Positions 1-64,000 of a stretch of 64,000 nucleotides of DNA are shown here, piece after piece. The stretch's first letter is position 1, and each line of letters begins with the position of its first letter. The notes beneath the pieces were generated by a model that did no database searches, was not told the DNA's origin, and saw only the letters and a list, made by a program, of their open reading frames with translations. This DNA is from Luteibacter aegosomatis (GTDB taxonomy: Bacteria > Pseudomonadota > Gammaproteobacteria > Xanthomonadales > Rhodanobacteraceae), in NCBI RefSeq assembly GCF_023078455.1, contig NZ_CP095740.1:3274001-3338000 (forward strand). The letters run 5' to 3'. The position numbers and the translations under genes are program-made.

Positions 1-1024
1 AGCCCGGGAAACGCTCCTTGAGCGCCTTGCCGAGGTCCTGGTAGAGGCGCGGCAGTTCGGCACGATCGCCCAGGCGCTCGCCGTAGGGCGGATTGGTGAT
101 GACCAGGCCGAGCGGCGTTTCCGGCGGCGGCTCGACGTGCACGGCGTCGCGACGGTCCAGGTGGACGAAGCCGGCCACGTTGGCCGCCTGCGCGTTGCGC
201 TTGGCGGTCTGCACCATGTTCGCATCCGAATCGCTGCCGAAGAACACCGGGCGCAGGTTGCGCATGCCCTCGTCGGCGCGGGCCTTCGCTTCGTCCCACA
301 GGCCGCGCCAGAGCGCGTAGTCGTGCTTGAGCCAGCCGAGGAAGCCGTAGTAGCCGCGACGCAGGCCCGGTGCCACGTCGGCGGCCATGAGCGCGCCCTC
401 GATCAGCAGGGTGCCCGAGCCGCACATCGGATCGACCAGGGCACCGCCTTCGGCGTAGATGCGCGGCCATTGGGCGCGAACGAGCATGGCCGAGGCCAGG
501 TTTTCCTTCAGCGGCGCCTCGCCCTGGCGCTCGCGCCAGCCGCGACGATGCAGGGGCGAGCCGGAGAGGTCCACCGACAGCGTGGCGCGATCGCGGCGCA
601 GGCGTACGTTCACCCGAAGGTCGGGCTCCTCGGGATCCACGTCGGGGCGCGCGCCGCTGGCGGCGCGGAACTGGTCGACGATGGCGTCCTTGGTCTTCAG
701 GGCGATGAACTGGCTATGGGTGAGCTTGCTCTGGGCCGTGTTGGCGTCCACGGCCAGGGTGCCGTGGGCGGCGAGGTGTTCGGCCCAGTCCACCGATTGC
801 ACGCCCTCGTAGAGGGCCTCCGGCGTGTCGGCCTCGAACTCGGCCAGGGGCAGCAACACGCGGCTGGCCATGCGCGACCACAGGCAGGCGCGGTAGGCGG
901 TTTCCAGCGAGCCTTCGAAGGACACGCCGGCCAGCACCTCCTTCACGTGATCGGCGCCGATGGCGGCCAGTTCGTCCTTGAGCAGGTATTCCAGGCCCTT
1001 GGGGCAGGTGGCGAAGAACTTCAT
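1..1024 (-). CDS. rlmL: 23S rRNA guanine methyltransferase RlmL (RlmKL), N-terminal part
   Basis: Ribosome-modification enzyme that methylates a guanine of 23S rRNA using SAM; in gammaproteobacteria it is usually the N-terminal half of a two-activity RlmKL protein. The 341 residues in the window begin MKFFATCPKGLEYLL, continue through a THUMP-like RNA-binding region (about residues 50-160) with RRDRATLSVDLSG and GSPLHRRGWR, then enter a Rossmann methyltransferase with DPMCGSGTLLIEGA and the catalytic NPPYGERLG motif near the window edge. The C-terminal half lies outside, so the fused RlmK domain cannot be confirmed. The ATG overlaps the stop of the upstream hydrolase gene (ATGA), implying translational coupling. 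Confidence 0.93.
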   Translation of the reverse strand, partial: MKFFATCPKGLEYLLKDELAAIGADHVKEVLAGVSFEGSLETAYRACLWSRMASRVLLPLAEFEADTPEALYEGVQSVDWAEHLAAHGTLAVDANTAQSKLTHSQFIALKTKDAIVDQFRAASGARPDVDPEEPDLRVNVRLRRDRATLSVDLSGSPLHRRGWRERQGEAPLKENLASAMLVRAQWPRIYAEGGALVDPMCGSGTLLIEGALMAADVAPGLRRGYYGFLGWLKHDYALWRGLWDEAKARADEGMRNLRPVFFGSDSDANMVQTAKRNAQAANVAGFVHLDRRDAVHVEPPPETPLGLVITNPPYGERLGDRAELPRLYQDLGKALKERFPG

Positions 1025-1539
1025 GCGAGGCCATCCAGGAAACGGCGGAATGACGTCTCGATATCGCCGAGGGTGGCGCCCAGGCGATGGTCGTCGTTCA
1101 CCAGCAGGGCGGGCATGCCCTGCCCGCGGGCGAAGCCGATAGCCTCGTCGACGGGGCAGACGTCGTCGGCATAGCCGTGCACGAGGAACGACGGCACGCC
1201 CGGCCGTACCGCGATGTCGCGCGGATAGCCCGGGATGCGGGTCGGCAAGGCCAGCAGGAACAGCCCGGCCACCGGCGCGTCCAGCGACGCGAGGCCCGAG
1301 ACGAACGCGCCCATGCTCGATCCGACCAGCACGGGCGGCACGGGCGACGCGGCGATGGCCTCACCGAGGACGGCCAGGCGCGGATCGATCGAGCCGGCAT
1401 ACCCGTGGAGGTCGTGTTCGCGGTAATCCGGGCGGACCGTGGACCAGCCGAGGGACTCGGCCACGGCGGCCAGCGCGCTGACCTTGGTGGCGTCGGGACC
1501 GGAATCGGAACCGTGGGAAAGGATGATGTGGCCGCGCAT
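1021..1539 (-). CDS. Small alpha/beta hydrolase
   Basis: A 172-residue compact alpha/beta hydrolase, probably cytoplasmic because no signal peptide is visible. It has the oxyanion-loop motif LSHGSDSGPDA near the N terminus, a nucleophile elbow GSSMGA with Ser75, an acid in HGYADDVCP (Asp125 or 126) and a C-terminal His151 in DDHRLG, so the triad looks complete. Length and layout resemble the YqiA/KANL3-Tex30-like small hydrolases; the substrate cannot be told from sequence. A GGAGAC ribosome site precedes the ATG. Its TGA overlaps the rlmL start by four bases, so the two genes probably form one transcript. Confidence 0.85.
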   Translation of the reverse strand: MRGHIILSHGSDSGPDATKVSALAAVAESLGWSTVRPDYREHDLHGYAGSIDPRLAVLGEAIAASPVPPVLVGSSMGAFVSGLASLDAPVAGLFLLALPTRIPGYPRDIAVRPGVPSFLVHGYADDVCPVDEAIGFARGQGMPALLVNDDHRLGATLGDIETSFRRFLDGLA

Positions 1540-1584
1540 GGCGGTCTCCGTACGCGGAATGACCGGCTATGTTATCAAAGCGCC

Positions 1585-2154
1585 ATGATCGACATCCTGT
1601 ACGCCCCCCTCCCCTACGAAGCCCGCCTGCCCGAACGCGCCGCCACCGACGTCGACCTCGTGGTGATCCACTGCACCGAGTTGCCCGACCTGGCCATGGC
1701 TCGCGACTACGGCGAGCGCGTGCTCTACGAAGACCGGGGCACCGGCGCCAGCGGCCATTACTACGTCGACCGCGACGGCACCGTGCTCTGCTACGTCGAT
1801 CCGCTGCGCACCGCGAACCACACCCGTGGCTACAACCCGCGCTCGATCGGCATCGAGCTGGTCAACCTCGGCCGCTATCCCGACTGGTTCCGCTCGGACA
1901 ACCAGGTAATGACCGAACCCTACACCGAAGCGCAACTCGACGCCCTGCGCGACCTGCTGGTCCACCTCGTCGAGCGCTTCCCGTCGCTGCGGCACGTCGC
2001 CGGCCACGAAGACCTCGACCTGGCCACCGTCCCCGCCAGCGATGCGCCGGATCGCGAAGTGCCGCGCAAGCGCGACCCCGGTCCGATGTTTCCCTGGGAG
2101 CGCGTGTTCGCCGCCCTGCCCCTCGAGCGGCTGGCCGCGGCGCCCCCGCTATAA
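1585..2154 (+). CDS. N-acetylmuramoyl-L-alanine amidase (Amidase_2, AmpD-like)
   Basis: A 189-residue zinc amidase of the AmpD/PGRP fold that cleaves the bond between N-acetylmuramic acid and L-alanine of the stem peptide. The zinc ligands expected for the family are visible: His29 in VIHCTE, His141 in AGHEDL and Asp164 in RKRDPGP. RSIGIELVN is the usual core strand. There is no signal peptide, which suits a cytoplasmic AmpD-like role in peptidoglycan recycling (anhydro-muropeptides). The ATG at 1585 was chosen because the family begins a few residues before the first beta strand; the frame is open further upstream but that part is only the complement of the hydrolase gene. The tesB start follows 40 bases after the stop. 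Confidence 0.88.
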   Translation: MIDILYAPLPYEARLPERAATDVDLVVIHCTELPDLAMARDYGERVLYEDRGTGASGHYYVDRDGTVLCYVDPLRTANHTRGYNPRSIGIELVNLGRYPDWFRSDNQVMTEPYTEAQLDALRDLLVHLVERFPSLRHVAGHEDLDLATVPASDAPDREVPRKRDPGPMFPWERVFAALPLERLAAAPPL

Positions 2155-2194
2155 TCGACCGACCGTCTCCATCGCGCGCCACCCCAGGATCCCC

Positions 2195-3061
2195 ATGTCG
2201 GACAACCACGTCGGCGAACTCGTCGAACTGCTGCAGCTCGAGCGCCTCGAAGACAACCTCTTCCGCGGCCAGAGCCGCGACATCGGCACCCGCTTCGTCT
2301 TCGGCGGCCAGGTGCTGGGCCAGGCCCTCTCGGCCGCCCAGCGCACGGTCGATCCCAAGCGCGAAGCGCACTCGCTGCATGCGTATTTCCTGCGCGCCGG
2401 CGACATCGACGCACCCATCGTCTACAGCGTGGAGCGCACGCGCGACGGCGGCTCGTTCTCCTCGCGGCGCGTGGTCGCCATCCAGCACGGCCAGCCCATC
2501 CTCAACGGTTCCATCTCGTTCCAGGAGCCGGAAACCGGCTATGAACACCAGATGTCCATGCCCGAGGTACCGGCGCCGGAAGACGTCGAGCCGATGCCGG
2601 CGCTCAACGCCGAGCAACTGGGCAGGCTGCCCGAGAAGACCCAGCGCTGGCTGGGCATCGACGGGCCGTTCGAGTTCCGCCACGTATGGCCGCGCGACGA
2701 ACTGCGCCCGGCCAAGCGGCCGCCGTACCAGCACATCTGGTTTCGCCTCACCGGGCCGGTCGACGACACGCTGTCGCTCCACCAGGCGTTGCTCGCCTAC
2801 GCATCGGACTTCCACCTGATCGGCACGGCCACGCTGCCGCACGGCATCTCGTACCTCACCCGCAACATGCAGATGGCCAGCCTCGACCACGCGCTCTGGT
2901 TCCATCGCCCGTTCCGCATCGACGAATGGCTGCTCTATTCGTTCGACAGCCCCACGTCGCAGGGCGGACGCGGCCTCGCGCGCGGCATGATCTACTCGCG
3001 CGACGGCCGGCTGGTCGCTTCCACCGCGCAGGAAGGCCTCATCCGCGTGCGGCCCGACTGA
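2195..3061 (+). CDS. tesB: Acyl-CoA thioesterase II
   Basis: Hydrolyses medium and long acyl-CoA to free fatty acid and CoA in the cytoplasm. The 288-residue length is typical of TesB. Two hot-dog domains are visible: the first with FVFGGQVLGQAL and HSLHAYFLRAGD (about residues 30-80), the second from about residue 180. The catalytic triad of the E. coli enzyme (Asp, Thr/Ser, Gln) is matched by ASLDHALWFH, the TSQGGRGLARG segment and AQEGLIRVRP at the C terminus. The start is the ATG that gives the usual MSxxxxELVxLLxLE opening. A LysR regulator begins five bases after the stop, so the two may be cotranscribed. Confidence 0.95.
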   Translation: MSDNHVGELVELLQLERLEDNLFRGQSRDIGTRFVFGGQVLGQALSAAQRTVDPKREAHSLHAYFLRAGDIDAPIVYSVERTRDGGSFSSRRVVAIQHGQPILNGSISFQEPETGYEHQMSMPEVPAPEDVEPMPALNAEQLGRLPEKTQRWLGIDGPFEFRHVWPRDELRPAKRPPYQHIWFRLTGPVDDTLSLHQALLAYASDFHLIGTATLPHGISYLTRNMQMASLDHALWFHRPFRIDEWLLYSFDSPTSQGGRGLARGMIYSRDGRLVASTAQEGLIRVRPD

Positions 3062-3066
3062 GCCCC

Positions 3067-3957
3067 ATGAACGTCGAGCTGCGGCACCTGCGTTACTTCA
3101 TCGCCGTGGCCGACGAGCTCCATTTCAGCCGTGCCGCCGAGCGGCTGGGCATCTCCCAGCCACCGCTCAGCCAGCAGATCCGCGATCTCGAAGCGATGCT
3201 CGGCGTGCGCCTCCTGCGCCGTACCAACCGCCGCGTGGAACTCACCGACGCCGGTGCGGCGTACCTGGCCGCCGCGCGCGACATCCTCGGCCGTGTCGAC
3301 GATGCCGCCGAGCTCGCGCTGCGCGCCAGTCGCGGGGAAATCGGCGAACTGCAAGTCGCCTTCACCCGGTCGACGCCGTTGATCGAACATTTTTCCCGGG
3401 CCATCCATGCGTTTCGCGAGACGTATCCCGCCGTGCGGCTTGCGCTGGTGGAACGCAACACGCTGCAGCAGATCGAGGCCCTGCTCGACGGTCGCCAGCA
3501 GGTGGGACTGCTCCGCGCCACCACCCTGCCCGCGCCGCTGGTATCGCACAAGATCGTCGACGATCCCCTCGTGGCCGTGATGCGCGCCGATCATCCGCTG
3601 GCGAAGCGCCGTGCCCGTGGGATACGCATGAGGGAACTCGCCGACGAGCGCTTCGTCACGTTCAACCGCGCCGCGGGCACCGGCATCCTGGACCAGTTCC
3701 TTGCGATGTGCCGCAACGCGGGCTTCACTCCCCGCATCGCGCAGGAGGCCGGCGAGGCATCGACGATGGTCGGGCTGGTGGCCGCCGGATTCGGTGTGGC
3801 GGTGTTGCCGCGGGCGCTGCGCCACGTGCGGATCGACGGCGTGGTCTACCTCGCCATCGATTCACCCGACGCGGCCAGCGAATTGCACCTCGCCCATCGG
3901 CGCGACGACGCGTCGGCGCTGGTGAAAGTGTTCACGACGACCATGCTCGCTACCTAG
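3067..3957 (+). CDS. LysR-family transcriptional regulator
   Basis: A 296-residue LysR regulator. The N-terminal winged helix-turn-helix opens MNVELRHLRYFIAVADELHFSRAA and contains GISQPPLSQQIRDLE, the standard recognition helix region; residues about 90-290 form the periplasmic-binding-protein-like effector domain (IGELQVAFTRSTP, VGLVAAGFGVAVLP). The signature LHFSRAAERLGISQPPLS is close to the CatM/BenM/CbbR-like group that senses aromatic or small organic acids, but the ligand is unknown. It lies directly after tesB on the same strand and 150 bases before pqqA, so control of either neighbour is possible but unproven. Confidence 0.93.
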   Translation: MNVELRHLRYFIAVADELHFSRAAERLGISQPPLSQQIRDLEAMLGVRLLRRTNRRVELTDAGAAYLAAARDILGRVDDAAELALRASRGEIGELQVAFTRSTPLIEHFSRAIHAFRETYPAVRLALVERNTLQQIEALLDGRQQVGLLRATTLPAPLVSHKIVDDPLVAVMRADHPLAKRRARGIRMRELADERFVTFNRAAGTGILDQFLAMCRNAGFTPRIAQEAGEASTMVGLVAAGFGVAVLPRALRHVRIDGVVYLAIDSPDAASELHLAHRRDDASALVKVFTTTMLAT

Positions 3958-4107
3958 CATTCGCAAATCGTGACGACGCGAACGGCATTTTTGTACGTTT
4001 CCGGCGCGACTTTGAAAATGCCATCCCGTACACAGTTTCCCCACACGGGGGCGGTGCTAATCTCGGAAATGCCAGGCTTGTCTGGCGCCCATCCCCGAGG
4101 ACCCTTC

Positions 4108-4185
4108 ATGCGTACGTGGAAGAAACCCGCCTACACCGATCTGCGTCTCGGCTTCGAAGTGACGATGTACGTCTCCAACCGCTGA
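4108..4185 (+). CDS. pqqA: PQQ precursor peptide PqqA
   Basis: A 25-residue ribosomally made peptide, the carbon and nitrogen source of pyrroloquinoline quinone. It begins [19 protein letters not shown] and carries the essential pair Glu17 and Tyr21 in [10 protein letters not shown], which PqqE cross-links and later enzymes excise. Length (22-29 residues in the family) and the WKKP and EVTxYxSN motifs are diagnostic. It is the first gene of the pqq operon; a very stable hairpin follows 11 bases after its stop, which may keep PqqA output above that of the enzymes. Confidence 0.97.
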
Positions 4186-4196
4186 TCGTGCTTCAC

Positions 4197-4216
4197 CGCC
4201 CCGGTTCGCCGGGGCG
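4197..4216 (+). terminator. Perfect UUCG-tetraloop hairpin between pqqA and pqqB
   Basis: CGCCCCGG, loop TTCG, CCGGGGCG: an eight-base-pair perfect GC stem closed by the very stable UUCG tetraloop, followed by a short CCCTTTTCC stretch. It can act as a partial (attenuating) terminator or as a barrier protecting the pqqA mRNA. The T-run is weak, so full termination is unlikely and pqqB-E must be read through. Confidence 0.65.
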
Positions 4217-4245
4217 TGTCCCTTTTCCCCCGACATCGGATTCCC

Positions 4246-5160
4246 GTGCATATCCAGGTCCTGGGTTCGGCCGCCGGAGGCGGATTTCCGCAGTGGAACT
4301 GCAACTGCGCCAACTGCGCCGGTTTCCGCGCCGGCACGCTCCGCGCCACCGCGCGAACGCAGTCATCCATCGCCATCTCCGATGACGGCGTGCATTGGGT
4401 GTTGTGCAACGCCTCGCCGGACATCCGCGCGCAATTGGCCTCGTTCGCGCCGATGCAGCAGAACCGCGCGCTGCGCGATACCGGCATCGCGGCCATCGTG
4501 CTGCTGGACAGCCAGATCGACCACACCACGGGACTGCTGAGCCTGCGCGAGGGCTGTCCGCACGAAGTGTGGTGCACCGACATGGTCCACGAGGACCTCA
4601 GCACCGGTTTTCCGTTGTTCCGCATGCTCACCCACTGGAACGGCGGCCTCGTACACCGGCGCATCGTTCCAGGCGAACCGTTCGTCATCGGCGCCTGCCC
4701 GAAATTGCGGTTCGCGCCGTTCGCACTGCGCAGCGCCGCACCGCCGTATTCACCGCATCGCGGCAACCCCCATCCGGGCGACAACATCGGCCTGGTGGTC
4801 GAAGACCTCGAAACCGGTGGTCGATTGTTCTACGCCCCCGGCCTGGGGGAGGTCGACGACGAACTGCTCGCCGTGATGGCCCAGGCCAACTGCCTGCTCG
4901 TCGACGGCACGCTCTGGCACGACGACGAAATGCGCCGCCGCGGCGTCGGCACGCGCACCGGCCGGGAGATGGGCCATCTCGCGCAGTACGGACCCGGCGG
5001 CATGCTCGAGGTGCTCGCTCGCCTGTCGAACGTGCCGCGACGTGTCCTTATCCACATCAACAACACCAATCCCATCCTCGACGACGATTCGCCCGAGCGC
5101 GCGGAGCTTACGCGCCGCGGCATCGACGTCGCCTGGGACGGCATGGGCATACGACTCTAG
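4246..5160 (+). CDS. pqqB: PqqB, PQQ biosynthesis metallo-hydrolase-fold protein
   Basis: A 304-residue protein of the metallo-beta-lactamase fold, required for PQQ formation; family studies assign it an oxygenase step on the di-amino-acid intermediate. It begins (M)[20 protein letters not shown], the invariant PqqB opening, with the NCNCANC cysteine cluster that binds structural zinc. Other family segments are [23 protein letters not shown] and [11 protein letters not shown]. The GTG at 4246 gives the standard N terminus; an upstream in-frame GTG at 4216 lies inside the hairpin and is rejected. It is followed by pqqC after eight bases. Confidence 0.97.
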
Positions 5161-5168
5161 GACGCCAC

Positions 5169-5918
5169 GTGACCACCGCGCTCAGCCGCAGCGAATTCGA
5201 ACACGCCCTTCGCGACAAGGGCCGCTATTACCACATCCACCATCCCTACCACGTGGCGATGTACGAAGGCCGGGCCACGCGCGAGCAGATCCAGGGCTGG
5301 GTGGCCAATCGCTTCTACTATCAGGTGAACATCCCCCTGAAGGACGCGGCCATCCTCGCCAACTGCCCCGATCGCGACGTGCGCCGCGAATGGATCCAGC
5401 GCATCCTCGACCACGACGGCGCACCCGGCGAAGGCGGCGGCATCGAAGCGTGGCTCAAGCTCGCCGAGGCCGTGGGGCTCGACCGCGAACAGGTGCTCTC
5501 GCAGGAACTCGTGCTGCCCGGCGTGCGTTTCGCCGTGGATGCCTACGTGAACTTCGCCCGGCGCGCGAGCTGGCAGGAAGCCGCGAGCAGTTCCCTCACC
5601 GAGCTGTTCGCCCCGGAGATCCATCGCGCGCGGCTGAGCAGCTGGCCGCGGCACTATCCCTGGATCGACCAGGACGGCTACGACTATTTCCGCACCCGGC
5701 TCGGCCAGGCGCGTCGCGACGTCGAACACGGCCTGAGCATCACGCTCGAGCACTACACCACGTGGGATGCGCAGCAACGCATGCTCGAGATACTGCAGTT
5801 CAAGCTCGACATCCTCTGGAGCATGCTCGACGCCATGAGCATGGCCTACGAGTTGCAACGCCCGCCGTACCATACGGTCACGAACGAACGCGCCTGGCAC
5901 CGGGGTATCGCCCCGTGA
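5169..5918 (+). CDS. pqqC: PqqC, pyrroloquinoline-quinone synthase
   Basis: Cofactor-free oxidase that performs the last step of PQQ synthesis, ring closure and an eight-electron oxidation of AHQQ. The 249-residue all-helical protein shows the family segments [52 protein letters not shown] and [10 protein letters not shown], which carry the substrate-binding His, Tyr, Arg and Lys residues. The GTG start is eight bases after pqqB; the end overlaps the pqqD start by four bases (GTGA). Confidence 0.97.
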
Positions 5919-6190
5919 GCCGCGGACGCATTCCGCAATGGCGTCCCGGCTATCGGTTCCAGTGGGAACCGGCGCAGGACGCCTTCGTTCTCCTCTACCC
6001 CGAGGGGATGGTCCGGCTCAACGAGAGCGCGGGCATGATCGGTGAACTCATCGACGGCAAGCGGAGCGTCGAAGCGATCGTCGTCGCGCTTGCCGCCGAA
6101 TTCACCGACGCCGACAGCGAGGAAATCGGTGCCGACGTCGACGGCTTCATGCAGGTGGCCCATGAAAAGCACTGGCTCCGATTCGACTGA
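5915..6190 (+). CDS. pqqD: PqqD, PqqA-binding chaperone
   Basis: A 91-residue RiPP recognition element (winged-helix) that binds the PqqA peptide and delivers it to PqqE. Recognisable features are [47 protein letters not shown] and the C-terminal [14 protein letters not shown]. The GTG start overlaps the pqqC stop and its 3' end overlaps pqqE by 29 bases, consistent with close stoichiometric coupling of PqqD and PqqE. Confidence 0.96.
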
Positions 6191-7322
6191 CCCCAACCGT
6201 CCCGGCATGCCTTTCTGGCTCCTCGCCGAGTTGACCTATCGCTGCCCGCTGCAGTGCCCGTACTGCTCCAATCCCCTGGATTTCGCCGCGCAAGGCCAGG
6301 AACTCACCACCGACGAATGGTTTCGGGTGCTGCGCGAGGCGCGCGCGATGGGCGCGGCCCAGCTGGGTTTCTCCGGCGGCGAGCCGCTGGTTCGCCAGGA
6401 TCTTCCCGAACTGATCGGCGAAGCCCGGCGGCTCGGTTTCTACACCAACCTCATCACCTCCGGCATCGGCCTTACCGAAGAGAAGATCGCCCTGTTCCGC
6501 GAGCGCGGGCTCGACCACATCCAGATCAGTTTCCAGGCCAGCGACGAGGACATGAACAACCTCATCGCCGGTTCGCCCAAAGCCTTCGCGCAGAAGCTCG
6601 CCATGGCGCGCATGGTGAAGGCCCACGGCTACCCGATGGTGCTCAACTTCGTCACGCACCGGCACAACATCGATCGCATCGACCGCATCATCGAACTGTG
6701 CCTCGCGCTGGAAGCCGATTACGTGGAACTGGCCACCTGCCAGTTCTACGGCTGGGCGCAACTCAACCGCCTCGGCCTGCTCCCCACGCGCGCGCAGCTG
6801 GAACACGCCGAACGCGTCACCAACGCGTATCGCGAGCGGCTGGCAAGGGAAAACCATCCCTGCCAACTGATCTTCGTCACGCCCGATTACTACGAAGAAC
6901 GGCCCAAGCCCTGCATGAGCGGCTGGGGCAGCATCTTCCTCACCGTCACGCCCGACGGCACGGCGCTGCCCTGCCACGGCGCGCGCCAGCTGCCCATCGC
7001 CTTTCCCAACGTGCGCGAGCATGGGCTGGAACACATCTGGTACCGATCGCCCGGCTTCAATCACTTTCGCGGCGACGGCTGGATGCCCGAGCCCTGTCGC
7101 TCCTGCGACGAGAAAGGCAAGGATTTCGGCGGCTGCCGCTGCCAGGCCTTCATGCTCACCGGCGATGCCGCCGCCACCGATCCGGTCTGCGCCAAGTCGC
7201 CCAGGCACGACCTCATCCTCGCCGCATGCGACGAAGCCGACACCGCGGCGAAGCGCATCGATGAACTGACCTATCGCAACGCGCCCAATTCGCGGCTCAT
7301 CGCGCGGGTGACGCCCTCATGA
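6162..7322 (+). CDS. pqqE: PqqE, radical SAM PqqA cross-linking enzyme
   Basis: Radical SAM enzyme that forms the carbon-carbon bond between Glu and Tyr of PqqA, the first committed step. The 386-residue protein has the CxxxCxxC cluster (Cys28, Cys32, Cys35 in RCPLQCPYC), the GGEP motif in [13 protein letters not shown], and a C-terminal SPASM region with auxiliary-cluster cysteines ([27 protein letters not shown] and a final VCAKSP). The ATG at 6162 lies inside pqqD and gives a family-typical short lead before [13 protein letters not shown]. Its TGA overlaps the next ATG. Confidence 0.97.
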
Positions 7323-9112
7323 GGGCGAAGCTCGATGCCGCCCGCGCCGTCGCCGCCAGCGCGGACTTCACCGAACTCGCCGCCGCGGCCGGCATGCTCG
7401 CCTATGGCCGCTTCGACCCCGCCGACGGTGCGACGCGCCTATGGCTGTATCGCGACGGACGAGCCACCTGCCTCACGCCGGACGGCTACAGCGTGCGCAG
7501 TCGTGTCAATGAATACGGTGGGGGCACGTTCTGCCTTGCGGAGAATGCGGCGTTCTTCGTCAACGAAAGCGACCAGGCCATCTATCGCCAGGAGCTCGAT
7601 GGCGGCGCGCCCGTGCGCTTCGGCGGCATCGACGGTGGCCGCTATGGCGACCTCGTGCCCGATGCCGTGCACGGACGCCTGCTGGCCGTGGAGGAACATC
7701 ACGCCGACGGCGCTTTTCCGGTCCACCGCCTCGTCGCCTTCGACATGTCGGGCGCACGCCGGGTGATGGCCGAAGGCGACGATTTCTACGCCTCGCCGTG
7801 CGTGTCGCGCGATGGCGGCACGATGGCATGGATCGCATGGAGTCGGCCGCACCAGCCATGGACCCGTACCCGGCTGATGCGCCAGATCGACGGACAGCCG
7901 CCGCGGATCGTCGCGCACGGCGACGAGGCCGTGCAACAACCGGGCTTCGATGCGCGCGGTCGACTCCTCGCCCTCACCGACCGCGACGGCTGTTGGCGAC
8001 CATGGCGCTTCGCCGATCGCGTCGAGCCGCTGCCTGCGCCGACGGCCGATCATGCCGGTGCGCCATGGCAGATGGGCACGCATACATGGGTCGGGCTCGA
8101 CGACGGGCGACTGCTCGTCACCTGGTTCGACCAGGGTTTCGGCCGGCTGTCGCTACTCGACGGCGATACGCGAACGGATCTCGCACCGTCGTACACCCGC
8201 TTCCGCGCCCTCGCCGCCGACGGCGGAACGCTGTACGCGATCGCCGCATCGCCCACGCGACCGTCGACGGTGCTCGCCATCGATGCCGCGACGGGCACGG
8301 TGACGGTCGTGGCGGGCGGCGAATCGCCCCTCCCGGACGAATGCGTCACGGTGCCACGCGCCATCTCGTGGCCCGTGGGCGAGGCGACGGCACGGGGCTT
8401 CCTCTACCTGCCCAAGGGCATCGAGCGACCGCCGCTGGTGGTCTTCGTCCACGGCGGTCCCACCTCGGCCACGCATCCGGTCTTCGACGCCCGCATCCAG
8501 TTCTGGGCCGGCCAGGGCTTCGCCGTGGCCGACGTGAACTACCGCGGCAGTACCGGCTACGGACGCGCGTATCGCGATGCCTTGCACGAAGCCTGGGGCG
8601 TGGTCGACGTGGACGACGCCTGCGCGGTGGTGCCATGGCTGGCCGCGCAAGGTCTCGTCGATCCCGCGCGCGCCTTCATTCGCGGCAGCAGCGCGGGTGG
8701 GTATACCGTGCTTTGCGCGCTGGCGTTTCGCGACGTTTTCCGCGGCGGCGGCAGCCTCTACGGGGTGAGCGATCCGCTGGCGCTGGGCAGGGCCACGCAC
8801 AAGTTCGAGGCCGATTACCTCGACTGGCTCATCGGCGACCCCGTGGCCGACGAGGCACGCTATCGCGAGCGCACACCGCTGCTGCACGCCGACGGCATCG
8901 ACGTGCCGGTGATCTTCTTCCAGGGCCTGCGCGATGCCGTGGTGGTGCCCGAACAGACCGAATCGATGGTGGCGGCCCTCCGCGCACGAGGCGTGCCGTG
9001 CGAATACCATGCCTACCCCGACGAGCGGCACGGCTTCCGCCAGGCGGCCAACCTCGCCCATGCGCTGGAGCACGAGCACGCGTTCTATGCGCGTTTGGCG
9101 TCCGCGGATTAA
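7319..9112 (+). CDS. S9-family (prolyl oligopeptidase-like) peptidase, probable PqqA-processing enzyme
   Basis: A 597-residue serine peptidase with an N-terminal beta-propeller-like region (to about 340) and a C-terminal alpha/beta hydrolase domain. Visible triad: Ser458 in RGSSAGGYT, Asp539 in GLRDAVVVP and His571 in [19 protein letters not shown] supplies the oxyanion loop. No signal peptide is seen. It overlaps the pqqE stop by four bases, so it is the last gene of the pqq operon. No PqqF/PqqG M16 protease is present in the window; S9 peptidases are known in some pqq clusters (PqqH in pseudomonads), so a role in cutting the cross-linked PqqA is inferred. Confidence 0.85.
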
Positions 9113-10317
9113 CCCGCCAAGCGACGCAACTTCAACGCGACGGCCAGGCCGCCGAGCACCAGCAGCGTGACGTAGCCCGCCACGCCCGCCCAACCGGCGT
9201 GCGTCCACGCGAGCCCACCGAGCGAACCGGCGATGCTCGAACCCATGTAGTACGAGAACAGATAGAACGACGACGCGTGCGCCCTGGCGACGGCGGCGCG
9301 CTTGCCCACCCAGCTGCTCGCGATCGAGTGCCCGCCGAAGAAACCGAAGGTCAGCATCGCGATGCCGCCGACGATCGCCCACAGCGCGTGCAACGTGGTG
9401 AGTCCCACGCCCGCCAGCATGATGACGAGCGTGATCCAGAGCACGTGGCGCCGCCCCAGCCGCCCCGCGATCGACCCCATCCACGCGGAACTGCCGACGC
9501 CGATGAGGTACACCATGAAGATGGCGCCCACATGCGACTGCGAGAGCGAGAACGGCGGCGCCAGCAGTCGATACGAGGCGTAGTTGTACACCGTGACGAA
9601 GGCCCCCATGAGCAGGAAGCCCTCGGCGAACAGCCACGGCAATCCCGCGTCACGCCAGAGCGAGCCGAAGGCCGAGGCCAACGCGCGGGGATGCGCGCGG
9701 CGACGCTCGAAATGCATCGACGGCGGCAGGCCCTTCGCCACGAGCGCGGCGGCGATGAGGCCCAGCATGCCGATCACGCCCACGGCGACACGCCACGACG
9801 CGTGGTCGGCGGCGAAACCCGCGATGAGGCGACCGCCCATGCCGCCGATGGCGTTGCCACCGATGTAAAGGCCCATGGCGAAGCCGAGCGAGTCGGCGTG
9901 GATTTCCTCGCTCACGTAGGTCATCGCCACCGCCGGCAGGCCGGCGAGCGTCACGCCGAGCAAGGCCCGCAGCACGAGCAGGGTGCTCCAGTCGGTCGCC
10001 ACGGCCGAGGCCAACACCAACAGCGACGAGCCCAGCAGCGAGGCGAGCATGATGGGCTTGCGGCCCCATGCGTCGGACAACGCGCCGGCGAACAGCATCG
10101 CCACGGCCAGTACGCCGGTGGTGAGCGACAGGGAAAGCGAACTTTCCGCCGCGTTCACGCCGAACGAGTGCGACAACGCGGGCATCAGCGGCTGCACGCA
10201 GTACAACAGGCCGAAGGTGGCGAAACCGGACGAGAACAGGGCGAGATTGGTGCGCCGGAAGGCGGGCGTGCCGTGCCGTATGCGCCGGTCGGCGGTGATA
10301 TCGATGGCGTGGGTCAT
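9109..10317 (-). CDS. MFS transporter (YnfM-like exporter)
   Basis: A 402-residue inner-membrane protein with about twelve predicted membrane spans. The N-terminal half contains GALSDAWGRKPIML, the conserved loop 2-3 motif of drug:proton antiporters, and VLRALLGVTLAGLPAVAM, which resembles motif C of exporters; the second half repeats as IAGRLGRRHVLW. This arrangement matches the YnfM/arabinose-efflux-permease-like branch. The substrate is unknown. It converges with the S9 peptidase gene, overlapping its stop by four bases, and a REP-like palindrome lies about 85 bases upstream of its start. Confidence 0.88.
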   Translation of the reverse strand: MTHAIDITADRRIRHGTPAFRRTNLALFSSGFATFGLLYCVQPLMPALSHSFGVNAAESSLSLSLTTGVLAVAMLFAGALSDAWGRKPIMLASLLGSSLLVLASAVATDWSTLLVLRALLGVTLAGLPAVAMTYVSEEIHADSLGFAMGLYIGGNAIGGMGGRLIAGFAADHASWRVAVGVIGMLGLIAAALVAKGLPPSMHFERRRAHPRALASAFGSLWRDAGLPWLFAEGFLLMGAFVTVYNYASYRLLAPPFSLSQSHVGAIFMVYLIGVGSSAWMGSIAGRLGRRHVLWITLVIMLAGVGLTTLHALWAIVGGIAMLTFGFFGGHSIASSWVGKRAAVARAHASSFYLFSYYMGSSIAGSLGGLAWTHAGWAGVAGYVTLLVLGGLAVALKLRRLAG

Positions 10318-10402
10318 GCGACAAGGCTAGACCCTGAATTGAGTCGAATCGATATCGCGAAACGTCCGGTTCGATATGTCCGGCGAATCATCGCCAGCCC
10401 GA

Positions 10403-10483
10403 TTCGCCGATACGATCGGCTCCCACCCCTATGGTCGCCGAACGCTTGCTACCGAAGGGGTGGGAGCCGATCGTATCGGCGAA
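10403..10483. repeat. REP-like inverted pair (GCCGAT-ACG-ATCGGC variant)
   Basis: Two copies of a short element face each other: TTCGCCGATACGATCGGCTC then CCACCCCT, and its exact complement 25 bases later. Each copy has its own small hairpin (stem GCCGAT/ATCGGC, loop ACG) and a GGGGTGGGAGC tail. The same tail recurs at several other gaps in this window with different but still paired stems. Confidence 0.85.
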
Positions 10484-10511
10484 CCCACGAAGCCAGGCAC
10501 GCCTGGGTGAC

Positions 10512-10937
10512 TTAACGGTCGGCCTCCGCAGACCCACCCCCATCCCATTGGACCGCGGACGCCATTTCCTCGTCCGACAAAGCCAACGCCCCCGCGGCGT
10601 CCCCCATCTGGACCGTCACCACCCGCCCGTCCCGCCTCGACAACTCCCGCTCCCCCGCCCCTTCCCGCACCTTCGCCTGCGCGTCGTCCCCGCTGCGCAG
10701 CGTCAGCACCGTTTTGCCGTCGGCGACGAACCTCACCCCATGCCCCGATTCCAACGGCACGGCCTGCACCACGCCCGCCCATCGCGGCGGTCCGGTGAAG
10801 GTGTAACCGGCGGCGGCATCGTGCCAGGCGAAGCGGCGCATGGGTTGCGCCTCCGGAGCGGGCGAACGGTGCATCCCAGGCGGCGCCTGTTGGGACAGGG
10901 GAAGGCCGACGAGCAGCGCGAGAACGAGGGTCTTCAT
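10512..10937 (-). CDS. Exported hypothetical protein
   Basis: A 141-residue protein I do not recognise. It starts MKTLVLALLVGLPLSQQAPP, a short signal peptide with likely cleavage near residue 17-20, so it is probably periplasmic. The mature part (RRFAWHDAAAGYTFTGPPRW, then alternating beta-prone segments such as VRFVADGKTVLTL) looks like a small beta-rich domain with an acidic C-terminal tail. A GGGAGGTTT ribosome site precedes the ATG. It sits alone between the exporter genes; no partner can be inferred. Confidence 0.7.
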   Translation of the reverse strand: MKTLVLALLVGLPLSQQAPPGMHRSPAPEAQPMRRFAWHDAAAGYTFTGPPRWAGVVQAVPLESGHGVRFVADGKTVLTLRSGDDAQAKVREGAGERELSRRDGRVVTVQMGDAAGALALSDEEMASAVQWDGGGSAEADR

Positions 10938-10990
10938 GAGAAACCTCCCTTGACGGTCTCTCCAGCCTACGCCGATCTCGCCACGCGCCG

Positions 10991-11965
10991 TCAGGCGCCG
11001 CGATCGGCGCTTACCGCGGGGTCAGGCACCGATTCGCGGCCACTCGCCCAGGCGAACGCGACGATGCCCGCCACGATCGCCACCGCGCCGCACGCGGCCA
11101 ACGGGCCCGGAAACGATTCACCGAGAAAGACGACGCCGATCGCCGTGGCGAACAGCAGCTCGGCCGCCTGCATCGCCTCCACCGCGGCCAGCGCGGTCGG
11201 CTGCCGCCCCACCCGCTCGGTGGCATGGAAGAACAGCACGGTGGCAATCACGCCCGACGACAGGGCCACCCCGCCGGCCAGCATCACCTCGCGCCACGAA
11301 GGTGGCCCCGCCACGATCCACGACACGACCGCCAGCACCCACCAGAAAGGCCAGCTCGACAGCGTCATGCCGAACACGCGCTGCACGGCGCCCAACCGCG
11401 TGCCGGTGCGCTCCAGGTGCAGGAGGATCATCCGGTTGCCCAGGGGATACGCGAACGCCGCGAAGACCACGGCGGCCACCGCCAGCCAGGCCGACGCGTC
11501 GAGTGCGCCGTGCGCGTGGCCGAACTGAAGCAACAGCACGCCGGCGACGATCAGGGCGCCGATCGCCAATACGCCGCCGTGCCAGCGCGCGCGTTCGTCG
11601 CGATAGATGAACGGCGCGAGCAACGGGCCGGCGAGCACGGTGGTCTGGAAGCTTCCCGCCACCAGCCACGACGGACCGCTGCTGGCTGCCCACGTCAACG
11701 GCACGCCGAACAGCACGAAACCGACGCCGCTCCACGCGAGCCACGTGCGTGGATGGGTACGCAGTTCGCGCGGCAGTTCGCCCAGGCCGCCCTGGAACGG
11801 CAACACGATCGCGAGCAACGGCAAGGTGAGGAGGTAACGCAGGATCACCGCCCACTGCCAATGGCCGCCGCCGCTGACCACGGCGCGGTTGAGCACGTAG
11901 GTGAGGGTGAAGAACAGCGCGGAGAGGAGCGCGATGGCGACGGCTTTGGTGGCGTTGGATGGCAT
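10991..11965 (-). CDS. DMT-superfamily exporter (multidrug resistance efflux type)
   Basis: A 324-residue inner-membrane protein with about ten hydrophobic segments in two similar halves, the EamA/DMT layout. Segments such as SALFFTLTYVLNRAVVSGGG, VLFGVPLTWAASSGPSWLVAG and FATAIGVVFLGESFPGPLAA are typical; the central AFAYPLGNRM resembles the EmrE-like branch annotated as multidrug-resistance efflux transporters. Substrate is not inferable. It is 19 bases upstream of the recJ stop on the same strand and may be the last gene of the ABC-F/recJ transcript's neighbourhood or independent. Confidence 0.85.
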   Translation of the reverse strand: MPSNATKAVAIALLSALFFTLTYVLNRAVVSGGGHWQWAVILRYLLTLPLLAIVLPFQGGLGELPRELRTHPRTWLAWSGVGFVLFGVPLTWAASSGPSWLVAGSFQTTVLAGPLLAPFIYRDERARWHGGVLAIGALIVAGVLLLQFGHAHGALDASAWLAVAAVVFAAFAYPLGNRMILLHLERTGTRLGAVQRVFGMTLSSWPFWWVLAVVSWIVAGPPSWREVMLAGGVALSSGVIATVLFFHATERVGRQPTALAAVEAMQAAELLFATAIGVVFLGESFPGPLAACGAVAIVAGIVAFAWASGRESVPDPAVSADRGA

Positions 11966-11984
11966 GGGCGGACTATGCCAGAGC

Positions 11985-13694
11985 TCAGACGGGTTCGAGA
12001 TGCGTGAGCAACAAGCGCACGCTCTCCCTGCCCTGCCAGTCGTTGACCGTCAACTCATACGCCGCGCGAAACCGCTGCGGCGGCGGCGTGCCGTCGTAGC
12101 AACCGAACATCACCGCATCGAGCGGTACGCCGCCCTGCGTGTGGCGCAATTGCAGGCGAAGGTGGCGCGTGCCCATCGGTTTCCACGACGCGCACTCGAA
12201 CACGTTCTCGAACAGCGGCGGCGGGAAACCCTGCCCCCACGGCCCGGCATGGCGAAGCTGCCGCGCGAGGTCGAGCGTGTGGTCGCGGTAGTCGAGCTCA
12301 CCGTCGGTATGGATGCAGGCCTGCAGGCGCTCGTCGTCGAGGTGCGCGCGGGCCACCATGTCGAACGCGGCGGCGAAACGGGCGAAGTCGCTCGCCCTGA
12401 GGCTCAGGCCGGCCGCCATCGCGTGACCGCCGAAGCGCAACACGAGGCCGGGATGCCGCGCATCGATTTCCGCCAGCGCGTCGCGGATATGGAAGCCGGG
12501 AATCGACCGTGCCGAACCGCGCAATTCGTCGCTCTCGTCGCCGGCCGGCGCGAACGCCAGCACGGGGCGATGCAGTTTTTCCTTGAGCTTGGACGCCACC
12601 AGTCCGACCACGCCGGCATGCCAGCCGGGATCGAACAACGCCACGCCCACCGCGTCCACGTGCGCGGCTTTCGCCACCATGCGCTCGGCTTCGTCGACCA
12701 TGCCGGCCTGCACTTCGCGACGTTCCTGGTTGATGGCCGACAGCTGCTCCGCGTACCGCCGCGCGATATGGACGTCGTCGGTCAGCAGGCAGGCCACGCC
12801 GAGCGACATGTCTTCCAGTCGGCCGGCCGCGTTGAGGCGTGGCCCGATGGCGAAGGCGAGGTCCGTGGCGGCCACGGAAGACACCGAGCGGTTGCTCGCC
12901 TCGACCAGGGCCACGATGCCCGCGCAGGCGCGTCCGGCACGCATGCGCTTCAGGCCCGCCTCGACGAGCACGCGATTGTTGAAATCCAGCGGCACCAGGT
13001 CGGCGACGGTGCCCAGCGCGACGAGGTCGAGAAGCACGCCCAGATCGGGGGTCTCTTGGGCGAAGCGACCGGCCTCGCGCATCGCCGCGCGCAGGCCGAG
13101 CAGGAGGTAGAACATCACGCCCACGCCCGCCAGCGCCTTGCTCGGAAAACCGTCGCCGGACAGGTTGGGATTCACCATGGCATCGGCGTCGGGCAGCACC
13201 TCGCCGGGCAGGTGATGGTCGGTCACCAGCACGCGGATGCCGCGCGCGCGGGCCGCCGCCACGCCAGCCACGCTCGCCACGCCGTTGTCGACCGTGACGA
13301 TGAGATCGGGCGCGGGATCCAGCGATGCGACCAAGGCTTCGCCCAGGCCGTAGCCATGGATGAACCGGTTCGGCACCACGTGGCTCACATGTTTCGCGCC
13401 GAGCAACCCCAGGCCTCGAACGGCCACCGCCGTGCCGGTGGCGCCATCGCAGTCGTAGTCGCCGGCGACCACGATGCGCCAGTCCTCGTCGATCGCCCGC
13501 ATCAGCAACGCCACCGCGCGATCCATGCCGCCGAGCAAGCTGGGCGCCAGCATGTGCGCCAGCTTGTGTTCGGCGCCGTCGGGCGTGCTCACCCCGCGTG
13601 CCGCGTAGAGACGCTGGACCACCGGATGCACGTGCCCGGGCCAGCCGCTGGGAGCATCGGCGGCGACGCGGCGGCGCCAGACCTTCACGGTCAT
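11985..13694 (-). CDS. recJ: Single-stranded-DNA-specific 5'-3' exonuclease RecJ
   Basis: DNA repair exonuclease of the DHH family (recombination, mismatch repair). The 569-residue protein has the metal-binding motifs VAGDYDCDGATG, VTVDNG, VTDHHLPGE and LGTVADLVPL, the DHHA1 motif GPRLNAAGR, GFGGHAMAAGLSL and a C-terminal OB-like domain. The ATG at 13694 was chosen because it gives the canonical VHPVVQRLYAARG approach; the frame stays open upstream but only as complement of the next gene. Its start overlaps the upstream gene's stop by four bases. Confidence 0.95.
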   Translation of the reverse strand: MTVKVWRRRVAADAPSGWPGHVHPVVQRLYAARGVSTPDGAEHKLAHMLAPSLLGGMDRAVALLMRAIDEDWRIVVAGDYDCDGATGTAVAVRGLGLLGAKHVSHVVPNRFIHGYGLGEALVASLDPAPDLIVTVDNGVASVAGVAAARARGIRVLVTDHHLPGEVLPDADAMVNPNLSGDGFPSKALAGVGVMFYLLLGLRAAMREAGRFAQETPDLGVLLDLVALGTVADLVPLDFNNRVLVEAGLKRMRAGRACAGIVALVEASNRSVSSVAATDLAFAIGPRLNAAGRLEDMSLGVACLLTDDVHIARRYAEQLSAINQERREVQAGMVDEAERMVAKAAHVDAVGVALFDPGWHAGVVGLVASKLKEKLHRPVLAFAPAGDESDELRGSARSIPGFHIRDALAEIDARHPGLVLRFGGHAMAAGLSLRASDFARFAAAFDMVARAHLDDERLQACIHTDGELDYRDHTLDLARQLRHAGPWGQGFPPPLFENVFECASWKPMGTRHLRLQLRHTQGGVPLDAVMFGCYDGTPPPQRFRAAYELTVNDWQGRESVRLLLTHLEPV

Positions 13695-14620
13695 GGCTTG
13701 CGCCAGAAGCGCAGGCGGTGGCGCTTGCGCAGCACCATGCGGCGGCCGTCGGCGAAAGAGAGGCGCAGCTCGTCGCCGGATTCGAGGCGCCCGCGCAGCC
13801 AGGGCCACCAGTCGCGATCGAACGCGGTGGGCTGCACGTCTTGCAGATCCAGCAAGGTGAACGGCACGTCCGCCGCGCCCACCCCGTCGGTGGGCACGCC
13901 ACGGGCCACCGGGCGGGGCTGCACGTCCACGCCGGCCTTCTGACCCAGCGCCCACACCAGCAGGTCGTCGCTGTAGATGCGGCCTTGCCCGCACTCCACC
14001 CATTCGGGCATCGCGCCCGCGCCCCACAACCAGACGCTGTTCACCGGCGGAAGGCCGTCGCGCATGCGTTCGGCGTTCTGCGGCAGGTGGTGCAGCACCA
14101 CCTGCGCCTCGTTGAGCAGCGCGCGCCAGCGGCGTCCTTCCTCCCCTTGCGGCAGTTGTTCGAAGAGGTCGGCGCCGAGCGCTTCTTCCGGATCGGGAAA
14201 CGCGGGTACGGGCAGATTCCCCGGCACGCGCAGTTGCCAATGCTGCGGATCGCCGACGAGCAGGCTCATGCCTTGTTCGTCGAAGGTGTCGCGCAAGGCC
14301 GACACCATCGCGGTGGCGTCGTCGGCGCTTACGGCGAGGTTGCCGCAACCGAGCAGGCGCGCGCCGTTGAGTTCGGGCTGTACCCAGGCAGGATCGGCGC
14401 ACACCCAAAGCACGTCGCCCGCATCCCCGGCCACCGCCTGGCGAATCAGTGCCGCGGCAGGCAGCGGGCCGCCAGGCCAGCGGAAGTGTTCGGCCAACGC
14501 ATGCAGGTAACCTGGCCTGGCGACGGGAAGCTCGGTGCCGCGCGCGATCCACCCGGCGAAGTCCGCGACGACGGCGAGCTTGTCGCGTCCGGGAAGCAGG
14601 AGGTTGAGCACGCGCGTCAT
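13691..14620 (-). CDS. RpfE-type conserved protein (phosphoglycerate-mutase-like)
   Basis: A 309-residue cytoplasmic protein. In Xanthomonas and relatives a gene of this size next to recJ is called rpfE and is distantly related to cofactor-independent phosphoglycerate mutases; I assign it to that group mainly from position and from segments such as DVLWVCADPAWVQPELNGARL, SVWLWGAGAMPEW and IYSDDLLVWALGQKAG. The biochemical role of RpfE is not established. The gene starts two bases after the ABC-F gene and overlaps recJ, so all three form one operon. Confidence 0.65.
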   Translation of the reverse strand: MTRVLNLLLPGRDKLAVVADFAGWIARGTELPVARPGYLHALAEHFRWPGGPLPAAALIRQAVAGDAGDVLWVCADPAWVQPELNGARLLGCGNLAVSADDATAMVSALRDTFDEQGMSLLVGDPQHWQLRVPGNLPVPAFPDPEEALGADLFEQLPQGEEGRRWRALLNEAQVVLHHLPQNAERMRDGLPPVNSVWLWGAGAMPEWVECGQGRIYSDDLLVWALGQKAGVDVQPRPVARGVPTDGVGAADVPFTLLDLQDVQPTAFDRDWWPWLRGRLESGDELRLSFADGRRMVLRKRHRLRFWRKP

Positions 14621-14622
14621 CG

Positions 14623-16512
<1,890 letters not shown>

Positions 16513-16689
16513 GGCGTGAGGTCAGGCGTGTAGGCGACTGCGCATGATAGCCGCCCGGCCATGCCCCCGTCGCCCGAAACGCGACGCAGCACACAGCCGT
16601 GAAGGCCGCCGCGCGGCTCCCGTGGCGTGCCAGGGGGCGATCTGCTACAACGGCGTCCTGCGCCGCATGGGGAGCGCAACGGAGCCGAT

Positions 16690-17019
16690 ATGCACACTTT
16701 CAAGCCTGTTTTCCTCGCGCTCGCGCTGGCGGCGGCCGCCTCGTCCGTCCACGCCGGCGACGACCTCCTCGTGCATCGCGTGCAACAGGAAAAGGGCATG
16801 AACCTGCCCGCCAAGGGCATGACCATGGCCGAGGTGGAGAAGCGCTTCGGCGCACCCACGTCGAAGCTCGACGCCCGCGGCGGCGGCAGCCGCCGGCAGC
16901 CGGTGATCAATCGCTGGATGTATCCGGGGTACATCGTCTATTTCGAGCGCAGCCGGGTCATTCACACGGTGCTCAATACGCCGGCCGGGAACAACAAGGA
17001 TCCCTCGAATCCGAGGTGA
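16690..17019 (+). CDS. Exported SmpA/BamE-like small protein
   Basis: A 109-residue protein with a clear signal peptide (MHTFKPVFLALALAAAASSVHAG, cleavage after AHA or HAG). The mature part has KGMTMAEVEKRFGAPTSK followed by WMYPGYIVYFERSRVIHTVL, a pattern like the short beta-beta fold of SmpA/OmlA-type domains (a GM.. xVxxxFG turn, then beta strands), so a BamE-like fold is suggested but not certain; there is no lipobox cysteine. It is 82 bases upstream of aguA on the same strand. Confidence 0.75.
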   Translation: MHTFKPVFLALALAAAASSVHAGDDLLVHRVQQEKGMNLPAKGMTMAEVEKRFGAPTSKLDARGGGSRRQPVINRWMYPGYIVYFERSRVIHTVLNTPAGNNKDPSNPR

Positions 17020-17101
17020 TCGCTCCGCGATGGGGGTCACCGGGCGCAGGTCACCCGGAAGCCTTACACTAGTGGGCTTCCTCCAAGCCCCCTAGCCGAC
17101 C

Positions 17102-18136
17102 ATGACCGACACCTCCTACCGCCTGCCCGCCGAATGGGAGCCGCAGGCCGGCGTACTCATCGCCTGGCCGCATGCGGGCACCGACTGGGCCGACCGCCTG
17201 GCCGAGGTGGAAACCACCTACGTGGCCCTCGCGGCGGCGGTCACCCGCTTCGAACCGCTGCACGTCATCGTGGCCGACGCCGAGCTGCGCGAGCGCGCCC
17301 GGTCGCTGGCCGAACAGGCGGGTGCCGACATGTCGCGCCTGCACTTCATCGAGCTGCCCTACGACGACACCTGGCTGCGCGATTCCGGACCGATCACGCT
17401 CACCGGCCCGAACGGCGTGCTGCTCAACGATTACCGCTTCACCGGCTGGGGCGGCAAGTTCGGCGCCGAGCAGGACGACGCGATCATCGCCGGCCTGCTC
17501 CAGCGCGGCGTGCTTTCGGGCCTGCCGCACAAGCGCATCGACTGGGCGCTGGAAGGCGGCGGCATCGAGAGCGACGGCAAGGGCACCATCCTCACCACCT
17601 GGAAGTGCCTGGTGCAGCGCCATCCCACGCTCACCCGCGAGTCGATGACCGGGACGCTCGCCACCACCCTGCACGCCGACCGCGTGCTGTGGCTGGACAA
17701 CGGCTACCTTGAAGGCGACGACACCGACGCCCATATCGACACCCTCGCGCGCTTCAGCCCGGACGGCGGCATCGTCTACCAGGCCTGCGACGACGCCAGC
17801 GATCCGCACTTCGGCGAACTGGGCCGCATGGCCGCCGAACTCGCCGCATTGCGTACGCCGGAAGGCGAGCCGTACGTGTTGCACCCGTTGCCCTGGGCCC
17901 AGCCGATCATCGACGAAGGTCGCCGCCTCGCGGCGTCCTACGCCAACTACCTGATCGTCAACGGCGCGGTGCTGGTGCCCGCGTATGGCGATCGCGTCGA
18001 CGCCGACGCCGCGCGCGTCATCGGCCTGGCCCATCCGGGCCGCGAGGTGGTGCAGGTGCCGTGCCGTCCGCTGATCTGGCAGAACGGCAGCCTGCATTGC
18101 ATCACCATGCAGCTTCCGGCCGCGATCGCCCATTGA
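17102..18136 (+). CDS. aguA: Agmatine deiminase
   Basis: Converts agmatine to N-carbamoylputrescine and ammonia, in the arginine-decarboxylase route to putrescine. The 344-residue pentein-fold protein shows PAEWEPQAGVLIAWPH, YDDTWLRDSGPITL, EGGGIESDGKGTIL, VLWLDNGYLEGDDTDAHIDT and the C-terminal nucleophile Cys333 in GSLHCITMQLPA. The set is diagnostic for peptidyl-arginine-deiminase-like AguA. It is followed after 17 bases by aguB, which performs the next step. Confidence 0.96.
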   Translation: MTDTSYRLPAEWEPQAGVLIAWPHAGTDWADRLAEVETTYVALAAAVTRFEPLHVIVADAELRERARSLAEQAGADMSRLHFIELPYDDTWLRDSGPITLTGPNGVLLNDYRFTGWGGKFGAEQDDAIIAGLLQRGVLSGLPHKRIDWALEGGGIESDGKGTILTTWKCLVQRHPTLTRESMTGTLATTLHADRVLWLDNGYLEGDDTDAHIDTLARFSPDGGIVYQACDDASDPHFGELGRMAAELAALRTPEGEPYVLHPLPWAQPIIDEGRRLAASYANYLIVNGAVLVPAYGDRVDADAARVIGLAHPGREVVQVPCRPLIWQNGSLHCITMQLPAAIAH

Positions 18137-18153
18137 ATTCGAGGAAGAACGAC

Positions 18154-19044
18154 ATGACCCGCAAGACCCTCAAGGTCGCCCTCCTCCAGGACATCGACCA
18201 CGGCAGCCGCGACGCCAACCTCGACGCCATCGAAGCCGGCCTGCGCAAGGCCGCCGCGGCCGGTGCCGAACTGGTGCTGCTGCAGGAGCTGCACAACGGC
18301 CCGTACTTCTGCCAGCGCGAGAGCGTGGAGGTGTTCGACCTCGCCGAGACGATTCCCGGCCCGGGCACCGATCGCGTCGGCGCGCTCGCCGAGGAACTCA
18401 AGCTGGTGGTCGTCGCCTCGATCTTCGAGAAGCGCGCCACGGGGCTCTATCACAACACCGCGGTGGTGTTCGACCGCTCGCGCGAGATCGCCGGCAAGTA
18501 TCGCAAGATGCACATCCCCGACGATCCGGCGTTCTACGAGAAGTTCTACTTCACGCCCGGCGACCTCGGCTTCGAACCCATCCGCACCTCCGTGGGCAAG
18601 CTCGGCGTGCTCGTGTGCTGGGACCAGTGGTATCCGGAAGCGGCCCGCCTGATGGCGCTGGCCGGCGCCGACCTGTTGTTCTACCCCACCGCCATCGGCT
18701 GGGATCCCAACGACGGCGATGAGGAAAAGGCCCGCCAGCGCGAGGCGTGGATCACCGTGCAGCGCGGCCACGCCGTCGCCAACGGCCTCCCCCTGCTCGC
18801 GTGCAACCGCACGGGTTACGAGGCCGATCCGTCGAACGTCGGCGCGGGCATCCAGTTCTGGGGTTCGAGCTTCGTCGCCGGTCCGCAGGGCGAATTTCTC
18901 GCCCAGGCCGGCACCGACGCGCCGGAAGTCCTGCTGTGCGACGTCGACATGGAGCGTAGCGAGCACGTTCGCCGCATCTGGCCGTTCCTGCGCGATCGCC
19001 GCATCGACGCCTACGGCGACCTGACCAAGCGCTTCCGCGACTGA
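18154..19044 (+). CDS. aguB: N-carbamoylputrescine amidase
   Basis: Nitrilase-superfamily enzyme that hydrolyses N-carbamoylputrescine to putrescine, CO2 and ammonia. The 296-residue protein has the catalytic triad Glu45 (LQELHNG), Lys118 (KYRKMHIPDD) and Cys155 (VLVCWDQWYPEAARL). TAIGWDPNDG and CNRTGYE match the AguB subfamily. GAGGAAGAACGAC before the ATG supplies the ribosome site. With aguA it makes a two-gene polyamine operon. Confidence 0.96.
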   Translation: MTRKTLKVALLQDIDHGSRDANLDAIEAGLRKAAAAGAELVLLQELHNGPYFCQRESVEVFDLAETIPGPGTDRVGALAEELKLVVVASIFEKRATGLYHNTAVVFDRSREIAGKYRKMHIPDDPAFYEKFYFTPGDLGFEPIRTSVGKLGVLVCWDQWYPEAARLMALAGADLLFYPTAIGWDPNDGDEEKARQREAWITVQRGHAVANGLPLLACNRTGYEADPSNVGAGIQFWGSSFVAGPQGEFLAQAGTDAPEVLLCDVDMERSEHVRRIWPFLRDRRIDAYGDLTKRFRD

Positions 19045-19072
19045 CGCCCACGCCCAAGGACACACCACGCGC

Positions 19073-20308
19073 ATGATGCCCATCGAGAACGACGCCGCCC
19101 TGCCCGCCGCGCTGGAAGGCCAACCCATCGAGCGCGTCACGCGCGACGGCGTGGAATACGTCATCCTCGGCACGGCGCACGTGTCGCGCGCCAGCGTGCA
19201 GGCCGTGGAGGCGCTGCTCGATCGCGAGCACTTCGACGCCGTGGCGGTGGAGCTGTGCGCCAGCCGCGCGCAAGGCATCCGCGACCCGGAAGCCTTCAAG
19301 CAGATGGATCTCTTCCAGGTCATCCGCCAGGGCAAGGCCGGCATGGTCGCGGCCAGTCTCGTGCTCGGCTCGTTCCAGAAACGCCTCGCCTCGCAGTACG
19401 GGATCGAGCCCGGCGCGGAAATGAAGGCCGCGATGGATGGCGCCGAAGCACGCGGCACCCCGGTGTGGCTGGTCGACCGCGAGGTCGGCACCACGCTCAA
19501 GAGGGCATGGCGCAGCGTGGGCTTTTTCCAGCGCTTCGGCCTCCTCGCCGGCATGCTCGGCAGCGTGTTCGAGCGCGAGGACATCGCCGAGGAAGACATC
19601 GAGAAGCTCAAGCAGTCCGACCTTCTCGAAAGCGCCTTCAGCGATTTCGCCAAGGGCTCGGCGCCGCTCTACCGGGCGTTGATCGCCGAGCGCGACGAAT
19701 TCATGGCCGCGCGCCTGCGCGAGAACGGCGCGCGCATGGATCCCGGCGCGCCGACGCGCAAGGTTCTGGTGGTCATCGGCGCGGGGCACCTCAAGGGCAT
19801 GAGCGCACAGCTCGCCGAACAGCACGGCAATGCGCGCGACATCGCCGACGAACTGGCCGTGACGCCGCCCGCCTCGAAGTGGCCCAAGGTGATCGCCGTG
19901 GGCCTCGTGCTGGCGATCTTCGCCGTCATCGGCTACGCCTTCTACCGCAATCCCAGCCTCGGCAAGGACGCCCTGCTCGACTGGGTACTGCTCACCGGCG
20001 GCCTGTCCGCGCTGGGCGCGCTCATCGCCGGCGCGCATCCCCTGAGCATCGTGGCCGCCTTCGTGGCGGGGCCGATCAAGCCGTTCCGTCCCGGCATTCC
20101 CTCGGGCGCGATCAGCGCGATGGCCGAGGCCTGGATACGCAAGCCGCGGGTGGGCGACTTCGAACGGCTGCGCGACGACATCACCCACTGGACCGGCTGG
20201 TGGAAGAACCGCGTGGCCAGGACGCTGCTCAACTTCTTCCTGGTCTGCATCGGCACCATCGCCGGCGAGTACATCGCGGGCATCCATATCCTCAAGATCA
20301 TCCTCTGA
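19073..20308 (+). CDS. TraB-family membrane protein
   Basis: A 411-residue protein of the TraB/PrgY family. The N-terminal domain (to about 260) carries VILGTAHVSRASVQAVE near the start and VVIGAGHLKGMSAQL at its end, the two conserved His-containing motifs that are thought to form a metallopeptidase-like site. The C-terminal 150 residues hold four or five membrane spans (KVIAVGLVLAIFAVIGYAF, DWVLLTGGLSALGALIAGAH, LNFFLVCIGTIAGEYIAGIH). In plasmid systems PrgY limits pheromone activity; the chromosomal role is unknown. It follows aguB after 28 bases and may be cotranscribed. Confidence 0.87.
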   Translation: MMPIENDAALPAALEGQPIERVTRDGVEYVILGTAHVSRASVQAVEALLDREHFDAVAVELCASRAQGIRDPEAFKQMDLFQVIRQGKAGMVAASLVLGSFQKRLASQYGIEPGAEMKAAMDGAEARGTPVWLVDREVGTTLKRAWRSVGFFQRFGLLAGMLGSVFEREDIAEEDIEKLKQSDLLESAFSDFAKGSAPLYRALIAERDEFMAARLRENGARMDPGAPTRKVLVVIGAGHLKGMSAQLAEQHGNARDIADELAVTPPASKWPKVIAVGLVLAIFAVIGYAFYRNPSLGKDALLDWVLLTGGLSALGALIAGAHPLSIVAAFVAGPIKPFRPGIPSGAISAMAEAWIRKPRVGDFERLRDDITHWTGWWKNRVARTLLNFFLVCIGTIAGEYIAGIHILKIIL

Positions 20309-20397
20309 GGCCGGGTGAGTTGTCCGTCGTCGCGTACCGCTTCTATACTCCAGCGGATACTCGACCCCGGCCCCGCCCGGCACCCAGGGAACTCTTG

Positions 20398-20718
20398 ATG
20401 AAGCGTTCGTATCTGATTGGTCTGATCGTCGTAGCTTTGTGCGCCGCATCCGCCGCGCATGCCGAAGGGGACAAAACCAAGGGGCGGCAGCTGGTCTACA
20501 CCTGCCATGGATGCCACGGCGTGCCGGGCTATGCCAACGCCTATCCCGATTACCACGTGCCGCACATCGCGGGCCAGAACGAGCAATACCTCGTCAACGC
20601 GCTGAAGGCCTACAAGAATGGCGAGCGCAAGCACCCCACCATGGGCGCGCAGGCGCAGAGCATGTCCGACGACGAGATCGCCGACATCGCCGCCTATCTC
20701 TCCAGTCTCGCCAAGTAA
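20398..20718 (+). CDS. Small c-type cytochrome (c553/c4-like)
   Basis: A 106-residue monohaem cytochrome c. The signal peptide is MKRSYLIGLIVVALCAASAAHA; the mature protein has the haem motif CHGCH in VYTCHGCHGVPGYANAYP, and a C-terminal AQSMSDDEIADIAAYLSS helix typical of class I cytochromes, with a likely distal Met (HPTMG or QSMS). It would act in the periplasm as an electron carrier. A second cytochrome gene starts 18 bases later and the two look like the halves of a diheme c4 separated into two proteins. Confidence 0.92.
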   Translation: MKRSYLIGLIVVALCAASAAHAEGDKTKGRQLVYTCHGCHGVPGYANAYPDYHVPHIAGQNEQYLVNALKAYKNGERKHPTMGAQAQSMSDDEIADIAAYLSSLAK

Positions 20719-20736
20719 GCCGCCGAGGACGACACG

Positions 20737-21087
20737 ATGACCCGTGGGTTCACCCTGATTGCCGTCGCCGCCCTGCTGGCGCTCGCCACCACCGCCGCAT
20801 CCGCCGCCGGCGATCCCGCCAGGGGCAAGACGAAGGTCGCCACCTGCGTGGCCTGCCATGGGCAGGACGGCAATGCCGTCGATCCGCAGTATCCGCGCCT
20901 CGCCGGCCAGTATTCCGATTACCTCGCGCAGTCGCTGCACGAGTACAAGGACGGCCGCCGCGGCAACGCCATCATGAAGGGCTTCGCCGCCACGCTGTCC
21001 GACCAGGACATCGAGGACATTTCCGCGTATTTCTCCAGCATGCCGACGAAATTGTCGGGGCTGGAGGGTCATGTGCAGGGCGATTGA
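20737..21087 (+). CDS. Small c-type cytochrome (c553-like)
   Basis: A 116-residue monohaem cytochrome c with a signal peptide ending about ATTAASAA. The haem motif is CVACH in VATCVACHGQDGNAVDPQYPRLAGQ, followed by YLAQSLHEYKDGRRGNAIMKGFAATLSDQDIEDISAYFSS, where Met in AIMKG is the probable axial ligand. It pairs with the preceding cytochrome gene in one operon; both probably feed a terminal oxidase, but no partner oxidase gene is in the window. Confidence 0.93.
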   Translation: MTRGFTLIAVAALLALATTAASAAGDPARGKTKVATCVACHGQDGNAVDPQYPRLAGQYSDYLAQSLHEYKDGRRGNAIMKGFAATLSDQDIEDISAYFSSMPTKLSGLEGHVQGD

Positions 21088-21094
21088 CACCCCC

Positions 21095-21170
21095 ATCGCG
21101 GACAGGGTCCGCTCCCACCCTTCGGTAGGCAGGCTTGCTACCGGAGAGTGGGAGCGGACCCTGTCCGCAT
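21095..21170. repeat. REP-like inverted pair (GCGGAC-AGG-GTCCGC variant)
   Basis: Left copy ATCGCGGACAGGGTCCGCTC then CCACCC, right copy its complement ending GTCCGCAT. Each has a GCGGAC/GTCCGC mini-hairpin plus GTGGGAGC tail; TTCGGTAG and CTACCGGA sit between them. It lies between convergent genes (cytochrome and nfuA) and could also help termination. Confidence 0.85.
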
Positions 21171-21188
21171 GGGATCTCGCGAATCCCC

Positions 21189-21782
21189 TCAGCCCACCTT
21201 GCGTGCGAAGTAGGGATCCTCTCCCGTCTCGTGGTCGGTGGCGTCACGCACCTCGGTCACTTCCGGAATACGCTCGCGCAGCGTCTTTTCCACGCCGTTC
21301 TTCAACGTGACGTCGACCATGCCGCAACCGTGGCAGCCGCCGCCGAAGCGCAGCACCACCACGCCGTCCGACGTGACCTCCACCAGCGAGATGCGCCCGC
21401 CGTGCGAGGCGATCTGCGGCGCGATCTCCGTCTCCAGCACGTAACGCACCCGCTCCACCAGGCCGGCTCCTTCGCCGGGCGCCTCGCCCTTGATGCGCGG
21501 CGCGCGGATGTTGAGCTGGCTGCCGGTTGGCGTCATCTCGTAGTCGATGTTGGCCGGGTCGAGCCAGCGCATGCTTTCGCCATCGACGTAGAGGTTGAAG
21601 CCCTGGCATTCGATGGTCCACTCGTCGCCGGTGAGTTCCGCCGGGCCGCAGAATTCCAGCTCGCATTGCGCGGCCGGCGTGCCCGCCGAGACCACGCGCA
21701 GGCGGATGCCCAGGCCAGGCTCGTCCTGCTGGGCCAGCAGGCGTTGGAAATGCGCCTGCGCGCGTTCCGAAATGTCGATCAT
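21189..21782 (-). CDS. nfuA: Fe-S biogenesis scaffold/carrier NfuA
   Basis: A 197-residue iron-sulfur carrier that receives clusters from the assembly machinery and delivers them to target enzymes. The N-terminal A-type-like domain (MIDISERAQAHFQRLLAQQ, GIRLRVVSAGTPAAQCELEF) lacks functional cysteine spacing, as in NfuA. The C-terminal NifU domain has RFGGGCHGCGMVDVTLKNGVEKTL with the CxxC that binds a 4Fe-4S cluster between two subunits. The ATG at 21782 gives the classical N terminus. Confidence 0.95.
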   Translation of the reverse strand: MIDISERAQAHFQRLLAQQDEPGLGIRLRVVSAGTPAAQCELEFCGPAELTGDEWTIECQGFNLYVDGESMRWLDPANIDYEMTPTGSQLNIRAPRIKGEAPGEGAGLVERVRYVLETEIAPQIASHGGRISLVEVTSDGVVVLRFGGGCHGCGMVDVTLKNGVEKTLRERIPEVTEVRDATDHETGEDPYFARKVG

Positions 21783-21921
21783 GGGGGCTCCGGGGAAGGG
21801 GGCCGGCGGTGTTGCGCCGAAACAGCACCATTTTAGTACGCTTTCGAGATGCGCGCCGACTTTTGACATTTCAACCGGTGGCGCGCCACGCTTCGCGACT
21901 TCCTCCCTCGGACGCGCACCC

Positions 21922-22263
21922 ATGCCGCTTTCCCCGCTCGCCACCCAGCACTGCCAGCCGCGCAAGGGCGCGGAGCACGCGCTCGATCGCGCCACCATCG
22001 ACGGCCACCTGGCCTCGCTCCCGGGCTGGGCCGTGACGACCGACGGCAAGGCCATCGTGAAGGATTTCTCCTTCAAGGACTTCCACCACACCCTGGGCTT
22101 CATCAACGCCGTGGGCTTCATGGCCAACCAGGAAGACCACCACCCCGACCTCGAAGCGGGTTACGGCCATTGCCAGGTCCTGTGGTCCACCCACGATGTC
22201 GGCGGCCTTTCGCTCAACGACTTCATCTGCGCCGCACGCGTCGAGGCCCTGCTCGACCGCTGA
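21922..22263 (+). CDS. phhB: 4a-hydroxytetrahydrobiopterin dehydratase (PCD/DCoH)
   Basis: A 113-residue pterin-4a-carbinolamine dehydratase that regenerates the tetrahydropterin cofactor after phenylalanine hydroxylation. The signature E-D-H-H-P-D-L then aromatic-His-Asp spacing is complete in NQEDHHPDLEAGYGH, QVLWSTHD and LSLNDFICAARVE. The ATG choice gives the common LxxxxCQPRKG opening. No phenylalanine hydroxylase gene is in the window, so its partner lies elsewhere or the protein has the general pterin role seen in many bacteria. The next gene begins at the base after its stop plus one. Confidence 0.93.
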   Translation: MPLSPLATQHCQPRKGAEHALDRATIDGHLASLPGWAVTTDGKAIVKDFSFKDFHHTLGFINAVGFMANQEDHHPDLEAGYGHCQVLWSTHDVGGLSLNDFICAARVEALLDR

Positions 22264-22264
22264 C

Positions 22265-23644
22265 GTGCCGCCCCGCCCTTCGACGTGGATCGCGATCGCC
22301 GCGGCCGTGCTGGCCGCGATGGCGTTCGTCGGCCTGCCCCGCCTGGGTTCCCAGGTGGTGCGCGCATCGCTGGCCGCCGAAGGGGCTGCCGACCGGGCCG
22401 CCTATGCCGCCGGGTCGTCGCCGTGGGCCTGGCGATTCGAACGCGCGGACGACATCGTCGCGGGCCACGTGTTCGGCGACGGTACGCTGGACGAGCGCGG
22501 ACACGCGCTGGCCGTGACGGCCCGTGGCAACGTACCGGTCCAGATAGGCTTTCCCATCGCACGTTCCGCCGATCTCGGCGAACTCGATACGCTGACGTTA
22601 TCGGTGACCGCCCCCGCGTCCGGGCGGTATGCGCTGCTGGTGCGACAGACCCTCGAGGGCCCCCTGCTTCGCGCGGCCGTCAGCTTGACCGGGCCCTCCA
22701 TCGCCCTGGACTCGCTCGACTGGCGGGACGAGGCGAACCATCCGGCCGCATCGCCGAAACGCGCGGCCATGTTGCGACTGGAAGCCAGACTGCCTCCAGG
22801 CGCCCCCTTGTTTCTGACCGCCGCCGCGCTGGCATCCTCCGGTCCGCGCCACGACCCGACCCGGCTCGCGATACCCCCGGATCTCTCCACCGAAGCCCTC
22901 CTGCGTTGGCGGGACCGTCAACACGCCATCCGTCCCGTCGCCACGTTCGGCGATGCCGCGTCGACGCCCGCCGCCCCGTGGCGGCGCGATGTCGTCCTGG
23001 CGACCTACGGTGTCCTGCTGATCGCCGCCGGGCTCCGGTTCCGCAAGCCTCGCCCCGCCCGGCTCCGCGATGCCACGCTCGTGCTGGTCGGCCCGCTCGG
23101 GTTCATCGCGGGCATGGGTCTATCGACCCGTCCGGCGCCCGTCGACGTGGCGATATTCGGCATGGGCGTGGCTTACGCGGCATTCCTCACCTGGCGTCGA
23201 GCCATCCCGCCGTGGCAGGTCTATGGCTCATGGCGCATGGCCGGATGGCCGCTGCTGGCCATACCGGTGGCGATCGGACTGGTCGCGGTGGCGGGGCATG
23301 CGCCCGTCTGGCCGTCGCCGGGCCGCATGCTGGTCTACGTCGGCTGGGCCCTTTTCCAGCAATGGCTGCTGCTGGCCGTGTTCGGGGGCATCCTGGCACG
23401 GACCCTGCCCCGGCCCATGGCCGTGCTGCTGACGGCGCTGGCCTTCGCGCTGCTGCATACGCCCAACGGCCTGCTGATGCAGCTGTGCTTCGTGGCGGAA
23501 CTGGGCTGGGCGTGGTGGTTCTTCCAGCGGCGCGCCCTGTTGCCGGTGGCGCTGGCGCATGCGGCGGCCGCCGTGGTGCTTCAGGCCGGTCTGGCCGGAG
23601 GCATATTGCGATCGCTCGAGGTCAGCGCCCGCTATCTGCAGTAG
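22265..23644 (+). CDS. CPBP-like membrane protein (degenerate CAAX-protease motif)
   Basis: A 459-residue protein: an N-terminal membrane anchor (STWIAIAAAVLAAMAFVG), an extracytoplasmic domain of about 230 residues rich in Ala/Pro/Arg, then seven or eight membrane spans. The last part resembles the CPBP/Rce1 family: ALLHTPNG is like motif 2 (FxxxH) and VALAHAAAAVV like motif 3 (His), but where active members have EExxxR this one has FQQWLLLAVF, so the first catalytic motif looks lost. The GTG at 22265 directly follows the phhB stop, which favours translational coupling. Confidence 0.75.
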   Translation: MPPRPSTWIAIAAAVLAAMAFVGLPRLGSQVVRASLAAEGAADRAAYAAGSSPWAWRFERADDIVAGHVFGDGTLDERGHALAVTARGNVPVQIGFPIARSADLGELDTLTLSVTAPASGRYALLVRQTLEGPLLRAAVSLTGPSIALDSLDWRDEANHPAASPKRAAMLRLEARLPPGAPLFLTAAALASSGPRHDPTRLAIPPDLSTEALLRWRDRQHAIRPVATFGDAASTPAAPWRRDVVLATYGVLLIAAGLRFRKPRPARLRDATLVLVGPLGFIAGMGLSTRPAPVDVAIFGMGVAYAAFLTWRRAIPPWQVYGSWRMAGWPLLAIPVAIGLVAVAGHAPVWPSPGRMLVYVGWALFQQWLLLAVFGGILARTLPRPMAVLLTALAFALLHTPNGLLMQLCFVAELGWAWWFFQRRALLPVALAHAAAAVVLQAGLAGGILRSLEVSARYLQ

Positions 23645-23647
23645 CCG

Positions 23648-23671
23648 GGTGGGGCGGACCCTGTCCGTGAT
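23648..23671. repeat. Single degenerate REP-like element
   Basis: GGGTGGGGCGGACCCTGTCC then GTGA: one half of the REP-like unit, with the GCGGAC/GTCCGC core slightly damaged. It lies in the 26-base gap between the convergent CPBP-like and rluC genes. Confidence 0.6.
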
Positions 23672-24618
23672 CAACCTCGCAGATTATCCAGGAACGCCTT
23701 CAATTCATCCGGCAACGGCGCTGAAAAGTCGTAATTCCGACCATCCAGGTCGAAGCTCATCCGCGACGCGTGCAGGAACATCCGCTTCAATCCCTTCGCC
23801 CGGAACCGCTTGTTGGCTTCCTCGTCGCCGTACTTGGGATCGCCCGCCAGGGGATGGCCGACGTACTGCGCATGCACGCGTATCTGGTGCGTGCGGCCCG
23901 TGCCGAGGGTGGCCTGCATCAGGCGACAGCCAGGGTACTGCTCCACTTCCTGGAAGAACGTGAGCGAGGGCTTGCCCGCGTCGTCCACCCTGACCATGCG
24001 CTCCCCACCCTGCATCACCGATTTCAGGAGCGGCGCGTTCACATCGAACTTCGCCTTGCGCGGCGTGCCGGTCATGAGGCAGAGGTATTGTTTGGTGACT
24101 TCGTTGTCGCGGATCAGCGCCTGCAGCCCGGTGAGGCCCGAACGGGATTTGGACAGCACCAGGACGCCGCTGGTATCGCGGTCCAGTCGATGCACCAGTT
24201 CCAGGCCGTCGTTGGGCCGGGCGGCCCGGAGCAGCTCGATGGCGCCATGGCTGACCCCGCTCCCCCCATGGGCGGCGATGCCCACCGGCTTGTCGATCAC
24301 GAGGAAATGCCGGTCCTCGAAGATGACCGAATCGACCACCGCCCTGACCATGCCGGCGGGCGCCACGCCCTCTTCCCGCTCCGCCACGCGAACCGGGGGG
24401 ATCCGCAACATATCGCCGGCCGCCAGGCGGGTCTCGGGCTTGGCCCGCTTGCCGTTGATGCGCACCTGGCCGGTGCGCAGGATGCGGTAGACGAGGCTGC
24501 GTGGCACGCCCTTGAGCAGGGTCATCAGGGCGTTGTCCACGCGCTGGCCGTCCCGGTCCGGGCCGATTTCGACCAGGCGAACACCTTGGGCCCCGTCGAG
24601 GGAAGTTACCGTCTGCAT
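23671..24618 (-). CDS. rluC: 23S rRNA pseudouridine synthase RluC
   Basis: Isomerises uridines 955, 2504 and 2580 (E. coli numbering) of 23S rRNA. The 315-residue protein has an N-terminal S4 RNA-binding domain (RVDNALMTLLKGVPRSLVYRILRTGQVRINGKRA) and the RluA-type catalytic domain with Asp146 in HRLDRDTSGVLVLSK and the GTGRTHQIRVH and HPLAGDPKYGD segments. Divergence from rne is the same arrangement as in E. coli, which supports RluC over RluD. Confidence 0.95.
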   Translation of the reverse strand: MQTVTSLDGAQGVRLVEIGPDRDGQRVDNALMTLLKGVPRSLVYRILRTGQVRINGKRAKPETRLAAGDMLRIPPVRVAEREEGVAPAGMVRAVVDSVIFEDRHFLVIDKPVGIAAHGGSGVSHGAIELLRAARPNDGLELVHRLDRDTSGVLVLSKSRSGLTGLQALIRDNEVTKQYLCLMTGTPRKAKFDVNAPLLKSVMQGGERMVRVDDAGKPSLTFFQEVEQYPGCRLMQATLGTGRTHQIRVHAQYVGHPLAGDPKYGDEEANKRFRAKGLKRMFLHASRMSFDLDGRNYDFSAPLPDELKAFLDNLRG

Positions 24619-24969
24619 TGATAAAACTCGAAATTGATAGGATACTCGGCGAGCGCCAGGCTCCGCTGAAGACTCATCTCTCGCGGGGTGCCGGTTCCGT
24701 CGCGTAAGGCGAGTGTCGCGTCATGCCGTCCGAGGGGGCGGCGGACGAAAAGGCACCCCACATCGTAACGGTTCGGGTTGCGGTTGTCCGGCTGGTCCGT
24801 AGGGATGCGGTCCGGTTGCAAGGCGCATATTCACGAATCACGCCGGGCCCAGGTATCGGTCCCGGATCTTATGCCGCTTTAAGCCTCATCGCAGCGGCGC
24901 GATCCCCGGCAGGCCGCCACATGGCGCCACCGCGGCGCGCGGCCGCGCGGCAAGGCCGAGGAACCCACA
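24619..24969 (+). promoter_or_regulatory. rne/rluC divergent control region and long rne leader
   Basis: 351 bases without a gene separate rluC and rne. In E. coli the rne mRNA has a long 5' leader through which RNase E feeds back on its own message; position and length here fit such a leader. Several GC-rich complementary stretches are visible (for example the CGGTTCG/GGTTGCGGTTGTCC and GCCGG/CCGGC runs), but I cannot fold it reliably by eye. No convincing sigma-70 promoter was identified. Confidence 0.45.
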
Positions 24970-27900
24970 ATGAAGCGTATGTTGATCAACGCGACTCAGC
25001 GCGAAGAGTTGCGTGTGGCCATCGTCGATGGCCAGAACCTGTACGACCTCGATATCGAAATCCCTTCGCGGGAACAGAAAAAAGCCAACATCTACAAGGG
25101 TCGCATCACCCGCGTAGAGCCCTCCCTGGAAGCGTGCTTCGTCGATTACGGCGCCGAGCGCCACGGCTTCCTTCCGCTGAAGGAAATCTCCCGCGATTAC
25201 TTCAATCCCAACGCGGAAGGCAAATCCAACATCCGCGAACTCCTGAAGGAAGGCCAGGAGATCATCGTCCAGGTCGAGAAGGAAGAGCGCGGCAACAAGG
25301 GCGCGGCCCTCACCACGTTCATCAGCCTGGCCGGCCGCTACATGGTGCTCATGCCCAACAACCCCCGTGCCGGCGGCGTCTCGCGCCGCATCGAGGGTGA
25401 AGACCGGCAGGCCCTCAAGGAGGCCATGGAGCACCTCTCGGTGCCCGACGAGATGGGCCTCATCGTGCGCACCGCCGGCATGGGCCGCGACGCCGAAGAG
25501 CTTCAATGGGACCTCGACTACCTCCTGCAGCTGTGGAAGTCGATCTCGGCGGCCGCCAACTCGCAGAAGGCGCCGTTCCTGATCTACCAGGAATCCAAGC
25601 TCTTCATCCGCGCCCTGCGCGATTACCTGCGCAACGACATCGGCGAGATCCTCATCGACGAGGAGTCCCTCTTCAAGGACGCCCGCGATTTCGTGCAGCA
25701 GGTGATGCCCAACAACCTGCGCAAGCTCAAGCTCTACCAGGATCCCACCCCGCTCTTCTCGCGCTACCAGATCGAAACGCAGATCGAGAGCATCTTCGAG
25801 CGCAACGTCCGCTTGCCCTCCGGCGGCTCGATCGTCATCGACCAGACCGAAGCCCTGACCGCCATCGACATCAACTCGTCGAAGGCCACCAAGGGCAGCG
25901 ACATCGAAGAGACGGCGTTCAACACCAACCTCGAAGCCGCCACCGAGATCGCCCGCCAGTTGCGCATCCGCGACGCCGGCGGCCTGATCGTCATCGACTT
26001 CATCGACATGGACAGCCCGCGCCACCAGCGCGAGGTCGAGGAGCGCCTGAAGGACGCCCTGAAGGCCGACCGCGCCCGCGTGCAGATCGGCCGCATCTCG
26101 CGCTTCGGCCTGCTGGAGATGTCCCGCCAGCGCCTGCGCCCGAGCCTGGGCGAGGCCACGCAGATCGTCTGCCCGCGTTGCGAGGGCCACGGCCACATCC
26201 GCAGCGTGGAATCCCTGGCGCTGTCCACGCTGCGCCTGATCGAAGAACACGCGATGAAGGAAAACACCGGGCAGGTCCTGGTGCAGGCGCCGCCGTCGGT
26301 CGCCAACTTCCTGCTCAACGAGAAGCGCGCCAGCATCGTCGAGATCGAACTGCGCCACAGCGTCCACGTGGTGGTGGTCGCCGACGACAAGCTCGAAACC
26401 CCGCACCTGGAAATCACCCGCATCCGCGAAGCGGACATGGGCGAGCACAGCAAGCCGAGCTACGAGCGCACCACGCCCGTGGTCGCCACGGCATTGCCGA
26501 AGATGGGCCAGATGCTCGGCAGCGGCGAACAGCCGCTGGTGACCGGCGTCGTGCCGGCGTCGCCCGCCCCGATGCGCGACGAGGTCGAGCCGACCGCACC
26601 GGCGCCGGCTGCCCCGGCCAAGGCGGCGCCCGCCGCGCCCACCGGCGGCTTCTTCTCGCGCCTGTTCGGCAGCCTGTTCGGCGGTGGCGCCCAGCCTGCC
26701 CCCGCGGCCGCGCCGCCGGCACCGGCCAAGCGCGAGGACACCCGCCAGGGCGGCCGCAACGAACGCAACGGCCGTCGCGGCGAAGGCCGTAAGGGCGGCG
26801 AGTCGCGCCAGGGCCCGTCGCAGGGTCAGCGCAAGGACACTATCCAGGGCAAGCCGCAGGGCCAGGGCCAGCAGCAGGCCAAGGCGGGCAACAAGCCCCA
26901 GCGCCAGGCCGAGGACAAGCCCCAGCGGCAGAAGGGCAACCGCCCCGAACAGGACAAGCAGGACAAGCCCCAGCAGCAGGCCGGTGAAGGCCGTCGCCAG
27001 CAGCCACGCGGCGAACGCGCACCGCAGGGCGACAAGACCGAAAAGCTGGACAAGACGGCTGCCGCCGCGACCGTGGCCGCTACGGGTGCGGCCGTAACCG
27101 TCGCCGCCGCGACGCGCGCGCCGGTCGAGAAGCCCGTCACCCCGGCCCCTGTCGTCGAAGAAAAGCCGGTATCGCCGGAAGCCGAAGCGACCGAGACCGC
27201 CTCCGTCGACGACAACCTCTCCGCCGCATCCGCTGAAGGTACGCGCGAAGCGGGCGAAGGCGGTCAGCGCCGCCGTCGCGGACGCCGCGGCGGCCGTCGT
27301 CGCCGTCGCCAGGAAGACGGCACCCAGGCCGGCGCCCTCGAGGGTTCGGCCGGTGCCGACGATCTCGACGACGAGGATGGCGACGAGGCCCCGGCCACCG
27401 CTCGCGACAGCGACAGCGTGCCGCCGGTGCTGGACACCGCCGAGGCCGCGAAGCATGCCTTCACCGTGGATAAGCCCAGCGAGGTCGCCACGCGCCCCGC
27501 CGGCACCACGGACGACGACGGCGACGGTGAAAAGGTGCCTTCGGCGCTTACCCTGCCCTCGCTGCCCAAGCTGCCGCCGATCCCGGGTAGCGTGCACGCC
27601 GCCGCGCCGGTCGCCTCGGGTGAACCGGTGGCGACACCGGCCGATGCGGCCGAGGTGCGCGTCACCGAGCGTCGCCAGACCGAGTCGGATGCCCCGCTGA
27701 AGAACGCCCCCCAGGCCGTCTCCGTTGCCGAGGCGGAGGTCGAGCTGCCCGTCGTCGGTACGTCGTCGGATGCGACGCCCGCCTCCGTCGACGCGCCCTC
27801 GTCGGTGCTCGATGCTCCCGCCCGCGGGCTGGTCGACGAAGCTCTCGCCGCTCCTGTCGAAAACGATAGCCGGCCGCCGGTGCACGACGAACCCGCAGCT

Positions 27901-28284
27901 CCCGCCGAACCGGTGACACCGACGTTCGCGCCGGTGCAGGCGGCACCCACCGTCGAGTCGACGGAAGAGCCGAACGCGCCGAAGGCCGATGCACCCGTCG
28001 CCGCGGCGACCGCGCCCGCCCACGTCGAGCCGGAGACCTCCACGCCGAGCGACGAGCAGACCAAGCGGAAAGCGGCCCTCGACACGCCGGACGTGGCGGC
28101 CACCGCGGCACCGGCTTCGGCCGAGGCACCCGATCCGGCCGCCTCCACGCCCAAGGCTCCCGAGGCGTCCAATGTCTCGCACGTGTCGCAGCCCGTATGG
28201 GCAGCCCCGGCACAAGGGGATCTGCTCACGCGTCCGCGTCAGGAGCCGCCGTCCCACGGCGACGAGTCGAAACACGACGCCTGA
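24970..28284 (+). CDS. rne: Ribonuclease E
   Basis: Essential endoribonuclease for mRNA decay and for rRNA and tRNA maturation. The 1104-residue protein has the S1 domain (about 36-120; [30 protein letters not shown]), the 5' sensor, the DNase I-like catalytic region with [11 protein letters not shown] and [10 protein letters not shown] that supply the Mg-binding aspartates, and the Zn-link CPRCEGHGH near residue 401. From about 510 to the end it is disordered and Ala/Pro/Glu-rich, with Gln/Lys/Arg-rich stretches (about 600-690) and an Arg-rich block [16 protein letters not shown] near 765 that would bind RNA. That tail is the degradosome platform region in relatives. A strong terminator follows. 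Confidence 0.97.
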
Positions 28285-28330
28285 TGGACACACCGGGAGG
28301 AGCCAGCTCCTCCCGGGTAAGTGGGTCGTA

Positions 28331-28366
28331 CAAAAAAAACGCCGGGTCATGCCCGGCGTTTTTTCG
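28331..28366. terminator. Bidirectional rho-independent terminator after rne
   Basis: AAAAAAAACGCCGGGTCATG then CCCGGCGTTTTTTC: an eight-base-pair GC stem (ACGCCGGG/CCCGGCGT) with an A-run before and a T-run after, so it can end rne and also the convergent response-regulator gene. A separate ten-base-pair hairpin (CCGGGAGGAG, loop CCAG, CTCCTCCCGG, 28293-28316) lies just upstream and may protect the 3' end. Confidence 0.9.
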
Positions 28367-28383
28367 TCATGTCGTCGATGCGT

Positions 28384-29037
28384 TCAACTACCGACCTGAT
28401 GATTATGCGTATCGAGCAACCCGTGAACGGTCATCAGATGGGCCAACCCCACCACATGATCGACGTGCAGCTTCTCCATGAGCCGCTGCTTATAGGTCGA
28501 GACCGTTTTCGGGCTGAGATTGAGACGTTCGCCGATGGAGGTGAGCGGCATGCCGCGCACCAGCATCATCGACACCTCCATCTCGCGCGTGGACAGGGTA
28601 TCGAACGGTGAATCCGAGCCGTCGAGCGTCGCCAAGGCGAGTTGCTGCGCCACCGTGGGCGCGAGGTAACGGCGACCGCTGGCCACGCTTCGCACGGCGC
28701 TGAGCAGTTCCTCCGCATTGCACCCCTTGGTGAGATATCCCAACGCACCGGCATCGAGCAGGCGCTTGGGGAACCGTGCGTCGTCGACGACGGTGAGGAT
28801 GACGATGTTGGTTCTCAGTTTGGCGCGGATGACCCGCTCCGTCAGCTCGACGCCACTCATGCCCGGCATGTGGACATCGACCAGAGCGATGTCGGGGGAC
28901 TGTGCCCTGATGAGTCGCAGACCTTCTTCCGCCGTCCCTGCCTCCCCTCGAATCCGGAAATCCGCCTGTTGCTGCAGGATCATCCGGAAACCGGTCCGAA
29001 CCAACTCGTGGTCGTCAACCAATACTACGTTAATCAT
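28384..29037 (-). CDS. GacA/UvrY-type response regulator
   Basis: A 217-residue two-component regulator. The receiver domain has the acidic pocket DD at 8-9, phosphorylation site Asp54 in ALVDVHMPGMSG, Thr82 and Lys104 (YLTKG). A NarL/LuxR-type HTH occupies about 145-215 (SPFDTLSTREMEVSMMLVRG, LNLSPKTVSTYKQRLMEKL). SPFDTLSTRE and the length closely match GacA/UvrY/SirA, which acts with the BarA/GacS kinase to drive small regulatory RNAs; no kinase gene is in the window. AGGGAGGG lies nine bases before the ATG. A short frame just upstream ends in an ATGA overlap with this start. Confidence 0.88.
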   Translation of the reverse strand: MINVVLVDDHELVRTGFRMILQQQADFRIRGEAGTAEEGLRLIRAQSPDIALVDVHMPGMSGVELTERVIRAKLRTNIVILTVVDDARFPKRLLDAGALGYLTKGCNAEELLSAVRSVASGRRYLAPTVAQQLALATLDGSDSPFDTLSTREMEVSMMLVRGMPLTSIGERLNLSPKTVSTYKQRLMEKLHVDHVVGLAHLMTVHGLLDTHNHQVGS

Positions 29038-29195
29038 TTGGTGCCCTCCCTGGGCCGACTGTACTTCTGAGCGCGCTCCATCAAAAGCGCACAGCCTGCG
29101 AATGCATACAATGCCAGATGTGCAGGCGAGACAACCAGCGTCCCAGTATGATCCGAACTGTCCTTGGCCTCATATAGCGGAGTTACCCTCGCCAT
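29034..29195 (-). CDS. Possible small membrane-like ORF coupled to the response regulator
   Basis: A 53-codon frame starting MARVTPLYEAKDSSDHTG, with a hydrophobic segment LALYAFAGCALLM, whose TGA overlaps the regulator ATG (ATGA). That coupling is the main reason to list it. Against it: no good ribosome site upstream of the ATG, base composition below its neighbours, and no family I recognise. A GTG start 42 bases further upstream is also possible. Confidence 0.3.
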   Translation of the reverse strand: MARVTPLYEAKDSSDHTGTLVVSPAHLALYAFAGCALLMERAQKYSRPREGTK

Positions 29196-29375
29196 ACGCG
29201 AGGAAAATTCCCGTACACGTTGTCGCTGAAGCCTCACAGGAAAAGGTGAGTGCTTTCTTAGTTTTCGCGCCGTTTCGCCAAAAAGGCGCGTTCACTCCCC
29301 TCACGGGATACTGACAAAACCGTCAGCCCAGGACACGCAAGGTGGACCCTCCCCCCACCACGAAGGAGGTTCCCC
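29038..29375. other. Low-GC gap between response regulator and small Pro-rich gene
   Basis: About 340 bases clearly less GC-rich than their surroundings. They hold the possible small ORF (29034-29195), presumably the regulator promoter on the minus strand, and the promoter of the plus-strand Pro-rich gene. CGCCGTTTCGCCAAAAAGGC includes a small GC inverted repeat. Nothing else recognisable. Confidence 0.4.
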
Positions 29376-29531
29376 ATGGCCAACGAAAAAGGCCGTCCGC
29401 CGCAGCACCCGGGACAGAACGATCCGCCGCCAAAGGATCCGTCCCCTTCGACCCGTCAACCGGAAACCGATGCGTCCGGCGATCCCCTGGACGATACCGG
29501 GGAAGACAACCAGCACAAGAAGCCGGATTAG
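29376..29531 (+). CDS. Small Pro/Asp-rich disordered protein
   Basis: A 51-residue protein, MANEKGRPPQHPGQNDPPPK then DPSPSTRQPETDASG and ending DNQHKKPD. It has no hydrophobic segment and is predicted disordered by composition (Pro, Asp, Gln, Lys). The evidence that it is real is a near-perfect ribosome site, AAGGAGGT, six bases before the ATG. Its stop overlaps the stop region of a convergent small membrane-protein gene. I do not recognise a family; similar tiny hydrophilic proteins in this group are often stress-induced. Confidence 0.65.
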   Translation: MANEKGRPPQHPGQNDPPPKDPSPSTRQPETDASGDPLDDTGEDNQHKKPD

Positions 29532-29704
29532 TCCCGCTCCCGATCGTGGCGCAGCCTGCGCTGCGCCTTTCCGGCCAGTATCCGCCTTACCAGCACGATA
29601 CCGGCGAGGACGGCGAGAACCGGCCCCCAGCGACCGCCGGTAGCCTGTATCAACAGCCTGCCGGCGGCCATCGCCCCGATGGTGTTCGTTCGATCGTTCG
29701 GCAT
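29528..29704 (-). CDS. Small single-pass membrane protein
   Basis: A 58-residue protein MPNDRTNTIGAMAAGRLLIQ with one membrane span (WGPVLAVLAGIVLVRRIL) and a basic C-terminal tail (AGKAQRRLRHDRERD), so the tail is probably cytoplasmic. GAGGGCG lies about eight bases before the ATG; a GTG two codons earlier is an alternative. Its stop codon overlaps that of the convergent Pro-rich gene. Function unknown. Confidence 0.5.
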   Translation of the reverse strand: MPNDRTNTIGAMAAGRLLIQATGGRWGPVLAVLAGIVLVRRILAGKAQRRLRHDRERD

Positions 29705-29845
29705 GTCCACGCCCTCGCCGTGCCCTGTGGCGGGCAGACTCCAATGCAGCGGATGCCGACGACGTGAAAGAGGTGGCTAGGGCGCCTGCACGCGATGCGA
29801 TGGCGCGGCGTATCATGCAGTCCGGTTCCATCCTCGCCACGTACC

Positions 29846-30073
29846 ATGCGCAAAAGCCTGTCCGACTACCTGCCGTGGATCGCCATCGTGCTCGCGGTCA
29901 TTGTCGCGGCGGTGTATTTCGATACCCGCTCGAAGAATGCCGGGGCACCCGAGACCTACGAAAGTTGCCTCGCTCGCCTGACGGTATCGGACGAAAGCGA
30001 GGCGGATCGCGCGTTGAATCGCTCGATCTGTGCCGACAAACCGAGAACGCCGCCCACGAACGCCGGCAAATAA
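29846..30073 (+). CDS. Small signal-anchored hypothetical protein
   Basis: A 75-residue protein. It begins MRKSLSDYLPWIAIVLAVIV, one N-terminal membrane span with a short basic front, so the rest is probably periplasmic. The remaining 45 residues (YFDTRSKNAGAPETYESCLA, then RLTVSDESEADRALNRSICADK) contain two cysteines that could form a disulfide. No family recognised. It converges with the tRNA-Gly gene. Confidence 0.6.
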   Translation: MRKSLSDYLPWIAIVLAVIVAAVYFDTRSKNAGAPETYESCLARLTVSDESEADRALNRSICADKPRTPPTNAGK

Positions 30074-30098
30074 AAAAGCCCCGGCGTCGGCCGAGGCT
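30072..30098 (-). terminator. Terminator of tRNA-Gly
   Basis: Read on the minus strand: AGCCTCGGC, loop CGAC, GCCGGGGCT, then TTTTTT, a nine-pair stem with one G-U pair. It lies 12 bases after the tRNA-Gly CCA end. Confidence 0.8.
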
Positions 30099-30109
30099 TC
30101 TTTTGAATC

Positions 30110-30185
<76 letters not shown>

Positions 30186-30238
30186 TTGGTGAGCCGGTCA
30201 TTATAGGGCGATTTTCGATTCGTGCAAGCCCGCCGAAT

Positions 30239-31378
30239 TCAGGCGGGGAAGACCGCGGCAATCGCCTCGACGGGCCGACGCAGGAGGGTCTCGTTGAAGG
30301 CGATCGGCAGTCGGCCGTCCTGCGCCCCGCCCAGGGCGATGTCGGCCTTGTGGGCGCGCTCGCCCAGTCCCGCGGCCACGCTGTCGTCGAGGCGGAGGAT
30401 GGCGATGTTGCTTGCCCTCGGCACGCGCTCCACGCGGATGCCGGGCACGGTATCGAGGCGCTTGAGCAAGGCCTCGCCCGCGGCACGGACCTTGGCGAAG
30501 CGTTCGGTGAAGCCGTCCAGGTGGCGTAGCGCGGGAAGCGCGGCGGGCCAGCCGTGGTAGAGGGTGCCGCCGAAGATGTGGCGCACGTGGCGGGCACGCT
30601 CCATGCGCGCCTTGTCGCCGGCGAGGATCGCGCCGAACGGCGCGCCCAGGTACTTGTAGAGCGATACGTAGACCGTATCGAACGGCGCCGCATACGTGCG
30701 GGGATCGAAACCCGCCTGCCCGCTCATCAGCAGCAGGCGCGCGCCGTCCAGGTGCATGCCCGTGCCATTGCGCCTGGCCAGCTCCGACAGGCGCTGGATC
30801 ACCGCAAGATCCACGCACGAACCATCGAGGCGGCGCACCGGGCTTTCGATGGAGATCGCGCCGATCTCCACGGGATAGGGATCTTCCCCGCGCTGGTTGA
30901 ACGCCGCTTCCGCGGACGCGACCAGGGCCTCGTCGGTGCCGCCGTCGAGCGGCACGGGATTGATGCCGCTGAGTACCGGCGTGGCGTCTTCTTCGTCACG
31001 GTAGACGTGGCTTTCCTTCTGCAGGAGCAGGTGGCGACGTTCGCCGCAGAGAATGCGTAGGGCTACCTGGTTCGCCATGGTGCCGGTAGGCATGAAGACG
31101 GCGTCCTCCTTGCCCAGCATGGCGGCGAAACGCGCCTCGAGCTTGCCTACGGCGCCTTCGTGCAGATAGGCGTCGCCGATGTCGGTATCGCCTTGCAGCG
31201 CGGCTTCGAGTTGCCCAGGGTAATGAATGGCCCGCGACGGGATGCCGTCGCCCGCCAGCGCGACCACCTTCTCGACGGGAATCGGCTTGCCCGTCGGCGC
31301 GGCCCATGCCGTACCGCCCGCGGCAAGCGCGAGCGCGCCCACCGGTACCGACTGGATGAACTCACGACGACTGACCAT
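30239..31378 (-). CDS. Threonine-aldolase-like PLP enzyme with a Tat signal
   Basis: A 379-residue beta-eliminating-lyase/threonine-aldolase-family protein. PLP-fold features: DAYLHEGAVGKLEARFAAMLGKEDAVFMPTG, KESHVYRDEE, GMHLDGARLL and the Schiff-base Lys242 in SLYKYLGAPFGA. The unusual part is the N terminus, MVSRREFIQSVPVGALALAA with AWAAP, which is a twin-arginine signal with a likely AxA cleavage near residue 27. The start is the ATG that opens this signal. Low-specificity L-threonine aldolases are normally cytoplasmic, so export to the periplasm would be notable. Its gene is 54 bases downstream of tRNA-Gly's 5' end on the same strand. Confidence 0.85.
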   Translation of the reverse strand: MVSRREFIQSVPVGALALAAGGTAWAAPTGKPIPVEKVVALAGDGIPSRAIHYPGQLEAALQGDTDIGDAYLHEGAVGKLEARFAAMLGKEDAVFMPTGTMANQVALRILCGERRHLLLQKESHVYRDEEDATPVLSGINPVPLDGGTDEALVASAEAAFNQRGEDPYPVEIGAISIESPVRRLDGSCVDLAVIQRLSELARRNGTGMHLDGARLLLMSGQAGFDPRTYAAPFDTVYVSLYKYLGAPFGAILAGDKARMERARHVRHIFGGTLYHGWPAALPALRHLDGFTERFAKVRAAGEALLKRLDTVPGIRVERVPRASNIAILRLDDSVAAGLGERAHKADIALGGAQDGRLPIAFNETLLRRPVEAIAAVFPA

Positions 31379-31459
31379 GCCAAAGCCCCCGCGGTGGTGG
31401 ATCGCTGGAGGCTCGCACGGCGAGCGGCCACCGGCCATGTGCCGAAAGGCGGGATATCC

Positions 31460-31535
31460 ATCGCGGACAGGGGCCGCTCCCACCCTTCGGTAGCAACCAT
31501 CCTACCGGAGGGTGTAAGTGGACCCTGTCCGCGAT
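31460..31535. repeat. REP-like inverted pair (partly decayed)
   Basis: Left ATCGCGGACAGGGGCCGCTC then CCACCC; right copy GGGTGTAAGTGGACCCTGTC then CGCGAT. One stem base in each copy no longer pairs perfectly, and the GTGGGAGC tail of the right copy is altered to GTGTAAGT. Lies between the threonine-aldolase-like gene and the GH27 gene. Confidence 0.75.
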
Positions 31536-31556
31536 GCCCGCGGAGCCGAACCCCGC

Positions 31557-33740
31557 CTACCTCGGACAGGCCTGCGACGTCGCCCCCAGCAGCGCAGGCA
31601 CCACGCGCGGAGCAACCACGATGCGATCGAGGTCGGGCGCGAAACCGGTGGCATTGCCGAACTGGATCGTGTTGCGGCCCTTCAGCAAACGCACCTCCAG
31701 CACCTTCGCCACCGGATCGTCGAAACTGCTGCCGTCCAGGGCCAGGTCTTGCGGCGTGGCGCCGTTGATCGACATCTGCAAACCGCGCGGCCCGCTGGTC
31801 GCATAGTCGATCTCGAGCTGGTAGACGCCCTCCCTCGGCACGCTGACGTTGGTGAACGTGACCGAATTGGCGCTGCCGCCACCGATGTTGCCGGCCTTGG
31901 CCAGACCCGAGAAGTAATTGCTGAAGCCGGCGGTGACCGTGCCGCCCAACGTCGCCGACTCGGCCTCGTAGGTGGTGGCGTCCGAACGCGGCGCATCGCC
32001 GCGACCGCTGATGGCGATGCGATCGAGGTCCGGCGGGTAGCTCACCGCGTTGCCGAACTGGATGCGGTTGTTGCCCTTGCGCAAGCACACCGGCACGACG
32101 CTGCTCGAGGGCAACTGGAAGCTGCCGCCGCCGGAGTTGAAGGTCTGCTGCGGGCCATCGTTGACCTGGAAGAGGTACGAACGCAGGCCTTGCGTCAACG
32201 AGTCGATGCGCATCAGGTAAGAGCCGTCGCGCGGTGCGTACACGTCGTTGAACGTCACGGTATTGTTCGCGCCCAAGCCGAGGCCGCCGACCTTCTTGCC
32301 GCCGGAACAGGCCACGCAATCGTAGGCGGTCGCCGTGCCGCCCAGCACCGCGGTTTCGGCTTCGTGGCTGACCGACGGGTCGGCCGCCACGTGTCCCGGC
32401 AGCGCCTGCACCAGCAGCAGTTGCGTGCCGTGCCCCGGCAGGATGGTCACGTGGTTGCCGTAGGACGGGCCGAGTTCCTTGTGGCTCCACAGGTCGCGAA
32501 CGCGCAGCGCACCGGTGATGCCCATGTCCTTCCACGGCAGCTCGACCACGGCCTTGGTCGCGTTCATGTTGAACAACGCCACGTAGTAACGCCCGTTGCC
32601 GAGATCGCTCACCCACACCGGCAATTCACCGCCGCGAAGCTGTTTCGCCGGCTTGCCCGACTGGTTTACCGCGATCACCTCGTCGTTGGTGGCAATGGCC
32701 TTGCCGTCGGCGTCGAGCTTGGTGAGGTCGCCGCCGAGGTAGAGCGGCGCGTTGGCCATCGACCACAGCGTGAAGGCCGAGCGCTTCTCGTCGAGGCTCA
32801 GGCCGTCGAGCGCGCCATCGCCGATGTCCAGCGAATCGAGGTCGTTCCAGCCCTGCGACGGGCCGGTCACGTCCTGCCAGCCGGGAAGATCGCGAAAGCG
32901 CTTCTCGATGCGCGGCCAGTTGGTGAGCGTGGCGCAGCGGCTTTCGCACTCCACGTCGTCGTCGATGCGGCGCGCGTTCGACCAGGTGCGCCAGACGTCA
33001 ATGTAATCCTTGTCCACCTGCCACGACACGGTGAACCAGATGGGCCGGCCGCTGCGCGCGATGGCCTTCGACCACGCGGCGACATCGTCGCGGTTGTCGA
33101 TGTGCAGGTCGTCGCTGTACGAGCCCGGGGTAACACCGTCGAGCTTGATGAAATCCACGCCCCAGGATGCGAACAACGCCACTACCGAATCCATGTACTC
33201 CTGCGCGCCCGGCTTGGAGAAATCGATCTTGTAGTGGTACGGCGATTCGCCCGGGCCGCCGAAGGCATTGCCCGCGCGGTGCGGCAACGCGAGGATGTCC
33301 TGGATGTGGTACGGCGTACCGAGGATGGGATAGTTGCCCTGCACCGCCGGCTCTTCCACGCCGGGGATCCAATAGATGCCCGCCTTCTGTCCGTTGGCGT
33401 GGATGTGATCGATCATCGCCTTGATGTCGGGGAACGTCGTCGGATCGGGGATCGGACGGCCGTTGCCGTCGAACGCGCCCATCCAGCCCGAATCGAGGTT
33501 GATGTAGGTATAGCCGTGATCCTGCAGGCCCGACGCCTTGAGCGCGTCGGACTGCTTGATCATGTTGGCCTGCGTAAGGAAGTTGGACTCGATCGTCTGC
33601 TGGCTGAAACTGCTCCAGCCGAGATACGGTCTTTGCGCCACGCCGTTGACCTGGGCCGAAGCGCCCGTGGCGAGGGCTAGCAACCCGCAGGCGATGGCGA
33701 GGCGGGTGCGTGACGGAAACGAAGCGTTGCGATCGTGCAT
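31557..33740 (-). CDS. GH27 alpha-galactosidase with two C-terminal carbohydrate-binding modules
   Basis: A 727-residue exported glycoside hydrolase that removes terminal alpha-galactose. After a signal peptide (AIACGLLALATGASAQ) comes the GH27 barrel (about 38-330): YLGWSSFSQQ, YINLDSGWMG, nucleophile Asp201 in FIKLDGV, and the acid among Asp260-262 in RRIDDDVE. A beta-sandwich domain follows (about 340-450), then two CBM6/35-like modules opening HEAETAVLGGTATAY and YEAESATLGGTVTAG and each ending NxIQFGNAxxxxPDLDRI. The paired modules suggest avid binding to a polymer or glycoprotein. It is the last gene of the minus-strand galactoside operon. Confidence 0.92.
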   Translation of the reverse strand: MHDRNASFPSRTRLAIACGLLALATGASAQVNGVAQRPYLGWSSFSQQTIESNFLTQANMIKQSDALKASGLQDHGYTYINLDSGWMGAFDGNGRPIPDPTTFPDIKAMIDHIHANGQKAGIYWIPGVEEPAVQGNYPILGTPYHIQDILALPHRAGNAFGGPGESPYHYKIDFSKPGAQEYMDSVVALFASWGVDFIKLDGVTPGSYSDDLHIDNRDDVAAWSKAIARSGRPIWFTVSWQVDKDYIDVWRTWSNARRIDDDVECESRCATLTNWPRIEKRFRDLPGWQDVTGPSQGWNDLDSLDIGDGALDGLSLDEKRSAFTLWSMANAPLYLGGDLTKLDADGKAIATNDEVIAVNQSGKPAKQLRGGELPVWVSDLGNGRYYVALFNMNATKAVVELPWKDMGITGALRVRDLWSHKELGPSYGNHVTILPGHGTQLLLVQALPGHVAADPSVSHEAETAVLGGTATAYDCVACSGGKKVGGLGLGANNTVTFNDVYAPRDGSYLMRIDSLTQGLRSYLFQVNDGPQQTFNSGGGSFQLPSSSVVPVCLRKGNNRIQFGNAVSYPPDLDRIAISGRGDAPRSDATTYEAESATLGGTVTAGFSNYFSGLAKAGNIGGGSANSVTFTNVSVPREGVYQLEIDYATSGPRGLQMSINGATPQDLALDGSSFDDPVAKVLEVRLLKGRNTIQFGNATGFAPDLDRIVVAPRVVPALLGATSQACPR

Positions 33741-33848
33741 GGCGCGACTCCATGGGTGAAGGAAGCGCCCGCTCTCGCGGGCACGGTAGAAACCCTTGGT
33801 CGAACGTTCGATGACGTGGCGCGCTGCGCGCCGTCGGCGCGGGCGATC

Positions 33849-36074
33849 TCAGGACTCGCGCGTGAACACCGCGCCCGCCGCCACGAGATCGCCCTTCAAC
33901 ATCAGGTCCAGGCCGTGCTGCATCCAATAGGCACCGCTCGCCACCTCGGGCGTGCCGGGCATCGCCTTGCCATGGATGAAACGCAGGCGGTAATGCGCTT
34001 TCGGATCGAGTCCGCGCAAACGCAGCGTCGGGAAGGGACGTGCTTCCTCACCCTGCCGCTGGAACGCGAACAGCACGACCTGCTTGCCGTCGGTCGACAC
34101 CGACTCGGTGGCCGACCATGGCGCCCTGTTCTGCGGCGACACCAGGCGATAGAGGTCGCCACGCTGCACGGTGGCGCGAATGGTCTTGTACTCGGCGATG
34201 TAATGGCGCGCCGTCTCTCCATCCGCCGGCGTCCACTCCAGCAGGTTCGCGCCGATACCCAGGCCACCCTGCATCGAGGAAAGGAAACGGAAATCCAGCG
34301 AACTGGTGCGGTTGTTCACCCAATTGGGCGAGCCGGTGACCCAGGCCATCATCGTCGCCGGCGCATAGGCCTGGCTGAAGCCGTCCTGGATGGAGAGGCG
34401 ATCGGACGGATCCGTATTGTCCGACGGCCACACCTCGTCGGTCAGCGCCATCACGCCCAGGTCGACGCGCGCGCCGCCGCCGGAGCACGATTCGATCTCC
34501 AGCCCCGGATGACGCTGGCGCAGGCGGCGGAAGATGTCGTAGAGATTGCGCACGTAGGTCACGTAGACCTTCTGCTGATCTTCCGGCGACATCTGTGGCC
34601 AGCCCGGCTCGGACCAGTTGCGGTTGTAGTCCCATTTCAGGAACTGGATGTCGTTCTCGGCGAGCAACTTGTCGAGCACGTCGGTCACGTAGGCCTTCAC
34701 GTCGTCGCGCGCGAGGTTGAGCACCAGCTGGTTGCGCCCCTCGCTGCGCTGGCGGCCCGGAAAGTTGAGCACCCAATCCGGATGCGCGCGATAGAGGTCG
34801 CTGTCGGGATTGACCATCTCCGGCTCCACCCACAGGCCGAAGCTCATGCCGAGCCCGTGCACCTTGTCGATGAGCGGCTTAAGGCCATTCGGGAACTTCG
34901 TGCGGTTCACCGTCCAGTCGCCGAGGCCGGCATGGTCGCTGTTGCGCGCACCGAACCAGCCGTCATCGACCACGAAGCGTTCGACGCCGAGCGCGGCGGC
35001 CTTTTCGGCCAGTTTTTCCTGTCCCGCCTCGTCCACCTTGAATTCGGTGGCCTCCCACGAGTTGTAGAGCACGGGGCGCGGCTTCGCCGACGGGCCTTCG
35101 GGAAGGATGCGGTTGCGTTCGAAGCGATGCAGCAGGCGCGAGGCCTCGCCCGCGCCGTCCGGCGTGTAACCGGCGTAGAAGATGGGCGTGTTCAGCGATT
35201 CGCCCGGTTTCAGGCGATAGCCGAAGTCGAAGGTATTGAAACCGCCGGTGACGCGCACCTGGCCGAGGATGTCCTCGTCCACGCGGATGCGCCACGAGCC
35301 GCTCCACGCCAATGCGCCGAACCAGACGTCGCCGTGTTCTTCGTTCCATTCACCGCCGCGGCCGATCGCGAACCAGGGATTGTTCTCGTCGCCCGTGCTG
35401 CCGCGCCGGCTTTCCAGCACGGTGGAACCCGGCGCGATGGCGCGGGTCTGCAGATGCCATTCGCCGGCCCAGGTGCCGGTGAGATAGCGCAGCGAATAAT
35501 CGCCCGCGGGAAGGCTCCAGGTGGCGGCGGCCGCCTCGTCGACGGTGAGCGCCTGCCTGCTCTTGTTCTCGATGTGCGCGGAGCGGCCGACGATGCCCGT
35601 GGCCGCGTCCATGGTGTAGCGCAGCGTCACTTCCACGCCCGCCTGCTTGTCGTCCATGCGGATCGACAGGCCGTCGCCTTCCACGCGATAGCTGTCGTAG
35701 CGGAGCACGAGGTCGCGATTGCCGTCGTCGAAGCGTACCTTCAACGCGGGCGTGGTGGTGATCGCGCCGCCCCACCCTGCGTATTCCTGGCGCGTGACGG
35801 CGGCGGAGGGATCGAACGAGGAGCGCTGCGGAGGGATCTGTGCCGGGCCGAGCGGATCGTCCTGTGCCAGCCGGGCACCCCAGTAGAGCGTCTGCAGGCG
35901 GCCGTCGGCGTTCACGCCCATGGCATAGGTGACGCCGGCGGCGTCAAGGCGGAATACCTTGTGCTCCGCATCGTAGCGTGGCGTGACGTCTTTCGATGCC
36001 GCGAAGGCCGACGGCGCGATGAAGGCGCCACCGGCCAGGACCAGCGCAAAACGGGATGCATGGATACGGAACAT
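33849..36074 (-). CDS. GH36 alpha-galactosidase, exported
   Basis: A 741-residue family-36 glycoside hydrolase. The signal peptide is MFRIHASRFALVLAGGAFIA with cleavage near FAAS. An N-terminal beta-sandwich (to about 340) leads to the barrel with NSWEATEF, VDDGWFGAR, GLWVEPEMV, nucleophile Asp482 in FLKWDYNRNW, CSGGGARVDLG and acid/base Asp552 in WPSDNTDPSDR. These match alpha-galactosidases acting on raffinose-type or galactomannan ends. The ATG at 36074 is chosen for the signal peptide; upstream open frame is only complement of the epimerase gene. Gaps of 59 and 108 bases join it to the epimerase and GH27 genes. Confidence 0.94.
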   Translation of the reverse strand: MFRIHASRFALVLAGGAFIAPSAFAASKDVTPRYDAEHKVFRLDAAGVTYAMGVNADGRLQTLYWGARLAQDDPLGPAQIPPQRSSFDPSAAVTRQEYAGWGGAITTTPALKVRFDDGNRDLVLRYDSYRVEGDGLSIRMDDKQAGVEVTLRYTMDAATGIVGRSAHIENKSRQALTVDEAAAATWSLPAGDYSLRYLTGTWAGEWHLQTRAIAPGSTVLESRRGSTGDENNPWFAIGRGGEWNEEHGDVWFGALAWSGSWRIRVDEDILGQVRVTGGFNTFDFGYRLKPGESLNTPIFYAGYTPDGAGEASRLLHRFERNRILPEGPSAKPRPVLYNSWEATEFKVDEAGQEKLAEKAAALGVERFVVDDGWFGARNSDHAGLGDWTVNRTKFPNGLKPLIDKVHGLGMSFGLWVEPEMVNPDSDLYRAHPDWVLNFPGRQRSEGRNQLVLNLARDDVKAYVTDVLDKLLAENDIQFLKWDYNRNWSEPGWPQMSPEDQQKVYVTYVRNLYDIFRRLRQRHPGLEIESCSGGGARVDLGVMALTDEVWPSDNTDPSDRLSIQDGFSQAYAPATMMAWVTGSPNWVNNRTSSLDFRFLSSMQGGLGIGANLLEWTPADGETARHYIAEYKTIRATVQRGDLYRLVSPQNRAPWSATESVSTDGKQVVLFAFQRQGEEARPFPTLRLRGLDPKAHYRLRFIHGKAMPGTPEVASGAYWMQHGLDLMLKGDLVAAGAVFTRES

Positions 36075-36133
36075 CGGCGGATCGTCCTCTTCGTTCGTAA
36101 GTCGGCCAGTGTGGCGTCGCGAGCGCGGCGCAC

Positions 36134-37027
36134 TCAACCGACGGGTGCTTCCACGCGAAAAAGGAACCTCCGTTCCATGGAGGTTCCACGGGCAAGCTCG
36201 GTCATGCCGTTGGCGACGGCACCACCCGGGAGGTGGACGGCATCGATGGGATGGTCCACCGGTTCGAAACAGAAGAAATCCTCGCCGGCCGGCACGTAGA
36301 GCACGTAGACGTGGTCTTCCGCGTCGATGTGCAGCTTCATGCGCTTGTCGGGCCATTCCACGGTCGCGCGGCCCGTCCATCCGGTGAAGGCATGATTGAG
36401 CCCCTCGTCCGGCAGCGGCACCGACGTGGCGAAGTCCCACGCCCGTGGCGGGGCCACGTGTTCCGTCGGCATCGGACCGTGCCCGTCGTTGAGCCAGACG
36501 CCGGTGGCGGGCGCATGCAGGCGTACGCCCCCGTGGCGGGGAAAGAACGGGTGCAGGCCGATGCCGAAAGGCAAGGTCGCCTCGCCCGTGTTGATCACCC
36601 GCAAGCGCACGTCGAGCACGCCGTTGGCGAGCGCGTAACGCATGGTGGCGTGATAGGCGTAACCGCCGGGCAACCGGTCTTCCAGGGTCATCCTCGCCGT
36701 ACGGGCGTCCCGGGTCTCCACGGTCCATGGCCTCTGCCAGGCGCTGCCGTGGATCGGATACGGATCGTCATCGCGATTGGGCGACAGGTCGACACGGTGC
36801 CCCCCATGGGTGAAACCACCGCCAGCGATGCGATTGCTCCACGGCACCAACGGATAGCACGCGAGCCGGTTCGGCTCCGGTCGGCCCGGTGCCACCTCGT
36901 GGCCGCCCTCGTAAGGCCGCATCAAGGGCACGGCACCGTCGTCGCCCAGCCAGTCGAACCGCGCGACGCCCCCTCCCACCTCGGGCAGGAGCACAACGCG
37001 AAGCCGGCCATCTTCGAGCTCGATCAC
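36134..37027 (-). CDS. Aldose 1-epimerase (galactose mutarotase-like)
   Basis: A 297-residue mutarotase that interconverts alpha and beta anomers of aldoses. Family features are GGGVARFDWLG, LVPWSNRIAGGGF, PIHGSAWQRPW (catalytic His region), FGIGLHPFFPRH and, near the C terminus, FCFEPVDHPIDA with the catalytic Glu. There is no signal peptide, so it works in the cytoplasm on galactose released outside and imported. It starts with GTG, preceded by GGGGAACG. First enzyme gene of the operon, 149 bases after the GntR gene. Confidence 0.9.
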   Translation of the reverse strand: MIELEDGRLRVVLLPEVGGGVARFDWLGDDGAVPLMRPYEGGHEVAPGRPEPNRLACYPLVPWSNRIAGGGFTHGGHRVDLSPNRDDDPYPIHGSAWQRPWTVETRDARTARMTLEDRLPGGYAYHATMRYALANGVLDVRLRVINTGEATLPFGIGLHPFFPRHGGVRLHAPATGVWLNDGHGPMPTEHVAPPRAWDFATSVPLPDEGLNHAFTGWTGRATVEWPDKRMKLHIDAEDHVYVLYVPAGEDFFCFEPVDHPIDAVHLPGGAVANGMTELARGTSMERRFLFRVEAPVG

Positions 37028-37098
37028 GTCAGAACGTTCCCCAGTCGTATGACGCGCCGACGGCGAAAGCCCGCCCGGTCCGCGACGTCCCAGGGACT

Positions 37099-37121
37099 AA
37101 TTGTAGTATTTTATTATAATC
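37099..37121 (-). promoter_or_regulatory. AT-rich candidate operator/promoter of the galactoside operon
   Basis: A 23-base AT-only island (AATTGTAGTATTTTATTATA then AT) in otherwise GC-rich DNA, between the GntR gene and the epimerase gene. It is an imperfect palindrome: TTGTAGTAT, one base, TTATTATAA agrees in six of nine arm positions, and contains TATAAT in the minus-strand direction. It is the likely site for the adjacent FadR-type repressor. Confidence 0.55.
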
Positions 37122-37176
37122 GGGCCGCAAGCTGCGGCGCAGCAAACGCCGAAACCGCGTTGGGGCGCCGGTCCGG

Positions 37177-37890
37177 CTAGCTCTTTCGGGTGCGGCGGCC
37201 GCGACCGCTGATGTTGTCGCGCGACTCGGCGACCATGCGCAGCATGGCCTGCCGGGCCACTTCGGGCTGCCGCTTCTTCACCGCTTCGTACACCTTCTCG
37301 TGATGCGGGAGGGCCAGCTTGAAGTTCTCCGAATTGCGCGCGGAAAGCAGGAAGAACGTGCCCAGCGCCGTCTCGATCACGGAGAAGAGCGACACCATGA
37401 GCTCGTTGTTGGTGGCGCGCAGCAGGGATTCGTGGAAGGCGAGGTCCGCCTCCGCCCACGCGTCGAGGTCTTCGGAGGCGGCCATCGCCTCATAGGCGGC
37501 CTTGAGATCCTCCAGTTGCTTGGGCGTACGCCGCCTCGCCGCGGCCGCCGCGGCGGCGGGCTCGATAAGCTCTCGCATTTCCACGAGTTTTTCGACGAAG
37601 CTCTCCGTGGGCATCTGCGCGCACCGCCAGGCCAGCACGTCGGCATCGAGCTGGTTCCAGTACATCGCATCGCGCACGCGGGCCCCGGTGCGCTGGCGCG
37701 ACTCGATCAGGCCCTTGGTCACTAGCACCTTCATCGCCTCGCGCAGGGCCGTGCGGCTCACTTTCATCTGTTCGGCCAGCACCTCTTCGCGGGGTAGCCC
37801 CTCCCCCGGCTTGAGCTTGCCGCCGACGATCATCTGCCCCAGCTCCTGGACCACTTGGCCATGCAGGTTACGAGTGGTCACGGGCTTCAC
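37177..37890 (-). CDS. FadR-subfamily GntR transcriptional regulator
   Basis: A 237-residue regulator. The N-terminal winged HTH (about 1-70) has GQMIVGGKLKPGEGLPREEVLAEQMKVSRTALREAMKVL; the all-helical FCD ligand domain (about 95-225) has the metal-binding residues spread over DLAFHESLLRATNNELM, LLSARNSENF and LPHHEKVYEAV. The GTG at 37890 is chosen because GAGGAG precedes it by nine bases; a longer TTG start would place the ribosome site inside the gene. It resembles sugar-acid repressors such as DgoR; here it most likely controls the galactosidase genes just downstream. Confidence 0.9.
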   Translation of the reverse strand: MKPVTTRNLHGQVVQELGQMIVGGKLKPGEGLPREEVLAEQMKVSRTALREAMKVLVTKGLIESRQRTGARVRDAMYWNQLDADVLAWRCAQMPTESFVEKLVEMRELIEPAAAAAAARRRTPKQLEDLKAAYEAMAASEDLDAWAEADLAFHESLLRATNNELMVSLFSVIETALGTFFLLSARNSENFKLALPHHEKVYEAVKKRQPEVARQAMLRMVAESRDNISGRGRRTRKS

Positions 37891-38022
37891 GATGCGTCGC
37901 TCCTCAAGGACTTGGCGTGTCAAATCACGCGCGGCAACGCTACACAGCGCCGTCCTCGGGAGTCAAATCCGCCCGTTCGGCGGCCACGCGTGCCCCCGGA
38001 AGCGCCTCGGCGCCGGGGCGAC

Positions 38023-38532
38023 TCAAGGATGTCGAAAGAAGAGGTACACCGCGCGATACGGAATGCGGATGTCGCTCCCCGCATGCGCGGCATCGCAACC
38101 CGACCCGGGCGCGATACCCCCTTCGGTACGCGTCCGCACGACGAACTCGACCGTCGCCATGCTTCCCATCCCCCCATGCGCCTTCGCGCGCAGCACCAGC
38201 CAGGGTATCGCACCGGCGTCCGGCGACGGCGAGGTATTCAACGCTTCGCCGACGACCGAACTGCCGTCCGACGACTGCCACGTGGGACCGGCGAAATGCC
38301 TGCCGACGACGTTGCCCTTCGCGTCCTTCAGCGTCGCCTCAGGCGCTTTCAGTTGCCACGCGTAAGACCCGACCCTGGCGGCGCACGTGTAGATCTGCAC
38401 GCCATCGGCGAACGCTTCGCTGGCCTTCGGCGACGTCGCAACATCTTGCGACGTCGCGATGGGCGCGAAGAAAAAAGCGCACGCCGCCATGGCGAAGGAC
38501 GGGAAAAAACGAGCCGGTGTCGATGAACGCAT
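38023..38532 (-). CDS. Exported DUF3455 protein
   Basis: A 169-residue secreted protein of the DUF3455 family, whose function is unknown. The signal peptide is about residues 1-28 (SFAMAACAFFFAPIATSQ). Family features: ADGVQIYTCAARVGSYAWQLKAPEATL, GRHFAGPTWQSSDGSSVVGE, GAIPWLVLRAKAHGGMG and the C-terminal GGIAPGSGCDAAHAG; the two cysteines (YTC, SGC) are conserved in the family and may pair. It stands alone upstream of the GntR gene and diverges from the TonB-receptor gene. Confidence 0.82.
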   Translation of the reverse strand: MRSSTPARFFPSFAMAACAFFFAPIATSQDVATSPKASEAFADGVQIYTCAARVGSYAWQLKAPEATLKDAKGNVVGRHFAGPTWQSSDGSSVVGEALNTSPSPDAGAIPWLVLRAKAHGGMGSMATVEFVVRTRTEGGIAPGSGCDAAHAGSDIRIPYRAVYLFFRHP

Positions 38533-38844
38533 ACGTCAGGCCGCGAGTAGGTGATCGCTTCGATCATCGTGCATTGCGACGCCACGGAGTGAGGCACAGG
38601 TTGCAAATACGCATCGTCACGGCCGTCCATCCGTCCATCGCTTGGCAACCCAAAATCATCCTGATACAACCCAGACACGCGCCATCGTCCCCGGCATCGG
38701 CAACGACGGTGGCGCGAAGCTGTTCGACGCGAATCCGCGTTTACCGGGGTGCCACCGACATGCTCCAGGACGACGTCGCCTCCGGTGACCGCGCATGCGT
38801 TGCCGCGTGTTCCATGCCCTCCTACCCACGAAGGTGAGTCAACG
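38533..38844 (+). promoter_or_regulatory. Control region upstream of the TonB-dependent receptor
   Basis: A 312-base gap between divergent genes. A reasonable sigma-70 promoter faces the receptor: TTGGCA at 38642-38647, a 17-base spacer, TACAAC at 38665-38670. That leaves a leader of about 165 bases before the receptor ATG. No operator like the AT-rich one at 37099-37121 was seen. Confidence 0.4.
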
Positions 38845-41800
38845 ATGCCCGACCGTAAGCGCGCCACCCTCGATCGCACCTCCCGGAAGGTCCTGGCCCT
38901 CTGCATGGGCATGGCCTTCGCCGGAAGCGCCTTCGCGCAATCCACCACCGGCTCGGTAGCGGGCACCGTCGGCGGCGGGGGTGCCGGGCAAACGGTGCGT
39001 ATCGAGGGCTCGAACGGCATACGCCGCGAGGTCGGCGTCGATGCTTCCGGTCACTACCAGGCATCGTCGCTGCCCGTCGGCACCTATCGCGTGAGCCTCG
39101 TGCGTGACGGTGCGACCGTCACCACGCGCGAAGGCGTCGAGCTTCGCGTCGGCGGTTCGGCGCAGATCGACTTCGCGGGCGCGGGTGGCACGGGCACCGC
39201 CTCCGCCACGGAACTGGGCGGCGTGAACGTCTCGGCGACCACGCAACCGCCCATCGACGTATCGACCGTCGACTCGCGCACCGTCATCACCTCGCAACAG
39301 CTCAGCCAACTTCCGCTGGCCCGCACCGCCGAAGACATCGCCCTGCTCGCGCCGGGCACGGCCAGTTCGGGCGCGCTATACGGCAGCCGCATCGGCGGTG
39401 GCGGCAACCTCGTGTCCTTCGGGGGTTCGAGCGGCGCCGAGAACGCCTATTACATCAACGGATTCAACACCACGGACCCCTACAAGGGAGAGGGCGCGCT
39501 GCAACTCCCCTACGGTGCCATCGACCAGCAGGAAGTGCTCACCGGCGGCTACAGCGCGAAGTACGGGCGATCGGACGGCGGCGTGATCAACCAGGTAGGC
39601 AAGAGCGGCACCAACACCTGGCACTTCGGCTTCCAGGCGCAGTGGAGCCCGCAGTCGCTGCAGTCCTCGCCCGACAACATCCGCTATGCGAACAACCGCT
39701 TCGCGGGCCAGTTGTACGACTACCGCAACGACGACAAGAGCTGGACGACGACCTATAGCGGCTACATCGGCGGCCCGCTGATCGAGAATCGCCTGTACCT
39801 CTTCGCGGCGGCCGAGGAAGACACGACGCGCGGCTACACCACGGCCACCAACGCCGATCCGTCGAACCCCGACGCCGAGGCCTCGCGGCTGCACTACAAG
39901 AACAAGACGCCGAAGTGGTACGGCAAGATCAACTGGAACATCACCGACGACAACATCCTGGAACTGACCGGCATCCACAGTGAGCAATCGGGCTCGGGCA
40001 CGAACACGAACTTCAGCTACGCCAACCTCGCCACCGACGGCACCACCGCACCCAACGTGCTCACCAAGAGCGGTGGCACGGCCTACATCGGCAAGTTCAC
40101 CAGCTACGTCAACGACGACATCACCTTTACTGCCCTGTGGGGGCGTATGCGCCTGCACGACTACAGTTCGCCGGCCGGTTACGACCCCACCCTGCCCTAC
40201 CTGCAGAACATCACCGACCAGGACCCGCAGGTCACCGGCGGCCGCTCGATCAGCAACCTGCAGACGATTTCGTCGCTCTCCGCGCCCGACCAGGGATCGC
40301 AGAACACCAGCCTGCAACTGAACGTCGAATGGAAGCTCGGCGACCACACGCTCAACCTCGGCATCGACAACGACAAGCCCGAGACCATCGACCAGGGCAA
40401 CAACCAGTCCACCTGGACCTACGGCCAGAGCGCGGGTGCCATCGACGTCGCCAACGGCATCGGCGCGCCGGGTGGCCGCGGCTATTACGTCGTCAACGAG
40501 ATCACCAACGGGGCCTCGGGCGTGAAGACCGTGGAAAAGGCCCAGTACGTCGAGGACAACTGGCAGGTCAACGATCGCTTCCTGCTCACCGTGGGCGTGC
40601 GCAACGATGCCTTCGCCAACTACAACAACAGCAGCGTCAAGTTCACCTCGCAGAACCACAACTGGTCGCCACGCGCGGGCTTCAGCTGGGACGTGTTCGG
40701 CGACGCCACGCTGAAGGTGTTCGGCAACCTCGGCCGCTACTACCTCGCCATCAACAACAACACGGCCTATGACGGCGCCACCGGCTACCTGTGGCAGCGC
40801 GACTACTACACCTACACGGGCATCGCCGCCAACGGCATGCCGACGGGCCTGGCGGAGTTCGGCTCGTACAACGTCAACGGCCACACGGGCCAGGCACCCG
40901 ACCCGGCGACGGTCGCCTCGAAGAACCTCGGCGCGGAATACCAGGACGAGTTCATCCTCGGCGCCACCAAGGCACTGGGCGACGCCTGGATCGCGGGCAT
41001 CAAGGGAACCTTCCGCAAGCTACGGCAGATTTCCGACGACGTCTGCGACAGCGACAACCTGCTCATCGACAAGACCAAGGCCCTCTACGGGCTCACCGAC
41101 GACCAGATCACGGCCAATCGCGGCGCCTGTTACATCTTCAACCCGGGCAAGAGCAACGACTTCCGCGTGGCCACCACCAACGGTTACGTGACCACGCGCA
41201 TGAGCGATGCCGACTGGGGCTTCGCGCAGGGCCCCAAGCGCAACTACTACGCGCTAGAAATGTTCCTCGAGCACCCCTTGGCGAACGGCCCCTGGGGTGG
41301 CCGGCTCGACTACGTGTTCTCGCGGAGCTACGGCAACTCCTCGGGCCTGCTCACCGCGAGCCGCGGCGACGATTCGGTCGGCGTGACGCAGGACTGGGAC
41401 AACGCCTACGTGATGGAAAACGCCAACGGCCTGGCCAGCAACAACCATACGCACCAGATCAAGTTCAACGGCGTCTATCGCTTCTCGCCCGAATGGCTGG
41501 TGTCCGGCGTGATCCGGCTCGCCTCCGGTGCGCCGCGTTATTGCCTGGGCTTCTACGGACCCACGCCCGACGACCCGGCCACCAATACGCCCGACGGGTA
41601 CGGCAGCCTGTACCACTGGTGCAACGGCCAGCCGTCCCCGCCCGGCAAGCAGGGCGACCTGCCCTGGACGCGCCAGGTGGACGTGAACCTCACCTATGCG
41701 CCCGCCTTCGCCGACCACAAGCTGTCGTTCAACCTGAGCGTGTTCAACGCGCTCAACGAGCAGCGGCCGCTGGCGATCTACTCGCGTTTCAATTCCAGCG

Positions 41801-41892
41801 CCACGCCCTCGCAGCGCAACGATCTCTATGGCACCGCCACGGTGCTGGAGCCGCCACGCTACGTGCGTTTCGGCGTGAACTACGATTTCTGA
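38845..41892 (+). CDS. TonB-dependent receptor with N-terminal carboxypeptidase-regulatory-like domain
   Basis: A 1015-residue outer-membrane receptor. The signal peptide ends at MAFAGSAFAQ. A CarboxypepD_reg-like domain (about 35-100; GQTVRIEGSNGIRREVGVDA, SLPVGTYRVSLVRDG) is followed by a plug (SQLPLARTAEDIALLAPGT, YYINGFNTTDPYKGEGALQ, EVLTGGYSAKYGRSDGGVIN) and a long barrel ending in RYVRFGVNYDF with the terminal Phe needed for assembly. This Oar/SusC-like layout is typical of carbohydrate or peptide uptake in xanthomonads. GAAGGTGAG precedes the ATG. It is 13 bases upstream of the PNGase A-like gene, so the substrate is probably a glycan or glycopeptide. Confidence 0.93.
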   Translation: MPDRKRATLDRTSRKVLALCMGMAFAGSAFAQSTTGSVAGTVGGGGAGQTVRIEGSNGIRREVGVDASGHYQASSLPVGTYRVSLVRDGATVTTREGVELRVGGSAQIDFAGAGGTGTASATELGGVNVSATTQPPIDVSTVDSRTVITSQQLSQLPLARTAEDIALLAPGTASSGALYGSRIGGGGNLVSFGGSSGAENAYYINGFNTTDPYKGEGALQLPYGAIDQQEVLTGGYSAKYGRSDGGVINQVGKSGTNTWHFGFQAQWSPQSLQSSPDNIRYANNRFAGQLYDYRNDDKSWTTTYSGYIGGPLIENRLYLFAAAEEDTTRGYTTATNADPSNPDAEASRLHYKNKTPKWYGKINWNITDDNILELTGIHSEQSGSGTNTNFSYANLATDGTTAPNVLTKSGGTAYIGKFTSYVNDDITFTALWGRMRLHDYSSPAGYDPTLPYLQNITDQDPQVTGGRSISNLQTISSLSAPDQGSQNTSLQLNVEWKLGDHTLNLGIDNDKPETIDQGNNQSTWTYGQSAGAIDVANGIGAPGGRGYYVVNEITNGASGVKTVEKAQYVEDNWQVNDRFLLTVGVRNDAFANYNNSSVKFTSQNHNWSPRAGFSWDVFGDATLKVFGNLGRYYLAINNNTAYDGATGYLWQRDYYTYTGIAANGMPTGLAEFGSYNVNGHTGQAPDPATVASKNLGAEYQDEFILGATKALGDAWIAGIKGTFRKLRQISDDVCDSDNLLIDKTKALYGLTDDQITANRGACYIFNPGKSNDFRVATTNGYVTTRMSDADWGFAQGPKRNYYALEMFLEHPLANGPWGGRLDYVFSRSYGNSSGLLTASRGDDSVGVTQDWDNAYVMENANGLASNNHTHQIKFNGVYRFSPEWLVSGVIRLASGAPRYCLGFYGPTPDDPATNTPDGYGSLYHWCNGQPSPPGKQGDLPWTRQVDVNLTYAPAFADHKLSFNLSVFNALNEQRPLAIYSRFNSSATPSQRNDLYGTATVLEPPRYVRFGVNYDF

Positions 41893-41905
41893 GGTTCGGG
41901 ACCCG

Positions 41906-43705
41906 ATGTCAGCCAAGGCAACACTTTCGTTCTGCATGCTGGCGAGCCTCGTTCTCGCCAGCATGGCCTCCCTCGCCGACACGGCGCCTTCCCTGCGCGA
42001 GGCGGCATCGACGGAGCCGCGCCTCGCCCGTCCACCGGGCACGGCGTGCGAGGTTCCGCTCTTCAAGGATCACGCATTCGGCCAGACGGGCGATCCCAAG
42101 GCCATGACGGCCACGCCGCTCGCGTTCGACTATCGGCCACCCGAGGGCTGCGCCGGCCCTTGGGCGAAGGTGGTGCTGGAAGCCGATTTCTCCGTTCCTG
42201 CCGGCAAGCAATACGATCGCACCGCATCGATCTGGCTCGGCGGCGCGAACCTTTATTTCGGCACCACCCAGGAACCGGATGCGAAGAACGGAGCACGTTG
42301 GCACGTCGAGCGCGACCTCACCGACTATGCCGCCCTCTTCCGCTCCGCCCGGCCAGGGCAGGCCATCGTCAACAATTGGCTGAGCGAGCGCTACACCAGC
42401 GCGATCACCGGCAGCGCCCGCCTCGTGTTCTATCCCGTCGGTGCGGGCGCGCCGCAGGGCGATGCCGCGGATGCCGTCTATCCCCTCGGCGCCGACCCTC
42501 GCGGCAACGCGACCATCGTCCAGGACGGCAGGGAGACGCTGACCCGCACGCTCACGCTGCCGCGTAACGTCACGCAGGCGTACCTGGACGTCATCGCCCA
42601 GAGCCAGGGCAACGACGAACCCTGGTACACCTGTATCGACGACGCCCATGTCGCCCAAACGCAAACCTTCGCGCTCGAATCGCCCTACGAGGGAGCCCCC
42701 TTGCAGGAGTGCGGTGGCGGCAACCTGCGGCAGGTGCTGATCAGCATCGACCACCAACCCGCGGGCCTTGCGCCGGTCTATCCATGGACCTACACCGGCG
42801 GCGTGGACCCGCATCTATGGCGACCCATTCCGGACATCCAGACGTTGAACTTCGCGCCCTATCGCGTCGACCTGACCCCGTTCGCGGCGCTATTGGACGA
42901 CGGCCGTCCGCACGACGTGTCGGTGCGGGTGCTGGGCGCGAACCGGTTCTTCAACCTGGCCGCCAGCCTGCTGATCCACCAGGACGCGAAGCGAGAAACG
43001 TTGACCGGAAAACTGATATCCAACGACCTCGCGGCCCGCTCCGGCCTGGGCACGCCCCACGTCGAGAGCACCCTGCATGCCGCGAGCGACGGCCGCATCG
43101 AAGGCACGGTAAACACCACGCGCAAGGATAGCTACCGGATCGTCGGGCAACTGGAAACCTCGCGCGGCACGGTCCGCACGGAAGTGGCCCAGGTATCGTC
43201 GTTCGCGAATCGCCAGACGTTCGTCCGCCCCGATGCGCCTACCTGGCACCAGGTGATCGATCAGACATCGGATACCGACGAGACGGCCACGACGCGCGTC
43301 GGCAACGCCGCTGCGATCGAGCGGCACCGGACATCGTCCTACCCTCTTCGGCTGGACGTGACCAAACACGTGGCGAAGGATGGAAGCTTCCACGGCGAGA
43401 TCGACATGACCCAGGGGCTCGGCGTGCGAAAGCAGACGCTGCGCGGGGGCGACCGCGTCTTCGACGGCCACCTCGATGTATCCATGCAAAGCCACGACGA
43501 AGCCGACTTCAACAGCATGGGAAGCTCGATCGCCAACTCTCGTAACCAGCACGCGAGTCAGCGCCTGTCGTTCAAGGACTCGCTGGGCAGCTGCGTGGCC
43601 ACGACGCTCGAATCGCGCGGCGAGGAGATGACCCACGTCACGCAAGGTAACGGGTGTGACGGCGGATCGAACCGCCTGGATTGGCGATCGACCCTGATGC
43701 CTTAG
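41906..43705 (+). CDS. PNGase A-like peptide-N-glycosidase, exported
   Basis: A 599-residue protein with a signal peptide (CMLASLVLASMASLADT). It matches the plant-type peptide-N4-(N-acetyl-beta-glucosaminyl)asparagine amidase A family: LEADFSVPAGKQYDRTASIWLGGANLYFGTT, TRTLTLPRNVTQAYLDV, SQGNDEPWYT, CGGGNLRQVLISID, and TYTGGVDPHLWRPIPDIQTL. Such enzymes release whole N-glycans, including those with core alpha-1,3-fucose, from glycoproteins; acidic bacterial forms are known, as I recall, in Terriglobus and Dyella-type bacteria. The last 200 residues are beta-rich and unassigned. Cotranscribed with the receptor. Confidence 0.8.
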   Translation: MSAKATLSFCMLASLVLASMASLADTAPSLREAASTEPRLARPPGTACEVPLFKDHAFGQTGDPKAMTATPLAFDYRPPEGCAGPWAKVVLEADFSVPAGKQYDRTASIWLGGANLYFGTTQEPDAKNGARWHVERDLTDYAALFRSARPGQAIVNNWLSERYTSAITGSARLVFYPVGAGAPQGDAADAVYPLGADPRGNATIVQDGRETLTRTLTLPRNVTQAYLDVIAQSQGNDEPWYTCIDDAHVAQTQTFALESPYEGAPLQECGGGNLRQVLISIDHQPAGLAPVYPWTYTGGVDPHLWRPIPDIQTLNFAPYRVDLTPFAALLDDGRPHDVSVRVLGANRFFNLAASLLIHQDAKRETLTGKLISNDLAARSGLGTPHVESTLHAASDGRIEGTVNTTRKDSYRIVGQLETSRGTVRTEVAQVSSFANRQTFVRPDAPTWHQVIDQTSDTDETATTRVGNAAAIERHRTSSYPLRLDVTKHVAKDGSFHGEIDMTQGLGVRKQTLRGGDRVFDGHLDVSMQSHDEADFNSMGSSIANSRNQHASQRLSFKDSLGSCVATTLESRGEEMTHVTQGNGCDGGSNRLDWRSTLMP

Positions 43706-43776
43706 CACGTCGTCGCGCGCTCATGGCGAGACGACTCCCCCCACGAGCATGTGAAGGGAGTTCGCCGTGGCGGGAA

Positions 43777-44064
43777 TCAGCTATTCAGCAGCGCGGCGGC
43801 AGGCTTCTTGTCGGCCGGAGCCATCTGGTCCGACTTCTTCGGGGAGAGATTGCCCAGGGCCTGGCCGAACTTGTCGTTCACGGCCGGCGGCGGACAGGAG
43901 TTGTTGTTGCACGTCCAACATGTGTCCGGGCTGCCACCGGCGGCCATGCAGGTCTGGTAATGGTTGTAGCAGGTCATGCAGGTCATTTCCGCCGACGCCG
44001 TCGCCGACACGGCGATACCGGCCATGAAAAGACCGCTCGCGATCGCACCTGTGAGGAACTTCAT
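43777..44064 (-). CDS. Small Cys-rich exported protein
   Basis: A 95-residue protein with signal peptide MKFLTGAIASGLFMAGIAVS, cleavage near ATASA. The mature part carries six cysteines as CMTCYNHYQTC, then CWTCNNNSC with a Pro-rich tail and KKSDQMAPADKK. The two CxxC pairs could bind a metal or form disulfides. No family recognised. The longer upstream frame adds no signal-like sequence, so the ATG at 44064 is preferred. Confidence 0.65.
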   Translation of the reverse strand: MKFLTGAIASGLFMAGIAVSATASAEMTCMTCYNHYQTCMAAGGSPDTCWTCNNNSCPPPAVNDKFGQALGNLSPKKSDQMAPADKKPAAALLNS

Positions 44065-44475
44065 ATGCAAAATCCTTCTGAATGATGGAGTGACATGGCT
44101 TGCCGCGCGTGCCGTCGCCTTGTGTGACCGAGCGATAGCACCAGTGGGATGCCCCTTTGCCTGACCCGCAGGCAATTCAACGTATCGCGACATACCTGCC
44201 GCGTCTACGAAGGCAGCGAGCCGAGGAATACGCGTGGATGGCGGCGACCGCGTCGCACGGGCTTTCCCTTCCGTCGTGTAGTCTTTTCCCTACAAAATTT
44301 TCCGCGAAGACCTACACGGACTCGAGGGTAATCACAGCGTCTTGATCGTTCATAGCGGCCAGGATGGTCATTTCTATCACCGCGACCCGAGGTCGGAAAA
44401 AAGCGTGCGATACGTCGCGTTTTGGGTGAAAACGCCGTATCTATACTCGCGCGTCCCCGACATCGAAGATCCGAC
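44065..44475. other. Gap between Cys-rich gene and deaminase-like gene
   Basis: 411 bases, noticeably richer in A and T than the flanking genes, holding the divergent control regions. TAGTCTTTTCCC and GGAAAA-type runs are present, and TATACT at 44442-44447 could be a -10 element for the downstream gene though no well-spaced -35 was found. Short frames here have no ribosome site or recognisable product. Confidence 0.35.
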
Positions 44476-44943
44476 ATGACACGCCAAACGAGCCTCGCCG
44501 AGGCAAAGGCCCATGCGCGTGCGCTGGCCAACGAATATGGCATGGGCACCGCCGCGAAAAACCAGGACGGACACATGGCCGCCCTTGCGTTTTCACTCCG
44601 TGACATGAACGCGAAAGTCATGTCCCTGAGCGGCCCCATCGAACGGGTCACGAGCCCGGAGCGTCCCTTCGGCGCGTATCTGCGGGAGTTCCGCGACTTC
44701 CTTCCCTGGAACGGTTTGACCCCGGTAGCGAACCGTCCTTTCGAAGTCTGCGCCGAAGCCCACCTTTGGCTGGAGCTGACGGCACGTGGAAAGAAGCCCC
44801 GTGACTACTACGAGGCCAGCTTCACCAAGCGTGGCGACTTGTCCGCCCCCTGCGCCAATTGCGAGCAGTGGGTTTTCAACGTGTTCGGCCACGTGTTCAC
44901 ACCTACTCTCCATTACGCCGGGCATCCCAAGCAAAGGCCGTAG
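44476..44943 (+). CDS. Deaminase-like zinc protein (tentative)
   Basis: A 155-residue protein with no family I can name with certainty. It has the layout of cytidine-deaminase-fold enzymes: Cys92-Ala-Glu94 in FEVCAEAHLWLEL, then Pro-Cys126-x-x-Cys129 in LSAPCANCEQWVF, 34 residues after Cys92. In that fold the three cysteines hold a zinc and the Glu shuttles a proton. The N-terminal half (SLAEAKAHARALANEYGMGT, MAALAFSLRDMNAKVMSLSG) could supply the first strands. No signal peptide; it could be a nucleoside or nucleic-acid deaminase, or only a structural zinc knuckle. Isolated gene in an accessory stretch. Confidence 0.55.
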   Translation: MTRQTSLAEAKAHARALANEYGMGTAAKNQDGHMAALAFSLRDMNAKVMSLSGPIERVTSPERPFGAYLREFRDFLPWNGLTPVANRPFEVCAEAHLWLELTARGKKPRDYYEASFTKRGDLSAPCANCEQWVFNVFGHVFTPTLHYAGHPKQRP

Positions 44944-45065
44944 CCTGCGCCCGTTGGCGTGAGGAAAGCTGGGATTCGCCCGGTACGAACGAAAGCTTGC
45001 ATCTGCAACCGGGCCACGGGGCGGCGTATCCAAGGAGTAAGCCAACCCGCTAAGGAACGGAACCG

Positions 45066-45944
45066 ATGTTAGCCAGCACGCTCACCCTTGCACTCGCCGT
45101 CGCGATCGACATGGCCGCGTCGGCGCCCTCGGCGCATGTCGATGCCTGCGAGTTCGCTCGCCATCCGCCACCGGCCGCCATGAGCGTTCCGTTCGACTTG
45201 GTAGACGGCCGCGTTTACGTCCAGGCGCAGGTCGACGGGAAAGGCCCCTTCCGGTTTGCGGTCGATACCGGAGCCAGCGGCATCGGCCGACTCGACCGAT
45301 CCCTGCTCGACACCCTCGATCTTCAGACGAGCGGGACGATGGACCATTCCGACGGCGTGCGAACGGCCACGGAGGAAACCACGCACCTCACCTCCCTCGG
45401 TCTCGGCGGACTCGTCAAAAAGGACATCGACGTGATCACCCGGGATTACAAACGGCACGCGGCGAACGACGCGTCATTCGACGGCATCCTTGCCCGGGGC
45501 TTTTTCGCCGACGGCGTGCTGTCGATCGACTACTCGGCCCGGCGGCTGACTTTCAGCACCGAGGTGTCCCTTGCCGATCGCGATACCTTGCACTACGACC
45601 GTGCGTTCCGCGTGCCGATTCGCGTCCACGGTGACGTTCTGCAAGCGAATCTCGATACGGGTGCGAACGTCGCGATGGTCGTTCCCCGCACGTTGTGGCC
45701 GAGGGTGTCGAATACGCCGCTCGAACCCGCCGGCCACGCCAGGCTTTCGAATTCGTCCATCGCATGGGACCGTGGCGTGGTCGACGGGCCCGTCACCGTC
45801 GGCTCCCTCTCGCTCTCCCACGTGGAGGCCCGGGTATCCGATCGCTACCCGGAAATCCTGCTCGGTGCCCATGCCCTGAAAGACACGACGCTCGTCATCG
45901 ATCAACGTTCACAACGCGTCGCCCTTTGCCCGTCCTCCTCGTGA
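45066..45944 (+). CDS. Exported retropepsin-like aspartic protease with two active-site motifs
   Basis: A 292-residue protein with an N-terminal signal (MLASTLTLALAVAIDMAASA). Two DTGA motifs are visible: FAVDTGASGIGRLDRSLL (first, about residue 68) and ANLDTGANVAMVVP (second, about residue 198), each followed by a strand and GILARGFF or EILLGAHAL, the typical flap and hydrophobic-Gly of retropepsins. Thus one chain holds both catalytic aspartates, like a single-chain pepsin-type dimer. It is probably periplasmic. Substrate unknown; it follows the deaminase-like gene by 122 bases. Confidence 0.8.
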   Translation: MLASTLTLALAVAIDMAASAPSAHVDACEFARHPPPAAMSVPFDLVDGRVYVQAQVDGKGPFRFAVDTGASGIGRLDRSLLDTLDLQTSGTMDHSDGVRTATEETTHLTSLGLGGLVKKDIDVITRDYKRHAANDASFDGILARGFFADGVLSIDYSARRLTFSTEVSLADRDTLHYDRAFRVPIRVHGDVLQANLDTGANVAMVVPRTLWPRVSNTPLEPAGHARLSNSSIAWDRGVVDGPVTVGSLSLSHVEARVSDRYPEILLGAHALKDTTLVIDQRSQRVALCPSSS

Positions 45945-45976
45945 TCGACCTGGGCCGACATGGAAGCGATCGATGG

Positions 45977-46246
45977 CTAAACCTTGTCCCATTGCATGCG
46001 AGCATGCGCCTGCATGGCACATTGGGTTCCCATGTCGGTCAGCACGCCGATGGCCCCCATGGCGAGCATCAGGTGACGGCGATCGAGGATGTCGGAGTCA
46101 CCGATCATGTCGCTCATCAGCTCGGTCAGGCCCTTGGCGTATTGCAGCCACTCAGTGGCGTCGTTGAGCAGTTCGTCGGTGGTGGCATCGGGCACGAGGC
46201 CATAGCTTCCGTTGCCGAGCGTCCGAGGTTGTTTGCGTTCGTCCAT
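45977..46246 (-). CDS. Small conserved hypothetical protein
   Basis: An 89-residue, probably helical cytoplasmic protein: MDERKQPRTLGNGSYGLVPD, then ATTDELLNDATEWLQYAKGLTELMSDMIG and LMLAMGAIGVLTDMGTQCA. A strong AAGGAG ribosome site lies seven bases before the ATG. Layout resembles short DUF-type accessory proteins with an amphipathic helix bundle; no function is inferable. Confidence 0.6.
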   Translation of the reverse strand: MDERKQPRTLGNGSYGLVPDATTDELLNDATEWLQYAKGLTELMSDMIGDSDILDRRHLMLAMGAIGVLTDMGTQCAMQAHARMQWDKV

Positions 46247-46903
46247 TAGGTACTCCTTGAGAAAAAGGCGTGTCTCACTTGGTCGTCCGCACGCCCTCCT
46301 ACCCGTCATTCCTGCGAAGGCAGGAATCCAGCGTCTTGCGCCTCACAACATCGACTGGCGGAAGACGCTGGGCCCCTGCCTTCGCAGGGGCGACGTGAGG
46401 GAATGGATGGCTTACGGCTTATGCGGACGCTGTCGAGGTGCGGCACGCCGTTTCACGAGCGTGCCGCGAGGGAGCCATCGCTCGAAGACGATGAGGCTCG
46501 ACGGCCTGCCCGTGTCCGGGCGCCGGGCGTTTAGGTTGGGAAGTGGGGTGCGGCGTCAGCCGAATTCAGTCCGAGCGCTGACGCGCCGGGTCGTACGGCT
46601 GAGAAAAGTCGCATTGAAAACGGCGGGCGCCGCGGTTCGTCAACCGCGTCTGGAAGGTGGCCAGACAGCCCGGTAACCGTCGAGGGTGCTGCCGCGGGGA
46701 AGCGGCGGGCGCGTGGATGCCTTAGTATTCGGCTTAGCCATCGTCAATCTCACTATTGATTATGGTCAGCGGGGCAGCCGGTGTTGGTAGCACCTCTGCC
46801 CCGCGCTCACCGCTTCGAGCGATGGTCGTCTGCGGCACCACGTGACCAGCAGCGCAGACGACGTGGAGACCCTATCAAAACGACATCGTGTTGTCTGTAG
46901 GGC
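46247..46903. other. Non-coding stretch with a second type of repeat
   Basis: 657 bases without a convincing gene. It contains the 46305-46393 palindrome, several GC-rich inverted repeats (for example GCGCCGGGT/GCGTC areas) and an AT-richer part near 46720-46770. Frames through it translate REP sequence (VIPAKAGIQ) and low-complexity Arg-rich peptides, so I treat them as spurious. It could hold the remains of a lost gene. Confidence 0.4.
46305..46393. repeat. Second REP-type palindrome (GTCATTCCTGCGAAGGCAGG family)
   Basis: GTCATTCCTGCGAAGGCAGG then AATCCAGCGTC on the left and GACGCTGGGCCCCTGCCTTC then GCAGGGGCGAC on the right, about 27 bases apart, an imperfect inverted pair. The sequence differs from the GTGGGAGC repeats of this window and belongs to a repeat type common in many proteobacteria. 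Confidence 0.8.
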
Positions 46904-47662
46904 ATGTCGATGCATGTCGTGTTCGATCGCACAAAGGACATGACGGATGGAACTTCGCAATGTGGCGACACATGCAAGGAGCATCGGTTGAGCGGAAAGA
47001 ATGACGCACGGCTGCACGACGCAACGCGACGCCACGGCGTGTGGATCGCGCTCGGCATCACCGGCGTGCTCGTCGCGCCCCATCTCGGTGTGCCGACGCT
47101 GGTGTATCCGATGTTCGGGTTCGCGCTATGCACCGCCATGCTCGCGATGCAACGACGACGGTGGTCCGACGTGGGCTTCCGCTGGCGCGGATGCCGTCCC
47201 GCCCCGCTACTGGTAGGAGGCGCCCTGGGCGTGTTCTATGCCCTCGCCAACGACATCGTCATCGGTCCGCTCCTGTTCCGGCTCATCGGCACGTACCCCG
47301 ATTTTTCCGATTTCGACTTCGTACGCGCCCACGTCTCCGGATACCTGATCGCGCTCGCCCTCTCATGGATCGTCGGAGGGCTTTACGAAGAACTAGTGTT
47401 TCGTGGATTCCTGTACGACGCGCTGCTGCGTTATCTCCCTGTGCGACACGCCCGCACGCCAATCACCGTGGCGGCGACGGCCGTCGCCTTCGCCGCCTAC
47501 CACTGGCAGCTCGGCGCCTTCGGCATCGCCAACGCTTTCGTCTTCGCGTGCTTCGTGGCGGTGGTGCGTGACCGTTGGCCCGATAACCTCTGGTACGCCA
47601 TCAGCTTCCATGCATGCGCCGACATGACGGCCTTCACGCTCATGCGACTCGGCTACCTCTGA
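46904..47662 (+). CDS. CPBP-family intramembrane metalloprotease
   Basis: A 252-residue membrane protein with about six spans. All three family motifs are present: EELVFRG (motif 1, about 166), FAAYHWQ (motif 2) and ISFHACADM (motif 3), so it should be catalytically competent. CPBP proteins in bacteria are linked to bacteriocin maturation or immunity and to membrane-protein cleavage. The start is uncertain: ATG at 46904 is listed but ATG at 46940 or a later codon nearer the first span is possible. Confidence 0.85.
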   Translation: MSMHVVFDRTKDMTDGTSQCGDTCKEHRLSGKNDARLHDATRRHGVWIALGITGVLVAPHLGVPTLVYPMFGFALCTAMLAMQRRRWSDVGFRWRGCRPAPLLVGGALGVFYALANDIVIGPLLFRLIGTYPDFSDFDFVRAHVSGYLIALALSWIVGGLYEELVFRGFLYDALLRYLPVRHARTPITVAATAVAFAAYHWQLGAFGIANAFVFACFVAVVRDRWPDNLWYAISFHACADMTAFTLMRLGYL

Positions 47663-47683
47663 GGCCGCGACGCCGATGAAGGA

Positions 47684-48565
47684 TCAGTGATCGCGCCGAA
47701 CGAGCGTTACGGCCTGCAGGATGTTGTCGACGACGAACGAAGGATCCTCGTGCGGAAGCCCATGCCCCGCGGTCGCGGCGATGTTCTGATGACTGTCCGA
47801 CGACAAGGACAGGAATTGCTTCTGCATTCGCTGCGTGGCGTCTTCGAGCTTGACGGCCAAGGGCTCCGGGAGGCCGGGCACCATGCGAAAGCGCGGGCTG
47901 TGCGTCGCCACCACGACGGGCTTGGAACCCAGCGAACGCAAGGCCTTCGCCTGCGTGGCGCTTGCCGCGAAGTCCAGCATTTCCGGATTCTTGGATGGGT
48001 CGCTCGCCATCGAGGTGAGGAAATCCCGCGCCTCGGTGATGGACTTGTTCTCGTCGCGTGCCGGCGGAGGAAGCAGCGACAGCCAGGTGCGCGTCTGGTC
48101 GGGATGCGTGGACGAGACCAGCACCAAGCCCGCGGTGTCGTTCGGATAGCGACTCGCAAACACTTGCGCGTGCAGGCCGCCGATGGAATGTCCTACCAGG
48201 AGGTACGGGCCGCGCACATGGGCGGCGCCCAGCGCCGCATGGAGGTCGTTGGCCGAGTCCATGCTGGTACGCGGCCCGGGCGGCGCCTTCGAACTCGCTC
48301 CCTGACCCGCGCGGTCGTAGAGGCAGACCGTCGTGACCGCCGCGACCCGATGGGCGATCCGCTGCCAGCCCTGGTCTTCGACAGGCGCCGTACCCATGCC
48401 GGCATCGATCACGGCGACCGGATCCCCCTTGCCTTCGCAGGACAGATGGATGGACCGCCCGCCGACATCGACATCGCCCTCCCACTGGCCCGCGGAAACG
48501 GCATCCGTTGCCGATGCGTCGGCAGCGGCCGTGAAGATCGCCAGGAGAATCGCGGTAAGGCGCAT
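47684..48565 (-). CDS. Exported alpha/beta hydrolase
   Basis: A 293-residue hydrolase. It starts MRLTAILLAIFTAAADASAT, a signal peptide, so it is periplasmic or secreted. Motifs: HLSCEGKGDPVAVIDAGMGT (oxyanion region), VCLYDRAGQGASS, nucleophile GHSIGGLHA and GLVLVSSTHPDQ. A C-terminal His in TAGHGLPHEDP completes the triad. Similar to lipase/esterase or haloperoxidase-like members that act on small esters; substrate unknown. It converges with the CPBP gene. Confidence 0.85.
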   Translation of the reverse strand: MRLTAILLAIFTAAADASATDAVSAGQWEGDVDVGGRSIHLSCEGKGDPVAVIDAGMGTAPVEDQGWQRIAHRVAAVTTVCLYDRAGQGASSKAPPGPRTSMDSANDLHAALGAAHVRGPYLLVGHSIGGLHAQVFASRYPNDTAGLVLVSSTHPDQTRTWLSLLPPPARDENKSITEARDFLTSMASDPSKNPEMLDFAASATQAKALRSLGSKPVVVATHSPRFRMVPGLPEPLAVKLEDATQRMQKQFLSLSSDSHQNIAATAGHGLPHEDPSFVVDNILQAVTLVRRDH

Positions 48566-48716
48566 GGCACCAGCTCCATGGGAAGGCCTTGCGATGTTTC
48601 ACGCGATGGCTTCGGCCGGACAGTGCCATTCGGTAGGGAGGCCGCCAGTCATACGCAATACCGGCAGGAATCCGTGAAGCCGGCATCCGTTTTTCCCCGT
48701 CCTTCGTACGGTGGGA

Positions 48717-49019
48717 ATGCGCACCCAATACCGCCGCCACTGGAACCTGGCAAGGCTGCTCTCGGGGTTGGAGCTGGCCGGACACCTGACTCCCGATGCC
48801 CAGTCCAAGGCACTGGGAGGCATCGTCACCTCCCGACGTCTCCTGCGGATCGTCCTGGGAGGGCGAATCCATACGGACACGGCGAGGGCCATCGAGCACC
48901 GCCTGAACCTGCCGAGGCGGTGGATGGATCAGGATCCGGCCGGGCGCACCGCGCAACGCCCGGAGGGAGAGTTACTCGATCGGTCCGCACCCGCCGGGCA
49001 CACGACCGCACCCTCCTGA
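48717..49019 (+). CDS. Small Cro/CI-like helix-turn-helix protein
   Basis: A 100-residue protein. RHWNLARLLSGLELAGHL, then GGIVTSRRLLRIVLGGRIHT and ARAIEHRLNLPRRWMDQD read like a lambda-repressor-type HTH in which the last helix ends with the common IExxLxLPxxWMD pattern. The C-terminal 30 residues are disordered. A GTG six bases earlier could also start it. A regulator of unknown target. Confidence 0.6.
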   Translation: MRTQYRRHWNLARLLSGLELAGHLTPDAQSKALGGIVTSRRLLRIVLGGRIHTDTARAIEHRLNLPRRWMDQDPAGRTAQRPEGELLDRSAPAGHTTAPS

Positions 49020-49095
49020 TACGCCGCTCGGTGCGTGGCCCACGTTCGCGCGATTGACTTATGCTTTACCGCATGTCCGCCGCCTCACGCTTACG

Positions 49096-49770
49096 ATGAT
49101 TCCGCCCGTCCCGCGCTGGATCTGGCCCTGGGCGGTGCTGCTTCCCGCCGTCGCCGGCAGCGTCAACGCCGCCGCCCTCCTGGCGCTGAATCATGGGGGC
49201 GTCACCCACCTCACGGGCATCTCCACCGAGGGCGCCATCGGGCTCGGTTCGGGCAATGTCGCCCTCATCGTCCATGCGGTCGGCGTGATCGCCCTGTTCA
49301 CCGGGGGCTGCGCCGTGAGCGCGTGGATCGCACGGGGACCGCGATGGATACCATCCGTATCGGCAGCGGTGCTGCTTCTCCTGGTGTCGGCGCTGCTGGT
49401 GTCCGCGAGCGCGTTACTCGATACCACCCCCTGGCTCGGCGTCATGGTGTGTGCCGCCGCAATGGGCGTGCAGAACGGCACGACCTCGGTGACCTCCGGG
49501 GCGGTCCTGCGAACCTCCCACCTCACGGGCATGTTCACCGACCTGGGCATCGCCCTGGGACAAACAGCGAGGCGCGGGATCGTCGACCGTCGGCGTGTCG
49601 CGATCTGCCTGATCGTCACGGCGAGCTTCATCGTCGGCGCGGTACTGGGGACCGTGCTGTTCGATCGATGGCAGGCTCGCGGCCTGCTCGTCAGTGCGTT
49701 GCTGGCGACGACGGCCGCTGGCTGTACCTTTCTATCCCACGCAAGACAGGGACCCAAAAGGGCCGATTGA
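49096..49770 (+). CDS. YoaK/DUF1275-family membrane protein
   Basis: A 224-residue inner-membrane protein with about six spans. DUF1275 hallmarks: LLPAVAGSVNAAALLAL, GGVTHLTGISTEGAIGLGSG, GVMVCAAAMGVQNGTTSVTSGAVLRTSHLTGMFTDLGIALGQ. Members are thought to be transporter-like but no substrate is proven. The ATG at 49096 was chosen because it directly precedes the first span. Confidence 0.87.
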   Translation: MIPPVPRWIWPWAVLLPAVAGSVNAAALLALNHGGVTHLTGISTEGAIGLGSGNVALIVHAVGVIALFTGGCAVSAWIARGPRWIPSVSAAVLLLLVSALLVSASALLDTTPWLGVMVCAAAMGVQNGTTSVTSGAVLRTSHLTGMFTDLGIALGQTARRGIVDRRRVAICLIVTASFIVGAVLGTVLFDRWQARGLLVSALLATTAAGCTFLSHARQGPKRAD

Positions 49771-49842
49771 TCGAACGACTGTGTCGGGCCACGCGTCCCC
49801 GACGGACAATCCAACGCACTCAGCCCACGGGACCAACGAGCC

Positions 49843-50112
49843 ATGCGAGACCCCATAGAGATCGGCGTCCACTGGGCGGTCATCGAGACCGAGGAAGCGC
49901 CCGGCCAGCGGGGCGGCTGGGTGGCCCGTTGGGCCGTCTATGCGGATCGTGACAGCGCATGCCATGACCCGGGGCTTCAGGGCGCTTCCCTGGTATCCGG
50001 CTCGACCGCCCTCTTCCCGTCGCGCGAAGACGCCTACGCGAGGGCGATGCTGGACGCCAGCCGAACCGGATCGGTCATCAGCGGCACGTACCGGGGCAAC
50101 GCCGCCCACTGA
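49843..50112 (+). CDS. Small hypothetical protein
   Basis: An 89-residue soluble protein, MRDPIEIGVHWAVIETEEAP then GGWVARWAVYADRDSACH and DAYARAMLDASRTG. It looks like a single small alpha/beta domain of unknown family. It follows DUF1275 by 72 bases on the same strand and ends just before a terminator hairpin that serves hsp20. Confidence 0.5.
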   Translation: MRDPIEIGVHWAVIETEEAPGQRGGWVARWAVYADRDSACHDPGLQGASLVSGSTALFPSREDAYARAMLDASRTGSVISGTYRGNAAH

Positions 50113-50125
50113 CGATACCGGCGCC

Positions 50126-50153
50126 ATAAAAAAGCCCGCCCCGAAGGGCGGGC
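50126..50153 (-). terminator. Rho-independent terminator of hsp20
   Basis: Minus-strand reading: GGCCCGCCCTTCGGGGCGGG then CTTTTTTA. A stem of GCCCGCCC/GGGCGGGC around CGAA, followed by six T. It lies ten bases after the hsp20 stop. Confidence 0.9.
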
Positions 50154-50163
50154 CGAGTCGCCG

Positions 50164-50628
50164 TCAGGCTACGTCACGCTCGATCTGGCGCACAGGCGCG
50201 GCACGCTCCGGTGACGTGCTGACCGGGATGGTGCGCGGCTTCTCCGCCTCGGGAATCTCGCGGGCGAGTTCGATGGACAGAAGGCCGTGGGCAAGCGTCG
50301 CCCCGGTGACTTCCATGTGCTCGGCGAGCTGGAAGCGGCGGCTGAACACCCGAGCGGGGATGCCGCGATGCAGGTATTCGCCCTGGGACGCATCCTTGCG
50401 TTCGCCGCTCACGATGAGCGTGCCCTTGTAAACGGTCACGGCCACCTCGTCTTCGGTGAAGCCGGGTACGGCGATCGACAGGCGGAAGCGGTTGTCGGAA
50501 AGGCGGATCGAATCAAAGGGCGGGAAATCGTCCCCCTGCCGCTGCGCGGTGGCCTCCAGGAGGTCGAAGACACGGTCAAAGCCCGTACCGGCACGGGAAA
50601 GGGGCGAAATGTCGAGAAGAGTACGCAT
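50164..50628 (-). CDS. Small heat-shock protein Hsp20
   Basis: A 154-residue alpha-crystallin-type chaperone that holds unfolded proteins under heat stress. It has the N-terminal region MRTLLDISPLSRAGTGFDRV, the crystallin domain IRLSDNRFRLSIAVPGFTEDEVAVTVYKGTLIVSGERK through FSRRFQLAEHMEVTGATLAHGLLSIEL and a C-terminal REIPEAEKPRTIPV with an IxI/V-like motif. It resembles IbpA. GGAGGATTTGCC precedes the ATG. A sigma-32 promoter lies upstream and a terminator downstream, so it is a single-gene heat-shock unit. Confidence 0.93.
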   Translation of the reverse strand: MRTLLDISPLSRAGTGFDRVFDLLEATAQRQGDDFPPFDSIRLSDNRFRLSIAVPGFTEDEVAVTVYKGTLIVSGERKDASQGEYLHRGIPARVFSRRFQLAEHMEVTGATLAHGLLSIELAREIPEAEKPRTIPVSTSPERAAPVRQIERDVA

Positions 50629-50711
50629 GGCAAATCCTCCGAAAGTGCAAGGACATGGAATGGGTGCTCGCCTGTCGTCCAGGCTAGGCCGGCGGGTGCC
50701 GGCGAATAGGC

Positions 50712-50739
50712 AGATAGGGCTTGGTCGTTGCAGTTCAAG
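50712..50739 (-). promoter_or_regulatory. Sigma-32 (heat-shock) promoter of hsp20
   Basis: Minus strand: CTTGAAC (-35, 50733-50739), a 13-base spacer, CCCTATCT (-10, 50712-50719). The -35 matches six of seven and the -10 seven of eight positions of the heat-shock consensus (CTTGAAA, CCCCATNT). The predicted start gives a leader of about 75 bases before hsp20. Confidence 0.8.
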
Positions 50740-51009
50740 GGGCACGATTCAGGTTTTGTTTGGCCGCCTAAATCGACCGCGGCCGAGGGCTTCCCATGGC
50801 AAATGTTTGCGTCGCCCGGGCGCCCATTCCAAGACGGCGTCGTCGCGCCGCGATTCCGAGGCGCGGCAGTTACTTCCGGCAGAGGCCGTACGCCGGCGCC
50901 CGGTGATATTTCCGAATCAGTCGAGGCGCTGTCGGTTTGCAGGCTGGGTTGGCGTCATTGGACCATCGCGGGAAGCGTCTTACGTCCACCCCGAATCAAG
51001 GAGCCGTCC
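50740..51009. other. Gap upstream of the HExxH protein gene
   Basis: About 270 bases between the heat-shock promoter and the GTG of the next gene. A frame continues through it but with poor coding character, and the GTG at 51010 has its own AAGGAG site. Nothing recognised. Confidence 0.4.
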
Positions 51010-52011
51010 GTGCTGGCAAAAACGTGGTGCAAGTGCCTGGCAGCCCTCTGTTCCACGTCCCTGGCAGCCGCTGCCCCACCCACGGCGTGGACATCGGTAA
51101 GTTCCGACCTGGCCCATGCACGTTCCGTGGCAGCCCAATCCGGCGAGCGCATCTGGCCGGGATACGGCACCGCCCCCTTCGGCATGCTGCTCATCGCCGA
51201 CGGCCGCGAAACGCTGCTATGTCAACCCCATCCCCCGGAAAGCTTCAAACTCATAGGGCCCGATCCAGCTACCGGTTGCGAGCGATACGAGCGAGCCAGA
51301 TCGTCGCTGCCGGATAGACTTCTGGCCGCCATGCCCGTGTTCGGCCTTCCATCGACGATCGTCATGGGCACGCCGGAGGCGACGGGACTCGACCGAACAG
51401 CCTGGGTGCGAACGATACTGCACGAGCACTTCCACCAATGGCAGACCTCCCGCCCAGGGTACTTCGCCCGCGTCGACGCTTTGGACCTCAAAGGCAACGA
51501 CACCTCGGGCATGTGGATGCTTAACTTCGCCTTCCCCTACCAGGATCCCGTCGTCGGCCAGGCTTACCGCAAAGCATCCCTTGCCCTAGCCGATGCGCTC
51601 GCAGCGCGCGGACGCCCCGACTTCCTGGGCAAGTTCGATGGCTACCTGGAGGCGAGGCACGCGTTCGCCGCTTCGGCGGGCGAACGAAACTGGCGATACA
51701 TGGAATTCGAGCTTTGGCAGGAGGGTGGCGCGCGTTGGACGGAGTACGCCATCGCCAAGCGGGATCCCGACCACATCGCTCGCGATGCGGCGCTTGCGGG
51801 CGAAACGAAGCTCTTGTCGCGCCTGAGGCAACCAGACCTGACTTCGCAGGGACGCGAACTCGTCTACGTCTATGGGACTGCGGAGCTCATGTTGATCGAC
51901 AGCTGTGGTCTGGCATGGAGAGACGCTTATCCCACGTCTACCCGATTGGAACCGATTCTCTTGGCCGCTCGAAAGGAATGCGGACTACCGCGTCGTCTTC
52001 GCGCCGACTGA
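51010..52011 (+). CDS. Exported HExxH (zincin-like) protein, family unknown
   Basis: A 333-residue protein with a probable signal peptide (LAKTWCKCLAALCSTSLAAA). It carries HEHFH (His138-Glu139 and His142) in VRTILHEHFHQWQTS, the HExxH zinc-peptidase motif, and about 100 residues later EGGARWTEYAIA (Glu238 or Glu245), where a third ligand would be expected. Conserved-looking segments are WPGYGTAPFGMLLI and GMWMLNFAFPYQDP. I do not recognise the family, so peptidase activity is an inference. GTG is chosen because AAGGAG stands seven bases before it. Confidence 0.7.
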   Translation: MLAKTWCKCLAALCSTSLAAAAPPTAWTSVSSDLAHARSVAAQSGERIWPGYGTAPFGMLLIADGRETLLCQPHPPESFKLIGPDPATGCERYERARSSLPDRLLAAMPVFGLPSTIVMGTPEATGLDRTAWVRTILHEHFHQWQTSRPGYFARVDALDLKGNDTSGMWMLNFAFPYQDPVVGQAYRKASLALADALAARGRPDFLGKFDGYLEARHAFAASAGERNWRYMEFELWQEGGARWTEYAIAKRDPDHIARDAALAGETKLLSRLRQPDLTSQGRELVYVYGTAELMLIDSCGLAWRDAYPTSTRLEPILLAARKECGLPRRLRAD

Positions 52012-52022
52012 AGCCAGGGCGA

Positions 52023-52343
52023 TCAAATTAGATCGACAGGCTCGAACTGCGCGAACATATCCTGGGCTTCAGGAAGATCGCGCAGAGGCACATAATCGCA
52101 AACAGCCGCATAGCGCTCCCACATTGCAAGTGCGGCGGGATTGGCATGAGCCGATTCGATAGCGCCTTCCTTCCATTCGAATACCTCGATAACGACGCCT
52201 TCCTTCGAGCGCATCGCGAGCGACGGCCTCTTCGTTGTGAGGCCTAACCTTCGCAACTCGGGCACGTGCGAACGCGTGAGAGCCAGTAAATCATCCTCGC
52301 GCCCCGGTTTCGGCCGGTATGCCACGATAACCACGTTACCCAT
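52023..52343 (-). CDS. Small dimeric alpha-beta-barrel protein (ABM-like)
   Basis: A 106-residue soluble protein resembling antibiotic-biosynthesis-monooxygenase/stress-responsive barrel domains: MGNVVIVAYRPKPGREDDLL (first strand and helix), ELRRLGLTTKRPSL, GVVIEVFEWKEGAIESAHANPAALAMWERY. Such proteins are often heme- or substrate-binding or simply structural. It converges with the HExxH gene. Base use is slightly less GC-rich than the core genes. Confidence 0.7.
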   Translation of the reverse strand: MGNVVIVAYRPKPGREDDLLALTRSHVPELRRLGLTTKRPSLAMRSKEGVVIEVFEWKEGAIESAHANPAALAMWERYAAVCDYVPLRDLPEAQDMFAQFEPVDLI

Positions 52344-52642
52344 AACCGCCCCTGCGTTGTCTGTGGCCGGATTGTGCCTCTCTGACGGAATCGTAAATCA
52401 CTAGGTGGAAATAGCGCTACGGATTGAGGCATCTCCGGGCCGCCATCGATCCGAACTTGGACATACCGGCTGGCAAAGAAGCTGATCATCCTGAGGCGAA
52501 GGAAGAGACGTGTCGTTGCCTGAGTCGTTAGGCGGAGCTCCGAACGTCGAAGTCTCCCGGGTTCAACCATAGGCTTAACGCCATACTGGCACCGGCAAAG
52601 CGATCCTCCGGTCCGAGGGCAGCCCTAAAGCTATCTGTCGCC
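52344..52642. other. Gap between ABM-like and cupin genes
   Basis: About 300 bases of lower GC content with no gene that I can support. Frames through it lack ribosome sites and family resemblance. It could be an eroded gene. Confidence 0.4.
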
Positions 52643-53128
52643 TCAGTAAGGTCGGCCATCCTTATGCTCGAACCGCCACCCCGATGCCGTTCGCACGGCC
52701 TGAAGATCGTCCTTTGGATACGACACGCTGTCGCCCGGCCTGCGATCGCCCACTTCCAGATAGGTCGCTTCGGCATCGGACCGATTGACCAGGTGGTGTG
52801 CCGTGCCGCCACTCGGAAAGCCAACGCCATATCCCGCCTGGAGCAGGGTTTCCCCCGCGTCGTGCACGAGCGTCAGCTCACCGGTCAACACGAAAACGAA
52901 CTCATCCTGTACCGAATGACGATGATGCAACGCGGAGATCGCACCCGGCGGTAACGTCACGTGGTTCACACCGAAACCCTTAAGACCGAAAAGATCACCC
53001 AGCGGCCGCTTGATCCGCCCTTCCATCATGGATGCGAACGGCTCAGGGTAATTGCTCGGGGTCAACCTGGGTGGCGCTTCGTCGGCGAGCACCGCAACGG
53101 GAAGGGACGATGAAGATGGATTCGACAT
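52643..53128 (-). CDS. Cupin-domain protein
   Basis: A 161-residue single-cupin protein. The motifs are visible: PPGAISALHHRHSVQDEFVFVLTGELTLVHD (motif 1 with two His and a Glu) and GYGVGFPSGGTAHHLVNRSDAEATYLEVG (motif 2 with a His), all metal ligands present. It probably acts in the cytoplasm on a small molecule. A 12-base perfect palindrome lies 100 bases upstream and could be an operator for it. Confidence 0.85.
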   Translation of the reverse strand: MSNPSSSSLPVAVLADEAPPRLTPSNYPEPFASMMEGRIKRPLGDLFGLKGFGVNHVTLPPGAISALHHRHSVQDEFVFVLTGELTLVHDAGETLLQAGYGVGFPSGGTAHHLVNRSDAEATYLEVGDRRPGDSVSYPKDDLQAVRTASGWRFEHKDGRPY

Positions 53129-53229
53129 GGAGGACTCCAGGCAAGCATGGGGTACGCACTATATGCCCATGAACCGTCGAGAGAGGCCACGATATACGAC
53201 GACGTCAGCACTGGCGCTCTTCGCCGTAT

Positions 53230-53241
53230 CAGTACGTACTG
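53230..53241. promoter_or_regulatory. Perfect 12-base palindrome, candidate operator
   Basis: CAGTACGTACTG, identical on both strands, inside TATCAGTACGTACTGTTCGT. It sits in the gap upstream of the cupin gene (minus strand), about 100 bases from its start. Repressor sites with this kind of core occur for TetR-family proteins, but no such gene is in the window. Confidence 0.4.
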
Positions 53242-53387
53242 TTCGTATGATGTAAAGCGGTAGCGCAAGGATGCGCCACTGCCTCGGCCTTTCCGCGAAG
53301 CGCTGAGCCAGGCAAGTGCTTGCCGTTCATAGCGAGCTTCTTCCCACGCGCCTCAAGCGATGGGCGCTACCGAGCTATTCCCCGTCC

Positions 53388-53654
53388 ATGGCCCTCATCG
53401 ACAAAGATGCCGTCCTCCGCTTCGCCCAGCTCTGCACTGACGCGATAGTGATGAACGATGCCGCCCTGGCCAGTGCCTTCGACGAGGCGCGGTTCAGGGC
53501 GCGCATGATCGCGGACTGGGCCCTCGAGCGCGGTCGTTCCACGATCGCGGATACCGCGGCAGATATCGAGCGGATCCTTGGCCCGTCCGGCATGGAACCG
53601 GGGCTAGGCTACGGCGACGCCATGATTCGCCTGGCGAAGATCATGACACCGTAA
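53388..53654 (+). CDS. Small hypothetical protein
   Basis: An 88-residue helical protein, MALIDKDAVLRFAQLCTDAI then ASAFDEARFRARMIADWALE and AADIERILGPSG. No signal peptide or membrane span. The downstream ATG is preferred over an earlier in-frame start because the earlier part lacks coding character. It ends 10 bases before the stop of the convergent gene. Function unknown. Confidence 0.45.
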   Translation: MALIDKDAVLRFAQLCTDAIVMNDAALASAFDEARFRARMIADWALERGRSTIADTAADIERILGPSGMEPGLGYGDAMIRLAKIMTP

Positions 53655-53664
53655 CCTTCGGTCG

Positions 53665-54396
53665 TTATTCGTACACGCGAGCCTGCTGCCTCGCCACATA
53701 CGCCTTAATGGCCTGAAAATGGGGAAGCATGAGTTCGGAAAATCGCTCCGGCGAGTCAACAGCGCTTTTTGCGACCACAATTGTGGCCAAGTGTGCAAAC
53801 GACACAGCGTGGTCGATGATCTGAACTAAAGATTTCTTGTCTACGCTGAACCCAATCGGCTGGCCGGGCTCACCGTAAAGAGCAAGGAGATCCCTGCCGC
53901 CGTGGACGACGCCGCTAATGAGGCCGTAGTGGGATCTCACCACACGGGTGACCTTTCCGTCTCCCTCCGTATCAAAGAATGGCTCAACGCGCTCCGTGAG
54001 CTCTGTGATGCTCAGGCGCCTCTTTCTGCCGTTAGCGGTTAGGACCGTTGGCATCTCGTCGTTGACAACGAAACGCTTCAGTTCCTCCTCCGTCGCTGGA
54101 CCGCCAAAGAACGCAGAACGAATCACATGCTCCATTTGCATGCGATGCAAGCTGATCAGCGGTGCGCCCAAGTCGTCAGGCGCAGACTCACCCAGCACGC
54201 ACAGAGCAATACCGTAATCCATCGACGCACGAGCGAGCTTTGTTGAAGCGACGTTGCGAACATTTGGCGCCGGCATGGCGAACTGCGCCATCGAGTGCAC
54301 GAGAGCAACAATTGCGCCGCGTGCCGCACCGGCTTCGCGGGCAATATCTACACCACCGATGACATTAGCGTTCAATGTTGTGCTCCGTGTGAACAC
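53665..54396 (-). CDS. Hypothetical protein at the tRNA-Leu side of the accessory stretch
   Basis: A 243-residue soluble protein. GAARGAIVALVHSMAQFAMP, LHRMQMEHVIRSAFFGGPAT and VRSHYGLISGVVHGGRDLLALY are the most striking segments; the HGG with mostly helical composition resembles the DUF6988 type but I am not sure. The GTG start is weak (no clear ribosome site). It follows tRNA-Leu by 67 bases in the same direction and has slightly lower GC, in keeping with acquired DNA at a tRNA end. Confidence 0.6.
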   Translation of the reverse strand: MFTRSTTLNANVIGGVDIAREAGAARGAIVALVHSMAQFAMPAPNVRNVASTKLARASMDYGIALCVLGESAPDDLGAPLISLHRMQMEHVIRSAFFGGPATEEELKRFVVNDEMPTVLTANGRKRRLSITELTERVEPFFDTEGDGKVTRVVRSHYGLISGVVHGGRDLLALYGEPGQPIGFSVDKKSLVQIIDHAVSFAHLATIVVAKSAVDSPERFSELMLPHFQAIKAYVARQQARVYE

Positions 54397-54463
54397 TATG
54401 CGGACACGAGCTCGGCATCAAATGGACTTCAGCCGAAGCCAACACCTAAGCGAATGATTTTCC

Positions 54464-54550
54464 TGGTGCCCGGAGTGGGACTCGAACCCACATACCCTTG
54501 CGGATGAGGGATTTTAAGTCCCTTGCGTCTACCGATTTCGCCATCCGGGC
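54464..54550 (-). tRNA. tRNA-Leu (UAA)
   Basis: An 87-base class II tRNA with encoded CCA. Minus strand: GCCCGGATGGCGAAATCGGT at the 5' end, anticodon arm AGGGACTTAAAATCCCT (anticodon TAA), variable arm, T arm GTGGGTTCGAGTCCCAC, acceptor CCGGGCACCA. Confidence 0.96.
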
Positions 54551-54553
54551 TAA

Positions 54554-54587
54554 AGAAAAAAGGCGCATCGCGTGAGCGGTGCGCCTT
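54554..54587 (-). terminator. Terminator-like hairpin between tRNA-Cys and tRNA-Leu
   Basis: Minus strand: AAGGCGCA, a 12-base loop, TGCGCCTT, then TTTTC. A perfect eight-pair stem with a T-run, so tRNA-Leu may need its own promoter or read-through. Confidence 0.7.
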
Positions 54588-54596
54588 GGAATGCGA

Positions 54597-54670
54597 TGGA
54601 GGCCGAGGTCGGAATCGAACCGGCGTACGCGGATTTGCAGTCCGCTGCATGACCACTCTGCCACCCGGCC
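54597..54670 (-). tRNA. tRNA-Cys (GCA)
   Basis: A 74-base tRNA with CCA. Minus strand: GGCCGGGTGGCAGAGTGGTC at the 5' end, anticodon arm CGGACTGCAAATCCG (anticodon GCA), T arm GCCGGTTCGATTCCGAC, acceptor TCGGCCTCCA. Confidence 0.96.
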
Positions 54671-54704
54671 ATCGCTGCGCACGCGGAGAGTATCCGATAG
54701 CGCT

Positions 54705-54732
54705 TAAAAAACAAAACCTCGGTCACCCGAGG
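54705..54732 (-). terminator. Terminator-like hairpin between tRNA-Gly and tRNA-Cys
   Basis: Minus strand: CCTCGG, loop GTGA, CCGAGG, then TTTTGTTTTTT. Six GC-rich pairs with a long T-run lie directly downstream of tRNA-Gly. Confidence 0.7.
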
Positions 54733-54746
54733 CTTTGTGAGAATCC

Positions 54747-54822
<76 letters not shown>

Positions 54823-54860
54823 GTCGTGGTCCAGCTATTCTAGGGGAGAACCGGAATGTG

Positions 54861-55475
54861 TCAACCACTTTGCACAGGGTTTTTTTCCGTTTTTTTCACT
54901 TCGTCCACCCCGCCCTGCAGCGCCGGCCACGCGGCGCGCAGGTAGTCCAGGCCCGACCAGATGGTCAGGACGCCCGCCACCACCAGCAGGGCCTCGCCGA
55001 TGTGGTAGAAGCGCAGGGTCTCGGCGTCGTGCTGGAGCAGCAGCACCACCAGCGCGATCATCTGCATGGCCGTCTTGAGCTTGCCCAGGAAGGCCACCTT
55101 CACCTTCGACCGCGCGCCGATCTCGGCCATCCACTCACGCAGGGCCGAGACGCTGATCTCGCGCCCCACGATCACCGCCGCGGTCACCGCCAGCAAGATG
55201 CCGGGCCAGCCGCCCGGGTTGGACTGCACCAGGAGGAACAGCGTGATGGCCACCATGAGCTTGTCGGCCACCGGGTCGAGGAAGGCACCGAAAGCCGAGG
55301 TCAGGTTGAGCCGCCGGGCCAGGTAGCCGTCGAGCCAGTCGGTGACGCCGGCCAGCACGAAGACGACGGCGGCGGTCAGGTTGGCCCCCCGGAACGGCAG
55401 GTAGTAGACGATCACCATCACCGGGAGCAAGAGCACGCGGAAAAGGGTGAGCCAGGTGGGCAGGTTGATTCGCAT
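54861..55475 (-). CDS. pgsA: CDP-diacylglycerol-glycerol-3-phosphate 3-phosphatidyltransferase
   Basis: Makes phosphatidylglycerophosphate, the committed step to phosphatidylglycerol and cardiolipin, in the inner membrane. The 204-residue protein has the CDP-alcohol phosphotransferase motif D-G-x2-A-R-x8-G-x3-D-x3-D in DWLDGYLARRLNLTSAFGAF then LDPVADK, and about four to five membrane spans. The start MRINLPTWLTLFRVLLLPV is family-typical. It lies 50 bases downstream of uvrC and probably shares its transcript. Confidence 0.96.
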   Translation of the reverse strand: MRINLPTWLTLFRVLLLPVMVIVYYLPFRGANLTAAVVFVLAGVTDWLDGYLARRLNLTSAFGAFLDPVADKLMVAITLFLLVQSNPGGWPGILLAVTAAVIVGREISVSALREWMAEIGARSKVKVAFLGKLKTAMQMIALVVLLLQHDAETLRFYHIGEALLVVAGVLTIWSGLDYLRAAWPALQGGVDEVKKTEKNPVQSG

Positions 55476-55525
55476 GGGTTCAGCCGGTTCCGGGAAGTGC
55501 CGCGTGGGCGCGCACCTCCATTCGA

Positions 55526-57349
55526 TCAGGGGTGCAGCATGGCATAGATGCGTTCGGCGAGGCCGCGATCAATACCCTTGACGCTCATCAATTCCTCGAC
55601 GCCCGCGGCTTCGACCCCCGCCAGGCCACCGAAGGCCTTGAGCAGCGCCGCTCTTCGCCGGGCGCCGACGCCGGCCACGTCTTCGAGGGTACTGCGTTCA
55701 CGTGCGGCCTCGCGCCGCCTGCGGTGGCCGCTGATGGCGAAACGGTGCGCTTCGTCACGTACCGCGGCCACCAGGTGGAGCGCCGGCGACGACGTGCCGG
55801 GATGCAGCGTGCGGCCACTCTCGGCGAGCACGAGGGTTTCCTCGCCCGCCCGTCGACCGGGGCCCTTCGCCACGCCGACCATGCGCACGCCTTCGACGCC
55901 GAGTTCGCGCAGCACGTCCATGGCCTGGGCCACCTGGCCGGTACCGCCGTCGATGAGCAGGATGTCGGGCTTGGCCCCGCCTTCCACCACCTTCTTGAAC
56001 CGGCGCGTGAGCGCCTGGTGCATGGCAGCGTAGTCGTCGCCCGGCGTGATGCCGCTGATGTTGAAACGGCGGTAATGGGACTTCTCGGGGCCTTCCGGGC
56101 CGAACACCACGCACGAAGCCACGGTGGCCTCGCCGCGCGTATGGCTGATGTCGAAGCACTCGATGCGGCGTGGCGTGGCGTCCAGTTCGAGCACTTTCTG
56201 CAGATCGTCGAAACGCGCCAGCAGCGTGTGGCGGCTGGCGAGCCGCGACGTGAGCGCCGCGCTGGCGTTGCGCTGGGCCATCTCGAGGAAGCGCGCACGC
56301 TCGCCACGCACGCTGGTCTTGATCGACACCGCGTAGCCCGCGTGCTCGGACAGCACGCCCGCCAGCACGTCCACATCCTCCACCGGATCGCTCAGCACCA
56401 GCTCGCGCGGCACCTGGCGCTCGAGGTAGTACTGCGCGATGAACTGCGAAAGCACGTCGGATACCGACGCATCCGTGGGCAGGCTCGGGAAGAAGTCGCG
56501 CGAGCCCAGGCTCACGCCGTTGCGGAAGAACAACACGCTGACGCAGGCCATGCCGCCCTCCAGGCAGCAGGCGATCACGTCCATGTCGGCGCTGGCGCCC
56601 TGCACGAAGTGCTGGGCCTGGAGCTTGCGCAGCGCCGCCACCTGATCGCGCAACGTCGCCGCGCGCTCGAAGTTGAGCGCGGCACTGGCCTTCTCCATCG
56701 AACCGGCCAGCTCGTCGATCACCGCGCTGCTGCGGCCCTCGAGGAACATCTCGGCATGGCGCACGTCGCTACGGTAGTCGTCCACCTCGATCAGCTTCAC
56801 GCAGGGCGCGCTGCAACGGCCGATCTGGTGTTGCAGGCACGGGCGCGAGCGGTTGCGGAAGTAGCTGTCCTCGCACTGGCGCACCTTGAACAGCTTCTGC
56901 ATCAGGCCGAGGCTCTCGCGCACGGCGAAGGTGCTGGGGTACGGGCCGAAGTAACGCCCCGGCCCGCTCTTGGCGCCGCGATGGAAGGCCAGGCGCGGGT
57001 AGTCCTCGCCGCCGGAGAGGTAGATGTAGGGGTAGCTCTTGTCGTCGCGAAGCACGATGTTGTATCGCGGCTTCAACGACTTGATGAGCTGGGATTCGAG
57101 CAGCAGGGCCTCGCCCGCGGTGCGGGTCAGCGTGACCTCGGCGCGGGCGATCTGCGACACCATCGAGGCGATGCGCGGATCCATCGGCGGCTTGAGGAAG
57201 TAGTTGCCGACGCGTTTCTTGAGGTTGGCGGCCTTGCCGACGTACAGCAGCTCGTCTTCCGCGTCGAAGTAGCGGTAGACCCCGGGCGAGGTGGTGAGGT
57301 GACGAACGAAGGCCTTGCCGTCGAACGGATGCGACTCGGTGTGCTCCAT
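55526..57349 (-). CDS. uvrC: UvrABC excinuclease subunit C
   Basis: Makes both incisions in nucleotide-excision repair. The 607-residue protein has the N-terminal GIY-YIG nuclease domain (SPGVYRYFDAEDELLYVGKAANLKKRVGNYF), four-Cys cluster positions (CEDSYFRNRSRPCLQHQIGRCSAPC), the UvrB-binding UVR region near 200-240, the RNase H-like C-terminal nuclease (ECFDISHTRGEATVASCVVF, LLIDGGTGQV) and the two helix-hairpin-helix motifs at the end (LEDVAGVGARRRAALLKAFGGL). Length is normal. Confidence 0.97.
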   Translation of the reverse strand: MEHTESHPFDGKAFVRHLTTSPGVYRYFDAEDELLYVGKAANLKKRVGNYFLKPPMDPRIASMVSQIARAEVTLTRTAGEALLLESQLIKSLKPRYNIVLRDDKSYPYIYLSGGEDYPRLAFHRGAKSGPGRYFGPYPSTFAVRESLGLMQKLFKVRQCEDSYFRNRSRPCLQHQIGRCSAPCVKLIEVDDYRSDVRHAEMFLEGRSSAVIDELAGSMEKASAALNFERAATLRDQVAALRKLQAQHFVQGASADMDVIACCLEGGMACVSVLFFRNGVSLGSRDFFPSLPTDASVSDVLSQFIAQYYLERQVPRELVLSDPVEDVDVLAGVLSEHAGYAVSIKTSVRGERARFLEMAQRNASAALTSRLASRHTLLARFDDLQKVLELDATPRRIECFDISHTRGEATVASCVVFGPEGPEKSHYRRFNISGITPGDDYAAMHQALTRRFKKVVEGGAKPDILLIDGGTGQVAQAMDVLRELGVEGVRMVGVAKGPGRRAGEETLVLAESGRTLHPGTSSPALHLVAAVRDEAHRFAISGHRRRREAARERSTLEDVAGVGARRRAALLKAFGGLAGVEAAGVEELMSVKGIDRGLAERIYAMLHP

Positions 57350-57385
57350 CGCGCCATTTTAGCGCGCGACGGGTGTCCCAACATG

Positions 57386-57418
57386 AAAAACGCCGGCATG
57401 GGGCAAGCCATGCCGGCG
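57386..57418 (-). terminator. Terminator downstream of kdsB
   Basis: Minus strand: CGCCGGCATGG, loop, CCATGCCGGCG, then TTTTTC. An eleven-pair stem. It separates kdsB from uvrC, which therefore has its own promoter in the short gap. Confidence 0.85.
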
Positions 57419-57557
57419 AGGGCCTTCCGTGGGTTGTCGCCGTCCGTGGGGGTCATCCTGGCGACAGAGATAGGTTAAGGGCACGCCCTCGCCGTGACAC
57501 TCGGGCCGTCCACCAGATTGGTCTCGGCCCTGGCCCGTTTTGCATGTGGGCGAACCC

Positions 57558-58334
57558 TTACATGCCCGCCAGCCAGTGCTCGGCGCGCTCGAGGTCTTCG
57601 GCGGTGTCGATGCCCGGCGGGAACGGCTCGGGCGTATCGCGGACCGATATCGCGTAGCCGTGCTCGAGGGCGCGCAGCTGCTCGAGCGACTCGGCCTGCT
57701 CCAGCGGCGTACGAGGTAGGGCCGCCAACCGGCGCAGGAAACCCGCGCGGTAAGCGTAAATACCGATATGCCGCAGGAACGGCACCGCCGGGGGAAGCGT
57801 TTCGCGGTCTTTCGCGAAGGCATCGCGGGCCCAGGGCGACGGCGCACGGGTGAAATAGAGCGCCCGGCCGTTGGCGGCGCGCACCACCTTCACGATGTTG
57901 GGATCGAACAGCTCGTGCGCCTGGGTGATCGGGGTCGCCAGGGTCGCCATTGGCGCCTCGTCCCCGGCCAGCGTCGCGACCACGGCGCGGATGCCGGCGG
58001 CCGGCGCGAAGGGCTCGTCGCCCTGGAGGTTGACCACGATGGTGTCCTCGGGCCAGCCGAACTGGGCGGCGGTTTCCGCGATGCGGTCGGTGCCCGAGGC
58101 GTGGTCCTCACGGGTCATGCAGACCAGGATGTCGCCGCAGCCACGTACTTCACCCTTCACCCGCTCGTCGTCGGTGGCGATCACCACCTGGGCCGCGCCG
58201 GCCTGCCCCGCCCGCATCGCGACGCGACGGATCATCGATTCGCCGGCGATCTTCAGCAGGGGCTTGCCGGGCAGACGCGTGGAGCCGAAGCGGGCGGGCA
58301 CCACGACGACGAAGGGAGGGAGCTTGGCGGCCAT
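57558..58334 (-). CDS. kdsB: 3-deoxy-manno-octulosonate cytidylyltransferase
   Basis: Activates KDO with CTP to CMP-KDO for lipopolysaccharide core synthesis, in the cytoplasm. The 258-residue protein has VVVPARFGSTRLPGKPL (CTP-binding), VVIATDDERV, CMTREDHASGTDRIAE, VNLQGDEPF and LRHIGIYAYRAGFL. The ATG at 58334 gives the classic N terminus; the longer open frame upstream crosses a repeat element and is rejected. Confidence 0.96.
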   Translation of the reverse strand: MAAKLPPFVVVVPARFGSTRLPGKPLLKIAGESMIRRVAMRAGQAGAAQVVIATDDERVKGEVRGCGDILVCMTREDHASGTDRIAETAAQFGWPEDTIVVNLQGDEPFAPAAGIRAVVATLAGDEAPMATLATPITQAHELFDPNIVKVVRAANGRALYFTRAPSPWARDAFAKDRETLPPAVPFLRHIGIYAYRAGFLRRLAALPRTPLEQAESLEQLRALEHGYAISVRDTPEPFPPGIDTAEDLERAEHWLAGM

Positions 58335-58419
58335 GGGGGCTTCCGGGAGGGGCGGTAGGCCGGGAAGCGTGTCGCGAAAAAAGCCCCTGTGCAAGCCATG
58401 CCGTGCCGCCGCTCGCACA

Positions 58420-58517
58420 TCGCCGATGCGATCGGCTCCCACCCCTTCGGTAGCACGGCCTCCATCAGTTGATGGCACTGTCCTGTCGAAAGGGTGGGAG
58501 CCGACCGTGTCGGCGAA
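58420..58517. repeat. REP-like inverted pair with unequal stems
   Basis: Left copy TCGCCGATGCGATCGGCTCC then CACCCCTT with stem GCCGAT/ATCGGC; right copy has GCCGAC/GTCGGC around CGT and the GGGTGGGAG tail. The two arms differ at paired positions yet each still folds. It lies between kdsB and aroA. Confidence 0.85.
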
Positions 58518-58518
58518 C

Positions 58519-59835
58519 CTACGAAGCGTCAGTCGCCGGCGCGAGGTTGAACCCCACTCCGTTCGCCAGTTCCATGAACCCCGGGAACGACGTGGCCACG
58601 TTGGCGCAGTCGCCGATGGTGATCGGCGCGGTAGCGACGAGGCCCGCGATGGCGAAGCTCATCGCAATGCGGTGGTCGCCGTGGCTGTCGATGTGGCCGC
58701 CGCCGATCGCGCCGCCCTGGATGATCGCGCCATCGGGCAGTTCGTCGATCTTCACGCCGCAGGCCTTCAGGCCGTTCGCCATGCTGGCGATGCGGTCGGA
58801 TTCCTTCACGCGAAGTTCGGCCGCGCCACGGATCGTGGTCATGCCGTCGGCCGTCGCCGCGGCGACGAACAAGGCGGGAAACTCGTCGATCATGTCGGGC
58901 ACGATGTCGAGCGGCAGGGCCACGCCATGCAACGGACGATGGCGGACCACGAGGTCGGCGATGTCTTCCCCACCGCTGGTGCGTTCGTTCTCGACCGAGA
59001 TGTCGGCACCCATGAGTTCCAGCGCGGCAAGCAGGCCCGTGCGTCGCGGATTCAGGCCCACGGCCTTCAGGCGCAACTCGGAGCCCGGCACGATGCAGGC
59101 GGCCACGATGAAGAACGCCGCCGACGAGAAATCGGCGGGCACGTCGACATCGACCGCGCGCAGCACATGGCCGCCTTCGAGCTTGGCCCGGCCGGGCGAA
59201 TACTCGATGGGGTACCCGAACGCCTTGAGCATGCTTTCGGTGTAGTCGCGCGTGGGATGCGGCTCGATCACCTCGGTGATGCCCTCGGCATACAACCCTG
59301 CCAGCAGCAACGCCGACTTGATCTGCGCGCTGGCCACCGGCGGCCGGTACGAGATGCCCTTGAGCTGGCGTCCGCCATGGATATGCAACGGCGGCATGCC
59401 GTCACGGGTGTCGATGAGCGCGCCCATCTCACCCAGCGGATCGGTCACCCGGCGCATGGGGCGACGCGAAAGCGACTCGTCGCCGACCAGCGTGCTGTCG
59501 AACGCCTGGCCCGCGAGCAGGCCCGCCAGCAGGCGCATGCCGGTGCCGGCGTTGCCGCAGTCGAGCGCTTCGTCGCTGCCGCGCAGGCCATGCAGGCCCA
59601 CGCCGTGCACGATGCGCTCGCCCGGTGCGGGCGTGTCGAACCGCACGCCGAGCTTGCCGAGGATGGCGGCGGTCGCACGCGTATCCTCGCCTTCGAGGAA
59701 GCCGCGGATGTGCGAGGTGCCTTCCGCCAGCGCACCGAACATCAGTGCGCGGTGCGACACGGATTTGTCGCCGGGCACCGTGATGTCGCCACGCAGGGGA
59801 CCACCCGCGCGGCTTGTCCAGTCCAGACGGGTCAT
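58519..59835 (-). CDS. aroA: 3-phosphoshikimate 1-carboxyvinyltransferase (EPSP synthase)
   Basis: Sixth step of the shikimate pathway: joins PEP to shikimate-3-phosphate. The 438-residue protein has GDITVPGDKSVSHRALMFGALAEGTS, LDCGNAGTGMRLLAGLLAG (PEP-binding; the class II-like GNAGTGMR form), RVTDPLGEMGA, ELRVKESDRIASMANGL and GDHRIAMSFAIAG. It starts by ATGA overlap with hisC. Its product flows toward chorismate for the pheA step encoded just upstream. Confidence 0.96.
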   Translation of the reverse strand: MTRLDWTSRAGGPLRGDITVPGDKSVSHRALMFGALAEGTSHIRGFLEGEDTRATAAILGKLGVRFDTPAPGERIVHGVGLHGLRGSDEALDCGNAGTGMRLLAGLLAGQAFDSTLVGDESLSRRPMRRVTDPLGEMGALIDTRDGMPPLHIHGGRQLKGISYRPPVASAQIKSALLLAGLYAEGITEVIEPHPTRDYTESMLKAFGYPIEYSPGRAKLEGGHVLRAVDVDVPADFSSAAFFIVAACIVPGSELRLKAVGLNPRRTGLLAALELMGADISVENERTSGGEDIADLVVRHRPLHGVALPLDIVPDMIDEFPALFVAAATADGMTTIRGAAELRVKESDRIASMANGLKACGVKIDELPDGAIIQGGAIGGGHIDSHGDHRIAMSFAIAGLVATAPITIGDCANVATSFPGFMELANGVGFNLAPATDAS

Positions 59836-60944
59836 GGCAGGCGCTCCAGGAGTCGTTGCAGTTCGGCGCGGCTGCCCACGCTGATGCGGATGGTGGTCAA
59901 CAGGCCGTACCCGACCATCGGTCGCACGATCACGCCGCTGGCATAGAGGTGCGACTCGAGTTCCGAGGCATCGCGACCCACGTCGACCAGCAGGAAGTTG
60001 GTCTGCGACGGGAACACGCGCATGCCGCGCGCGGTGAGCTCCCCCGCCAGCCATTCGCGATCGCGCTTGTTGGTCTCGCGCACGCGGGCACGGTGCTCGT
60101 GGTCGCCCAGCGCGGCTTCGGCGGCGGCAAGGGCCACGCCGTTGACGTTGAACGACTCACGCAAACGTTCGCACACCATCGCCACCGACGGATGGCTCAG
60201 CATGTAACCCACGCGCAAACCCGCCAGCGCATGCGCCTTGGAGAACGTGCGGGTGACGATCAGGTTGGGATAGCGCCCGAGCAGGTGCATCGCGGTGCTG
60301 AGCCCAGGCGCGTCGACGTATTCGTTGTACGCCTCGTCGACCACGACCAGCGTGCTCGACGGTACCTCGGAAAGGAACCGCTCGAGCGCCGCATCGGTGA
60401 ACCAGGTGCCGGTCGGGTTGTTGGGATTGGCGAGGTAGACCAGCCGCGTCCGCGGCGTGACCGCCTTCGCCATGGCTTCGAGATCGTGGCCGAGCGGTGC
60501 CTCGGGATGATCCGACGGCAGCGCCGGGACGGCGATGCCGGGAGCGCCCGCGGCCGCCGCCGCAATGGGATACACCGCGAAGCTGAAACGTGAAAACACC
60601 ACGGGATGCTCGGCGTCGGCGAAGCACTGCGCCAGCAGCATCAAGAGTTCGTGCGAACCGTTGCCCAGCGTGATGGCGGACGCGGGCACGCCCCACTCGT
60701 CGGAAAGCCTGCGCTTGAGCGACGCGCCGAGCGGGTCGGGATAACGGAAGACGTCGTCCAGCACGCGCGTGGCGGCGCGAAGGGCGTGCTTGCTCGGACC
60801 GAGCGGATTCTCGTTGGACCCCAGCTCGGAAAGCACGTCGCCGAAGCGCGCGCGCAGCGTGGGGAGGTCGTGACCGGGGTCGTAGGCGCGAAGTGCCGAC
60901 GTCGCCCGGTTGGCGAGCGCGGCCGCGTCGAACCCGGCGCTCAC
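59832..60944 (-). CDS. hisC: Histidinol-phosphate/aromatic aminotransferase (HisC-like)
   Basis: A 370-residue class I/II PLP aminotransferase. NENPLGPS, YPDPLGASLKRRLSDEWGV, GNGSHELLMLL, ANPNNPTGTWF, VVVDEAYNEYVDAPGL and the Schiff-base Lys in TRTFSKAHALAGLRVGY are HisC hallmarks. In this position between pheA and aroA, members often serve as aromatic aminotransferases that convert phenylpyruvate or prephenate, so histidine synthesis is not the only possible role. It starts with GTG overlapping the pheA stop by four bases. Confidence 0.9.
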   Translation of the reverse strand: MSAGFDAAALANRATSALRAYDPGHDLPTLRARFGDVLSELGSNENPLGPSKHALRAATRVLDDVFRYPDPLGASLKRRLSDEWGVPASAITLGNGSHELLMLLAQCFADAEHPVVFSRFSFAVYPIAAAAAGAPGIAVPALPSDHPEAPLGHDLEAMAKAVTPRTRLVYLANPNNPTGTWFTDAALERFLSEVPSSTLVVVDEAYNEYVDAPGLSTAMHLLGRYPNLIVTRTFSKAHALAGLRVGYMLSHPSVAMVCERLRESFNVNGVALAAAEAALGDHEHRARVRETNKRDREWLAGELTARGMRVFPSQTNFLLVDVGRDASELESHLYASGVIVRPMVGYGLLTTIRISVGSRAELQRLLERLP

Positions 60945-62041
60945 GGCAAGGCGACCGGGTAGGAGCCGAGCACCCGCACGTCGGCGGCAGCGGGCTTCAT
61001 CTCGTTCAAGGCGGCCTGCACGGCATCGTCGTCCACGTGGCCGGAGATGTCGATGAAGAACGCATACTGCCACTTGCCCGTATGCGCGGGGCGCGACTCG
61101 ATGCGGTTCATGCTCACGTTGTGATGCGCAAGCGGGCTGAGCACGTCGTACAACGCACCGGGCTTGTCTTTCACCGTGACCAGCAACGAGGTGCGATCGT
61201 TGCCCGAGGCCGGGAAGATCGAGCGGCCGATGACGAGGAAGCGCGTGGTGTTGTCCGAGCGATCTTCGATGGGACCGGCGATGATCTTCAGGCCGTAGAC
61301 GCGCGCGGCGGTTTCGCCCGCGATGGCGGCCGAGTCGGACGAGAGGCGCGCCATGCGCGCGGCTTCCGCGTTGCTCGACACCGGAACGCGCTCGGCATCG
61401 GGCAGGTTCACGCGCAACCACGCCTGGCACTGCTGCAGCGACTGCGGATGCGAATAGATGCGCTTGACGTCCTTGAGCTCGCCGGTGAGCGAGATCAGGT
61501 TCTGGTGCACGCGCAATTCCACTTCGCCGCAGATGGTGGCCTTGGACACCAGGAACATGTCCAGCGTCATCTGGATCATGCCCTGCCCCGAGTTCTCCAC
61601 CGGCACCACGCCGAAATCGGCGTTGCCCGCGGTGACCTCCTGGAACACTTCCTCGATGCTGCCCAGCGGCAAGCCGTAGGCGGCATGCCCGAAGTGCTTG
61701 CGCACGGCCTGTTCGCTGAAGGTGCCCTCGGGACCGAGGAAGCCGATCTTCAGCGGCTGCTGCTGCGACAGGCACGACGACATGATCTCGCGGAACAACC
61801 GGACCAGTTCCGCGTTGGGCAGCGGACCGTCGTTGCGGTCGATCACGCCGCGCAGCACCTGCGCCTCGCGTTCGGGTCGGTAATACTCCACCGCCGCCTT
61901 CAACGGGCCCTTGGCCCGCCCGACCTGTTGCGCCCAACGGGCGCGCTCGCTGATGAGCGATTGCAGTTGCTGGTCGATGCTGTCGATGCGCTGGCGCGCC
62001 TCGGTCAGCGTGGCTTGTTTATCGGTGGGAGACTTGCTCAT
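60941..62041 (-). CDS. pheA: Bifunctional chorismate mutase/prephenate dehydratase (P-protein)
   Basis: Converts chorismate to prephenate and then phenylpyruvate, for phenylalanine. The 366-residue protein has an N-terminal chorismate mutase helix domain (about 10-95; LTEARQRIDSIDQQLQSLIS, AVEYYRPEREAQVL), a prephenate dehydratase domain (about 98-275; IGFLGPEGTFSEQA, GVVPVENSGQG, DNTTRFLVIG) and a C-terminal ACT regulatory domain (ESRPAHTGKWQYAFFID) for feedback by phenylalanine. Overlaps hisC and is 83 bases from serC. Confidence 0.96.
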   Translation of the reverse strand: MSKSPTDKQATLTEARQRIDSIDQQLQSLISERARWAQQVGRAKGPLKAAVEYYRPEREAQVLRGVIDRNDGPLPNAELVRLFREIMSSCLSQQQPLKIGFLGPEGTFSEQAVRKHFGHAAYGLPLGSIEEVFQEVTAGNADFGVVPVENSGQGMIQMTLDMFLVSKATICGEVELRVHQNLISLTGELKDVKRIYSHPQSLQQCQAWLRVNLPDAERVPVSSNAEAARMARLSSDSAAIAGETAARVYGLKIIAGPIEDRSDNTTRFLVIGRSIFPASGNDRTSLLVTVKDKPGALYDVLSPLAHHNVSMNRIESRPAHTGKWQYAFFIDISGHVDDDAVQAALNEMKPAAADVRVLGSYPVALP

Positions 62042-62124
62042 GGGATATGTGGGCGGCGGCTAAATGGTTGCAATTGAAAGGGATATCCTCGCTCGCGATG
62101 CTGCATTGCGGCGATCTTTCGACT

Positions 62125-63225
62125 TTAACCGTGCCGCGCCGCAAAGTCCCGCATAAATTTCACGAGTTCGTTGACCGCATCCAGCGACACCGCGTTGTAC
62201 AGCGACGCGCGCATGCCGCCGACGGCCTTGTGGCCCTTGAGCGCGAGAAAGCCCGCGGCTTCGGATTCGGCCAGGAAAACCGCATCGAGCGCGGCATCGT
62301 GCAGGGTGAAAGGCACGTTCATCCGCGACCGCGCCGACACCTCGACGGGGCTTCGGTAGAAACCGTTGGAGCCATCGATGGTTTCATACAAAACCGTCGC
62401 CTTGCGCGCATTGGTTTCGCCCATCGCGACGAGGCCGCCCTGCGCTTCCAGCCATGCGAAGGTGAGCCCGGCGAGATACCAGCCCCACGTGTTGGGCGTG
62501 TTGAGCATGGAATCGTTCGCGGCATGCTCGGCGTAGCGGAAGATCTTCGCCATGGGACGGCCGGCCCGCGCGAGCAGGTCGTCGCGAACGATCATCACCA
62601 CGAGGCCAGAGGGGCCGATGTTCTTCTGCGCGCCGGCGTAGATGAGGCCGAAGCGCGAGACGTCGAGCGGTTCGCTGAGGATGCTCGACGACAGGTCGGC
62701 CACCAGGGGCACGTCGCCCACGTCGGGAATGTCGCGGAACTCGACGCCGTGGATGGTTTCGTTCGGCGTGTAATGCACGTAGGCGGCGCCGGGCGAGAGC
62801 TTCCACGTGTCTCGCGGCGGCAGTTTGAGGTAATCGTCGGCCACGGAGGTGGCCGCGATCCGCGCATCGATGTACGGCGACGCTTCACGCACGGCCTTCT
62901 CGCCCCAGTGGCCGGTGACGATGTAGTCGGCATGGTCGCCGGGCCCGGCCAGGTTCATCGGGATCTGCGCGAAGTGCTGCGTGGCACCGCCCTGCAGGAA
63001 CAGCACCTTGTATCCCTCGGGCACGCTCAACAGGCGACGCAGGCTGGCCTCGGCTTCGGCGGCCAGCGCCATGAAACGCTTGCCGCGATGGGACAGTTCC
63101 ATCACCGAGGCACCGGAGCCGTTCCAGTCCAGCATGTCCTGCTGCGCGCGGCGTAGCACCGCTTCCGGCAAGGCGGCCGGTCCTGCGCTGAAGTTCCAGG
63201 CTCTCGTCACGCTCGACACCTTCAT
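62125..63225 (-). CDS. serC: Phosphoserine aminotransferase
   Basis: Forms 3-phosphoserine (serine pathway) and acts in PLP synthesis. The 366-residue protein has [60 protein letters not shown] (with the Schiff-base Lys), [13 protein letters not shown] and RMNVPF. The ATG at 63225 gives the canonical N terminus. The order serC-pheA-hisC-aroA is a conserved supply operon in this group of bacteria. Confidence 0.96.
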
Positions 63226-63260
63226 GGGGAGGAAGCCGCCATTATGCGCGCGGCCTCGGT

Positions 63261-63398
63261 AGGTGGGAGCGGACCCTGTCCGCGAACCCTCAGGCGTGGC
63301 GACGATCGGGGGGAGGCTGTACCGCCTGCTCGGCCGATGCGTGGCTTCATTCGCGATAGCCATCCCGAGGGCTCGCGGACAGGGTCCGCTCCCACCCT
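63261..63398. repeat. REP-like pair with tails outward
   Basis: Left: AGGTGGGAGCGGACCCTGTC then CGCGAACCCTC; right: GAGGGCTCGCGGACAGGGTC then CGCTCCCACC, separated by about 77 bases. The copies are inverted like the others but with the GTGGGAG tails on the outer side, opposite to the pairs at 10403, 21095 and 58420. Located upstream of serC. Confidence 0.8.
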
Positions 63399-63488
63399 TC
63401 GGTAGAAAAGTTTGCCGTCGCCGGGCGAGGACGATCCGGTCAAGGACAGCCGTTCTCGGGCGAGGTCCGCGATTGGGGCAACAGCGTG

Positions 63489-64000
63489 CTAGAGACGCAC
63501 GAACAGGACGGCGGCGATACCGATGGCGAGCAGGACGGCCGTGACGATCAGCCACCAGACGTCGCCGCGCGCGCCGCCGGACTCGTCGTTGGCGGCTTCG
63601 AGCGGCACGTCGGAGGGGGGGAGCGCCAACACGGGCTCGGCCGCCCAACCCGGCGCATCGAGCACGAAACGATGATGGGCGATGCCGATCTGGTCGCCCG
63701 GCTGGAGTACGGCACGCACCACGGTGACGCCGTTCACGCGCGCGGCGTGGCGGGCCGGCACCCGGGAGGCGTCGAGAACGAGTTCGTCGTCGTCCCAGGC
63801 CAGTCCGAGCAGCGCCGCGTCGTTACCGGGCAGTTCGAGCGGCAGCGCGCCATGGGTGGCACCCAGCTCGAGGCGGTCGCCGATCGGCACGACACGACCC
63901 GACAACGGTCCCGCCACAGGGCGCAGGGCGGCCGTGCAGCGAGCCTCGTTCGGGGGGACGGATTCGCGGGCATCGACGTCGGTATCGTCACGGATGAGCA
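63489..64000 (-). CDS. FHA-domain membrane protein, C-terminal part
   Basis: The right edge cuts this gene; 170 codons are visible and the frame stays open to the edge. The visible protein has an FHA-like phosphopeptide-binding domain ([54 protein letters not shown]), a linker, and one C-terminal membrane span ([24 protein letters not shown]). Thus the FHA domain lies in the cytoplasm, tethered to the membrane by its C terminus. Such proteins bind phosphothreonine targets of Ser/Thr kinases; no kinase is in the window. Confidence 0.75.

Follow-up and report, generated by a model that had tools for sequence, protein, structure and literature searches.

In the window, the whole stretch of 64,000 nucleotides of Luteibacter aegosomatis DNA that was analysed, a receptor-enzyme pair which probably (at about 0.6) takes up and cleaves N-glycopeptides or GlcNAc-Asn-type compounds lies beside an independent galactoside operon; we infer the cargo, the activity, the place and order of processing and the regulation. 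The two gene sets look like separate neighbours and not like one conserved unit. Arm 1 comprises a GntR/FCD regulator, an epimerase, a GH36 and usually a GH27, while arm 2 consists of a TonB-dependent receptor and a PNGase A-like gene (Table 1). PNGases of the PNGase A/H+ type are already known from the family of the host, and the new points are their pairing with a receptor, of which no report was found in the open-licence literature, and a clade of GH27 enzymes with a serine at the specificity position.

Table 1. Features of the two arms (window positions; gene starts follow our own gene calls, that of the PNGase excepted)
Feature	Position	Strand	Evidence and remarks
GH27 glycosidase	31557..33740	-	Pfam Melibiase_2, Melibiase_C, CBM_35; signal peptide by eye; two C-terminal CBM35-like modules
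GH36 alpha-galactosidase	33849..36074	-	GH36 N, catalytic and C domains by Pfam; closest solved enzymes AgaB/AgaA (E 4e-132)
Aldose 1-epimerase (mutarotase-like)	36134..37027	-	PF01263, 113.9 bits
Promoter/operator-like element ATAAAATACTACAATT	37099..37114	-	Conserved; between the regulator and epimerase genes
Palindrome GCTGCGGCGCAGC	37131-37143		Beside the conserved element, in the regulator-epimerase gap
GntR/FCD (FadR-type) regulator	37177..37890	-	PF00392 and PF07729, both over cut-off
DUF3455 protein	38023..38490	-	PF11937, 96.8 bits; between regulator and receptor
Oar-like TonB-dependent receptor	38845..41892	+	Plug and OMP_b-brl_4 over cut-off
PNGase A-like amidase	41906..43705	+	PF12222, 165.6 bits (cut-off 25.3)

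Pfam confirmed the domains in the gene list of the first-pass annotation, which had missed the DUF3455 gene between the arms. For the regulator, no NCBIfam equivalog was reached. The GC content of the seven main genes (0.655-0.678, vs 0.668 in the window) gives no sign of recent import. Between positions 36900 and 44300, a scan for sigma-70 promoters found none where 1.1 were expected, and terminator-like signals numbered 6 vs 5.1 expected. The host is a soil bacterium.

The PNGase gene begins 13 bp after the stop of the receptor gene. In the receptor, CarboxypepD_reg reaches 30.4 bits and stays under its cut-off of 32.3. The PNGase has a solved relative in 9vla ('PNGase Bb', E 1.4e-53) and keeps 102 of the 105 conserved columns, those with 95% identity or more in an alignment of 44 sequences that includes two duplicates; the departures are at 283, 308 and 374. 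No description of the catalytic residues of the PNGase A/H+ type was found in the literature searched. The pair recurs, with a spacing of 7 bp, in a second Luteibacter genome (G151), the PNGases of both species being 72% alike.

Few Oar-like TonB receptors have a known cargo. This receptor shares 68-70% identity with its Dyella orthologues, the next best reaching 51% among the best candidates, up to five per genome, that were scored in 147 genomes, a search in which orthologues may be missed. Together they form a clade with 100/100 support in the tree, comprising at least seven loci (among them the window, G151, G123 and four Dyella). A glycosylasparaginase homologue is the next gene after the receptor in all four Dyella, and a homologue of a GlcNAc-Asn-cleaving enzyme lies directly downstream at six of seven clade loci; in G123, the receptor is present without a PNGase. 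Within 4 kb of the 28 other Oar-like loci compared, no homologue of PNGase or glycosylasparaginase occurred. As the four Dyella loci are near kin, these amount to about two independent receptor-enzyme associations. Within Luteibacter, all but one or two candidates in the 23 genomes were scored; the cut-off applied was too strict for the truncated receptor of G151, which was found through the contig of its PNGase and a further comparison of Oar-like loci.

In two genera, members of this small, well-supported receptor clade are followed by homologues of two different enzymes which cut the same GlcNAc-Asn bond, which provides a direct, testable prediction of the cargo: the receptor may take up sugar-carrying peptides. 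The N-glycan theme proposed at first pass is supported for the receptor-PNGase pair, through the glycosylasparaginase homologue in four Dyella and the PNGase in a second Luteibacter; the reading of both arms as one locus is not supported. The genes of arm 2 could also be neighbours by chance, the receptor taking ordinary peptides and the PNGase being an orphan enzyme: Oar-like receptors are numerous (up to 38 candidates per genome at first look), two of their loci (L139 and L155) adjoin 49-52% relatives of a Peptidase_S15-related protein, and for many of the family's PNGase genes the loci read show no sugar genes nearby. Nevertheless, the 13-bp and 7-bp spacing in two species with PNGases 72% alike, along with the glycosylasparaginase gene beside every Dyella orthologue, makes chance an improbable explanation.

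Under the preferred reading, arm 2 would be a two-gene operon for N-glycosylated peptides, whose Oar-like receptor would carry an N-glycopeptide or a GlcNAc-Asn-type compound across the outer membrane and whose exported PNGase would release the glycan from the peptide, either periplasmically or on the cell surface. The freed glycan would then pass to mannosidases encoded elsewhere, at a GH2-GH125-GH92 locus, and to a glycosylasparaginase-CutC locus; AGA and GH92 are each present in 23/23 Luteibacter, and in the host's own genome GH2-GH125-GH92 adjoins a receptor. PMC10154615 describes PNGaseDj (Dyella) and PNGaseRc (Rudaea) as active enzymes and reports that PNGaseRc acts on native protein, so that a glycopeptide preference of the PNGase in arm 2, and with it the import of uncleaved substrate, is tentative.

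Arm 1 is widespread in the genus, with GH36 in 18 of the 23 Luteibacter genomes and regulator, epimerase and GH36 in line at 16 of the 18 loci, the window counted. The GH36 carries all three domains of its family, and AgaB is the closest solved enzyme. Textbook FCD-type motifs (T.GT...AC.A, TGGT..ACCA, TTGT..ACAA) were absent from 16 upstream and 16 downstream regions, and after they had failed a conserved element, ATAAAATACTACAATT, was identified by comparing intergenic regions. It occurs in all 16 Luteibacter regulator-epimerase intergenic regions compared, at 21 sites over 16 of the 23 genus genomes and at none in the reversed control. Arm 1 would represent a locally regulated galactoside operon, in which the FCD-type regulator would act on one promoter, the exported GH36 and GH27 would release galactose, or in the case of GH27 perhaps beta-L-arabinopyranose, and the mutarotase would convert the released anomer. 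Related galactoside operons hold a TonB-Xanth-Caul receptor inside, from which the Oar-like receptor of the window differs in type. The galactose-releasing gene set is common, and the receptor-PNGase pair is rarer.

The first-pass annotation had joined both arms into one locus, a proposal that the other GH36 neighbourhoods do not support. Seventeen other Luteibacter genomes hold a GH36; one (G151) has it on a 7.6-kb contig, uninformative on linkage, and in the remaining 16, no PNGase lies in the roughly 20 kb read around the gene, a stretch that in two cases is shortened by the end of the contig. Furthermore, the element has a single site in the host's own genome at up to one mismatch and no other in the window, the vicinity of arm 2 included, at up to four; co-regulation of the arms is not supported at the level of sequence. 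GH36 and PNGase show no association in the genus (PNGase in 10/18 genomes with GH36 vs 4/5, Fisher p 0.61).

A single locus for alpha-galactosylated N-glycans, possibly from fungal N-linked mannan, in which glycans freed by the PNGase enter through the receptor and lose their alpha-galactose to GH27/GH36, is on these grounds unlikely. It draws on the physical adjacency of the arms and on G123, where the receptor gene again lies next to the regulator gene in divergent orientation and the DUF3455 gene is absent at the corresponding place, so that the arms may be linked. Two genomes (G089, G154) hold another PNGase paralogue near a GH27 which carries the arm-1 element and faces GH76, and in G118 a PNGase and a canonical GH27 share one N-glycan-type cluster. 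In the family sample, PNGase accompanies GH36 in 15/19 vs 68/128 genomes (p 0.046, not corrected for relatedness), and alpha-galactose on the mannan of some yeasts is stated in PMC10154615. Against this, besides the missing linkage, common element and genus association, stands a GH76-GH27 pair without PNGase in G150. The earlier doubt over alpha-galactose on plant N-glycans, and the naming of other substrates, proved justified. It is also improbable that the receptor-PNGase operon forms a joint harvest system for alpha-galactosylated N-linked mannoprotein, e.g. fungal, with a GH27 of the Ser type that has CBM35-like modules and a new specificity. The basis offered for this is the relatives in G089 and G154, with the same GH27 and element facing a GH76 mannanase-type gene and a PNGase near.

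The GH27 belongs to its family as annotated, its catalytic pair Asp201 and Asp262 being invariant in 16 aligned sequences and its structure model having the Melibiase fold; the alpha-galactosidase label is not secured. At the specificity position of GH27, Asp marks alpha-galactosidases and Ile or Glu beta-L-arabinopyranosidases (PMC4598101). Aligned to solved structures, the enzyme has Ser84 there, fitting neither class, and its substrate is therefore not fixed by the residue rule. The serine is shared by all 22 clade members read, window included, and the clade thus offers a clean test of that rule. The window's GH27 differs by this residue from the alpha-galactosidases 1uas and 6f4c (Asp) and from the beta-L-arabinopyranosidase GsAbp (4nx0, Ile), with all of which it has the fold and the catalytic Asp pair in common. 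An isomaltodextranase-like identity (5awo) was rejected on its weaker match by sequence and by structure. Both carbohydrate-binding modules seen at first pass are borne out: Pfam names one CBM_35 (residues 589-700), and the second (about 449-578) matches the solved chains 2wz8 and 7byv. Across the family sample, no association between this GH27 clade and PNGase emerged (10/13 vs 73/134, p 0.15).

These features raise the possibility, an unlikely one, that both arms serve plant cell-wall glycoproteins, arm 1 trimming beta-L-arabinopyranose or galactose off arabinogalactan proteins and arm 2 taking N-glycopeptides. GsAbp is the top structural match of the modelled GH27, which may share its loop insert: the alignment to GsAbp is continuous (20-437), whereas those to plant enzymes are broken. 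Moreover, 7byv is a galactan 1,3-beta-galactosidase, and the clade adjoins GH95 in six genomes (G011, G021, G062, G053, G115, G125; labels by eye in the last two). However, plant alpha-galactosidases rank first by sequence score, Ser84 is neither Ile nor Glu, and the GH36 is by homology a plain alpha-galactosidase.

Among known systems, the PNGase A/H+ enzymes include 9vla as well as Dyella japonica PNGaseDj and Rudaea cellulosilytica PNGaseRc, both from the bacterial family of the host and likened here by published name and activity (PMC10154615). The window's PNGase has the Pfam family and the conserved columns in common with this type and differs in sharing an operon with a TonB receptor. 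The Xanthomonas nix N-glycan cluster likewise combines a TonB-dependent receptor with exported glycan enzymes and has an asparaginase and CutC linked to it (PMC5700972). Its nixD-L hydrolases include a fucosidase and a beta-galactosidase, families which the arms lack, with a PNGase instead. Arm 2 holds only the PNGase where nix has several N-glycan hydrolases beside the receptor, and none of GH29, GH20, GH92, GH125 and GH2 appeared among the eight window proteins scanned by Pfam. The Dyella operon (LacI/glucokinase, receptor, glycosylasparaginase, CutC) contains the orthologous receptor, with glycosylasparaginase where the window has PNGase. A LacI-type operator, TGATAACGTTACCA, is found in 4/4 Dyella operons and, at up to three mismatches, in neither the window, G123 nor the host's own AGA locus; a lone palindrome three mismatches from it lies at the host's own GH2-GH125-GH92 locus.

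The first-pass annotation had listed an arm of regulator, epimerase and two alpha-galactosidase-type genes (arm 1) and, on the other strand, an arm of receptor and PNGase A-like gene (arm 2), and gene calls and Pfam upheld this list. The genome itself is a single contig of 4.76 Mb.

Genes of the two arms, with positions within the window
Feature	Position	Strand	Basis
GH27	31557-33740	-	gene calls + Pfam
GH36	33849-36074	-	gene calls + Pfam
Epimerase	36134-37027	-	gene calls + Pfam
GntR/FCD regulator	37177-37890	-	gene calls + Pfam
DUF3455 gene, between arms 1 and 2	38023-38490		
Oar-like TonB-dependent receptor	38845-41892	+	gene calls + Pfam
PNGase A-like gene, 13 bp past receptor	41906-43705	+	gene calls + Pfam

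Arm 1 is an operon in its own right, and a widespread one. GH36 is present in 18/23 Luteibacter genomes, and the neighbourhoods of the 17 other than the window's were compared, 16 at about 20 kb (G076 and G089 cut by a contig end) and that of G151 on a 7.6-kb contig. Regulator, epimerase and GH36 are collinear in 16 of the 18, window included, the exceptions being G062, with a different orientation, and G151, whose contig is cut within the epimerase. GH27 follows GH36 in 13/18 (it is called as two pieces in G151). A second receptor, of the TonB-Xanth-Caul type as typed in G123, lies within the operon in 5/17 other genomes and adjoins it in G062; it is absent from the operon in the window. Directly downstream of the window's GH27 is a PLP-dependent, threonine aldolase-like Beta_elim_lyase gene (30239-31378, minus strand) with an export-like N-terminus by eye, and relatives of it (68-73%) occur near GH27 in G112, G147, G148, G149, G152 and G157.

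In each of the 16 regions compared between the regulator and the gene that follows it, ATWAAATACTACWATT is present, preceded by a palindrome which reads GCTGCGNCGCAGC in 14 and differs from it by a single change in two. A genus-wide search for this promoter element at up to one mismatch returned 21 sites in 16/23 Luteibacter genomes and none with the reversed control. The window's genome has one site (37099-37114), and no further one was found in the window at up to four mismatches. The five extra sites all belong to G089, G150 and G154: the element precedes a GH27 facing a GH76 in all three, and stands between GH95 and a receptor-GH35-GH27 run in G089 and G154. The arm-1 regulator, presumably through binding this element, therefore probably governs galactose-releasing enzymes. 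In these three genomes (loci L078, L213 and L212, respectively) the GH27 opposed to GH76 across the element is of the Ser type, like the window's with its Ser84 at the specificity position, and the arrangement hints at a substrate of mannan type.

The two arms had been proposed as a single locus harvesting galactosylated N-glycans. This adjacency is not conserved, PNGase being found in none of the 16 other arm-1 neighbourhoods read at about 20 kb, and the arms have no element in common; two adjoining modules are therefore the best reading. One system would fit the receptor adjoining the regulator in G123, and the other PNGase paralogue lying near the element-bearing GH27 in G089 and G154 (with two genes separating them in the latter), but the corresponding GH27 of G150 has no PNGase there. 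It would also fit a cluster in G118, of another genus, holding two GH29, PNGase, receptor, GH20, canonical GH27 and GH2. Across the family sample, PNGase occurs in 15/19 genomes with GH36 vs 68/128 without (p 0.046, kinship ignored), and within Luteibacter in 10/18 vs 4/5 (p 0.61). The G118 cluster (L094:1744-19900), an N-glycan-type locus with a TonB receptor, also includes a sugar permease. In G028, likewise not a Luteibacter, a shortened PNGase-like gene (L123:9476-10884; 54% over part) adjoins the rne-LuxR pair which flanks arm 1 in Luteibacter.

Arm 1 is an ordinary galactoside operon; the adjoining receptor-PNGase pair is rarer and suggests cargo for one clade of Oar-like receptors. An N-glycan theme is present in arm 2. 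The clade (support 100/100 in a tree without the G151 fragment) has seven known loci: the window, G123, G151 and the Dyella genomes (genus g19) G053, G068, G081 and G094. All four Dyella loci share the order LacI (divergent), glucokinase, receptor, Asparaginase_2 and CutC. The G053 Asparaginase_2 is a predicted glycosylasparaginase, matching solved glycosylasparaginases at E 2e-111 vs 1.5e-40 for the best isoaspartyl peptidase, and the three remaining Dyella copies share 81-96% identity with it. In G151, a PNGase with 72% identity to the window's begins 7 bp after the receptor; G123 has the receptor and no PNGase. A homologue of a GlcNAc-Asn-cleaving enzyme is thus the next downstream gene in 6/7 clade loci, whereas the remaining 28 Oar-like loci compared have 0 such homologues inside a 4-kb distance. 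Since the Dyella loci are near kin, this pairing amounts to about two independent associations.

The window's PNGase retains 102/105 conserved columns (44 sequences) and matches the solved PNGase Bb. PNGase genes occur in 83/147 family genomes and 14/23 Luteibacter; 13 of these 14 carry a relative at 42-46%, and among them only G151 additionally has an orthologue at 71-72%. Tolerance of core alpha-1,3-fucose is described in PMC10154615 for two enzymes of the family, PNGaseDj from Dyella japonica and PNGaseRc from Rudaea cellulosilytica. Almond PNGase A acts on peptides rather than proteins. Because of this preference of the almond enzyme, and because the Dyella glycosylasparaginase starts with a Tat-like signal by eye, we favour an order opposite to that first proposed, in which the glycopeptide would be imported and then cleaved in the periplasm; against it, native protein is a substrate of PNGaseRc (PMC10154615). 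Convergent with the PNGase gene is one for a small cysteine-rich, exported-looking protein (43777-44064, minus strand) with 0 Pfam matches.

Glycosylasparaginase homologues and GH92 are each found in 23/23 Luteibacter, and one of the five GH92 genes in the window's genome belongs to a receptor-GH2-GH125-GH92 run; the genome therefore encodes machinery for freed N-glycans elsewhere. Glycosylasparaginase and CutC stand together, without the clade's receptor, in the window's genome, G123 and G010, with flanking genes resembling the Dyella site by eye; in G151 the corresponding contig begins within the gene. Elsewhere in the window, four consecutive plus-strand genes (4246-7322) resemble PQQ biosynthesis genes by eye.
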